Origin: an uncultured Bacilli bacterium
GTDB taxonomy: Bacteria > Bacillota_I > Bacilli_A > RF39 > UBA660
NCBI GenBank assembly: GCA_944363915.1
Contig: CALVVR010000011.1
Coordinates: 1 to 40,179 of the forward strand
Length of the DNA: 40,179 bases
Direction of reading: 5' to 3'
The notes under the pieces were generated by a model. That model did no database searches and was not told the origin of the DNA. It saw nothing but the letters and a program-made list of their open reading frames with translations. Below are positions 1-40,179 of the stretch, in pieces. Numbering within the stretch: position 1 is the stretch's first letter; every line of letters starts with the position of its first letter. The position numbers and the translations under genes are program-made.

Positions 1-77
1 GGTGTCGCAATTAATGCTATTATGGCTAACAAAACTATTGTCGCTAATAATTCAATTAATGTAAAACCTTTTTTCAT
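1..77 (-). CDS. Type IV pilin-like protein, N-terminus only (cut by window edge)
   Basis: Only the first 25 codons are inside the window. They read as a class III prepilin leader: a short basic stretch (MKKG), the cleavage/methylation site G/F-T-L-I-E with Glu at +5, then a hydrophobic helix. A prepilin peptidase should cut after the Gly and methylate the Phe, and the helix anchors the subunit and packs the pilus core. The start ATG at 75-77 has a good GGAGAGGAG ribosome site. Two tandem sigma-A-type promoters lie just upstream. The protein could be a major pilin or a pseudopilin; the diagnostic C-terminal domain is missing. It lies 19 kb from the other pilus genes, so the pilus system is scattered. 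Confidence 0.8.
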   Translation of the reverse strand, partial: MKKGFTLIELLATIVLLAIIALIAT

Positions 78-97
78 TTATAAACTCCTCTCCAAGT

Positions 98-154
98 AAG
101 ATATATCTACCATTACTATAAGTCAAGTTTAACACACAATTAGGCTATAGTCAA
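98..154 (-). promoter_or_regulatory. Two tandem sigma-A-like promoters for the pilin gene
   Basis: On the minus strand, TTGACT (149-154) and TAAACT (126-131) are 17 bp apart. A second TTGACT (121-126) and TATCTT (98-103) are also 17 bp apart. The second -35 overlaps the first -10. The -10 boxes are imperfect. About 160 bp upstream of this, up to the neighbouring terminator, holds no recognisable gene. Confidence 0.5.
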
Positions 155-318
155 TATAAAAATTACACACACAAAAACTAACAAAAATTTCAATTTATAA
201 TTCAATATCATCACGTTCATGAGTGATATTTAAATTATAGACGACAACGATAATTATTTTACTTAAGCTAAAATGATATTATTTTATACTTATACTATTT
301 TGTATTATCATGTAGTAT

Positions 319-342
319 GAAAAAAATAGTATAACACTATTT
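319..342 (-). terminator. Rho-independent terminator of the alkD-like gene
   Basis: Minus strand: AAATAGT (342-336), loop GTTAT, ACTATTT (330-324), then a T run. The TAG stop of the gene (337-339) lies inside the 5' arm. Confidence 0.75.
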
Positions 343-1047
343 CTTCATTTTCCTTAAAAATTCTTTATCTTTAATTCGATATGATTCAATGGCTTTTTGT
401 AATGCTTTATTATAAGTCCAATCATCTAATTGACAATTTTTTAAAAATTCAATTGTTTTATCATAGTATTTAATTAAAGATATGGAAATTAGCCAAGCAT
501 TCGCCATTTTAACGTAATAATCATCTGATTTAATAGAGTTAATCAGTATTAAGACTTCATTGATATAATCATCATTTAAATAGTAAAATAAGAGGACTAT
601 CCCTACTCGTTTAATAAAAGGTTTATCACTTTTTAAATATTCTTTTATTTTAACTAAACAAATATCTAAATTTTTGCTCACAATTTTATAATTCATAACT
701 ACTGAGTCACATGTTACCCAAGAATCAATATATTTAATATATTCATCAAATAATTTGATTGATTCATTAAAACTAACTTTTAAATAAGTTATAACTAGCC
801 CATGTAACATTATTTCTTCTGTATACTGATGTTTATTATTTTTAATAAAATTTAGATAATCGCCTTTTGCAATCATTTTCGCAATATTTTTTAAAATAGG
901 TAATCTAATACCAATAATATTATCGGTTTTAACTATTTTTTGATTAAATTTTTGATATTCATCATCTTTTAAACTAAATAAATACTCAATAAATTTATTA
1001 TAATCTTGATTAAAATCAACCGTGAGGATGAAATTTTGTATATTCAT
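337..1047 (-). CDS. DNA alkylation repair protein (AlkD-like HEAT-repeat family)
   Basis: A 236-residue, all-helical protein of the usual AlkD family length. The family consists of HEAT-like repeats that cradle DNA, and characterised members excise bulky or cationic N3/N7-alkylated bases without base flipping. Family hallmarks are the early G-I-R-L-P-I-L-K block, the central S-W-V-T-C-D segment, R-V-G-I-V-L-L-F-Y-Y-L and the terminal YNKALQKAIESYR-type helix. The start overlaps the end of the recombinase gene by 32 bp with only a weak ribosome site, so translational coupling is likely. Family assignment is fairly secure from motifs. The substrate cannot be read, and many small Firmicutes members are uncharacterised. 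Confidence 0.75.
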   Translation of the reverse strand: MNIQNFILTVDFNQDYNKFIEYLFSLKDDEYQKFNQKIVKTDNIIGIRLPILKNIAKMIAKGDYLNFIKNNKHQYTEEIMLHGLVITYLKVSFNESIKLFDEYIKYIDSWVTCDSVVMNYKIVSKNLDICLVKIKEYLKSDKPFIKRVGIVLLFYYLNDDYINEVLILINSIKSDDYYVKMANAWLISISLIKYYDKTIEFLKNCQLDDWTYNKALQKAIESYRIKDKEFLRKMKK

Positions 1048-1921
1048 CTTTTAATTTTTGATTAGATATATGAGTATATATTTGTGTAGTTGATAATGAA
1101 CTATGGCCTAACATTTCTTTAATACTTACGATATCAGCTCCGCGATCTAATAAATGAGTAGCAAAAGAATGCCTTAAAGTATGAGGAGAAAATTCGGTTT
1201 TAATATTTTTTTTAACTGCTAATTCTTTAACTAATTTATAAAAACCTTGTCTAGTTAGTTTCTTACCGTGATTATTTAAAAATAGATAATCAGTATTATT
1301 TTTTAAAAATTGATTGCGATATTCAGCTAAATATTTTTTGACAAAATAAATAGCATAATCACCTACAGGAATAACTCTTTCTTTACTTCCCTTACCTAAA
1401 GTTCTAATTAGATCCATATCTAAGTCTAAATCATTTAGTTTTAAATTAACTAACTCACTAACTCTTAAACCTGTTGCATACATAAGTTCCAACATAGCTT
1501 TGTTCCGATAACTATATTTATCAACTAGATCAATATCTAATAGATTTTTAACTTCGTCATAAGATAGTACTTTAGGTAGTGTTTTTCTTAATCGTGGTGG
1601 TTCAATATAATCCATCGGATCTGTTACAAAATGATTAGATACTACTAAAAATTTATAAAAGTTTCTTAAAACCGAAATATTATGATTAATTGAACTAGTT
1701 GCTAATTGTTGCTCTCTTAAATACTTAGTATAATTCATGATATCTTTTCTTTTAATATCATCGATATTTAAATTATTTTTAATTACATATTCATAATATT
1801 TATATAAATCATTCATATAAGAATCAATTGTTTCATTACTATATTTTTTATCGATTAATAAATAAGTTTTAAATTCTAATGCTTTATCGTTAAATCTATC
1901 TTTATTTGGTTCAAATTTCAT
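1016..1921 (-). CDS. xerD: Tyrosine recombinase, XerD/XerC type
   Basis: 301 residues, the normal size for Xer recombinases. The N-terminal SAM-like core-binding domain covers about 12-100 and the catalytic domain about 115-295. All six catalytic residues are visible: R153 (TGLRVSEL), K177, H247 and R250 (HTLRHSFATHL), H273 (LGHSS) and Y282 (IYTH). The expected role is resolution of chromosome dimers at dif, with FtsK. The protein starts at a good AGGTGATC ribosome site. It neighbours repair genes and no element integrase context is seen, so a chromosomal Xer is more likely than an element integrase. XerC versus XerD cannot be decided from one gene; single-recombinase (XerS/XerH-like) systems are also possible. 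Confidence 0.85.
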   Translation of the reverse strand: MKFEPNKDRFNDKALEFKTYLLIDKKYSNETIDSYMNDLYKYYEYVIKNNLNIDDIKRKDIMNYTKYLREQQLATSSINHNISVLRNFYKFLVVSNHFVTDPMDYIEPPRLRKTLPKVLSYDEVKNLLDIDLVDKYSYRNKAMLELMYATGLRVSELVNLKLNDLDLDMDLIRTLGKGSKERVIPVGDYAIYFVKKYLAEYRNQFLKNNTDYLFLNNHGKKLTRQGFYKLVKELAVKKNIKTEFSPHTLRHSFATHLLDRGADIVSIKEMLGHSSLSTTQIYTHISNQKLKDEYTKFHPHG

Positions 1922-1951
1922 AAGATCACCTATTTAATTATATCATACTTA

Positions 1952-1979
1952 TTGAATTTTTATTATTTTTTGATAAAAT
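1952..1979 (+). promoter_or_regulatory. Sigma-A-like promoter of rarA
   Basis: TTGAAT (1952-1957), 16 bp, TAAAAT (1974-1979), followed by a GGTGATG ribosome site and the ATG at 1996. Confidence 0.6.
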
Positions 1980-1995
1980 ATTAGTGGTGATGTAA

Positions 1996-3201
1996 ATGGA
2001 ACCATTAGCTTTAATATTAAGACCAAAAAAATTAAGTGATATTGTTGGCCAACAACACTTAATCGGTGAAAATAAAATATTATCTAATTTAGTTAAAAAT
2101 AAACATATCTTTTCGATGATTTTATATGGTAAACCTGGAATTGGTAAAACAAGTATTGCAACAGCGATTGTTAATGAATTAGATTATAAATATATCTTTT
2201 TAAATGCTGTTATTAATAATAAAAAAGACTTTGATAACGCTATTGAAGAAGCTAAAATAAATAATGGCTTGATTATCATTATGGATGAAATACATCGATT
2301 AAATAAAGATAAGCAAGATTTATTACTTCCTTACCTAGAAAATGGTTTAGTTACCTTAATTGGTCTAACGACATCTAATCCTTATCATAAAATAAATCCA
2401 GCAATTAGAAGTAGATGTCAGATATTTGAATTAAAAGAATTAAGCGATGAAGATATATTATTGGCTTTAAAAAAAGGTGTCGAGTATTTAAAAGATATTC
2501 AAATTGATGATGAAAGTTTAAATTATATCGTTAAATTATCTGGTGGCGACTTAAGATTCGCTTATAATTTACTAGAAGTTGCTTATTACTCAACTAGTGA
2601 TAAAATAGTTAATATCGAACAAATTAAAAAAGTTAATAGTAAGCCCGTGTTCTTTCACGATAAAAACGAAGATGGTCATTATGATGTTTTATCTGCTTTT
2701 CAAAAATCAATTAGAGGAAGTGACGTCAACGCAAGTTTACACTATTTAGCTCGTCTTATCGAAGCCGAAGACTTGGATAGTATTTATCGAAGAATGTCGG
2801 TTATTGCTTACGAAGATATTGGACTTGCTAATCCATCGATGGGACCAAAAGTCGATGCCGCAATCAATGCCTGTGAAAGATTAGGACTACCTGAAGCGAG
2901 AATTCCTTTGGCTAGTGTGGTGATTGAACTTGCTTTATCGCCAAAATCTAATTCGGCTATTAGTGCTTTAGATAATGCTTTAAGCGATATTAGAAATGGT
3001 AATACGGGTAATGTTCCTAATCATATTAAAACTAATTCTAAAGATTATAAATACCCTCATAGTTATCCTAATGCTTTCGTTAAACAACAATATTTACCTG
3101 ATAAATTAAAAAACAGAAAATATTATCAACCTAAAACAACTAGTAAATATGAAACAAGTTTAAAAAGCGTTTATGATAAAGTAAGTAAAATGCAAGATTA
3201 A
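1996..3201 (+). CDS. rarA: Replication-associated recombination protein RarA (MgsA/WRNIP1 family AAA+ ATPase)
   Basis: 401 residues, slightly shorter than typical RarA. Walker A GKPGIGKT is at 45-52, Walker B IIIMDEIH at 93-100, sensor 1 in LIGLTTSNP around 121-129, and the arginine-finger segment INPAIRSR at 133-140. The C-terminal half carries the MgsA tetramerisation block (RLIEAEDLDSIYRRMSVIAYEDIGLA and so on). The family is clamp-loader-like and acts at stalled replication forks and single-strand/double-strand junctions. The gene is monocistronic: its own promoter lies upstream, and a terminator overlaps its stop. It is divergent from the recombinase gene, with 75 bp between start codons. 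Confidence 0.95.
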   Translation: MEPLALILRPKKLSDIVGQQHLIGENKILSNLVKNKHIFSMILYGKPGIGKTSIATAIVNELDYKYIFLNAVINNKKDFDNAIEEAKINNGLIIIMDEIHRLNKDKQDLLLPYLENGLVTLIGLTTSNPYHKINPAIRSRCQIFELKELSDEDILLALKKGVEYLKDIQIDDESLNYIVKLSGGDLRFAYNLLEVAYYSTSDKIVNIEQIKKVNSKPVFFHDKNEDGHYDVLSAFQKSIRGSDVNASLHYLARLIEAEDLDSIYRRMSVIAYEDIGLANPSMGPKVDAAINACERLGLPEARIPLASVVIELALSPKSNSAISALDNALSDIRNGNTGNVPNHIKTNSKDYKYPHSYPNAFVKQQYLPDKLKNRKYYQPKTTSKYETSLKSVYDKVSKMQD

Positions 3202-3220
3202 TTTATCTTGTATTTTTTTT
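3193..3220 (+). terminator. Rho-independent terminator of rarA
   Basis: CAAGAT (3193-3198), loop of 6, ATCTTG (3205-3210), then TATTTTTTTT. The stop codon (3199-3201) is in the loop. Confidence 0.7.
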
Positions 3221-3250
3221 AAAATAAGCCATATTAATAGTGGTGATATT

Positions 3251-4669
3251 ATGAAAAAACAAAGTATTTGGTTAAAAGATTTTAAAAATAACGTAACTAT
3301 TTTAAATAAAGATATTGATTGTGATGTTTTAATTATCGGTGCAGGAATTACCGGATTAAGTACAGCATATCACTTGATCAATAGTAATTTAAAAGTAGTA
3401 GTCGTTGAAAAAGATGAAATTGGAAACGATGTCACAGCAAGAACAACTGGTAAAATAACTTATTTACAAGAATTAATTTATACAAAATTAAAAAAAGAAT
3501 TAAATGAAGAAACAAGCAAAAAATATTTAGAATCCCAATTAGAAGCAATTAATATTTTAACTAGTATTATAAAAAAAGAAAAAATCGAATGCGATTTAGA
3601 ACAAGTTAAATCATTTGTTTTTACTAAAGATAAAAAAGAATTAAAAAAATTAAAAGAAGAAAAAGAATTATTAGAAAAATTTGGTGTTAATGTTTTAGAT
3701 TATAATAATGCAATTGGGGTTGAAGATACTTATGTCTTTCATCCAATTAAATATTTAATGAAATTAAAAGAAATAATCTTAAATAATAATATTCAAATTT
3801 ATGAAAAAACTAATATAATTGAAATAAAAAAAGAAGATGAATATGTTTGTTTAACCGAAAATAATAAAATTAAAGCTAAAAAAGTTATTTTAGCTTGTCA
3901 CTATCCTTTTTTCTTATTTCCCCTACTTTTTCCCATTAAAGGGCATTTAGAAAAATCATATGTTGCAGCCATAAAAAATAAAAATAGAAAAATGTCGATG
4001 ATAAACACTAAAATACCAACGACATCCTTAAGATATCATCACGATTATATGATTTATTTAAATAATTCTCATCCTATTTCAACTAACAATAATGATAAAG
4101 ATAATTTTGATAGTTTAATCAATACAACTAAAAAACTAGGGAATATCGATTATATTTGGTCTAATCATGATATTATAACAGTTGATCATTTACCAATTAT
4201 AAGTAAAATAACTGATAATTTATTAATTGGAACTGGGTTTAATACCTGGGGTATGACTAATGGAACACTAGCTGGTAAAATATTAAGTGATATTATTCTA
4301 AACAAAGAAAATAAATATACTAAATTATTTTCTTTGAAACGTCAAAAATCTTTAAATACATTTGTAAATATTTTAATTGAAGTATTAAGAAATGGTAAAA
4401 GTTTTACAATAAATAAAATTATTAAAAATAAAAATTGGTATTCTTCAAACTTAGAATTTAAAAAAGATGATAGTGATGATATTGCTATTTATACTGACGA
4501 TAATAATCAAAAACATATTGTTTATAATAAATGTCCGCATTTAGGTTGTAGTTTAATTTTTAACGAATTTGAAAAAACATGGGATTGCCCATGTCACGGT
4601 TCAAAATTCGATATCGATGGTAATTGCTTAAGAGGTCCAAGTAAATATAATATTTCTTATAAAAAATAA
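3251..4669 (+). CDS. FAD-dependent oxidoreductase with C-terminal Rieske [2Fe-2S] domain (YhfW-like)
   Basis: 472 residues in two modules. The N-terminal DAO/DadA-type FAD domain begins DVLIIGAGITGLSTAYHL (dinucleotide-binding Gly at 30, 32, 35) and ends near 360 with the LLIGTGFNTWGMTNG motif that closes around FAD. The C-terminal Rieske domain has ligands C428, H430, C446 and H449 in CPHLGC and CPCHGSKF. C433 and C448 are placed to form the usual stabilising disulfide. The architecture matches Bacillus YhfW. The likely role is cytoplasmic oxidation of an amino acid or amine-like substrate with electrons passed through the Rieske cluster; substrate unknown. A GGTGATATT ribosome site precedes the ATG. 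It converges on the deacetylase gene across a shared terminator. Confidence 0.85.
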   Translation: MKKQSIWLKDFKNNVTILNKDIDCDVLIIGAGITGLSTAYHLINSNLKVVVVEKDEIGNDVTARTTGKITYLQELIYTKLKKELNEETSKKYLESQLEAINILTSIIKKEKIECDLEQVKSFVFTKDKKELKKLKEEKELLEKFGVNVLDYNNAIGVEDTYVFHPIKYLMKLKEIILNNNIQIYEKTNIIEIKKEDEYVCLTENNKIKAKKVILACHYPFFLFPLLFPIKGHLEKSYVAAIKNKNRKMSMINTKIPTTSLRYHHDYMIYLNNSHPISTNNNDKDNFDSLINTTKKLGNIDYIWSNHDIITVDHLPIISKITDNLLIGTGFNTWGMTNGTLAGKILSDIILNKENKYTKLFSLKRQKSLNTFVNILIEVLRNGKSFTINKIIKNKNWYSSNLEFKKDDSDDIAIYTDDNNQKHIVYNKCPHLGCSLIFNEFEKTWDCPCHGSKFDIDGNCLRGPSKYNISYKK

Positions 4670-4690
4670 TGCCATTACGACATTATTTTT
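4662..4690. terminator. Bidirectional terminator shared by convergent genes
   Basis: AAAAATAATG (4662-4671) pairs perfectly with CATTATTTTT (4681-4690) across a 9-nt loop. The A and T flanks work in both directions. Stop codons of both converging genes lie in the arms (ends at 4669 and 4683). Confidence 0.8.
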
Positions 4691-6053
4691 TCATACTAAA
4701 ATATGATGTTTGATAATCTAAATCGATTCCTCTTAATTGTGCCATCTCGGTAATTGTAACAAAAGCATAACCCTCTTTTTCTAGTTCTTTCATAGCTAAT
4801 AAAGCACCATCAACGGAACTTTTATAAATATCATGAACTAAAATTATCGCCCCATCATGAGCATGTTCAATTATTTCATTAGCAACTCTATTTTTGTTTT
4901 TATATTTCCAATCTAGTGGATCAATATTCCATAAGATAACATGCATATTAGCTAACTCTTTCCCATGACTAGTTAAATTTCCATACGGTGGCCTTAATAA
5001 AGTCGGACTAACACCAATAACTTCTTTTATTTTATCATTAGTTTTCTTTACTTCGTCAATAATACCTTCATCGCTCAACAAATTCAAATTACGATGATTA
5101 TAAGTATGACTACCAATATCATTACCTTGGAGATATGCTCTTTTCAAAACATCTTTATTATTATCCACTCTACTACCTAAAACAAAGAAAGTTACTCGCG
5201 CATTATATTTATCTAAATTATCTAATAAATAATTAGTATTACTAGTACTAGGACCATCATCAAAAGTAAAAGCAATCAGTTTTTTGTCTTTAAATTGTTC
5301 TAAATCACGAATATTAGGGACTTCTTTAGCTACAGTTTCATCTTTGGTAGTATCACGATATTGTTCTTTTAAATATTTATTTATATCTTCATAAGGAATA
5401 ATTATATTAATTTCTCCATCTGCCCAAGAAGCAATTTGATAAGGAGGAAACATAATTTCTAAGCCACTATCTGTAAATTTAAAATGACGATAATTATCAA
5501 TAGTAGGGGCAGTTCCTCTTTTGACTAATAGTTCATCAAAATTTTTATCTTCATCACTACCTAATTTCATTACATAATAATAAGCCAAATTAGTCATTTG
5601 CTTAAATGATTCTTCACTTTGAAAAAAGTATTTTAAATCAATAAATCCTTTAGTCTCATTATCCCAATATAAACTATTGTCATCTCTAATATAATGGGCT
5701 CCACCAGTATAAGAATAAGTCAGCATATTAACATAAGTAATACCTTTTCTTTCATTGACTCTAACGTTCAAATTGAAATCATATTTACTTGATATTTCAA
5801 TATCTTCTGATTTTTTTACTACACTCATAAATTCTTGTTTTTGTTTATTTATATATTCCATTACTTTCTCTTTGATTTTTTTGTTTTTAATACTAGGATA
5901 ATCGATTTTTAAATCATAACGATCAGTACTTTCTAAAATATGTTTTTCAGTAGTATTATCAGCATAAATAAATGCTAACGAAATACTGCTAACTATCATT
6001 ATTGATAGAATTGTTAAAGCTATTTTTCCTCTTTTGTTTAATTTTCTTTTCAT
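4683..6053 (-). CDS. Membrane-anchored polysaccharide deacetylase with RsiV/DUF3298-like ectodomain
   Basis: About 456 residues from the ATG at 6053, preferred because GGAAG sits 8 nt upstream; a TTG 15 nt further out is the alternative. Order: basic N-terminus, one membrane helix at about 10-31, a DUF3298/RsiV-like domain (about 45-235; YTGGAH and FTDSGLEIMFPPYQIA blocks), then a NodB deacetylase domain (about 255-440). Using the longer numbering, the NodB motifs are complete: F-D270-D271-G-P, metal ligands H321 and H325 in SHTYNH, RPPYG at 359-363, and H412 in LVHD. It should deacetylate peptidoglycan or another wall glycan outside the membrane, as PdaC-type enzymes of the same layout do. 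The exact sugar substrate is not readable. Confidence 0.88.
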   Translation of the reverse strand: MKRKLNKRGKIALTILSIMIVSSISLAFIYADNTTEKHILESTDRYDLKIDYPSIKNKKIKEKVMEYINKQKQEFMSVVKKSEDIEISSKYDFNLNVRVNERKGITYVNMLTYSYTGGAHYIRDDNSLYWDNETKGFIDLKYFFQSEESFKQMTNLAYYYVMKLGSDEDKNFDELLVKRGTAPTIDNYRHFKFTDSGLEIMFPPYQIASWADGEINIIIPYEDINKYLKEQYRDTTKDETVAKEVPNIRDLEQFKDKKLIAFTFDDGPSTSNTNYLLDNLDKYNARVTFFVLGSRVDNNKDVLKRAYLQGNDIGSHTYNHRNLNLLSDEGIIDEVKKTNDKIKEVIGVSPTLLRPPYGNLTSHGKELANMHVILWNIDPLDWKYKNKNRVANEIIEHAHDGAIILVHDIYKSSVDGALLAMKELEKEGYAFVTITEMAQLRGIDLDYQTSYFSMKK

Positions 6054-6115
6054 ATTATCAACTTCCAAACTACTAAATAATATAATTAATATTTAAAAAT
6101 AATTACTATTTATTA

Positions 6116-6148
6116 TATCAAAAAAAAGAATATATCTTATATCCTTTT
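6116..6148 (-). terminator. Terminator downstream of the PPC-domain gene
   Basis: Minus strand: AAAGGATAT (6147-6139), 5-nt loop, ATATTCTTT (6133-6125; one G-T pair), then five Ts. It lies about 37 nt past the stop of the 6185-6604 gene. Confidence 0.7.
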
Positions 6149-6184
6149 GTAATAATTATAAAATTTTACAATTAGTTTGACATT

Positions 6185-6604
6185 TTAAAACTTAAATAAA
6201 TTTAAACCTATCTCTTCATTATACTCACGATCAACAGTTCCATCAATTATATTTATAATCATTTCACATGTTGCACTTACTATTGCTTTGTTTAAGTGAC
6301 CACCAAATACTTGCCCTTTATCATCACCAGCACTCATGTGTAAATGCGAATAAAATTCGCCATTCATTGTATTGATCGTACCAGTTAATGACACTATTTC
6401 AAAGTCACCTTTAAATTCATTAGCATAGTATTTCTTTTCTTGAGTTTTAAAAACACCGACAGTAAATTCTCCTACAGCTCCTAAAGCATTAATATTAGCT
6501 AATTTTATATTTTCTTTTAAAGCTAATGATTTAATACTATCTAATATTTCTTCACCTTTATCAATTCTTAAAACAATTGTATTATTAAATCTTCTATATT
6601 CCAT
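6185..6604 (-). CDS. PPC/DUF296 domain protein
   Basis: 139 residues from the ATG at 6604, which is preceded by a strong GGAGGTAATAAT site; an ATG 18 nt upstream lacks one. The whole chain is a single PPC (plant and prokaryote conserved, DUF296) domain. It shows the trimer-forming GALG(A)VGEF block and the His-rich SHLHMSAGDDKGQVFGGHL segment that forms a presumed metal or ligand site. Bacterial stand-alone members are annotated as DNA-binding by analogy with plant AHL proteins, but there is no AT-hook here. True function is unknown. Monocistronic, with its own terminator. Confidence 0.8.
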   Translation of the reverse strand: MEYRRFNNTIVLRIDKGEEILDSIKSLALKENIKLANINALGAVGEFTVGVFKTQEKKYYANEFKGDFEIVSLTGTINTMNGEFYSHLHMSAGDDKGQVFGGHLNKAIVSATCEMIINIIDGTVDREYNEEIGLNLFKF

Positions 6605-6684
6605 ATTATTACCTCCATACAATATTATAGCAAAAAAATAGAATAATTAATTATATGCTTTAATTACCCTATTTTTATCATTTT

Positions 6685-6763
6685 TGGTCGGAGTGATAGG
6701 ATTTGAACCTACGACCTCTAGTTCCCGAAACTAGCGTTCTAAGCCAAACTGAACTACACTCCG
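6685..6763 (-). tRNA. tRNA-Pro(CGG)
   Basis: A full cloverleaf can be drawn: acceptor CGGAGTG/CACTCCG, D stem GTTC/GAAC, anticodon stem CTAGT/ACTAG with loop TTCGGGA (anticodon CGG, G37 as expected for proline), T arm GTAGG-TTCAAAT-CCTAT, discriminator A and an encoded CCA (6685-6687). It reads CCG, a rare codon in so AT-rich a genome. No convincing promoter lies directly upstream. It is probably co-transcribed with the structured RNA 17 nt upstream. Confidence 0.93.
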
Positions 6764-6776
6764 ATTATGATAATAT

Positions 6777-6853
6777 AAAAGAACTCTGCCACTGCTTCTG
6801 ATGCATTAATGCCCCAAAGTCTAACGTCCGAAACGGACAAGCGGTACGAGTTC
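6777..6853 (-). ncRNA. Candidate structured small RNA or tRNA leader (three-way junction)
   Basis: About 75 nt between a strong promoter and tRNA-Pro. Minus strand: terminal stem GAACTC/GAGTTC (6853-6848 with 6786-6781), a second closing stem CCGCT/AGTGG, hairpin GTCCG-TTT-CGGAC, and a longer hairpin whose tip is GCAT-TA-ATGC. After the last stem comes TTTTAT, a weak terminator-like tail. The predicted transcription start coincides with the first base pair of the terminal stem. No known family is recognised: it lacks the SRP GGAA loop, a T arm, and riboswitch cores known to me. It could act alone or be the processed leader of the tRNA transcript. Confidence 0.55.
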
Positions 6854-6860
6854 TATACAT

Positions 6861-6889
6861 ATATTATCACTAGTTTGTTCATTAGTCAA
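6861..6889 (-). promoter_or_regulatory. Strong sigma-A promoter for the structured RNA and tRNA-Pro
   Basis: TTGACT (6889-6884), exactly 17 bp, TAATAT (6866-6861) on the minus strand. The expected start is at about 6853-6855, the first nucleotide of the RNA stem. Confidence 0.75.
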
Positions 6890-6913
6890 TTTTAGTCACT
6901 TAAAAGATGGTTA

Positions 6914-7684
6914 TTAACTAGCTACTTTTCTTGATTGAATTTCAGCTATTTTTTCAAATACTTCAGTGGCATTAGCTTCATTAATTTCTGTGTATCCTAA
7001 TTCTCTTAAAGCCTGGACTTTTACTGTATTTAACTCCATTGTTCGACTCATTTTTTCTTCGATTTTATGTTCGATTTGAGCCACAAATCTTTCGTGAGAA
7101 GCTGCTATTTTACTTTTTGATGCGCCTCCACCATTATATAATGAGAAAGCAGAAAATAGAATACTTTCAAAAGTAAATTGTTGCTCTTCATTAAAAACAA
7201 ATTCCATTGGTTTAGTAAAACCAGCAGCTTTAGAAACATAGGCTAAAATATATTTTAATTCTTTAGAATTGTCGATTGATTGAAGATAATGATATAAATA
7301 TAATAATATATAATATCCTTCAGTATTATTTTCATTTTCAATTTTTTCTTTTAATAGTTCAACAATGTCTTGAAGTAAAATTTTTTGTTTTTTGCCTAAT
7401 CCTTCAAATAAATTATTATTGTTATCATTATTATCTTTACACAATGAGTTTAAGCGATCATCAACCTCATAAATATAATCAGTAGTTATTTTGATTTTAT
7501 TTATTTCCTCTGGTGATTTTACTCCTAATAAATTTAATAATAATACCTTTTTATCTTTAGGCCATTTATTAATGCTATCCAATTCTAAATAATTGTATAT
7601 CATTTGTCTAGATACACCTAAAAATTTGGCTAATTTGACTTTAGAAATGCCAAGTTCATGTAATATTTCGTTTAATTTATCCAT
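6914..7684 (-). CDS. HTH protein, second gene of an AbiEii-like cassette (candidate antitoxin/repressor)
   Basis: 256 residues. The N-terminal helix-turn-helix is at about 10-35 (ISKVKLAKFLGVSRQMIYNYLE, XRE-like), with a second helical block up to about 65. A charged, Asn-rich linker (about 82-92) follows, then a helical C-terminal domain I do not recognise. The start ATG has an AGGAGG site. The promoter carries a tandem TTGACAA repeat across its -35, a plausible autoregulatory operator. It lies 84 bp downstream of a nucleotidyltransferase-like gene. That pairing suggests an antitoxin, but this is not a recognisable AbiEi protein and the gene order is the reverse of classical AbiEi-AbiEii. 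Function is inferred from context. Confidence 0.6.
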   Translation of the reverse strand: MDKLNEILHELGISKVKLAKFLGVSRQMIYNYLELDSINKWPKDKKVLLLNLLGVKSPEEINKIKITTDYIYEVDDRLNSLCKDNNDNNNNLFEGLGKKQKILLQDIVELLKEKIENENNTEGYYILLYLYHYLQSIDNSKELKYILAYVSKAAGFTKPMEFVFNEEQQFTFESILFSAFSLYNGGGASKSKIAASHERFVAQIEHKIEEKMSRTMELNTVKVQALRELGYTEINEANATEVFEKIAEIQSRKVAS

Positions 7685-7705
7685 TTCGTTAACCCTCCTA
7701 TATTC

Positions 7706-7733
7706 ATTTTATCACATTCTTGTCAATTGTCAA
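7706..7733 (-). promoter_or_regulatory. Promoter of the HTH gene with tandem operator-like repeat
   Basis: TTGACA (7733-7728), 16 bp, TAAAAT (7711-7706). The heptamer TTGACAA occurs twice head-to-tail (7720-7733), covering the -35 and the start of the spacer. Confidence 0.65.
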
Positions 7734-7767
7734 GTGTAAAGAAAAAGTATATTTAAAAAAATAGATG

Positions 7768-8673
7768 TTATCTAATTTTACCAACTTTAACTAATGTTTT
7801 TGCCTGTTCTATAAATTCCCCACATCTTATTTTTTGAATTTGTTCATTTAAAACAGCTTTAGTATAATAAACAGCCTCATCTAACTCTAATTCTTTATCA
7901 ACATACTCATATTTCTTTTTCATTCGCTCCCAAACTTCTAAATGTCTCTTACAATATTTTTTATTTAGAAAATCAGAATTAATATTATTTATATCTTCAC
8001 CATATAAATATAACATAGTTAAAAAATAGAGCGAAAATTTATCTGAATCATAATCTTTACCATGTAATTTATATATATCATAAAAATCTTTTACACGGGT
8101 GTTTTCCATATTTTGTTTCCGATTGTGAAGGATAATATATAACTTTTCAGCAAGATGCTCTTCGAATGAAGGTGTATTTATATAAAACTTTTCATCACCT
8201 TTAAAAAGTGGCAAAACCTGTTTATATTGCGTTTCAAAAATCACTGGATTATTTTCTTTAAAATCCACACCAATCGGAATATTAATAAATCTATGATCAC
8301 CTGGATATTGAATTTTAGCTACTACTGGTATTTTATAAACGCCATTAGGTGTTTGATATGGCAATTTAGAAATATCATAGCTAACAATATCATCAATTGA
8401 ATCATATATGGCCTGATATAAAAGAAGTAAAGGTTTATTATGACTATCTTTCGAAGATAAATCAATATCTAAAACTGGCCTACTTAAATTACCTAAATGA
8501 ACATATTGACTGAAACTTCCCTTTACTACTAAATTACCATAATTTATTTTAGATAATCTCATCAATAAATTACGTGAATAATAAGTTATATAAGCCGCAT
8601 TAGTCGATATTCCTAATCTTTGAGCTTCGCCTTTGATAAAGGCTTTATTTTGGTCTAGGTTTTTAAACTGCAT
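7768..8673 (-). CDS. Nucleotidyltransferase, AbiEii/AbiGii (type IV toxin-like) family
   Basis: About 301 residues from the ATG at 8673, chosen because AGAGG is 8 nt upstream; a GTG and an ATG lie 9 and 6 nt further out. The family signature is present: K-G-S in VVKGSFSQYVHLG (about 51-53), the metal-binding D-x-D in VLDIDLSS (about 69 and 71), then the distal EEHLAEKLYIIL and RVKDFYDIYKL blocks of AbiEii/MNT-like proteins. Related toxins transfer nucleotides to tRNA or other targets and cause growth arrest or phage abortive infection. It has its own promoter and is followed by the HTH gene. The family call is good; toxin activity is inferred. Confidence 0.78.
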   Translation of the reverse strand: MQFKNLDQNKAFIKGEAQRLGISTNAAYITYYSRNLLMRLSKINYGNLVVKGSFSQYVHLGNLSRPVLDIDLSSKDSHNKPLLLLYQAIYDSIDDIVSYDISKLPYQTPNGVYKIPVVAKIQYPGDHRFINIPIGVDFKENNPVIFETQYKQVLPLFKGDEKFYINTPSFEEHLAEKLYIILHNRKQNMENTRVKDFYDIYKLHGKDYDSDKFSLYFLTMLYLYGEDINNINSDFLNKKYCKRHLEVWERMKKKYEYVDKELELDEAVYYTKAVLNEQIQKIRCGEFIEQAKTLVKVGKIR

Positions 8674-8697
8674 ATTCATCACCTCTTTTATTGCTAT

Positions 8698-8726
8698 ATG
8701 CTATCATAACATAAATTAAAAGTCAA
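8698..8726 (-). promoter_or_regulatory. Promoter of the AbiEii-like gene
   Basis: TTGACT (8726-8721), 17 bp, TAGCAT (8703-8698). The -10 is weak, which fits a low or regulated level. Confidence 0.5.
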
Positions 8727-8739
8727 ATTAAAAGAAACT

Positions 8740-9843
8740 TTATAAATACCAAAGTTTCTCATTATTTTTTCTTACTTCTTTAATTATTCCGCCACCTAAG
8801 CATTGTTCACCTAAATAAAATACGCAAGCTTGTCCAGGAGTAACTGATTTTACTTTTTGTGGATATTTAACTAGAATATCATCACCAATAAATTCTAAAG
8901 TTACTTCATTATCAGGTTGACGATATCTAAATTTAGCTGTACATTTGTTTATTTTATTATCTCCTAACCAATTTATATCAGTAACTACACAAGAATCACT
9001 AAATAAATATTCGTTATCTTCACCTAATGCTACATATAAAATATTTTTATTTAAGTCTTTGCCAACGACAAACATTCTATCTTCATACCCACCAATATTT
9101 AAACCTCTTCTTTGACCGATTGTATAATACATTAAACCAATATGTTTGCCAAGAATCTTATTAGTTTCAATATCAATAATATTACCTTCTTGATTAGGTA
9201 AATAATTCTCTAAAAACTTAGTCATATTGCGTTCTCCGATAAAACAAATACCGGTTGAATCTTTTTTACTAGCTGTGATTAAATCATATTTATTAGCTAT
9301 TTCTCTTACCTCTTTTTTATTCAAATGACCAATTGGAAATAAAACATTTTGTAACTGTTCTTTAGAAACTTGAGATAAAAAATAAGTTTGATCTTTATTT
9401 TTATCAATTCCTCTTAATAATTTACCGTCTTTAATTCGTGCATAATGGCCTGTCGCAATATAATCAGCCCCTAACTTATTGGCTTCTTTTGCGAACATAT
9501 CAAATTTAATATACTTATTACACATAATATCAGGATTAGGCGTTCTTCCTTTTTTTAATTCGTCTAAAAAATAAGTAAAAACATAGTCCCAATATTCTTT
9601 AACAAAATCAACTCGATGTAAGGGAATACCTATTTTCTCACATACTTTTAAGGCATCGTTATAATCTTGCTCTTGTGGGCAGATATTGTTATTAATTGTC
9701 GGATTACCTAAAAAATCATTATTAACTGTTGCATCCCAATTACGCATAAAAAGCCCAATTACTTCATAACCTTGCTCTTTTAACAAAATGGCAGCAACAC
9801 TACTATCAACGCCACCAGACATTCCAATTACTACTTTTTTCAT
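8740..9843 (-). CDS. mnmA: tRNA-specific 2-thiouridylase MnmA
   Basis: 367 residues from the ATG at 9843, preferred over an ATG 18 nt upstream because it gives the usual [11 protein letters not shown] start. The PP-loop SGGVDSS is at 9-15. The catalytic cysteines are C108 ([12 protein letters not shown]) and C200 ([10 protein letters not shown]), and DQTYFLS is also present. The enzyme adenylates and thiolates U34 of tRNA for Lys, Glu and Gln, taking sulfur from a cysteine desulfurase; the desulfurase at about 27-28 kb is a candidate partner. It starts 28 nt after spoIIM on the same strand, so it is probably in one transcript. Confidence 0.96.
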
Positions 9844-9870
9844 ACATTTCACCACCACCATTATACCACA

Positions 9871-10497
9871 TTATCGAATAAATGGCAGAATTGATTTAAC
9901 TAATTTTGGCATTAAATAAGTATCATATAAATTCATTAAAATTATAACTGCTAAAACAAATAATAAAATTTTAAAATATTTATTCATCACAATTTTAAAA
10001 TCTAATGTTTTTTTCTTAAAAATACTATAAATCATTTTAAAAGAAAAACTCATCGCATACATTGTTAGAAGAATATAAAATAATAAGCTAATTACTTGTC
10101 CTGGAAAGACGTAAACTAAGCTGAATAATATACCTTTAGTTTTAAACACTGATAAAATTGCTCCAGCACTAAATCCTAAAATAAAGGTTTTACTAAAAAA
10201 CATAATTAAGATAATTGGTAAGCCAATAATCGATATTCCAAGTAGCCAAATAACTAAAACAAAAGAAATGTTAGTAATCAAATTACTTTTAAAAGTTTGT
10301 AGATAATCTAATTTGTTATTTTCAATATTATTGATAAAATTATTTAAATGTTCATTGATTAGGTTTTGATCATTATTATCTAAAATACTTACAAAAACAG
10401 ATCCAACAGCAATTCCTACTAACAATAAAACGATTAAAAAAATCAGTAATTTTTTATCGAATTTTACTTTAAATTTTAGTTTGTCCATTATTTTCAT
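9871..10497 (-). CDS. spoIIM: Stage II sporulation protein M (SpoIIM)
   Basis: 208 residues with about five predicted membrane helices (near 17-38, 73-96, 100-118, 123-150 and 171-193). This matches SpoIIM length and topology, including the early KLLIFLIVLLLVGIAVGSVF helix and a loop before FVLVIWLLGISIIGLP. In Bacillus it works with SpoIID and SpoIIP in peptidoglycan remodelling during engulfment of the forespore. AGGTGAGATA precedes the ATG. The gene lies near spoIVB, which supports a sporulation role. The DUF95 superfamily includes non-sporulation members, so context matters. Confidence 0.8.
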   Translation of the reverse strand: MKIMDKLKFKVKFDKKLLIFLIVLLLVGIAVGSVFVSILDNNDQNLINEHLNNFINNIENNKLDYLQTFKSNLITNISFVLVIWLLGISIIGLPIILIMFFSKTFILGFSAGAILSVFKTKGILFSLVYVFPGQVISLLFYILLTMYAMSFSFKMIYSIFKKKTLDFKIVMNKYFKILLFVLAVIILMNLYDTYLMPKLVKSILPFIR

Positions 10498-10585
10498 TAT
10501 CTCACCTAGTTAAGATTATTAAATTTGATAAAAAATATTCCTTTTTTTTATACTTTATAGTATAATTATTGTCAGGTGATTAAAC

Positions 10586-10675
10586 ATGAAAAGAGAAAAA
10601 GTAGGAAAAATAATGGCTATTGTGATGCTTTTAATTATGGTTGTATCAACAGTGGCATCATTTTTCTTAATATAG
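10586..10675 (+). CDS. 29-residue single-span membrane protein (Prli42-like)
   Basis: A short ORF starting M-K-R-E-K-V-G-K-I-M: a charged N-terminus of about 8 residues, then one hydrophobic helix (IMAIVMLLIMVVSTVASFFLI) reaching the C-terminus. It has a CAGGTGATTAAAC ribosome site, a TATAAT box 16 nt before that, and a perfect terminator overlapping its stop. Together these mark a real monocistronic gene. Size, charge pattern and the M-L-L-I-M-V-V-S-T core resemble Prli42, the stressosome-associated membrane peptide of Firmicutes. The match is short, so the family call is tentative. Confidence 0.62.
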   Translation: MKREKVGKIMAIVMLLIMVVSTVASFFLI

Positions 10676-10695
10676 CAATTTATATTGCTTTTTTT
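10674..10695 (+). terminator. Terminator of the 29-residue membrane protein gene
   Basis: AGCAAT (10674-10679), loop TTAT, ATTGCT (10684-10689), then a T run. It starts inside the TAG stop. Confidence 0.85.
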
Positions 10696-10723
10696 ATTGT
10701 TTTACCTAAACGTAAAAATCCAT

Positions 10724-10749
10724 TATAAAAGAAGAGATAATCTCTTCTT
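10724..10749 (-). terminator. Terminator of spoIVB
   Basis: AAGAAGAGA (10749-10741 on minus), 3-nt loop, TCTCTTCTT (10737-10729), then TTTAT. A 9-bp perfect stem that includes two bases of the spoIVB stop. Confidence 0.8.
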
Positions 10750-11722
10750 AATTTTCTCCTTCTTCTAACATGTTAGTAATTAAAATACCATATCCTTTAT
10801 GCGGATTATCAACAACGACATGAGTTACTGCTCCAATTATGTATTCCCCTTGAATAATTGGCGATCCACTCATTCCTTGAACTATTCCATTAGTTTTTTC
10901 TAATAATTTTTGATCAGTAATTTTAAATGAGATGTTTTTAGTTTCTTGAATAGTGTTAATATTTGTTATTTCTATTTCATATTTCTCTATGATATCATCA
11001 TTTAAAACGGTAAGAATTTCGGCTTTACCTTTTTTTACTTCCTCTGGTTTAGCTACTTTATACAATTTAGACTTATCTATTTTATCAGTATAAGTACCAA
11101 AAATACCTTTTACTGTATTTTCGTGAATAGTTCCTTGGGTTTCTTCTAAATCAATTTTAGCATTTTTTTCACCAGGAGTACCATTAGAACTAGGCTCGAT
11201 ATCAGTAACTTTTGAATCATAAATACTACCACCTGATATAATTAACATTTTACCAGTTCGACTATCGGTTATCTCATGACCCAACGCCCCAAATAACTTG
11301 GTGTTAGGGTCAATATAAGTCAATGTACCAATTCCTGTAATACTATCTTTAACATATATACCTGTTTTATAGTTATTATTCGTATCTTTAGTTAGTTGTA
11401 GTTCAATTGATTTTGTAGTATTGTCTCTTTTAAATTCGATATTAATATTACCATCACTAGTTTTAATTTTATTAGTTAAATCATAAATTGAATTTACTTT
11501 TTGATTGTCAATGGCAGTTATCATATCGCCAATTTCTAAACCAGCTTGACTAGCTATGTATTCGTTATTAACCTTATAAAATCCGACAACCATAACACCA
11601 TCAGCTTTTAGTTCAATACCGATATTTTCTCCACCAACAATAATGTAATCGGAATAAGCATTAGCAAATGTGGGAATACATAAAATAGTTAGAAGAATAG
11701 AAAGGAATGCTTTTTTGAACAT
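10748..11722 (-). CDS. spoIVB: SpoIVB serine peptidase (family S55)
   Basis: 324 residues, shorter than the B. subtilis protein (about 426). Signal/membrane helix at 1-22, PDZ domain at about 27-112 (ASQAGLEIGDMITAIDNQKV), then the S55 protease domain with H149 (FGALGHEITD) and S285 (VQGMSGSPIIQ). In spore formers SpoIVB is secreted from the forespore into the intermembrane space and triggers pro-sigma-K processing. AAGGAGATG precedes the start. A CATAATA at 11765-11759 resembles a sigma-F/G -10, but no well-spaced -35 is visible. The 156 bp upstream contain nothing else recognisable. Confidence 0.9.
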   Translation of the reverse strand: MFKKAFLSILLTILCIPTFANAYSDYIIVGGENIGIELKADGVMVVGFYKVNNEYIASQAGLEIGDMITAIDNQKVNSIYDLTNKIKTSDGNINIEFKRDNTTKSIELQLTKDTNNNYKTGIYVKDSITGIGTLTYIDPNTKLFGALGHEITDSRTGKMLIISGGSIYDSKVTDIEPSSNGTPGEKNAKIDLEETQGTIHENTVKGIFGTYTDKIDKSKLYKVAKPEEVKKGKAEILTVLNDDIIEKYEIEITNINTIQETKNISFKITDQKLLEKTNGIVQGMSGSPIIQGEYIIGAVTHVVVDNPHKGYGILITNMLEEGEN

Positions 11723-11867
11723 TTAAACATCTCCTTTTCTTATCACAGACTACATTATTATTATGGTTAATTTTTTTACTTTTAATATTTCTAATTTTTA
11801 ACATTTTTAAATTTTTTATTTGAGATTGATATTACTAATTATTATTTCCATTTTGTGCATTAATTAT

Positions 11868-11901
11868 TAAAAAAAGACTTATTCAGTAATCTCTAAGTCT
11901 T
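11868..11901 (-). terminator. Terminator of the nusB-xseA-xseB operon
   Basis: AAGACTTA (11901-11894 on minus), 12-nt loop, TAAGTCTT (11881-11874), then Ts. The xseB stop (11879-11881) lies in the 3' arm. Confidence 0.75.
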
Positions 11902-12088
11902 CTAAAGTACCATTTTCCGTTACAATTTTATTGATATTTTCTTCAATATTTTTTAATTGTTCATCACATTCTTTAATCAATTTCATTGCTTCACTATATT
12001 TATTGATTGAATCTTCTAAGTCACTATTATCATTTTCTAAATCAGCAACTATTTTTTCTAATTTTTCCATTTTTTCTTCAAATTTCAT
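11879..12088 (-). CDS. xseB: Exodeoxyribonuclease VII small subunit
   Basis: 69 residues, normal for XseB. It consists of two long amphipathic helices with the family pattern FEEKMEKLEKIVADLE and LEDSINKYSEAMKLIKECDEQL. Several copies bind each XseA to form the nuclease that degrades single-stranded DNA from both ends. The start overlaps the end of xseA by 11 bp, so translation is coupled. It is last in the operon, with the terminator in its stop. Confidence 0.95.
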   Translation of the reverse strand: MKFEEKMEKLEKIVADLENDNSDLEDSINKYSEAMKLIKECDEQLKNIEENINKIVTENGTLEDLEITE

Positions 12089-13415
12089 TGTTTATCTCCT
12101 TTACATTTACGACTATATTACCATCATTCAATTTAATATTTAAAATATCGTCTTTTTTTATCTTATTGATACTTTTAATAATTTTATTATCCTTATAAGT
12201 TAAACTAAATCCTCTTTTTAAAACATTTAAAGGATTAACTAATTCTAATTTTTCAATTAAATTATTTAATTTATTTTTATTATTTTCTAGTTTTAAGTTG
12301 ATTGTTTTATTTAAATTAATGTTAATTAAATTTAATTTTTCTTTATTTTTTTCATATAAAACTTTTGGATTATTCAAAATATAGGAACTTTTTATACTAT
12401 CAACATATAACTTTTTCATCTTTATTTTTTTAAGAATTAATTCATTAATTCGGTCATTTATTAAATCTAATTTTTGTTTTTTATTTTCATAAATAATCAA
12501 AGGATTTTTTAAAATATAAGAATTTTTTAAGCTATCAAGTTGTAATTTTTGAATATTTACTTTTTTAAGTATATTAGAACTTAATCTTATTTTTAATTGT
12601 TCAATATATTTGATTAAATCAGCCATATTAGGAACTGCCATTTCAGCAGCACCAGTTGGCGTTGGTGCTCTTAAGTCAGCAACAAAATCAGCAATTGTAA
12701 AATCAATTTCATGGCCAACAGCACTAATTATTGGAATTTTTGACTCAAATATTGCTCTTGCTACTATTTCTTCGTTAAATGGCCATAAATCTTCAATCGA
12801 CCCACCACCACGGCCAACGATTAGGACATCTAAATCAAAAGTATTGGCTAACTTAATATTTTTAACGATATCTTTAGCGGCACTTTCCCCTTGTACTAAA
12901 CTTGGGAACAAAATAACTTGTCCAATTGGATATCTTCTTTTAATTGTCGATATTATATCTTTAATGGCGGCTCCTGTATTAGCTGTGATAACTCCAATTT
13001 TTGTTGGATATTTTGGGATAGTTTTTTTATATTTTTCATCAAACAAACCTTCGCTAGCTAATTTTTGTTTTAATTTTTCAAAAGCAATATATAAATTACC
13101 AATGCCATCTTCCATCATATCTTCAACATAAATTTGATAATTACCAGTCGCTTCATAAACACTAATTCTTCCTGTAATTAAAACTTTAGTTCCATCAACT
13201 GGACTAAAATTTAGTTTTCTAGCATTATTGCTAAACATAATTACATTAATTTTACTGGTTTCATCTTTAATTGAAAAATATAAGTGACCTGATGAATGAG
13301 CTTTAAAATTAGATATTTCACCTTTTATAAAGACTTGTTGTAAATTAATATCAGTATCTAATACATGTTTAATGTAACGATTAACAACGCTTACGCTTAA
13401 ATACTTATCATTCAT
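12078..13415 (-). CDS. xseA: Exodeoxyribonuclease VII large subunit
   Basis: 445 residues from the ATG at 13415, which overlaps the nusB stop and has GAGATGGTG upstream; a longer reading adds 13 residues that overlap nusB and look non-native. An N-terminal OB-fold binds single-stranded DNA (YLSVSVVNRYIKHVLDTD to about 100). The XseA catalytic core follows (IGVITANTGAAIKDI, VGRGGGSIEDLWPFNEE, SAVGHEIDFTIADFVADLRAPTPTGAAE), then a long coiled-coil that carries XseB. The coiled-coil contains an internal duplication (LKNSYILKNPLIIYENKKQKL and IKSSYILNNPKVLYEKNKEKL). A C-terminal LKRGFSLTY block closes the protein. The gene is the second of three in the operon. Confidence 0.96.
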   Translation of the reverse strand: MNDKYLSVSVVNRYIKHVLDTDINLQQVFIKGEISNFKAHSSGHLYFSIKDETSKINVIMFSNNARKLNFSPVDGTKVLITGRISVYEATGNYQIYVEDMMEDGIGNLYIAFEKLKQKLASEGLFDEKYKKTIPKYPTKIGVITANTGAAIKDIISTIKRRYPIGQVILFPSLVQGESAAKDIVKNIKLANTFDLDVLIVGRGGGSIEDLWPFNEEIVARAIFESKIPIISAVGHEIDFTIADFVADLRAPTPTGAAEMAVPNMADLIKYIEQLKIRLSSNILKKVNIQKLQLDSLKNSYILKNPLIIYENKKQKLDLINDRINELILKKIKMKKLYVDSIKSSYILNNPKVLYEKNKEKLNLININLNKTINLKLENNKNKLNNLIEKLELVNPLNVLKRGFSLTYKDNKIIKSINKIKKDDILNIKLNDGNIVVNVKEINNEI

Positions 13416-13821
13416 GTAACACCATCTCATGATATACTTTATCCAAAACAGCATTAATCATTTTAGCTACTTCATCATCACTATAAGCCTTAGCTAATTC
13501 AACAGCTTCATTAATGCAAACGATGCTTGGAGTTTTAGTATATAGTAATTCATAAATACCCATTCTTAAAATAGCAATATCAGTATTGCCTAATCTATCA
13601 ATTGTCCATTTTTTTAAATATTTATTAGCAATATTATCAATATCATTTTGATAAGTTAAAACGCCATAGACTATATCTTTAACAAATTCATTGTCAATTT
13701 CTAGATTTTCTTTAATGACATCTTCTACTTCATACATCATTTTGTTTTTTTCATATACAATTATTTGATATAGTATCGTCATTATAATTTTTCTTGCTTC
13801 ACTTCTATTTAACTGTTCCAT
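13408..13821 (-). CDS. nusB: Transcription antitermination factor NusB
   Basis: 137 residues, all-helical, with the NusB pattern RSEARKIIMTILYQI at the start and the conserved RLGNTDIAILRMGIYELLY, SIVCINEAVELAKAYS and INAVLDKV blocks. It binds boxA RNA with NusE (S10) during rRNA antitermination. First gene of a nusB-xseA-xseB operon, a common arrangement in Firmicutes. A consensus TATAAT lies upstream (about 13853) but its -35 is poor. Confidence 0.95.
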   Translation of the reverse strand: MEQLNRSEARKIIMTILYQIIVYEKNKMMYEVEDVIKENLEIDNEFVKDIVYGVLTYQNDIDNIANKYLKKWTIDRLGNTDIAILRMGIYELLYTKTPSIVCINEAVELAKAYSDDEVAKMINAVLDKVYHEMVLHE

Positions 13822-13870
13822 AATAACAACCTCGTTTTCATAATATTCATTATATCATGAATTATGATAA

Positions 13871-13894
13871 TTAAAAAGCCTAAATTTTAGACTT
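13871..13894 (-). terminator. Terminator of mutS
   Basis: AAGTCTAA (13894-13887 on minus), loop AAT, TTAGGCTT (13883-13876; one T-G pair), then Ts. The mutS stop lies in the 5' arm. Confidence 0.75.
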
Positions 13895-16427
13895 ATTTAA
13901 CTTTTTCCTTCAATTCATATAAGAAAGTCATAGCTTCTAAAGGAGTCATTTCTAATGGATTTATCTTTTTTAATTCTTTTTCAACAACTGATTCTTCTTT
14001 AATTAAATCATCTAAAGGTAAAGATTCTTGAATAATAAAGTCCCTTTTCTTCTCTTTATTTTCATAAACATTTAAAATTTGATTAGCCCTTTTAATTAAA
14101 GAATCTGGCAAGTTAGCTAATTTAGCAACATGAATACCATAACTTTTATCGATACTGCCTTTTTTAATTTTATGTAAAAAAGTAATATTACCATTTTCTT
14201 CATATGCAGAAACATGAATATTTTTTAAATCGCTTAAACTATTTTCTAAGTCAGTTAATTCGTGATAATGGGTCGAAAATAAAGTTTTACATTTAATATT
14301 ATCGTGAATATACTCGATAATTGCTTGGGCTAAAGCCATACCATCAAAAGTAGCTGTTCCGCGACCTAATTCATCAAATAAAATTAAAGAATTACTAGTA
14401 GCATTACTAATAGCATTATTAGCTTCTTTCATTTCAACCATAAAAGTTGATTCCCCACTAACTAAATCATCACTTGCTCCAATTCGAGTAAATATCGCAT
14501 CAAAAATTGGTAATGTAGCTTCTTTAGCGGGAACAAAGCAACCAATTTGAGCCATTATAACAGTGATTGCTAATTGTCGCATATAAGTTGATTTACCAGC
14601 CATATTTGGACCAGTAATTAATAAAATATTTGTTCTTTCATCCATAATAATATCATTAGGAACATATTCTGATTCAATCACTTGTTCAACGACTGGATGA
14701 CGATCATCGATAATTTTAACTAAACGATCAGTTGTTAATTTAGGTCGAACATAGTTATAATTGGAAGAGACATTAGCAAATGATTGCAAGCAATCAATTT
14801 CACTAATTACTTTAGAAATATTTTGTAATTTAGGAATATACTCTTTAACTTTATCTCTAACTTCACTAAATAATTGATATTCCAAATCGATTATTTTTTC
14901 TTCGGCATTCAATATCAAATTTTCCTTTTCTTTTAAAATTGGGCTAATGTACCTTTCACAATTAGATAAAGTTTGTTTCCTTTCGTAGCCATACTCATCT
15001 TTGATCAAGCCAACATTACCTTTTGAAATTTCAATATAATAACCAAATACTTTATTATAACCAACCTTTAGATTTTTAATACCTGTTCGATCACGCTCTT
15101 CATTTTCAAACTTAGCAATAAAATCTTTACCACCTTTTCGTAAATCTTTAAGTTCATCCAATTCTTGATTATAACCTTCTTTAATAATATAACCTTCTTT
15201 AATTGTAACAGGTGGATTTTCGTAAATACTCATCTCTAATAATTCATATAAATCTTCTAAGGTTTCAATATTTTTATAAAAATCAATTTTAGTTAAAATA
15301 TCTTTAATATTAGGTAAAACTTTTAAAGAATTTTTAAGTTGTAACATATCTCTTGCGTTAGCCGATCCAAAGGCGATTCGGCCTGATAATCTTTCTAAAT
15401 CATATACTTCTAATAAATATTTTTCTAAGTCATTAGTTAAAATAAATTCTTCTAATAGTTTTTCGATACAATCATAACGTCTTTCAATTTCATTTTTATC
15501 AACTAACGGATTTTCAATAAAATTTTTAAGTAATCTAGAACCCATGGCTGTTTTAGTTTTATCTAATAACCAAATTAAAGAATGATTTCTTTGTTTTAGT
15601 CTTAAAGTCTCTGTTAACTCTAAATTTCTTTTCGTATGAATATCCATTTTTAAATAGTTCTTATTTTCTCTAATAATAGCTTTTTGTAAATGTGATAAAT
15701 CACGAAACTGCGTATAATTAATATAATTTAATAAATATTTAATTACTTCAACTAATCTAGCATCAGAAATATCCTCATAAACATAATGGTATTGTTCTAA
15801 ATCGGATTTGTTATCAAAAATAGAAACTGTTATTTTAAAATTATTTTTTAACAAAGAATAAACATCTTTGTTAAAATTTTCACTAACAACTACTTCTTTA
15901 ATACCAAGACTTACTATTTCACTAACTAATTTAGTTGGATTGTGCTCTAATAAAAAAGTATAAATCTCACCGGTTGTTATATCACTATAGCAAACGGCAT
16001 AGCAATAATTAAGATCAATAATCCCACCAATATAATTATTTTCTTTTTCATCTAATGATTCGTTAAATAAAGTTCCACTACTAATTATTTGAACCATTCC
16101 TCGTTTGACAATACCTTTAGCTAATTTAGGATCTTCTAGCTGTTCACATATACCTACTTTATATCCTTTAGCTACAAGTTTTTCAATGTAAACATTCGCT
16201 GCATGATAAGGGACGCCACACATTGGAATACGTTCATCTAATCCAGCTGCTTTACCAGTTAAAGTAAGTTCTAATTCATGAGAAACTGTTATAGCATCCT
16301 CAAAAAACATTTCATAAAAATCGCCTAGACGATAAAAAACAATAATATCTCTATTTTGTTTTTTAGTTTCGATATATTGTCGCATCATCGGCGTTACCTT
16401 ATTTAAGTCAACACTATCTAAAGTCAT
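13893..16427 (-). CDS. mutS: DNA mismatch repair protein MutS
   Basis: 844 residues, full length. The mismatch-reading F-x-E motif is F37-Y-E39 in RLGDFYEMF. The connector and lever domains follow. The ATPase has Walker A GPNMAGKST at 606-614, then STFMVEMKE, the Walker B region SLILFDELGRGTATFDG, and the FSTHYHELTDL switch. The C-terminal segment LEMTPLEAMTFLYELKEKVK resembles the family's dimer/tetramer tail. No mutL is present in the window downstream, although mutSL pairs are common. Start ATG has a GGTGATGTAA site. The gene is single, with terminators on both sides. Confidence 0.97.
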   Translation of the reverse strand: MTLDSVDLNKVTPMMRQYIETKKQNRDIIVFYRLGDFYEMFFEDAITVSHELELTLTGKAAGLDERIPMCGVPYHAANVYIEKLVAKGYKVGICEQLEDPKLAKGIVKRGMVQIISSGTLFNESLDEKENNYIGGIIDLNYCYAVCYSDITTGEIYTFLLEHNPTKLVSEIVSLGIKEVVVSENFNKDVYSLLKNNFKITVSIFDNKSDLEQYHYVYEDISDARLVEVIKYLLNYINYTQFRDLSHLQKAIIRENKNYLKMDIHTKRNLELTETLRLKQRNHSLIWLLDKTKTAMGSRLLKNFIENPLVDKNEIERRYDCIEKLLEEFILTNDLEKYLLEVYDLERLSGRIAFGSANARDMLQLKNSLKVLPNIKDILTKIDFYKNIETLEDLYELLEMSIYENPPVTIKEGYIIKEGYNQELDELKDLRKGGKDFIAKFENEERDRTGIKNLKVGYNKVFGYYIEISKGNVGLIKDEYGYERKQTLSNCERYISPILKEKENLILNAEEKIIDLEYQLFSEVRDKVKEYIPKLQNISKVISEIDCLQSFANVSSNYNYVRPKLTTDRLVKIIDDRHPVVEQVIESEYVPNDIIMDERTNILLITGPNMAGKSTYMRQLAITVIMAQIGCFVPAKEATLPIFDAIFTRIGASDDLVSGESTFMVEMKEANNAISNATSNSLILFDELGRGTATFDGMALAQAIIEYIHDNIKCKTLFSTHYHELTDLENSLSDLKNIHVSAYEENGNITFLHKIKKGSIDKSYGIHVAKLANLPDSLIKRANQILNVYENKEKKRDFIIQESLPLDDLIKEESVVEKELKKINPLEMTPLEAMTFLYELKEKVK

Positions 16428-16462
16428 TTACATCACCATTATTTATTTTACCAAAAATTACA

Positions 16463-16490
16463 AACAAAAAAAAGCATTAAGACTGCTTTT
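16463..16490 (-). terminator. Terminator of the coiled-coil membrane protein gene
   Basis: AAAAGCA (16490-16484 on minus), 7-nt loop, TGCTTTT (16476-16470), then a T run. Confidence 0.8.
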
Positions 16491-16505
16491 CTAAATAAAA
16501 TATTA

Positions 16506-17207
16506 CTAAATTGAACTGTTGCCTTTTGTCGTCATAAATTTTTTTTGCAAAGAAAGTTCAACTGAAGAATTAATTTCCAACTCATATTGTTTATTTAACA
16601 TTTCACTAAGTATATTACTAATAACTTGTTCACGACGTACTTTCATATTATCAATATCGATTTGTAATTGACTTTTCTTATCACTATATTCACAAATAAA
16701 TTTTGCAACATCTGAAATCAAATTATTTAATGTAGATAATTCTGAACTGACTTTTTGCCTTTTTTGATCAATGATAGTATTATCCATATCTATTTTTTGT
16801 TGTGTTGTACCACTGATTACAGAAAGTTCATCACTAATATTGTGTTGATATGTTTTAATTGTTTTAAATAAAATAACACCAATATAAACTAAGTTAATAA
16901 TATTAAGTAACAAAGTATTAAGGGTAATAGAAGTAATGAATAAAAGACTAGAAAAAGGAATTATCATAACTAATCCAGAAATAACCGCCATCAATTTTAA
17001 GTGTTTCTTTAATTTTGGAAAATTAATAATTCTTTTTTTCAATTCTTCGTTTCTTAAATATTCGGCATTTAAATTATTCAATTCAGCTTCTTTGCTTTTT
17101 TTCTCAAGTTTTAAACTGATAAGTTTATTTTGATTATTATCAATGATTGTTGTAAAATTTGCTAACTGAGATTCTTTAGCCATAATTTCTTCTAAATATT
17201 TATCCAT
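16506..17207 (-). CDS. Coiled-coil protein with a central membrane hairpin, function unknown
   Basis: 233 residues; family not recognised. A charged heptad-rich helix (about 1-65), two hydrophobic helices (about 72-93 and 97-115: LMAVISGLVMIIPF..., LLLNIINLVYIGVILF), then a second long coiled-coil (about 125-215). This gives a hairpin-anchored protein with both coiled-coils on the same side, probably cytoplasmic. An AAAGGAAATAG site precedes the ATG and a terminator follows, so it is a genuine gene. It lies between ylbL and mutS on the same strand. A structural or tethering role is possible but unsupported. Confidence 0.7.
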   Translation of the reverse strand: MDKYLEEIMAKESQLANFTTIIDNNQNKLISLKLEKKSKEAELNNLNAEYLRNEELKKRIINFPKLKKHLKLMAVISGLVMIIPFSSLLFITSITLNTLLLNIINLVYIGVILFKTIKTYQHNISDELSVISGTTQQKIDMDNTIIDQKRQKVSSELSTLNNLISDVAKFICEYSDKKSQLQIDIDNMKVRREQVISNILSEMLNKQYELEINSSVELSLQKKFMTTKGNSSI

Positions 17208-17255
17208 GACTATTTCCTTTCATAACTTTATATTTTACATTGTTTATTTTGCTTG

Positions 17256-18254
17256 TCAATAATTTTTTAAATAATTGATTGCATCATCAATATGTTTAAC
17301 TTCAACTAATTTAATATTTAAATCTTCTTCCTCGACTATTTTTAAAGCTTCTTCATAATTATCAGTAGGCACAAAAAACAGATCAGCATTTTCTTTAATA
17401 GCTGCTTTTATTTTATATTCAATACCGCCAATGACACCAACATTACCAAATTCGTCAATTGTTCCAGTTCCTACTATTTTCAAACCGTTAGTTAAATCCT
17501 CTTCAGTTAAATAATCATAAATTGATAAACTCATCATAAATCCACCTGAAGGTCCTGATTCTGATTTTTTAAAATTAATAGAGACATTTTTAGAAGGAAT
17601 AACCTCTTTTGTCTCACTAACCATAATGCCAACTAAACTTTCACCACCGATTGTTACTTTGTTTGCTGTTCTTTTATATTCAACGCCATCATTGATGACT
17701 TTAAAGTTTAATTGTTCATTTTCTTTAATTACTTTTAAAGCTTCTTCCTTACTATTTATTTTTATATCATTTATTTCAATTATTTTATCACCAATTTTTA
17801 AATCAGTATCGGCTTCTTCGTAAACATATATAATATTTACTTCTCGATTTTTGACTTCATAATCTAGTCCAGCTTTATTAAAGGCAACTATGATAGCATT
17901 TTGGTTAGCTTCTTCTAATAATAAATGATTACGATAATTATTTTCTTCAATTGTTTCATTAGAAGCAATTACCTCTTCTTTTTTGATGATATCCCAATCA
18001 TCATTAAAATAAGCGATGATTAAAGTAGGAATTGTCGCTTTAAATTCTGAAATATATGCGAGATTTAAAGAACCATTTATCTCATAACCATCTTCAACCT
18101 CTAATCTTTTTGATACATCAATTAAACCACCTGGTGTATCAATATAGTAAGGTAGTTCAAATGTGACAATCAAAAACAAAAAAATTAATATTAATAAAAA
18201 TTTATAATTTTCTTTGATAATTTTTTTTATTTGGACATATAGTTTATTAAGCAT
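17256..18254 (-). CDS. ylbL: YlbL/SepM-like PDZ protease with Lon-type Ser-Lys dyad
   Basis: 332 residues. One N-terminal membrane helix (about 17-35), the YIDTPGGLIDVS motif typical of this family right after it, PDZ domain at about 130-205 (DLKIGDKIIEINDIKI), then a Lon-like protease domain. The catalytic dyad is S236 (GPSGGFMMSL) and K281 (GGIEYKIKAA). It is an extracellular, membrane-tethered site-specific protease. Homologues process competence peptide (SepM) or cell-division inhibitors (YlbL). It is divergent from ylbJ, as these genes are neighbours in Bacillus. AAGGAGG gives a strong ribosome site. Only 31 bp separate the two start codons. Confidence 0.9.
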   Translation of the reverse strand: MLNKLYVQIKKIIKENYKFLLILIFLFLIVTFELPYYIDTPGGLIDVSKRLEVEDGYEINGSLNLAYISEFKATIPTLIIAYFNDDWDIIKKEEVIASNETIEENNYRNHLLLEEANQNAIIVAFNKAGLDYEVKNREVNIIYVYEEADTDLKIGDKIIEINDIKINSKEEALKVIKENEQLNFKVINDGVEYKRTANKVTIGGESLVGIMVSETKEVIPSKNVSINFKKSESGPSGGFMMSLSIYDYLTEEDLTNGLKIVGTGTIDEFGNVGVIGGIEYKIKAAIKENADLFFVPTDNYEEALKIVEEEDLNIKLVEVKHIDDAINYLKNY

Positions 18255-18285
18255 TTTTAATCCTCCTTAAGGAAAGTGATTTCGT

Positions 18286-19251
18286 TTGAAAAAAATAATA
18301 TTTAGTATACTAATTATGATATGTTTAATTATTTGTGGTTATGAAATATTAAGTGAATCAAAGACAATTATGGATGCTGTATCATTTTCTTTTAATATTT
18401 GGATTACCAATGTTTTTCCTTCGCTATTCCCATTTTTTGTCTTATCAGAAATATTGATGAATTATGGTTTTATTGAGTTAATTGGTGAATTGTTTAAGCC
18501 ATTATTTGAAAAACTATTTAAAATTAATGGCAATGCAGCATTTGTTTTTATTATGAGTTTAATTTCCGGATTTCCAAGTAACGCTAAATATACTAGAGAA
18601 TTATATTTACAAAACAAATTAACAGCTCAAGAAGCAACTAAAATACTTATGTTTAGTCATTTTTCTAATCCTTTATTTATTTTAGGAGCAATTTCAATTA
18701 CTTTCTTAAATGATAAAAAATTAGGTATAATTGTAATGATATCACATTATTTAAGTAATGTAATTATTGGATTAATTTTTAGAAATTATAATCCTAGTAA
18801 ATTAACTAATGATAAATTTTCTTTAAAAAATTCGATTATCCAAATGCATAACAAAAGAATTAATAATAATAAAAGATTTGGAACAATTATTACTAATTCT
18901 TTAATAAATAGTATTAATACTTTATTATTAATTTTAGGTGTTATAACTACTTTTTTAATTATAACAACTATTATTGATAACAATTTCCATTTATCCTTAT
19001 TAAGTAAATCTTTAATTAGTGGTTTTTTGGAAATGACTCAAGGACTTAAACATGTTAGTTTATTAAATACTTTAAATGAAAATAAAGCTATTTTAATATG
19101 CATGATTATTTCATTTGGTGGTTTATCAGTTCATACACAAATTTTAAGTATTATTAGTGATACTGAAATTAAATATAAACCATTTTTATTAGCTAGATTA
19201 CTTCATGTTATTATTTCAAGTATAATCTGTTTTATTCTCCTAAATATGTAA
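18286..19251 (+). CDS. ylbJ: Sporulation integral membrane protein YlbJ
   Basis: 321 residues, about eight hydrophobic helices, two gate/nucleoside-recognition-like halves. Family blocks are visible: FSFNIWITNVFPSLFPFFVLSEIL, a FIMSLISGFPSNAKYTREL segment, FSHFSNPLFILGAI and, in the second half, KSLISGFLEMTQGLKHVS. In B. subtilis YlbJ is sigma-E controlled and needed for a normal spore cortex. The start is TTG at 18286 with AAGGAAAGTGAT upstream; no in-frame ATG fits better. Its promoter must overlap the ylbL coding region because the gap is so small. Downstream lies a 16-T tract without a clear hairpin. Confidence 0.88.
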   Translation: MKKIIFSILIMICLIICGYEILSESKTIMDAVSFSFNIWITNVFPSLFPFFVLSEILMNYGFIELIGELFKPLFEKLFKINGNAAFVFIMSLISGFPSNAKYTRELYLQNKLTAQEATKILMFSHFSNPLFILGAISITFLNDKKLGIIVMISHYLSNVIIGLIFRNYNPSKLTNDKFSLKNSIIQMHNKRINNNKRFGTIITNSLINSINTLLLILGVITTFLIITTIIDNNFHLSLLSKSLISGFLEMTQGLKHVSLLNTLNENKAILICMIISFGGLSVHTQILSIISDTEIKYKPFLLARLLHVIISSIICFILLNM

Positions 19252-19400
19252 TATGTGCTTAACCATTTAATATTACCATTTTTTTTTTTTTTTTCAGCAT
19301 CTGATAATTCAGTGCCTGTTTCATCTATAATTTTATAAAATCTAGCAACATAAGTATCTTTAGCGAAAATCACCACAGATGTTTCTCGTTTTAATAGCAA
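19203..19400 (-). pseudogene. Short open stretch after the pseudopilin gene, possible remnant
   Basis: Reading continues in the same frame past the TAA of the upstream pseudopilin gene for 65 codons, from a TTG at 19400 with no ribosome site. The first 35 residues (RETSVVIFAKDTYVARFYKIIDETGTELSDAE) look protein-like. The rest runs through a 16-A tract and then antisense to the end of ylbJ, so it is probably not coding. One A less or one A more closes the frame within seven codons. It could be the tail of a longer ancestral protein cut by the TAA, or chance. Confidence 0.3.
19279..19294. repeat. 16-bp homopolymer T tract (A16 on minus strand)
   Basis: T16 on the plus strand, the longest homopolymer noticed in the window. 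It lies 27 bp after ylbJ and inside the open frame described above. It may help terminate ylbJ transcription or vary in length by slippage. Confidence 0.7.
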
Positions 19401-19403
19401 AGA

Positions 19404-19934
19404 TTAAGTTTTGCTATCGTCAGCTGAAAAATCAGCTAAATAAATATCATTTTCATTAGTATTATATTGATAAATAGCTGTTAACCCAAAATTTTGATTT
19501 TCAAAGTTATCATTATATATAGGAATATTAACTAATATCATAGCATTATTAGTGTAATCAGAAAAAGTTCCCGCAAATTTAGCAGAAATATTAACATCTT
19601 TAAAATAACTATCTCCAGGTAATTTTGTTGTGTAAGAGCCAAATTGAAATGTTTTGTTGTCATAATCTAAACGTAATTGATCTTTACTGCCATCACTGTA
19701 AACAAAATCTAAGCAATAAGATCCACATTTTAAAACTTGATTTATATCTTTTTCTATAAACTTTTTGTTTATCTCATAACTTATTAATGATTGTTTATTT
19801 AATAATTCTGTTTTAAGGCCACTATTTGTGTATAAATTTTTTATTCCTATTACTATCTGAAAAAGAAAAATTGCTATCACCATTACTAAAGAAAATGACA
19901 CAATTAATTCAACTACTGTAAAGCCTTTCTTCAT
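19404..19934 (-). CDS. Pseudopilin-like protein (prepilin leader)
   Basis: 176 residues from the ATG at 19934, preceded by GGGGAAAG; a TTG 18 nt upstream is less likely. It begins MKKGFTVVELIVSFSLVMVIAIFLFQI: leader MKKG, Phe at +1, Glu at +5 and a hydrophobic helix of about 20 residues. The C-terminal part is a small beta-rich domain with a CGSYC pair and the ending NIPIYNDNFENQNFGLTAIYQYN seen in minor pseudopilins of this type. It should sit in a type IV pilus or competence-like pseudopilus. It follows the next prepilin-like gene with the genes touching, so the two form an operon. Confidence 0.8.
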   Translation of the reverse strand: MKKGFTVVELIVSFSLVMVIAIFLFQIVIGIKNLYTNSGLKTELLNKQSLISYEINKKFIEKDINQVLKCGSYCLDFVYSDGSKDQLRLDYDNKTFQFGSYTTKLPGDSYFKDVNISAKFAGTFSDYTNNAMILVNIPIYNDNFENQNFGLTAIYQYNTNENDIYLADFSADDSKT

Positions 19935-19948
19935 TCTACTTTCCCCTT

Positions 19949-20446
19949 TCAAATTTTAATTTTTAAAGTTGCGTAAGTATCATCATTAAATTCAACAATC
20001 AAACGATAATTATTTTCATTTGTACTATTTATAAAATTAATAAATGATTTCATTTTTTCTGTTAAATCAATATTGTTAAGATTGTCTTTTAATTGATTAA
20101 TATCTTCTTTAGTAAATAAAATTGTTTTAACATTTGCAGCATCTAATAAAGTCTCACAATAAATATATTCAGTAAAATATTCATTTGAACAAGATGTAAT
20201 ATCAATATATAAAAGATTATTTTCATCTATTGCTGATGTTAATTTATTTAAACTTCCTTCACTTAAATAATCTCTTATATTTTTAACTAAATACAAATTA
20301 TTAACATTATTATAACTAAATGAACGATTGTAACTATTATTAATAGATACAAATTGCGAATAAATGATAACCAAACTAGTCATTACGATCGTTGAAACAG
20401 CTATCGTTTCGGCGAGGATAAATCCCTTTTTATTACTTTTTTTCAT
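19949..20446 (-). CDS. Pseudopilin-like protein (prepilin leader)
   Basis: 165 residues. The leader is MKKSNKKGFILAETI, with G8/F9 as the likely cleavage site and Glu at +5, then a hydrophobic helix (AVSTIVMTSLVIIYSQF). The remainder is polar, with a CSNEYFTEYIYC pair, and has no recognised domain. GGAGGGAATT precedes the ATG. It is the first gene of a two-gene pseudopilin operon facing away from the pilus ATPase gene. Role: minor pilin or initiation subunit (inference). Confidence 0.75.
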   Translation of the reverse strand: MKKSNKKGFILAETIAVSTIVMTSLVIIYSQFVSINNSYNRSFSYNNVNNLYLVKNIRDYLSEGSLNKLTSAIDENNLLYIDITSCSNEYFTEYIYCETLLDAANVKTILFTKEDINQLKDNLNNIDLTEKMKSFINFINSTNENNYRLIVEFNDDTYATLKIKI

Positions 20447-20463
20447 AATTCCCTCCTTTTAGC

Positions 20464-20492
20464 TTGAAATTATCTTAAATATATTATATAAT
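20464..20492 (+). promoter_or_regulatory. Sigma-A promoter of the pilus ATPase gene
   Basis: TTGAAA (20464-20469), 17 bp, TATAAT (20487-20492). AAAGGGG follows as the ribosome site. Confidence 0.7.
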
Positions 20493-20540
20493 ATTTTCAG
20501 AATAAAAACTAGTCCTAAAAATACAAAAGGGGTTGAAATT

Positions 20541-22100
20541 ATGATTAGACAATTTGATTTTGAAAAAATGCCAGTTGTTGAAATAGTAAATGAGATTATG
20601 GTCGACGCTAGTAAAAGAGGTGCATCTGATATTCATTTTGATCCGTTGGATGATCATATGCGAATCAGGATCAGAATAGATGGAATTTTACATAATTACG
20701 CTACTGTTCCTAATTCAATCAAAAAGAATTTGATTACGCGTATTAAAATTATTTCTGGCATGAATATTACCGAATCACGATTACCACAAGATGGTGCGAT
20801 TAAAGCTACTTTACAAAATACTAATTTAGATTTACGTGTTTCTTGTATACCAACTAACAACGGCGAGAAAATCGTTATTCGTATTTTAGATTATTCAATG
20901 AGTTTAGCTGGAGTTGAAAATTTAGGCTTTAGCGATGATAATTATAAAAAAGTTTTAGAAATGATTAGTAAACCAAATGGAATTATTTTAGTTACTGGTG
21001 CGACTGGTACAGGTAAATCTACTACTGTTTACTCTATCTTACAAAAATTAAATACCGAAGCTACTAATATTGTAACTGTCGAAGATCCAGTTGAAATGAA
21101 TATTGAGGGAATTAATCAAATTCAAACTAATAGTGAAATTGGTCTTACCTTTGCAACAGCTTTACGTTCTATTTTGCGTCAAGATCCTAATATTATTATG
21201 GTCGGTGAAATTCGTGATACTGAAACGGCCAAAATAGCTGTTCGTGCTTCTATTACTGGACATTTAGTCTTATCTACTATCCATACTAACAACTCATTAA
21301 ATACAATTGAAAGATTACTTGATATGGGAGTTGAAAGATATTTATTAGCTAGCTCTTTAGAAGGCGTTATTTCTCAAGTCTTAGCTCGTAAATTGTGTCC
21401 TCACTGTCGAACTTTAAGAAAAACTAATATATATGAAAAACAATTATTTAAAGATGTTTTGAATAAAGACATTGAAGAAATTTATACTACTGAAGGTTGT
21501 GAACAATGTGGTAATGGTTATGCTGGACGTATAGCTATCCATGAAGTATTATTATTTAATCAAGATATTAGAGATGCCATAAGTGCTGGTGTAAGACGTG
21601 ATAAATTAAGAGAGTTAGTATATCAATCTGATGTTAATACTCTTCTTGAAGATGGCTTAGAAAAAGTGTTAATGGGATTAACTACAGTTGAAGAAGTAAT
21701 AAAATTAATTGAATTAGAAGATGATGAGAAAGGTTCAAAAGCTTATGGCTTAAAAAGTGCTTTAAGTAATACTGCTATGACTAAAGATCATCATAAAACA
21801 TTTAGTGACATTGTCGAGAAAAAAAATGAGATAGATGATATTATTAATAGTGATTCAGCAACTGTTAAAGTTAATGACATCGACAATTCACAAAATAACA
21901 CTTATTCAAATAATGAACAAACTAACTCATCTTCTGAAAATACATCTGTTGAACATGCTATTCCTAATGAAATTAATACAATTACTTATCAAGAACCAAC
22001 TACACAGATAAGCTATTCAGATCCACAAAATCAATCTACTACTCAAGAAAATATGCCTCAAACATTAAACGATTTAATTAATAAAGCAAATAAAAACTAG
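20541..22100 (+). CDS. Type IV pilus assembly/secretion ATPase (PilB/GspE/ComGA family)
   Basis: 519 residues. Core at about 10-390: the N2 domain with SDIHFDPLDDHMRIRIRIDG, Walker A GATGTGKST at 153-161, Asp box near 178-190, Walker B NIIMVGEIRD at 217-226, His box GHLVLSTIHTN at 240-250, and a zinc tetracysteine C286-x2-C289 / C320-x2-C323. It is a hexameric motor that powers pilin extraction from the membrane. The usual N-terminal MshEN/N1 domain is missing. About 120 residues rich in Asn, Ser, Thr and Gln are added at the C-terminus, low-complexity and probably disordered. Divergent from the pseudopilin operon. No PilC/GspF or prepilin peptidase gene is in the window. Confidence 0.93.
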   Translation: MIRQFDFEKMPVVEIVNEIMVDASKRGASDIHFDPLDDHMRIRIRIDGILHNYATVPNSIKKNLITRIKIISGMNITESRLPQDGAIKATLQNTNLDLRVSCIPTNNGEKIVIRILDYSMSLAGVENLGFSDDNYKKVLEMISKPNGIILVTGATGTGKSTTVYSILQKLNTEATNIVTVEDPVEMNIEGINQIQTNSEIGLTFATALRSILRQDPNIIMVGEIRDTETAKIAVRASITGHLVLSTIHTNNSLNTIERLLDMGVERYLLASSLEGVISQVLARKLCPHCRTLRKTNIYEKQLFKDVLNKDIEEIYTTEGCEQCGNGYAGRIAIHEVLLFNQDIRDAISAGVRRDKLRELVYQSDVNTLLEDGLEKVLMGLTTVEEVIKLIELEDDEKGSKAYGLKSALSNTAMTKDHHKTFSDIVEKKNEIDDIINSDSATVKVNDIDNSQNNTYSNNEQTNSSSENTSVEHAIPNEINTITYQEPTTQISYSDPQNQSTTQENMPQTLNDLINKANKN

Positions 22101-22124
22101 AGATAATTTTTTACTCTAGTTTTT
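22092..22124. terminator. Bidirectional terminator between the pilus ATPase gene and uppP
   Basis: AAAAACTAGAG (22092-22102) pairs with CTCTAGTTTTT (22114-22124). The ATPase stop (22098-22100) lies in the stem. It serves both converging genes. Confidence 0.85.
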
Positions 22125-22128
22125 AATT

Positions 22129-22935
22129 TTATTTAAATAACATTGCTAACACTAATACGCCCAAAACAATACGATAAATCATAAATATTTTAAAATCATG
22201 TCTTTTTATATATTTGAGCAAAAACGATATACATAGTAGTCCTATTATGAAGGAAATTAAAATTCCTATTCCAAATATTGCTAAATTTTCACTAATAATT
22301 GTCAATGTATTATCTTTAATCAAACTAAACAAAGTTGCTCCAGCCACCACTGGAACTGATAAATAAAAAGAAAATTTCGCACTATCTTCACGATTAATTC
22401 CTAAAGCTCGACTAGCAGTGATCGTTGTTCCACTCCTTGAAAAACCTGGAATTAAGGCAAATATTTGGGCACATCCAATAATTAAAGCTTGATACCATTT
22501 CATATCTTTCATATTCATATTAGTTTTACTTTTTTTATCAACTAAATAAATAATAATACCCATAATAATTAAAGCTAAAGCAATTATCCATAATTGTTGT
22601 CTAAAAAAAGAATCAAAAATATCTTCAAACAAAACCCCAACAATTCCAGCTGGAATAGTAGCTAAAATAAGAAACCAAAACAATTTACCTTCTTTAGTTT
22701 TATTTCCTTTTGTCAAACCATTAATTAATAAACTCCATAATTCTTTAAAAAAGAATATAATAATAGCTAAGAGAGTCCCAAAATGTAAAGCCAAATCAAA
22801 AGAAAGCTCAATATTACTGCTAATACTACTACCAATTCCAAATATTTCACGAAAAATAATTAAATGTGCTGAAGAAGAAATCGGTAAAAATTCAGCTATA
22901 CCTTGAATAATTCCTAATATTATAATATCTAACAT
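22129..22935 (-). CDS. uppP: Undecaprenyl-diphosphatase UppP (BacA)
   Basis: 268 residues from the ATG at 22935 (AGGTGATT site; a GTG 9 nt upstream is the alternative). Polytopic membrane protein with both catalytic motifs: IIQGIAEFLPISSSAHL near the start and PGFSRSGTTITASRALGI in the second half. It recycles the lipid carrier for wall glycan synthesis by dephosphorylating undecaprenyl diphosphate at the outer face of the membrane; activity also confers bacitracin tolerance. Single gene. Confidence 0.96.
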   Translation of the reverse strand: MLDIIILGIIQGIAEFLPISSSAHLIIFREIFGIGSSISSNIELSFDLALHFGTLLAIIIFFFKELWSLLINGLTKGNKTKEGKLFWFLILATIPAGIVGVLFEDIFDSFFRQQLWIIALALIIMGIIIYLVDKKSKTNMNMKDMKWYQALIIGCAQIFALIPGFSRSGTTITASRALGINREDSAKFSFYLSVPVVAGATLFSLIKDNTLTIISENLAIFGIGILISFIIGLLCISFLLKYIKRHDFKIFMIYRIVLGVLVLAMLFK

Positions 22936-23014
22936 AATAATCACCTAATTTATTGTATCATATCTTTATTATAATTTTTTGTTATAATTAAAATATTGAC
23001 ATCCTCTTTTCATT

Positions 23015-23602
23015 TTATTCATATATTTTATCTTTCATGCTATAAATACAACCACAAAAATCTTGACGATACAAATTATATTGTTTTGATAATAAAATAC
23101 TTTTTTTATAACCATCTTTTTTCTTAAAATCACTGACTAAATATTTAACGTTATATTCCTTTTCTAAAGATAGTCCAATTTCATTTAATTTGTTACTATT
23201 TTTGAAGGGACTAACTGTTAAAGTTGTACCAAAATAATCATAATTTTTAGCTAAAGAAGCTGTTTTCCTTAATCTTAATTCATAACATTTAAAGCATCTT
23301 ACACCACCTTCTTTAGCGTCTTCTAATCCTATTACAGTCTGATGAAATAATTCATTGTCATAATCACAATCTAACACTTTAATATTAAATAGTTTACATA
23401 ATTTAATTTGTTCTTGTTTTCTTTTTTCATATTCCTCAATTGGTTCAATATTAGGGTTATAATAAAGAACTGTTATATTAAAATAGTCTTTTAAATATGT
23501 TATAACATAACTACTACATGGCGCACAACAACTATGTAACAATAATGTTTTTTTTCCGTTTAAATTATTTAATATTTTTTCTAATTCAATCTGATAATTC
23601 AT
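23015..23602 (-). CDS. queH: Epoxyqueuosine reductase QueH
   Basis: 195 residues, full length for the family. Metal-binding cysteines are C25-C26-x2-C29 (LHSCCAPCSS), C103-x2-C106 (GGVRCFKCYELR) and C183-x-C185 (DFCGC), together with the TTLTVSPFKNS motif. QueH carries out the last step of queuosine synthesis in tRNA wobble position 34, replacing the unrelated QueG. No other queuosine gene is nearby, so the cell either has them elsewhere or salvages a late precursor. The promoter lies inside the preceding terminator. Confidence 0.93.
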   Translation of the reverse strand: MNYQIELEKILNNLNGKKTLLLHSCCAPCSSYVITYLKDYFNITVLYYNPNIEPIEEYEKRKQEQIKLCKLFNIKVLDCDYDNELFHQTVIGLEDAKEGGVRCFKCYELRLRKTASLAKNYDYFGTTLTVSPFKNSNKLNEIGLSLEKEYNVKYLVSDFKKKDGYKKSILLSKQYNLYRQDFCGCIYSMKDKIYE

Positions 23603-23617
23603 AAAATCACCTTATTA

Positions 23618-23646
23618 ATTATAACAAAAACAATCAAATAATTCAA
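23618..23646 (-). promoter_or_regulatory. Promoter of queH, overlapping a terminator hairpin
   Basis: TTGAAT (23646-23641), 17 bp, TATAAT (23623-23618) on the minus strand. The -35 lies in the hairpin loop. Confidence 0.6.
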
Positions 23647-23656
23647 TTGATTGTTT
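23623..23656 (-). terminator. Terminator of the decayed pilin-like gene
   Basis: AAACAATCAA (23656-23647 on minus), 9-nt loop, TTGATTGTTT (23637-23628), then Ts. It follows directly after the ancestral stop at 23664-23666. Confidence 0.8.
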
Positions 23657-23663
23657 TATTGTT

Positions 23664-24805
23664 CTATATTTCATATGGACTTAACCAAGTACCATTATCT
23701 CAAGCTCTTTGTTTGTGTTTTTATTCACCAAATTGATTTAATTCATGAGGCAATTCTGAAGTTCCATCATTGACATTAATTATAGTATCAGGAATAATAT
23801 TTATAACTGCGCGAAGATTTTCAGGAAAGTCAGTATTTGTCATGCTATTACCAAGAACACCAAAAACCCGCCAAATATAAGAATTACTAACTGGAGTCAT
23901 CGTCCATTGATACTCATTCCCCTCTAAAAATGAATTGCCTGCTCCAGATAAATTATATTCATCTAATGTTATTAACCCTACTTTGGCTGGTTCAATTGAT
24001 AAATTATTTGTACAAGTGGTACGATCTGATGAACTAGTTGTTGTCTCATTGCACCAAATTTGTTCTACTATAATATCATTTCCCATTAATTGGCCATAAA
24101 AATCATTGTTTAACCATTGCTTAACATAACTATTATCCCAATTAGTACTACTTTCATCATATATAATTGATGTGACAAAATCATCAGTTACTAATCTTAT
24201 ACTTCCATCTACGTTAATTCCCATTATTCGCCATAAAAATCCTGAATACCAAATATAATTATTATTAGGATTTCCTTTGGTATAACATCCACCCATATAA
24301 CTATAGTTATTATCTCCTGGCGTTGTACAACCATTACCGGTTGTTGCTAATTCTGGAAACTGAGCTAATAAAGTATCACCGATTGAAAGTTGTACTAATC
24401 CTCCGCACTCTTCATCATCCATAACAAATGTTCCATCGCCACATAATGTAAATATGTGACTATTACTTTCAACTACTAAATTGGTAACTCTTCCATTACT
24501 ATAAGTAACACTTTCTACTTTAGCATTGCCTAAATTAACCATTTTACTTATTTCTTCACTAGTGAATGTCGTCTTATTAGAACAATCTACTTCATCAGCT
24601 TCTAATGAACCCATTTGTTTTTTTATTTCACTTGTTGCACAATAATTATTAATTCCACTATAGATCATACTGGCTTCAGATCTTCCTGCCGATACACGTG
24701 CATCTTCTACTACATTTAATATAATTGGCGTAGCTATTATAGCTCTATAGCAAGTATTATAATTACCGCCAATAATTCAATTAAGGTAAATCCTTTTTTC
24801 GACAT
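23664..24805 (-). pseudogene. Decayed pilin-like protein with a large C-terminal lectin-like/DUF6273-type domain
   Basis: Three lesions separate parts that belong together. The start ATG at 24803-24805 begins MSKKGFTLIELLAVIIILAI, a perfect prepilin leader, then the frame breaks near 24744. Restoring one base there gives ...AIVAIIATPIILNV and joins the 315-codon frame ending at a TAA (23721-23723). Past that stop the same frame continues through a TGA (23700-23702) to DNGTWLSPYEI and a TAG (23664-23666) just before the terminator. The C-terminal domain has the CYTKGNPNNNYIWYSGFLWRIMGI, YVKQWLNNDFY and YQWTMTPVS blocks seen in large pilin-fused surface proteins of gut Bacillota. It probably once encoded a surface or pilus-tip protein. 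Confidence 0.75.
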
Positions 24806-24950
24806 ATCATCAACTTCTCAATATTATTATGTTTCTTAGAATTATTATCTATTTATAATTTTAACTTATTTTTAGTCATTAGTAAATAATTAGTTTTATT
24901 TATAATAAAATATATCAATACATTATCTGCAAAGCATTTTCCAACTATAT

Positions 24951-24984
24951 AAAAACCTCGTTTCTATTTTGTCTAAGAAACGAG
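24951..24984 (-). terminator. Terminator of the redox/cysteine desulfurase operon
   Basis: CTCGTTTCT (24984-24976 on minus), 10-nt loop, AGAAACGAG (24965-24957), then GTTTTT. Confidence 0.85.
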
Positions 24985-24997
24985 ACTTTATCAAAAT

Positions 24998-26179
24998 TTA
25001 AAAATTAAACATCAACCATTCCGGTTTAAAAATCATAAGTATTCCAATCAGCATCATTAAGATACCACCAATTAAATGTGATAATTTGTTATACTTAGTA
25101 GAAATACCGGTTAATTTTAATGTTTTCATCGCAATAATAAAAATAACAATATCATCAACCAAGAAAAATAAAATATAAATTAATATATAAATAAAATATT
25201 GCAATCCATTTAAATTATTTAAAGCTAAAATTTGGGTAAAAATCAAAGGTAGACCAGATGAACATGCTAATTCAATCAAATTGACAGTAACAGCCAAACC
25301 CATAACTCCTAAAATAGCTAAAAAATAAGTTTTTTTATTATCCATTTGTGCAACAATGCGATTAATTCTTTTCAAAATAGACTTTCTTTTATCCTTATCG
25401 ACAACTTGACAACCATCATCTCTTTTTCTTTCTTTATAATAACTAGTTAAATTAACAATTCCTCCTAATAAAGCAATTATGGCAATTATAAAACGAACCC
25501 AAAATATTTGTGATAAGGTTATTGCAACAGATAACCATGCTAACATAAAAGCCAAATAAATTAAAGCGGATGTTGTCAAAAATGTCAAACCGATAACCCA
25601 CATTTTTTTACGATCTTTCATAGTCATAATGATCGATAATAAAAATAACAATACCCACATTGCACATGGATTAAAACCGTCGATAAAACCTAAAATGATA
25701 GCCACTAACGGTAATGATACATCTTTAGGATCAATATCACCCAGTAAAGGAATATTATAAACACCTTCGGGTGGATTAATAGTATATTCGACATCTAAAT
25801 CATTAATAACAACATCAACTATATCAACATATGATTCTGCTTTATATTTATTAACTGCTGCTTTAATTTGCTTTTCAACTGTATCATTAAATCCGGTCAT
25901 ACCAGTAGTACCAATAACTGTATAAGGAACCGTTTTATTATTATTATTTAAGGCTTGTCTTACTTCGGTTAAAAGAGAATCATTTTCTTCATTTTTAGTG
26001 GTTTCATACATAACTAAATTTATATTATTCTCTTTTGTATATTCTTGTAAAAATTGTATTTCTTCTTCACAAGTACTACAAATATCAGAATAAAACAAAT
26101 ATATATCTAATTGTTCATCTGCTTGAGCAAAGGGAATAAAAAGAAATAAGCATAATAACATAATAATAATTTTCTTCAT
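24998..26179 (-). CDS. Thioredoxin-like domain fused to a CcdA/DsbD-type membrane reductase
   Basis: About 393 residues from the ATG at 26179, which overlaps the stop of the upstream gene as ATGA. Signal peptide at 1-20 (KIIIMLLCLFLFIPFAQA), then an extracytoplasmic thioredoxin/glutaredoxin-like domain with C34-x2-C37 (DICSTCEEE) and a cis-Pro region VPYTVIG. About seven membrane helices follow with the CcdA cysteines in GFIDGFNPCAMW and NLIELACSSGLP. It should move electrons from cytoplasmic thioredoxin to exported thiols. The thioredoxin encoded immediately upstream is the natural electron donor (inference). It closes the four-gene operon. Confidence 0.87.
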   Translation of the reverse strand: MKKIIIMLLCLFLFIPFAQADEQLDIYLFYSDICSTCEEEIQFLQEYTKENNINLVMYETTKNEENDSLLTEVRQALNNNNKTVPYTVIGTTGMTGFNDTVEKQIKAAVNKYKAESYVDIVDVVINDLDVEYTINPPEGVYNIPLLGDIDPKDVSLPLVAIILGFIDGFNPCAMWVLLFLLSIIMTMKDRKKMWVIGLTFLTTSALIYLAFMLAWLSVAITLSQIFWVRFIIAIIALLGGIVNLTSYYKERKRDDGCQVVDKDKRKSILKRINRIVAQMDNKKTYFLAILGVMGLAVTVNLIELACSSGLPLIFTQILALNNLNGLQYFIYILIYILFFLVDDIVIFIIAMKTLKLTGISTKYNKLSHLIGGILMMLIGILMIFKPEWLMFNF

Positions 26180-26445
26180 TTTATATAACACTCCAACATC
26201 TCACTAATTTGTTCTACTGTTTTCTCACCAACAACTCTAGTCAATTCTTTTTCATTATCCAAAATTATTAAAACTGGTAAGATCTCACCTATACTATATT
26301 GATTAACTATGTCTTCATCCAAGTCAAAATCATAATTAATGTATTCAAAATCAGGAAACAGCTCCTTTATTTTTTCATATCGTGAATGCATAATTAAACA
26401 AGCTGGGCACCAAACGGCACTAATTATAATTATTTTAATAACCAA
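26176..26445 (-). CDS. Small cytoplasmic thioredoxin-family protein
   Basis: 89 residues from a TTG at 26445 placed after GGAAGGGGTG; a reading from 26469 adds eight residues. Active site W-C13-P-A-C16 (VWCPACLIMHSRY), cis-Pro at GEILPVLIIL, thioredoxin-fold length. No signal peptide, so cytoplasmic. It overlaps the dCMP deaminase gene upstream and the Trx-CcdA gene downstream. It probably reduces the CcdA-type partner. Start assignment is the main doubt. Confidence 0.85.
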   Translation of the reverse strand: MVIKIIIISAVWCPACLIMHSRYEKIKELFPDFEYINYDFDLDEDIVNQYSIGEILPVLIILDNEKELTRVVGEKTVEQISEMLECYIK

Positions 26446-26923
26446 ACACCCCTTCCAAGCTATCATCATTAGTTATAAAATTATCGACATCAACTACAAT
26501 AAAATCTTCTTTATCATTTCTAACTATTATTTTAGTTATTCCTGCATTGATGATAAATCTTTTACAAAACATACAAGGCATAGCATTTTTAACATATTCA
26601 CCAGTTTGAACTTCTTTTCCTACCAAATATAAAGTAGCACCAATAATATCTTTTCTAGCAGCACTTATAATGGCATTTTGTTCAGCATGAACACTACGAC
26701 ACATTTCGTATCTTTCACCTCTTGGAATTTTCAATTTTTCCCGCATACAATAACCCAAATCACCACAGTTTTTTCTTCCTCGAGGTGCACCATTATAACC
26801 TGTCGAAATAATTTCATCATTTTTTACAATAACTGCTCCAAAAGCACGTCTTATACAAGTCGATCTTTCTAATACAGCTTCAGCAATGTCTAAATAATAA
26901 TTTATTTTATCTACTCTTTGCAT
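26435..26923 (-). CDS. dCMP deaminase family protein (ComEB-like)
   Basis: 162 residues. Zinc and catalytic residues are H79-A-E81 (RSVHAEQNAII) and P-C117-x2-C120 (AMPCMFCKRFI). The insertion YNGAPRGRKNCGDLGYCMRE is characteristic of the dCMP/ComEB branch, including a probable structural cysteine cluster. It converts dCMP to dUMP, the substrate of thymidylate synthase; the window also encodes a ThyX-type enzyme. It overlaps the cysteine desulfurase gene by 13 bp and the thioredoxin gene by 11 bp or more, so it is in a tight operon with them. Confidence 0.92.
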   Translation of the reverse strand: MQRVDKINYYLDIAEAVLERSTCIRRAFGAVIVKNDEIISTGYNGAPRGRKNCGDLGYCMREKLKIPRGERYEMCRSVHAEQNAIISAARKDIIGATLYLVGKEVQTGEYVKNAMPCMFCKRFIINAGITKIIVRNDKEDFIVVDVDNFITNDDSLEGVFGY

Positions 26924-28038
26924 AATTTTGACTCCTTATAACATATATCAAACTTTTCTAAAAAGTAATCGATTTCTTCTTCTTTCGTTAAATGTGACAA
27001 ACTAATTCTAATACTTGATTTCGCTTTTGCTTCATCTTTTGTCAAGGCATAAACTGATTTTGATATAATTCCCGTTGAACAAGCAGTTTGCGTCGAAATA
27101 TAAATATCATACCTTTCTAAAGCATGTAACATTGTCTCTGGTTTAACACCTATAACACTAACATTTAAAATATTAGGAATACAATATTCATTACTATTGA
27201 CATAAACATCGGGATATTTATTCAATCCACTTTTTAATCTATTATTTAATTTAGTTATATATACATAATTAGTATCTATATTTTCTAAAATTAAACGTAT
27301 TGCTTTAGCAAAAGATGCAATTAAAGATGTAGCTGGTGTACCAGAACGAAAAACAGTTGTGCTTTTCCCACCATGAATCAATGGTTCTAAAGTGATATTT
27401 TCTTTTTTATACAACAAACCAATTCCTTTAATTCCATAGATTTTATGGGCTGAAAAACTAGCTAAATCAATATCATTTAAATCTATTTTTATTTTTCCCA
27501 AGCCTTGAGTCATATCAACGTGAAAGAAACATTTAGGATATTTTTTTATAATCTTAGCTATTTTGTCCAAAGGTTGAACAATTCCTATTTCGCTATTGAC
27601 GGCACAAATACTTACTAAAATAGTTTCATCAGTTAATAATTTTTCTAAATCTTCTAAATCAACAATTCCTTTATTATCACATTTGACAAAGTCAATTTTA
27701 AATCCTAACTTTTGTAAATATGTTAAAGGACCATAAATCGAAGAATGCTCAAATTCAGTGGTAATAATATGTTTACCTCTATTTTGATACTTAAAAGCAA
27801 TTCCTTTAATCGCCGTATTATTTGATTCTGAAGAACCACTGGTATAGATAATTTCTTTTTCTTTAACATTTAACAAATCAGCAATTTGTCTAGTTGCCGC
27901 TTCAATTAAATTATTGGCTTCAACACCTAATTTATGTAATGAATTAGGGTTACCAATATATTTTTTACTAGTTTCGACAAATGTTTTTAAAACATCGTTA
28001 TTAGTTGGCGTTGTAGCTGAATAATCTAAATAAATCAT
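26911..28038 (-). CDS. Cysteine desulfurase (NifS/IscS-like)
   Basis: 375 residues, class V PLP fold. Active-site lysine K199 (SFSAHKIYGIKG), cofactor contacts H98 (EFEHSS) and D175 (FFHVDMTQ), and catalytic cysteine C320 in TQTACSTG. It releases sulfur from cysteine for Fe-S clusters and tRNA thiolation. MnmA, encoded 17 kb away, needs such a donor, as does QueH-type Fe-S chemistry. No ThiI or IscU partner is adjacent. First gene of an operon with dCMP deaminase, thioredoxin and Trx-CcdA; AGGTGATT precedes the ATG. Confidence 0.93.
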   Translation of the reverse strand: MIYLDYSATTPTNNDVLKTFVETSKKYIGNPNSLHKLGVEANNLIEAATRQIADLLNVKEKEIIYTSGSSESNNTAIKGIAFKYQNRGKHIITTEFEHSSIYGPLTYLQKLGFKIDFVKCDNKGIVDLEDLEKLLTDETILVSICAVNSEIGIVQPLDKIAKIIKKYPKCFFHVDMTQGLGKIKIDLNDIDLASFSAHKIYGIKGIGLLYKKENITLEPLIHGGKSTTVFRSGTPATSLIASFAKAIRLILENIDTNYVYITKLNNRLKSGLNKYPDVYVNSNEYCIPNILNVSVIGVKPETMLHALERYDIYISTQTACSTGIISKSVYALTKDEAKAKSSIRISLSHLTKEEEIDYFLEKFDICYKESKLCKE

Positions 28039-28083
28039 ATAATCACCTTTAATAATTTTACCAAATTTATAATTGTTTGTAAA

Positions 28084-28740
28084 TTAAATATGCATTCTTC
28101 TTTTTAATTCTTCTAATATCTCTTTAGATTTAAAAATAAGTAACCCAAGAAAGCAAAAAATATTTAAAAGTGCACAAATAATAGAAGGTATTTTATTAGT
28201 AATAATATTAGTAAAAACAAAAGTTAAAGGAATCATTCCAATCAAAGCAATACAGATAAAATAAAATAACTCTTCATCTAAATAGTCGTGTAATACAATT
28301 GATAGAATTGCAATACTAACACTTCCAACAATACATAAAATAGGTACTGCGTAAGTTAGTGACCAACCATGCCAGCCAGTAAAATAATCCCAAGATATTA
28401 TTAAAATAGCAAAAATTACCAATTGCCATAAAATAGTTTTATAAATACTATCTCGTTTCGTTAAAGTTGTTTTTAAAATAATAAATAAACAAACAAAGCC
28501 AAAAATAACTAAAAGACTAAAATGATACTTATTTAAAGCATAGTCAATGGCTACACAAATCAAAGAAACAATAATACTAACTAATAATAAAATTTTAAAA
28601 AATAAAGAAAATCTTTTTTTAATTGTCGGAACATAAGGGAAAACATTATTTTCTGATTTACCAACTAACTTATTTTGACATAGTGGACATATGTCATCAG
28701 TAACATTAACTTTAACATGACATTTTTTACATTGTTTCAT
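28084..28740 (-). CDS. DUF6320-like zinc-ribbon membrane protein
   Basis: 218 residues. N-terminal zinc ribbon C4-x2-C7 ... C18-x2-C21 (CKKCHVKVNVTDDICPLC), a linker with the conserved YVPTIKKR block, then six to seven membrane helices. The layout matches proteins called DUF6320, which are repeatedly found beside alcohol acetyltransferase-like genes (recalled, not searched). It begins just after the acyltransferase gene and ends the operon. Function unknown; possibly the membrane platform or flippase of the pathway. Confidence 0.7.
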   Translation of the reverse strand: MKQCKKCHVKVNVTDDICPLCQNKLVGKSENNVFPYVPTIKKRFSLFFKILLLVSIIVSLICVAIDYALNKYHFSLLVIFGFVCLFIILKTTLTKRDSIYKTILWQLVIFAILIISWDYFTGWHGWSLTYAVPILCIVGSVSIAILSIVLHDYLDEELFYFICIALIGMIPLTFVFTNIITNKIPSIICALLNIFCFLGLLIFKSKEILEELKRRMHI

Positions 28741-28749
28741 CTAATTCAC

Positions 28750-29982
28750 CTACTCTATTTTATTAGAAATAATTGTAATATCAATTCCAAAACTTGCTAG
28801 TTTACGATAAAAATCTTTAATAATATCCGTACTAACAAAAACAGATGTAAAAGAAATATTTAATTTATCTAAATATGAACACAAAGAAACTTGTATTTTA
28901 TCAGTACTAACATATACTTCAAAGCTATCGATATAATTCTTTATTTCATCTGGTATTTTAATGCTACCTAAATTGGTAACTGATGTGGTTAAGTTTTTAT
29001 TTGATAAAAAACTGACAAATTTTAAAATGATATTTTTAATAAATAATGGTACTAATCTAACCAAAAAATTATGTTCGATAGTTGCAAATTTATTCATTCT
29101 TTTAAATAAATTTTCCTGTTTTAATTCTTGTTTTAAATAACTATCAACGTATTTAATAATAGAATCTAAATCATCTTCACCTTTATATTTCAACTTTAAA
29201 ACACTAAAAAAATTACGAGCTGTTTGTGATTTAAAATACTTTCGTAAGTTAACTGGAATATCGACATAAATTGGTTTAGCTTTATCTTTTAGATTCATAT
29301 TTTCCCTAATTGCCCAAATATAAATTCCCACGACTAAACCAGTTAAAGTTGTGTGATATTGATGCGATAGATCAAGCATAGCTTGAACACTCATTGTTCC
29401 TGTGATTACTTTAAACCGATAATCATCAAACTTTTCGCCTTTTATTTTATAAGCTTTTTCATCAACTTCATTTTTTAAATTAGCTGACTTATAATATTTT
29501 TTAAAACTATCGGCATTTTTTTCTTCTAATGAAGCATCATAATCCAAATTAATTTCATTACCCAAATTATACTTTTTATTTAAATATATATTAACTATCA
29601 TTTTTAAAAATTCTAAGGCTCCTGTACCATCAGATAAAGCGTGATAAACTTCTAAATTAATTCTATTTTTATAATAATTAACTCTAAATAATAACTTTTT
29701 TTTATTTTTACGATATAAAGGACTACATATTTCTCTTTTTTCTTCTTTAACAATCGGTTTTTTATTAGTTGTTTCTAAATAATGCCAAAAAAATCCTTGC
29801 TTTAAAACCGAACTAAAATTAGGAAAATAATCTAAGGCTTCATTAGTCGCCTCTTGTAAAATATCTTTATTAATATTTTCTTTTAAAATACAAGTAAACC
29901 TAAAAACCTTGGGATCTTTTTTGTTGCTTGATGGAGGAAAAATTTTGGCTGCGTTATCTAATTTAAACCATCTTTTTTTCAT
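28750..29982 (-). CDS. Condensation/alcohol acetyltransferase-like acyltransferase
   Basis: 410 residues related to the CoA-dependent acyltransferase/condensation superfamily. Catalytic HxxxDG is at 114-119 (VYHALSDGTGALEF), and the second-half DIPVNLRKYF and TNLGSIKIP-like segments mark the channel and floor loop. No carrier-protein domain is fused, so it is a stand-alone enzyme making an ester or amide from an acyl-CoA or acyl carrier. It overlaps the alpha/beta hydrolase gene by 4 bp (ATGA) and is 9 bp from the DUF6320 gene. Substrate unknown; a lipid or wall-linked ester is one possibility (inference). Confidence 0.75.
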   Translation of the reverse strand: MKKRWFKLDNAAKIFPPSSNKKDPKVFRFTCILKENINKDILQEATNEALDYFPNFSSVLKQGFFWHYLETTNKKPIVKEEKREICSPLYRKNKKKLLFRVNYYKNRINLEVYHALSDGTGALEFLKMIVNIYLNKKYNLGNEINLDYDASLEEKNADSFKKYYKSANLKNEVDEKAYKIKGEKFDDYRFKVITGTMSVQAMLDLSHQYHTTLTGLVVGIYIWAIRENMNLKDKAKPIYVDIPVNLRKYFKSQTARNFFSVLKLKYKGEDDLDSIIKYVDSYLKQELKQENLFKRMNKFATIEHNFLVRLVPLFIKNIILKFVSFLSNKNLTTSVTNLGSIKIPDEIKNYIDSFEVYVSTDKIQVSLCSYLDKLNISFTSVFVSTDIIKDFYRKLASFGIDITIISNKIE

Positions 29983-30881
29983 GATTTTTCTCCTTTAATA
30001 AAATCATTAATCAATTTATAACATTTTTTATTTTCTTTTGAGTTAGGAAAATATGTAAAAAAACCATGAATAACATCTTTCATTCGATATATTTTTACTT
30101 CATTTTTAAATTCTTTTAATTTTTTACCATATGCTTCTCCTTCATCTCTTAAGGGATCATATTCCGCAGTAATTATCAATGTTTTAGGTTGCTTAGCTAA
30201 ATTATCAACATTTAAAGGTGTCACATATTTACTACTTAACTTAGATTTATCTTTAACATATAAATCTAAATAATTATTAATTCTTTTATTAGTTAAAATC
30301 CAATTATTACCATTTTCTTTAATTGATTTGAATGGACTATTTTCATCGTGTAAATGATAAGTCAAAGGATATAATAAAATTTGTTGTTTTATTTTAAATT
30401 CTTTTTTTTCGCTTGCGATAATGGATACTACACTAGCTAGATTACCTCCTGCACTATCCCCCATCAAAATGATATTTTTATTTTCTAAAAAACTATTTTC
30501 ACTACAAAAATATTTAGTTACTTCATAACAATCAATTAAACCATTAGGAAATGGGTATTCTGGAGCTAAACGATAATCAATCGACATAACTATTGAATTA
30601 GTGTTTTGGGCTAATATAGCACATATTTTAGTATAATTAGCTACACTTCCACAAACAAAACCACCGCCGTGAAAATAAATAATTAAATTATTAGTTTCTT
30701 TATCCGGTAAAAACATTCTAACGCCTACGGTGTGATCTTTAACTAAAATTCTTGTATCAATAAAACTATATTTACCTAAAAAATTATTTTTAATAATGTC
30801 ATTAAACAATCTTTCTTTTTTGTAGTCTTCTATATCAAATTTTGAAATAGTTTGAATTATTTTCTTTGTTATTTTTTTCAT
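29979..30881 (-). CDS. Alpha/beta hydrolase, hormone-sensitive-lipase (HSL) family esterase
   Basis: 300 residues. Oxyanion motif H71-G-G-G, nucleophile S143 in GDSAGG, acid D242 (AEYDPLRDEGE) and base H272 (DVIHGFF), plus the DYRLAPEYPFP strand of the family. No signal peptide, so cytoplasmic. HSL enzymes cleave short to medium acyl esters. First gene of a three-gene operon with the acyltransferase and DUF6320 protein; the pairing of an ester-forming and an ester-cleaving enzyme suggests turnover or transfer of one acyl product. Confidence 0.9.
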   Translation of the reverse strand: MKKITKKIIQTISKFDIEDYKKERLFNDIIKNNFLGKYSFIDTRILVKDHTVGVRMFLPDKETNNLIIYFHGGGFVCGSVANYTKICAILAQNTNSIVMSIDYRLAPEYPFPNGLIDCYEVTKYFCSENSFLENKNIILMGDSAGGNLASVVSIIASEKKEFKIKQQILLYPLTYHLHDENSPFKSIKENGNNWILTNKRINNYLDLYVKDKSKLSSKYVTPLNVDNLAKQPKTLIITAEYDPLRDEGEAYGKKLKEFKNEVKIYRMKDVIHGFFTYFPNSKENKKCYKLINDFIKGEKS

Positions 30882-30913
30882 ATTTCACCTACTTAATTAT
30901 AACATTATGAATA

Positions 30914-30936
30914 AAGAAAAACAAGTTATTAACTTG
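30914..30936 (-). terminator. Terminator of the RluA-type synthase gene
   Basis: CAAGTT (30936... on minus), loop AAT, AACTTG, then TTTTTC; a 6-bp stem just past the stop at 30939. Confidence 0.65.
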
Positions 30937-30938
30937 CC

Positions 30939-31733
30939 CTAAAATGCTTTCATATTAGATTTAAAAATCATCTGTTTATTAGTTAAGGGATTGGTAATAA
31001 TCAATTCATAAGCATGTAAACACAAACGTTTATATTTACTTTTTCCATATTTGATATCACCTAATATAGGTGTTTCATTATATGCCAATTGAACTCTAAT
31101 TTGATTTTTTTTACCTGTTTTAATATTTATATCTAACCAAGTATATTGATCATTTTCTTTTATTTTTTTATATTCTGTAATAGCTATATCTCCTTTGTCA
31201 CTAACGTAAACATAATGATTACTATTTTCTTTTAAATAGTTTTTTAAAACACCATAATTTTTTGTTTTTCCAACTACAATTGCTATATATTTTCTAGTAA
31301 AATTGTGCCAATTAGCTTGATATAGTTTTTTTATTTTTTCATTTTTAGCAAATATTACCAAACCGGAAGTATCTTTGTCTAAACGATGAATAATAAAAAT
31401 TTTATTTTTTTTATTATCTTTTTTTACATAATTACTTACTAAATTATATAAAGTGGTATTATGTTTACCATCAGATATCGTTAACATATTATACGGCTTA
31501 TCAACAACAATAATATCTTTATCTTCATAAATGATATCTATATCCTTTGGTCTGTTATATTTATTAATTTTAACAGTTTGCCCTTTTTTTAACAAATAAT
31601 TATATTGTGTAACTATTTTATCATCAACTAATATACAATTATTTTTCAATAAAGATTTTATTTTTTTATGACTATAATTAAAATTATTAAATAAAAATAA
31701 TAATAATTCTTGACTTTCTAATACTTTTTTCAC
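30939..31733 (-). CDS. RluA-family 23S rRNA/tRNA pseudouridine synthase
   Basis: About 264 residues from a GTG at 31733 that follows AGGTGAT by the right distance; a GTG 9 nt upstream is the alternative. An N-terminal S4 RNA-binding domain (SHKKIKSLLKNNCILVDDKIV) precedes the synthase domain with catalytic Asp (D122 in the longer numbering) in HRLDKDTSGLVIFAKN. The GKKNQIRVQLAY block completes the family pattern. It isomerises uridine to pseudouridine in structured RNA. The target (RluC, RluD or RluB-like) cannot be decided. Confidence 0.9.
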   Translation of the reverse strand: MKKVLESQELLLFLFNNFNYSHKKIKSLLKNNCILVDDKIVTQYNYLLKKGQTVKINKYNRPKDIDIIYEDKDIIVVDKPYNMLTISDGKHNTTLYNLVSNYVKKDNKKNKIFIIHRLDKDTSGLVIFAKNEKIKKLYQANWHNFTRKYIAIVVGKTKNYGVLKNYLKENSNHYVYVSDKGDIAITEYKKIKENDQYTWLDINIKTGKKNQIRVQLAYNETPILGDIKYGKSKYKRLCLHAYELIITNPLTNKQMIFKSNMKAF

Positions 31734-31767
31734 ATTAATCACCTAAAACTCATTTAACTAATATTTA

Positions 31768-33363
31768 TTATTCGCCTATTCCATACTTTTCAACATATTC
31801 TTGATAAGTCATTTGTTTATCTTTATAACTACCATCCATCTTTATTTCAATCAATCTATTACTAACTGTTTCAATCAATTCTTGATCAAAAGTTGAAAAT
31901 ATAATAACACCCATAAATCTTTTTAATCCTTCATTTAATGAAGTAATGGATTCAATGTCTAAATGATTTGTAGGTTCATTAAATAATAAAACATTACTTT
32001 TTTCTAGCATCATTTTACTAAACATACATCTAACTTTTTCACCACCTGATAAAACATTCACTTTTTTAAAAACCTCATCGCCTGAAAATAACATTCTACC
32101 TAAAAAACCTCTTACAAAGTTATCATCTTTATTATCAGTATATTGTTTTAACCAATCAGTCATAATTAAATCGTTATCAAAATATTCATCATGATTTTTT
32201 TTAAAATAACTTATTTTAACATTACTTCCGATTTTAATACTACCACTATCTGGTTTTAGATTACCAGATAATATATCTAATAAAGCTGTTTTAGCAATCT
32301 CATTAGTTCCAATTAAAGCAATTTTATCATCTGGTCTTATTGTTAAACTAAAATCTTTTAAAATTATTTTATTACCAATACTATAATTAATTTTTTCTAG
32401 TGTGATAACTTCTTTGCCAACATTTTTATCAAAATCAAAATTAATATAAGGATACTTTCTACTAGAAGGTTTGATTTCATCTAAAACTATTTTTTCTAAT
32501 GATTTTTTTCTTGAAGTTGCTTGTTTTGATTTAGATGCATTAGCCGAAAATCTTCTAATAAATTCTTCTAATTCCTTGATTTTTTCTTCTTTTTTCTTGT
32601 TAGATTCTTTCATTTGTTTTTGAATCAACTGGCTAGATTGATACCAAAAATCATAGTTGCCAACAAATAAAGTAATTTTATTATAGTCAATATCTAACAT
32701 ATGTGTACATACTTTATTTAAAAAATGGCGATCATGGGATACTACTAAAACTGTATTTTTAAAATTAATTAAAAATTCTTCTAACCATAAAATACTTTTG
32801 CTATCTAAGCCATTAGTTGGCTCATCTAATAATAAAATATCTGGTTCGTCAAATAAAGCACTAGCTAATAATACTTTTACTTTATCACTATCTTTTAAAT
32901 CACCCATTAATAAATTATGTTTACTATTATCAATACCTAATCCTACTAGCAAAATAGCAGCTTCACTTTCAGCTTCCCAACCACCTAGGTTTGCAAATTC
33001 TTCTTCTAAAATAGCAGCTTTGATTCCATCTTCGTTAGTAAAATCTTCTTTCATATATAAATTATTTTTTTCAGTCATTACTTCATATAGTTTATTATTG
33101 CCCATAATAACTGTATCAATAACGGTTTTATCATTATATTCATTATGATTTTGTTTTAAAACAGATATTCTTTCACCTTTACCAATAATTACTTCACCTG
33201 TAGTTGATTCAATATTACCTGCTAATATTTTTAGAAATGTTGATTTTCCAGCCCCATTAGCGCCAATAATACCATAACAATTGTTACCACTGAATTCTAA
33301 ATTGACATTTTCAAATAATGTTCTTGTATTGAACCTTAAACTTAAGTTATTTACTTTTAACAT
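31768..33363 (-). CDS. ABC-F family ATPase, YkpA/YbiT-like, with degenerate second site
   Basis: 531 residues, two ATPase domains and no membrane part. NBD1: Walker A GANGAGKST 34-42, DEPTNGLD 180-187, SHDRHF 209-214; the signature is altered to LKDSDKV (156-162). A lysine-rich ABC-F linker (about 240-300) with ANASKSKQATSRKK follows. NBD2: Walker A GTNEIAKTA (352-360), normal LSGGEKV (438-444), Walker B NEPTNHLD with Asn462 in place of Asp, and the switch His replaced by Phe492. Loss of a normal NBD2 Walker A is known in YkpA; the Asn and Phe changes look additional. ABC-F proteins act on ribosomes. The precise role is unknown. Confidence 0.85.
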   Translation of the reverse strand: MLKVNNLSLRFNTRTLFENVNLEFSGNNCYGIIGANGAGKSTFLKILAGNIESTTGEVIIGKGERISVLKQNHNEYNDKTVIDTVIMGNNKLYEVMTEKNNLYMKEDFTNEDGIKAAILEEEFANLGGWEAESEAAILLVGLGIDNSKHNLLMGDLKDSDKVKVLLASALFDEPDILLLDEPTNGLDSKSILWLEEFLINFKNTVLVVSHDRHFLNKVCTHMLDIDYNKITLFVGNYDFWYQSSQLIQKQMKESNKKKEEKIKELEEFIRRFSANASKSKQATSRKKSLEKIVLDEIKPSSRKYPYINFDFDKNVGKEVITLEKINYSIGNKIILKDFSLTIRPDDKIALIGTNEIAKTALLDILSGNLKPDSGSIKIGSNVKISYFKKNHDEYFDNDLIMTDWLKQYTDNKDDNFVRGFLGRMLFSGDEVFKKVNVLSGGEKVRCMFSKMMLEKSNVLLFNEPTNHLDIESITSLNEGLKRFMGVIIFSTFDQELIETVSNRLIEIKMDGSYKDKQMTYQEYVEKYGIGE

Positions 33364-33386
33364 AATATCACCAACTTTAATAGTTT

Positions 33387-33415
33387 ATCATATAAAAAAA
33401 GAAAATACAAATCAA
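33387..33415 (-). promoter_or_regulatory. Promoter of the ABC-F gene
   Basis: TTGATT (33415-33410), 17 bp, TATGAT (33392-33387) on the minus strand. Confidence 0.55.
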
Positions 33416-33449
33416 AAAAATGATAAATTTAAATAGTTTATCATTTTTT
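33415..33449. terminator. Strong hairpin terminator after the P-type ATPase gene
   Basis: AAAAAATGATAAA (33415-33427) pairs perfectly with TTTATCATTTTTT (33437-33449). It lies about 120 nt past the ATPase stop; the sequence between shows no gene. Confidence 0.8.
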
Positions 33450-33570
33450 GAACCTTTGTTCTTTATAATTTGACAGCGAAATCAGCAACAATACTTTATC
33501 ACATAATGTTTGCCAATTATAATATTTCTTGTTGCATCAAAACTTATTGATTAGCACTCTTTTTAATATT

Positions 33571-36159
33571 CTATTGAATAATTTTCTTGATTAATTTATA
33601 TAATTCAACAATTACTAGAGGAGTTAGCGATAATAAGATAATTATCATCCACTCAAAAGCTGTAGGAATTTGTAACAACAAGAATGTAGCAATCGGATCA
33701 ATATAGATTAATAATAATAAAATTATTAAAGATATAAACATAGCCCCATATAAATACCAATTACGAGCATGTTTTTTTGAAAAGAATGAAATATCAGGTG
33801 AATGTTGATTAAGTGAATGAATAATTTGGGATAAAGATAAAGTAATAAATGCCATAGTAACACCTTCATTAGCACTATCTTGATAACCAATATAATAAGC
33901 TATTAAAGTAATTATGGAAATAATAACACCATGGAATATTACTCTTCCAATTAATCCTTTTTCAAATAAGGTTCCCACTTTAACAGGTTTTTTATCCATA
34001 ATATTGCTAGAAGCCGGATCTACACCTAATGCTAAAGCGGGAATAGTGTCAGTAACTAAGTTAATTATTAAAATATGAACAGCTAAAATAGGAGTACCTA
34101 TATTTGCTACCATTGCTACAAATATAGTCAAAACTTCTGATATATTACCAGCCAATAAATACTGTATAACTTTTTGAATGTTTGAATAAATTCTTCTTCC
34201 TTCTTTAATTGCATATTCGATAGTTGCAAAATTATCATCTAATAAAATCATATCTGATGATTCACGAGCAACATCAGTTCCACCTTTACCCATAGATATA
34301 CCAATATCAGCGGCTTTTAAAGCTGGTGCATCATTAACACCATCTCCTGTCATGGCAACTATATTTTGATTTCTTTGAATTGAATTAACAATTCTTAATT
34401 TATCATTAGGACTAATTCTGGCAAATACCGATGTTTTTAAAACAACTTTATCTAATTGTTCATCGGTCATTTTATTTAAATCATTACCTGAAATAGCTAA
34501 ATCTCCTTCTTGATAAATATTCAGTTGTTTAGTTATAGCTAAAGCTGTTTCAACATGATCTCCTGTTATCATAATAACTTTAATACCAGCTTTGTGGCAT
34601 GTTTCAATGGCTTGTTTAACTTCATCTCTTGGTGGATCAATCATACTTAGAATACCAATAAAAGTTAATTCTTTTTCAATATCGTCCTCTTCAGGAATTT
34701 GTTTAACATTTCTTTTAGCAAAAGCTAAAACTCGCATCGCATTTTTAGAAGAAGAAATACATAAATTGTTAATTTTATCAATATCATCGTAATTAATGTC
34801 TTTTTCTTCCCCATTAACTAGTATTTTTGTACAAAGTGGTAATATAGAATCAATTGCTCCTTTAGTATAAATGACATAATCGTCAAATTTATTAACCGAT
34901 GTCATTCTTTTTCTAACCGAATCAAAAGGAAGTTCTAAAACACGAAGATATTTACCAATAATATCAACTCCTTGTTTTTTAGCAAAGGATAAAAGAGCAA
35001 TTTCAGTTGGATCACCGATTTCTTTATCATCATCTAATGTTGCATTATTACATAAAATAGCAGCATACAACAATTCTTTTTCTAAAACTATATCATTGTC
35101 AGTTTTAACTTTATTATTGATAAAATCTTCATATAGAGCAAATTCTTTAACAGTCATCTTATTTTGAGTTAAAGTTCCAGTTTTGTCTGAACAAATAACA
35201 GTTGTACTACCTAATGTTTCAACAGCTGGTAACTTTCTAATTAAGGCATTTTGTTTAGCCATTCTTTGGACTCCTAAAGCCATAACTATTGTAGCAGTAG
35301 CGGGTAACCCCTCTGGGATTACGGAAATAGCTAAAGATATAGCAATCATTAAAACCGTAACAAAGTCTTTACCATATAATAAACCGATTATAAAAATAAT
35401 AATACTTATAATAATTCCTGCAATACTTAAAACTTTGCCAATTTTATTTAATTTCTGTTTTAATGGTGTATCTAAATCATCTGTTTGGTCTAACATATGA
35501 GCAATTTTACCAACTTCAGTGTCCATTCCAATAGCTACAACAATACCTTTACCAGTCCCATAAGTTACAACTGTCGAAGAAAAAGCCATATTAATACGAT
35601 CACCTAAAACAGTATCTTCATCTAATATTGTCCTATTATCTTTATACGATGGGACTGACTCTCCAGTTAAAGCTGCTTCAGAAATTTGTAATTGTGATGT
35701 TTCAAATAATCTTAAATCAGCCGGAACAATATCACCAGCTTCAATAAAAACAATATCACCTATTACTAATTTTTTCGCAGAAATTACTTCTTTTTTTCCA
35801 TTTCTAATAACCTTAACATTGGGTGCACTAATACTTTTCAAGGCAGCAATGGCATTAGCAGCTTTCTTTTCTTGAACAATACTTATTATAGTATTAATAA
35901 AAATTATCATTAAAATAACAACACCTTCAGCTGTTTCACCTAAAAGAAAAGAAATAATAGAAGCAATAAATAAAATTATAATCATTGAATCTTTTAATTG
36001 TTCAAAAATCATCCTCAAAATACTTTTAGACTTTTTTTGACTTAATTCGTTATAACCATATTTTTCTAAACGCTTGGTAGCCTCCTCAAAAGTAAGACCA
36101 TTTAAACTTGTTTTTAATTCATTTAAAATATCCTCTATCTTTTTTGTATAATATTTCAT
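33571..36159 (-). CDS. Calcium-transporting P-type ATPase (P2A, SERCA/PMR1-like)
   Basis: 862 residues. N-terminal cation ATPase domain (LTFEEATKRLEKYGYNEL), A domain with TGES, phosphorylated D325 in ICSDKTGTLT, KGA in the nucleotide domain, and GDGVNDAPALKAADIGISMG in the P domain. Ten membrane helices are expected. TM4 has VIPEGLPA and TM6 has NLVTDTIPALALG, the residues that form Ca2+ site II in PMR1/LMCA1-type pumps. It exports Ca2+ (or possibly Mn2+) against ATP hydrolysis. A single gene with an extended -10 promoter. Confidence 0.93.
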   Translation of the reverse strand: MKYYTKKIEDILNELKTSLNGLTFEEATKRLEKYGYNELSQKKSKSILRMIFEQLKDSMIIILFIASIISFLLGETAEGVVILMIIFINTIISIVQEKKAANAIAALKSISAPNVKVIRNGKKEVISAKKLVIGDIVFIEAGDIVPADLRLFETSQLQISEAALTGESVPSYKDNRTILDEDTVLGDRINMAFSSTVVTYGTGKGIVVAIGMDTEVGKIAHMLDQTDDLDTPLKQKLNKIGKVLSIAGIIISIIIFIIGLLYGKDFVTVLMIAISLAISVIPEGLPATATIVMALGVQRMAKQNALIRKLPAVETLGSTTVICSDKTGTLTQNKMTVKEFALYEDFINNKVKTDNDIVLEKELLYAAILCNNATLDDDKEIGDPTEIALLSFAKKQGVDIIGKYLRVLELPFDSVRKRMTSVNKFDDYVIYTKGAIDSILPLCTKILVNGEEKDINYDDIDKINNLCISSSKNAMRVLAFAKRNVKQIPEEDDIEKELTFIGILSMIDPPRDEVKQAIETCHKAGIKVIMITGDHVETALAITKQLNIYQEGDLAISGNDLNKMTDEQLDKVVLKTSVFARISPNDKLRIVNSIQRNQNIVAMTGDGVNDAPALKAADIGISMGKGGTDVARESSDMILLDDNFATIEYAIKEGRRIYSNIQKVIQYLLAGNISEVLTIFVAMVANIGTPILAVHILIINLVTDTIPALALGVDPASSNIMDKKPVKVGTLFEKGLIGRVIFHGVIISIITLIAYYIGYQDSANEGVTMAFITLSLSQIIHSLNQHSPDISFFSKKHARNWYLYGAMFISLIILLLLIYIDPIATFLLLQIPTAFEWMIIILLSLTPLVIVELYKLIKKIIQ

Positions 36160-36192
36160 ATTTTTACCTTTCTATTATTTATCCTTAACACA

Positions 36193-36220
36193 ATTATACC
36201 ATAGAAAATAAAATTTTAAA
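36193..36220 (-). promoter_or_regulatory. Promoter of the Ca2+ ATPase gene
   Basis: TTTAAA (36220-36215), 16 bp, TATAAT (36198-36193) with an extended TGG in front of the -10. Confidence 0.6.
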
Positions 36221-36267
36221 CGAAAGTTTAATCAAAACAAAATGAATAGAATAAAATATATTAAGTA

Positions 36268-36296
36268 TTTACTATTTAAAAATTATTTGCTATAAT
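36268..36296 (+). promoter_or_regulatory. Promoter of tRNA-Thr
   Basis: TTTACT (36268-36273), 17 bp, TATAAT (36291-36296), with transcription expected about 3 nt before the tRNA. Confidence 0.65.
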
Positions 36297-36305
36297 TAAT
36301 TTACT

Positions 36306-36379
36306 GCCGATATAGTTTAGTGGTAAAACAGGTCCTTGGTAAGGATCAGCGGACAGTTCAATTCTGTCTTTCGGCACCA
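36306..36379 (+). tRNA. tRNA-Thr(GGT)
   Basis: Acceptor GCCGATA/TTTCGGC (one T-T mismatch), D stem GTTT/AAAC, anticodon stem GGTCC/GGATC with loop TTGGTAA (anticodon GGT), T arm GACAG-TTCAATT-CTGTC, discriminator A and encoded CCA. Reads ACC/ACU. It has its own promoter and a GAAA-loop terminator. Remnants of accessory genes follow. Confidence 0.93.
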
Positions 36380-36392
36380 TAGGGAAATTAGT

Positions 36393-36415
36393 CGAACTAG
36401 AAATAGTTCGTTTTT
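36393..36415 (+). terminator. Terminator of tRNA-Thr
   Basis: CGAACTA, GAAA tetraloop, TAGTTCG (36404-36410), then TTTTT. Confidence 0.88.
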
Positions 36416-36427
36416 ATATGTTTTAAA

Positions 36428-36446
36428 TGTCCGAAAAGTGTCCGAA
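36428..36446. repeat. Tandem TGTCCGAA boxes
   Basis: TGTCCGAA at 36428-36435 and 36439-36446, 11 bp apart (one helical turn), so presumably bound on the same face. Their position just after a tRNA and before gene debris suggests integrase arm sites of a lost element (inference). Confidence 0.5.
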
Positions 36447-36495
36447 TGCATTGATAATTTTTTTCTTATATTTCATTAAGATAAAGATTAAATAA

Positions 36496-36777
36496 ACTTC
36501 GGCAAGTATATTTATAATAAATGCCAGTTTTATTTTAGCTTCTTCAACATTAATTGAAAAAAATAACATTCTTCAAAATGAATTAAATAAAATAGATTAA
36601 AAAGTCAAAGAAACCATAATAAAGGCAAAAAAAGGTGGTCAAATAGATTATAAAAAGACACCTTAATCAAAGAAAAAATCAAACTAAATAATATCAAAAT
36701 TAGAGAGTACACATTATATAAAAGGTAATTTAAAAGATAAAGAAATTACTTTTTTTAATTTTATTTTTGTTTTCTAA
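36496..36777 (+). pseudogene. Possible coding remnant with in-frame stops
   Basis: One plus-strand frame reads SIFIINASFILASSTLIEK, NELNKID, stop (36598-36600), KVKETIIKAKKGGQIDYKKTP, stop, SKKKSN, stop, IISKLESTHYIKGNLKDKE. The pieces are Lys-rich and protein-like, and every break is a TAA. It may be a decayed accessory gene. The source family is not recognised and AT-rich chance reading cannot be excluded. The remaining sequence between 36416 and 36780 shows nothing else. Confidence 0.28.
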
Positions 36778-36780
36778 CAG

Positions 36781-36832
36781 AAAAAGAGCAAAAACACCAG
36801 TGTTACTACATATTGGTATAATTGCCCTTTTT
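36781..36832 (-). terminator. Terminator of the DUF4143 ATPase gene
   Basis: Outer stem AAAAAGGGCAA (36832-36822 on minus) with TTGCTCTTTTT (36791-36781), one G-T pair, plus an inner ACCA/TGGT pairing. It overlaps the stop codon at 36831-36833. Confidence 0.65.
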
Positions 36833-38039
36833 ATTCTTTATTTAATAACCAATCAACTACATTGATTTTTGTTATTCCATCATAATCGGCTTCCATATCC
36901 ATATCAAATGTTATTAAATATTTTGGATAATGATCTCCTGTTTTTTGTAATGATTTTAATTCCCTTTCTAATACTTTTTCATCTCTAACTGTTAATGCTA
37001 CTTGATAATATTTTAGACCATCTCTATTTTCAGCAACGAAGTCAACTTCCAAATCATCAACCTTACCAACATATACTTTATAACCTCTTCTTAACAGTTC
37101 AAGATAAACTATATTTTCTAATATATGTCCCATATCACTATCTGCTTTTTTGCCTAATAAATAACTTCTTAATCCTTGGTCTACAGCATAGTATTTGTAA
37201 TCTCTAGCAAGTAAGTTCTTACCTTTAACATCAAATCTCTCAGCTTTATATATTAAGAAACTTTCTACAAAAGCAGATATATATTTTTCAACAGTATGAT
37301 TACTTGTAGACATTCCCTTACTTGTTAATGTATCACTTATTTTTTTTGTTGATATTGGACTACCTATGCTATCAAATATAAATTTTAATACACTTTCTAA
37401 TAACATTTTATCTGTTATATTATTTCTTGTTATTATGTCTTTATAAACTATTGTAGTAAATATTCCTTCTAAGTATATATCTAAATCATTAGGATTATCT
37501 TGAAGTATTGATATATTACCTGGCATACCACCATTTCTCATATAATCCAAAAAGTATTCATAACGACTTTTATCAGAACTATTAAAAGCACTTAGATATT
37601 CTTTGAAAGATAATGGTAACATTTTTATTTCTACATATCTTCCTGATAATAACGTTGCTAATTTACCAGATAACATATAAGCATTTGAACCTGTTATATA
37701 TACATCAACATTTTTCTTTATATATAAACTATCAACAGCTTTTTGAAATTTAGGAACATTTTGAACTTCATCTAAGAAAACATAGTATTGTTTTTTTGAA
37801 TCTATTTTTTTATTTACATAATCATATAGTTCCTTATAATCTGAAAAATTAAAGTCAGCATCTTCAAGATTGATATTTATTATTTGTTCATCTTTAACAC
37901 CAGTTTCTTTTAAATAATTTATAAATAATTCAAATAATGTAGATTTACCACATCTTCTTATTCCAGTAACAACTTTGATTAAATCTTTATCTTTAAACCT
38001 TTTTAATTGTTCAAGATACTCTGTTCTTTCGATCATCAT
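36831..38039 (-). CDS. AAA ATPase with DUF4143 domain
   Basis: About 402 residues; starts possible at 38045 (GTG), 38039 or 38036 (ATG), all behind GAGGTG. N-terminal AAA_14 ATPase: Walker A VTGIRRCGKST near 25-35, Walker B YVFLDEVQN around 90, sensor segment VYITGSNAYMLSG. The C-terminal DUF4143 domain (HTVEKYISAFVESFLIYKAERFD, then the nuclease-like EVDFVAENRDG segment near 360). The last part, E-x-D-F-V-A with LELLRRGYKV before it, resembles a PD-(D/E)XK core. Function unknown; the family is common in accessory regions. The promoter carries a large inverted repeat. Confidence 0.85.
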   Translation of the reverse strand: MMIERTEYLEQLKRFKDKDLIKVVTGIRRCGKSTLFELFINYLKETGVKDEQIININLEDADFNFSDYKELYDYVNKKIDSKKQYYVFLDEVQNVPKFQKAVDSLYIKKNVDVYITGSNAYMLSGKLATLLSGRYVEIKMLPLSFKEYLSAFNSSDKSRYEYFLDYMRNGGMPGNISILQDNPNDLDIYLEGIFTTIVYKDIITRNNITDKMLLESVLKFIFDSIGSPISTKKISDTLTSKGMSTSNHTVEKYISAFVESFLIYKAERFDVKGKNLLARDYKYYAVDQGLRSYLLGKKADSDMGHILENIVYLELLRRGYKVYVGKVDDLEVDFVAENRDGLKYYQVALTVRDEKVLERELKSLQKTGDHYPKYLITFDMDMEADYDGITKINVVDWLLNKE

Positions 38040-38055
38040 TTTCACCTCTGCTATA

Positions 38056-38084
38056 AGTATATATCAAATTTAATGTTAAGTCAA
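38056..38084 (-). promoter_or_regulatory. Strong promoter of the DUF4143 ATPase gene
   Basis: TTGACT (38084-38079), 17 bp, TATACT (38061-38056). The -35 abuts the inverted repeat. Confidence 0.75.
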
Positions 38085-38133
38085 GTTTTGGAAATATTTT
38101 TCCAAAACTACTAAAATTCGACAAGTTTTGGAA
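38084..38133. repeat. Operator-like inverted repeat plus third half-site
   Basis: AGTTTTGGAA (38084-38093), 6-bp spacer, TTCCAAAACT (38100-38109): perfect 10-bp arms. A third copy AGTTTTGGAA follows at 38124-38133, 40 bp from the first in the same orientation. The palindrome touches the -35 of the ATPase gene, so it could bind a repressor or activator. Confidence 0.7.
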
Positions 38134-38134
38134 G

Positions 38135-38325
38135 CGATTATTCTTTATCATTATCTTTTCTACTTCTGATAATTCCTCATAATCATCTTCGTATCCTAAT
38201 CTTCTTAAATAATCTTTTCCACCATTTACTGTACCCCATTTACAAAGTTTAAAATCATGTCTATATGTTGATTCAATTACATCTTCACATTTTTTACTAT
38301 CTTCATATTTTTTCCCAACCCTCTT
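38135..38325 (-). pseudogene. 5'-truncated gene fragment, function unknown
   Basis: An open minus-strand frame with no usable start encodes KKYEDSKKCEDVIESTYRHD, FKLCKWGTVNGGKDYLRRLG and YEDDYEELSEVEKIMIKNN. It is clearly protein-like but not recognised. A TGA (38326-38328) precedes it in frame and the thyX promoter lies directly beyond, so the N-terminus is missing. The frame runs on into the operator and the ATPase gene, where it no longer looks native. A remnant of an accessory gene. Confidence 0.5.
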
Positions 38326-38346
38326 TCAAAAATATTATGCCTATGT

Positions 38347-38368
38347 TATAATTGATATATAAGGAGGA
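38347..38368 (+). promoter_or_regulatory. thyX -10 region and ribosome site
   Basis: Extended -10 TGTTATAAT (TATAAT at 38347-38352) with a poor -35, then AAGGAGG before the ATG at 38377. Confidence 0.55.
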
Positions 38369-38376
38369 TGCAATAA

Positions 38377-39555
38377 ATGACAATAGAAATTTTACCTAAT
38401 TATTTTTTAAAAGATGATAAAACATTTGCTTTAGATGAAGCAATTAAATTATCCGGTAAGATAGCTGGTGTATGTTATGATAAAGAAGGCTTTAAACATT
38501 TAGAAAATGAACCGGAAGAAAAAACTTTAAGACGTGTTAATATGACTTTAAATAATGGCCATCACAGTGTCTATGACCATATTTTAATAAACTTTAATTT
38601 ACAAGATGTTCCTAAAATATTAGCCATGATATTAAACAATGAACACCAATATACAACTAGTGAAAAATCAGCTAGATATACGCCTTTAGTAAAACAAAAC
38701 AATTCAATTATAACGGAAACCGAAGAAAAATTATATAATAAATGGTTGGATATTTTCAAAATAAAAATTAAAGATAAATATGGCTATATTTATAATGATA
38801 ATAAAATTCAAAAACTAGCCCAAGAAAATGCCCGATATTTAATAACCGTTTTTATGCCAACCCAAATGATTTACTCTACTACCTTAAGGCAAATTAATTA
38901 TCTAGCTTCTTGGATGCAAAAATATATCGAACAAGCTAAAACACCATTCGAAAAAAAACTAGCTTTTTATATGCAAGAATTTTTAGATAATTTAGCTAAC
39001 ATCAATGTTCTTGAAGCAAGATTGATGCAAAACGATAAAGAGCGCAGTTTATCCTTATTTAATTCCAACTTAGAAAATCAAGAATATTTTGGCGATGTTT
39101 ATTCAACTGTATATAAAGGTTCTTTCGCCCAATTAGCGCAAGCTCAACGCCATCGCACCATCGACTATCAGATAGAAATGCTAAAAGAAAAAGAATATTA
39201 TATCCCACCAATCATTGCTGATGACCAAACTTTAGTTGATGAATGGCTTAATGATATGGAAAAAGTAAAAGCAGTCAATCCACAAGGAGAAATTATTAAA
39301 ATTAAAGAAAGAGGAACATATGAAGCTTTTATTTTAAAATGCAAAGAACGATTATGTACAGCTGCCCAATTAGAAATAATGTTGCAAACTAAAGAAACCT
39401 TATTAAAATATAAAAAAGCATTAGAAACAACTAATAATCCACTTGCTAAAGATATTCAAAAATATACTCATGGCGCTAGGTGTACATTTCCTGATTTTCA
39501 TTGTCCAACAGATTGTCAATTTAAAGAAGGAAAAACCTTAGTTAGAAAAATTTAA
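38377..39555 (+). CDS. thyX: Two-lobed FAD-dependent thymidylate synthase (ThyX family)
   Basis: 392 residues, far longer than standard ThyX (about 220-250). Lobe 1 (about 25-183) keeps the fold landmarks GHHSVYDHILINF and TTSEKSARYTP, with EHQ where RHR is expected, and ends NARYLITVFMPTQMIYSTTLRQINYL, the classic C-terminal ThyX pattern. Lobe 2 (about 245-345) holds AQLAQAQRHRTID, with RHR at 258-260 but no following RHRx7S serine. The C-terminus has C369, C376 and C380 in ARCTFPDFHCPTDC, possibly a metal site. It should methylate dUMP using folate and FAD. No thyA is seen. The long form is known in Firmicutes, but its biochemistry is less clear. Confidence 0.85.
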   Translation: MTIEILPNYFLKDDKTFALDEAIKLSGKIAGVCYDKEGFKHLENEPEEKTLRRVNMTLNNGHHSVYDHILINFNLQDVPKILAMILNNEHQYTTSEKSARYTPLVKQNNSIITETEEKLYNKWLDIFKIKIKDKYGYIYNDNKIQKLAQENARYLITVFMPTQMIYSTTLRQINYLASWMQKYIEQAKTPFEKKLAFYMQEFLDNLANINVLEARLMQNDKERSLSLFNSNLENQEYFGDVYSTVYKGSFAQLAQAQRHRTIDYQIEMLKEKEYYIPPIIADDQTLVDEWLNDMEKVKAVNPQGEIIKIKERGTYEAFILKCKERLCTAAQLEIMLQTKETLLKYKKALETTNNPLAKDIQKYTHGARCTFPDFHCPTDCQFKEGKTLVRKI

Positions 39556-39598
39556 AAAAGTATTATATTTCCTTATCAGAAAGTATAATACTTTTTTT
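39554..39598. terminator. Bidirectional terminator after thyX
   Basis: AAAAAAGTATTATA (39554-39567) pairs perfectly with TATAATACTTTTTT (39584-39597). It overlaps the thyX stop and also lies just past the 3' end of the minus-strand tRNA-Arg fragment. Confidence 0.88.
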
Positions 39599-39603
39599 AT
39601 CAA

Positions 39604-39648
39604 TGGCGTCCTCGAGCAAAATCGAACTGCTGACTTACAGCTTAGGAG
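39604..39648 (-). other. 3' half of tRNA-Arg(CCT), candidate attachment site (att) scar
   Basis: Reading from the anticodon loop, every element fits a tRNA: loop CTCCTAA (anticodon CCT), stem GCTGT, variable AAGTC, T arm AGCAG-TTCGATT-TTGCT, acceptor CGAGGAC, G, CCA (39604-39606). Upstream of the loop nothing pairs: no matching anticodon stem, D arm or acceptor GTCCTCG. Such a clean 3' half is the displaced copy left when an element recombines into a tRNA gene. The full tRNA should lie to the right, beyond the element. Confidence 0.75.
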
Positions 39649-39673
39649 AAAGCAAGTTAAAAATTCAAAAAGT

Positions 39674-39722
39674 GTTTGATTTTTTTTGTTATAAAATTCT
39701 GTAATTATAACATAAAATCAAC
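39674..39722. repeat. Imperfect long inverted repeat near the att scar
   Basis: GTTTGATTTT...TGTTATAA (39674-39694) is mirrored by TTATAACA...AAAATCAAC (39705-39722), with a 10-nt centre. No T run follows on either strand, so it is a poor terminator. Possibly an integrase or regulator site. Confidence 0.45.
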
Positions 39723-39838
39723 ATTTTTTTCAGTAAAATAAACTTTACCTTATAAAATAATCAAATATATCTATTAATTTTTATATAATATTTATATCAT
39801 ACTATAATATTCTTCCAAATATTAAAATTATATTCTTT

Positions 39839-40138
39839 CTAATCACTCACTCTAATATTTATACCATCAACATTTTTATATACTCTTTTTTCATTTTTAG
39901 AAACTTTTTTCATAATTTCATCTTCTAAATCAAAACCTAACATTTCTGACAATCCCATTAAATAAATTGCAATGTCAGCAAGTTCTTCGTTTAAATCATC
40001 TTTTTTCTTTCTATAGGCTTCAAAAGCTTCAGCTACTTCACCATATAAAAAACAAAATTCTTTTTCTACATTTGTTGTATTAAAACCTTTATTTATTTTG
40101 TTTTGCCAAATATCTTTTTGGACTTGTTTTAAATTCAT
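39839..40138 (-). CDS. MazG-like nucleotide pyrophosphohydrolase
   Basis: 99 residues, one all-alpha MazG/dUTPase-type domain. Metal ligands fit EExxE-type patterns: E34-x2-E37 (LYGEVAEAFEAYRK) and E52-x2-D55 (NEELADIAIYL). It hydrolyses a nucleoside triphosphate to monophosphate and pyrophosphate; substrate unknown. Stand-alone small MazG proteins are frequent in phages and integrated elements, which fits its place beyond the tRNA-Arg scar. Strong GGAGGTAAAA ribosome site. The 190 bp downstream of it, up to the scar, contain only the inverted repeat. Confidence 0.85.
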   Translation of the reverse strand: MNLKQVQKDIWQNKINKGFNTTNVEKEFCFLYGEVAEAFEAYRKKKDDLNEELADIAIYLMGLSEMLGFDLEDEIMKKVSKNEKRVYKNVDGINIRVSD

Positions 40139-40179
40139 TTTTTACCTCCATATTAAATTCATTATAATAATTTATTACT

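Follow-up and report, generated by a model that had tools for sequence, protein, structure and literature searches.

Islands targeted to tRNA genes, as collected in Islander (PMC4383910), have a complete tRNA gene at one end, a displaced 3′ fragment of the same kind of tRNA at the other and an integrase gene between them, with the crossover centred on the anticodon. CIMEs of the ICE and IME families (PMC5704250) keep attL and attR and have neither integration nor transfer genes, and an integrase-less island in tandem with an integrase-bearing element is the arrangement described as CIME accretion. Tycheposons (PMC10872708) are cargo islands with a tRNA border and a tyrosine recombinase. A different outcome is seen in the tRNA-dependent lysogeny of actinobacteriophages (Guerrero-Bustamante and Hatfull 2024, PMC10865867), where a tyrosine integrase acts at a core of ∼8 bp, the host tRNA is not rebuilt and a tRNA of the same isotype is carried on the element. 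Which came first, and how common this is outside of actinobacteriophages, was left as an open question in that paper. A similar tRNA substitution is reported in a Sinorhizobium study, and apart from these two papers our literature search for replacement tRNAs on non-phage elements found nothing.

The sequence analysed here (the window, 40,179 bp) is the entire contig C11 of a draft assembly (46 contigs, 1.14 Mb), and it therefore ends on the right where the contig does, not at an arbitrary cut. A lone tRNA fragment close to this edge is, with a probability of about 0.85, the attR of an integrase-less, CIME-like island in the anticodon loop of tRNA-Arg(CCT). The island itself is an ordinary kind of tRNA-inserted island. 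It resembles those in Islander in having a complete tRNA at one end, a displaced 3′ fragment at the other and an anticodon-centred crossover, but differs in that no integrase was found in it and the two 3′ halves are divergent. It is like the CIMEs in that attL and attR are both retained, integration and transfer genes are absent (in the contiguous copy of a sister genome, G007; a gap remains in the window's own genome) and the G007 copy stands in tandem with an integrase-bearing element, but it lies in uncultured Bacilli and uses the tRNA-Arg(CCT) anticodon loop; other elements may mobilise it. With tycheposons it shares cargo and a tRNA border, but no tyrosine recombinase was found in it. 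Unlike the elements of the phage system, it rebuilds its tRNA; the likeness to that system, in the tyrosine integrase, the core of ∼8 bp, the tRNA that is not rebuilt and the same-isotype tRNA on the element, belongs only to neighbouring elements, which look integrative and partly conjugative, not phage. The comparison, made with draft genomes that are mostly MAGs, defines exactly where an island from an uncultured gut lineage ends, and shows that relatives can lead from a single tRNA half at the edge of a contig to its missing piece.

The displaced tRNA half and the chromosome beside it

The features of the locus are listed in the table. The fragment, which reads CTCCTAAGCTGTAAGTCAGCAGTTCGATTTTGCTCGAGGACGCCA on the minus strand, aligns from the anticodon loop onward with the complete tRNA-Arg(CCT) of G004, a genome of the same genus (94% over 47 nt, E=1.7e-14), in agreement with a preliminary description of the fragment as a 3′ half starting at this loop. 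Neither Rfam nor ARAGORN calls a tRNA at this position, which is therefore a tRNA half and not a whole gene, and when the 5′ half found on contig C23 (see below) is joined to the fragment ARAGORN folds a normal tRNA-Arg. The last 42 nt of the fragment occur once in the 1.14 Mb genome. An identical 3′ end had been expected elsewhere, but an exact-copy search of the genome returned no second copy of the fragment. As tRNA-Arg(CCT) is split in several relatives, a group I intron was also considered, and rejected. Rfam finds none in the anticodon loop of the fragment; in the relatives, protein genes with an integrase among them lie between the halves, and the element brings its own tRNA.

Table. 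Features at the right end of the window and in the adjoining chromosome.
Feature	Position	Strand	Remarks
P-type ATPase, conserved right flank	33571..36159	-	79% identical to the gene after the tRNA-Thr(GGT) of G001
tRNA-Thr(GGT)	36306..36379	+	Right-flank landmark of the tRNA-Arg locus in the genus
thyX-type thymidylate synthase	38377..39555	+	First gene beyond the island, on the chromosome side
Bidirectional terminator hairpin	39554..39597	.	On the chromosome side, between thyX and the displaced half
Displaced 3′ half of tRNA-Arg(CCT)	39604..39648	-	Anticodon loop to CCA
8-bp crossover core, CTCCTAAG	39641..39648	-	Anticodon loop plus one base; common to the junctions seen at the site
Element-side attachment arm (attR)	39649..39693	-	Resembles the integrase-side arms of G105 and G171 and the MazG-side arm of G007
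MazG-like nucleotide pyrophosphohydrolase gene, 99 aa	39839..40138	-	Last gene of the island; PF12643, 38 bits
Exact 77-bp overlap with contig C46 (3071 bp)	40103..40179	.	C46 is the next piece of the island

The terminator noted earlier beside the fragment is real, with folding energies of -14.1 kcal/mol (z -5.2) on one strand and -16.1 kcal/mol (z -6.1) on the other, and the hairpin can serve both thyX and the tRNA fragment. An inverted repeat proposed near 39700, within the element, is no better than shuffled sequence (z -0.8). Among the 40 genomes searched, the only other full-length homologue of thyX is in G022, which belongs to another genus (68% identity, different context). The tRNA-Thr(GGT) is identical in sequence to the copies in G001 and G009, and is inverted relative to the neighbouring P-type ATPase gene when compared with G001. 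Between the junction and these two right-flank landmarks lie thyX and an AAA_14/DUF4143 gene. The ATPase predicted from the latter (36831-38045) matches the PADLOC candidate defence family PDC-S01 with 520 bits and lies in a variable stretch outside of the island.

The two ends of the island and the empty site

The preliminary description had the element include the MazG gene and leave by the right edge of the window, and the exact overlap between C11 and C46 bears this out. C46 carries genes for a UDP-glucose dehydrogenase, a PHP protein and a NUDIX protein, and a partial radical-SAM gene. It shares 92% identity over 2.8 kb with the body of an island that is contiguous in the sister genome G007, and the last 476 bases of the window are 91% identical to the MazG (right) end of that island. 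The MazG-like gene has a counterpart in G007 with 97% identity.

On contig C28 of G007 the island is bordered by two 3′ halves, at 4179 and 13118. From the first half, the gene order is radical SAM, NUDIX, kinase-like, an unknown gene and DegT aminotransferase, followed by APH, NUDIX, PHP, UDP-glucose dehydrogenase and MazG, after which come the second half, Wzy_C and tRNA-Thr(GGT). The order MazG, arm, core and tRNA half seen in the window recurs in G007 at 91% DNA identity. In a comparison of G007 with the intact tRNA locus of G009 and G015, the homology that begins at the second half, at its core, reaches 1.45 kb into the native flank at 81-82%; on the other side it covers 1.8 kb at 85%, up to a broken 5′ half. 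Both of these empty-site alignments terminate at the 8-bp core. The right flank is the same in G001, where tRNA-Thr(GGT) is followed by a P-type ATPase gene. Directly beside the island in G007, in tandem and sharing the core, is an integrase-bearing element.

The only complete tRNA-Arg(CCT) gene in the window's genome is on contig C23 (C23:808-884). Its upstream sequence, with an HD-domain gene and tRNA-Thr(CGT), is native flank that is 86-90% identical in G004, G010 and G011, and homology to the island-free sister G010 (1896 bp at 90%) ends at the 3′ end of the tRNA. Beyond this point is a radical-SAM gene, in a stretch of 809 bp that shares 95% identity with the left end of the island in G007. 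The displaced half had been taken to mark the far end of the element, with the complete tRNA at the other; the C23 tRNA followed by island-end homology and the empty-site comparison in G007 both agree with this. Long stretches of the island occur within the genome only on C23, C46 and C11, and joins between these three contigs were tested. The far end of C46 and the left end of C23 both fall in the radical-SAM/NUDIX region, with different partial genes and no exact overlap, and closure of the island in the window's genome is therefore inferred from the G007 copy. The two partial radical-SAM genes, at C46 2785-3071 (L057) and C23 1-667 (L040), differ, which suggests strain variants or a rearrangement within the island.

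The last ∼45 nt of the rebuilt tRNA had been expected to be identical to the fragment; instead, the 3′ half on C23 differs from it at 10 of 45 positions, mostly in the T stem. The T stem beside the radical-SAM end varies among island copies with nearly the same flanks, and the island-free G010 has the same T stem as the C23 tRNA. A complex history is therefore possible, and conversion of the tRNA gene or repeated exchange may lie behind the divergence.

From these comparisons, a tyrosine integrase would have inserted a small genomic island at the anticodon loop of the tRNA-Arg(CCT) gene. A crossover at the core would have fused the 5′ half of the host with a 3′ half borne by the island, forming the complete tRNA now on C23, and would have left the original 3′ half of the host behind at 39604-39648. 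The island would then start at 39649, directly after the core, a position close to the earlier estimate of about 39650. Its cargo (MazG, UDP-glucose dehydrogenase, PHP, NUDIX and radical-SAM genes) is probably a sugar or nucleotide modification cassette.

Attachment arm, integrase content and alternative readings

The 45-bp arm next to the core gave alignment scores of 17 with G007, 13 with G105 and 10 with G171, compared with a maximum of 9 for 3000 random 45-mers from the window. Against G105, the arm region forms one 84-bp alignment (E=3.5e-10). The arm follows a tyrosine integrase gene by ∼200 bp in G105 and G171; this slot is occupied by the MazG gene in the window and in G007. No integrase is present among the gene families read between the two 3′ halves of the contiguous G007 island, nor in the parts of the island on the contigs of the window's genome, and the integrase gene predicted next to the rebuilt tRNA was found in neither. 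Since the copies read contain no recognisable integrase or transfer gene yet keep an arm of the integrase type, the island is best described as a CIME-like derivative. If it moves at all, it would be moved by elements that have an integrase and share its site.

The island could instead be autonomous in the window's genome, with its integrase in an unassembled stretch between C46 and C23. The inexact join between these contigs, both of which stop within the radical-SAM/NUDIX region, leaves room for such a gene, and an uncharacterised integrase is present at the start of contig C24. However, no integrase gene lies between the 3′ halves of the contiguous copy in G007, and the integrase of the relatives adjoins the attR arm, at the place taken here by MazG. 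A search of the window's genome (G000) for relatives of the G007 integrase at E<=1e-30 returned only one, on C8, with 29% identity and an internal stop. Autonomy is therefore considered unlikely. The 10 differences in 45 positions between the fragment and the complete tRNA, together with the missing integrase, would also suit a relic of a past insertion or a partial tRNA duplication, with ordinary chromosome continuing to the right. This is very improbable, as G007 repeats the MazG, arm, core and half, its 3′ half sits where the intact locus of G009 and G015 continues, and the arm is of the type that adjoins integrases.

Elements that break the tRNA and supply a copy of their own do occupy the same core (G001, G006, G007, G013, G014, G081, G171 and CHK189), and the element in the window might be one of them. 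Integration of that kind, in which the tRNA is not rebuilt, is what the neighbouring elements show, but the only complete tRNA-Arg(CCT) in the window's genome has the native 5′ half and the native upstream flank, and neither an orphan 5′ half nor a mobile copy of the tRNA was found in the assembled sequence. There is hardly any likelihood that the window's element belongs to this class, and the CIME-like island that rebuilds its target is preferred.

tRNA-replacing elements at the same core

At least five genomes of the genus (G001, G006, G007, G013 and G014) have a native 5′ half that ends at or near the core, decayed in the case of G007. What follows is an element end by which the tRNA is not restored, and some hundreds of bases further into the element there is a tRNA-Arg(CCT) that is complete and different. 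A like arrangement is seen in two genomes of other genera, G081 and G171, with the 5′ half and the element-type tRNA of G081 on separate contigs. A complete element of this class is present on one contig of Candidatus Faecimonas gallistercoris (DVGU01000024; L097, 5891-11186), measuring 5,288 bp from core to core. Its order is 5′ half, own tRNA-Arg(CCT), replication-initiator-like, TetR and ABC-type genes, a truncated integrase gene, the arm and the 3′ half, and the two outer halves join into a proper tRNA. On contig C32 of G001 (L041, 14718-15240) the native 5′ half is followed by an element end, an element-type 5′ half, a second element end and a complete element-type tRNA. Here a like element appears to have inserted into the tRNA of the first, forming a nested insertion; a second 3′ half of the element type was looked for in this arrangement and not found.

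A related integrase-bearing element carries a TraG/D coupling protein (Pfam) and a DarB-like helicase/methylase. No members of the integrase family were found in the IMG/VR viral collection, and none among the plasmids of PLSDB. With the coupling protein, this makes integrative elements likelier than phages, and the tRNA-replacing elements are more likely integrative and partly conjugative. Close relatives of the integrase family are in MAGs named as uncultured Bacilli, Tenericutes, Mycoplasmatota and Candidatus Faecimonas. The window's genome belongs to the same family as these MAGs, and to the same genus as G001 and G007.

The balance tips slightly towards the anticodon loop in this genus being a docking site common to tRNA-rebuilding islands and to integrase-bearing, non-phage elements that replace the tRNA, with the latter carrying the island of the window. 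This would mean that tRNA-dependent integration extends outside of phages, and that the host relies on the tRNA of the element. tRNA-Arg(TCT) may also read AGG. As rebuilding and replacement of the tRNA are found side by side at one site, the question left open in PMC10865867 could be approached in this genus.

On contig C19 of G010 (L050, 5344-6669), the predicted product of a gene beside the intact tRNA-Arg(CCT) has 441 aa, with an N-terminus that resembles a signal peptide and a membrane anchor at the C-terminus. The protein includes a ubiquitin domain that is close to eukaryotic ubiquitin and a CBM_X2 region, and the contig is bacterial.
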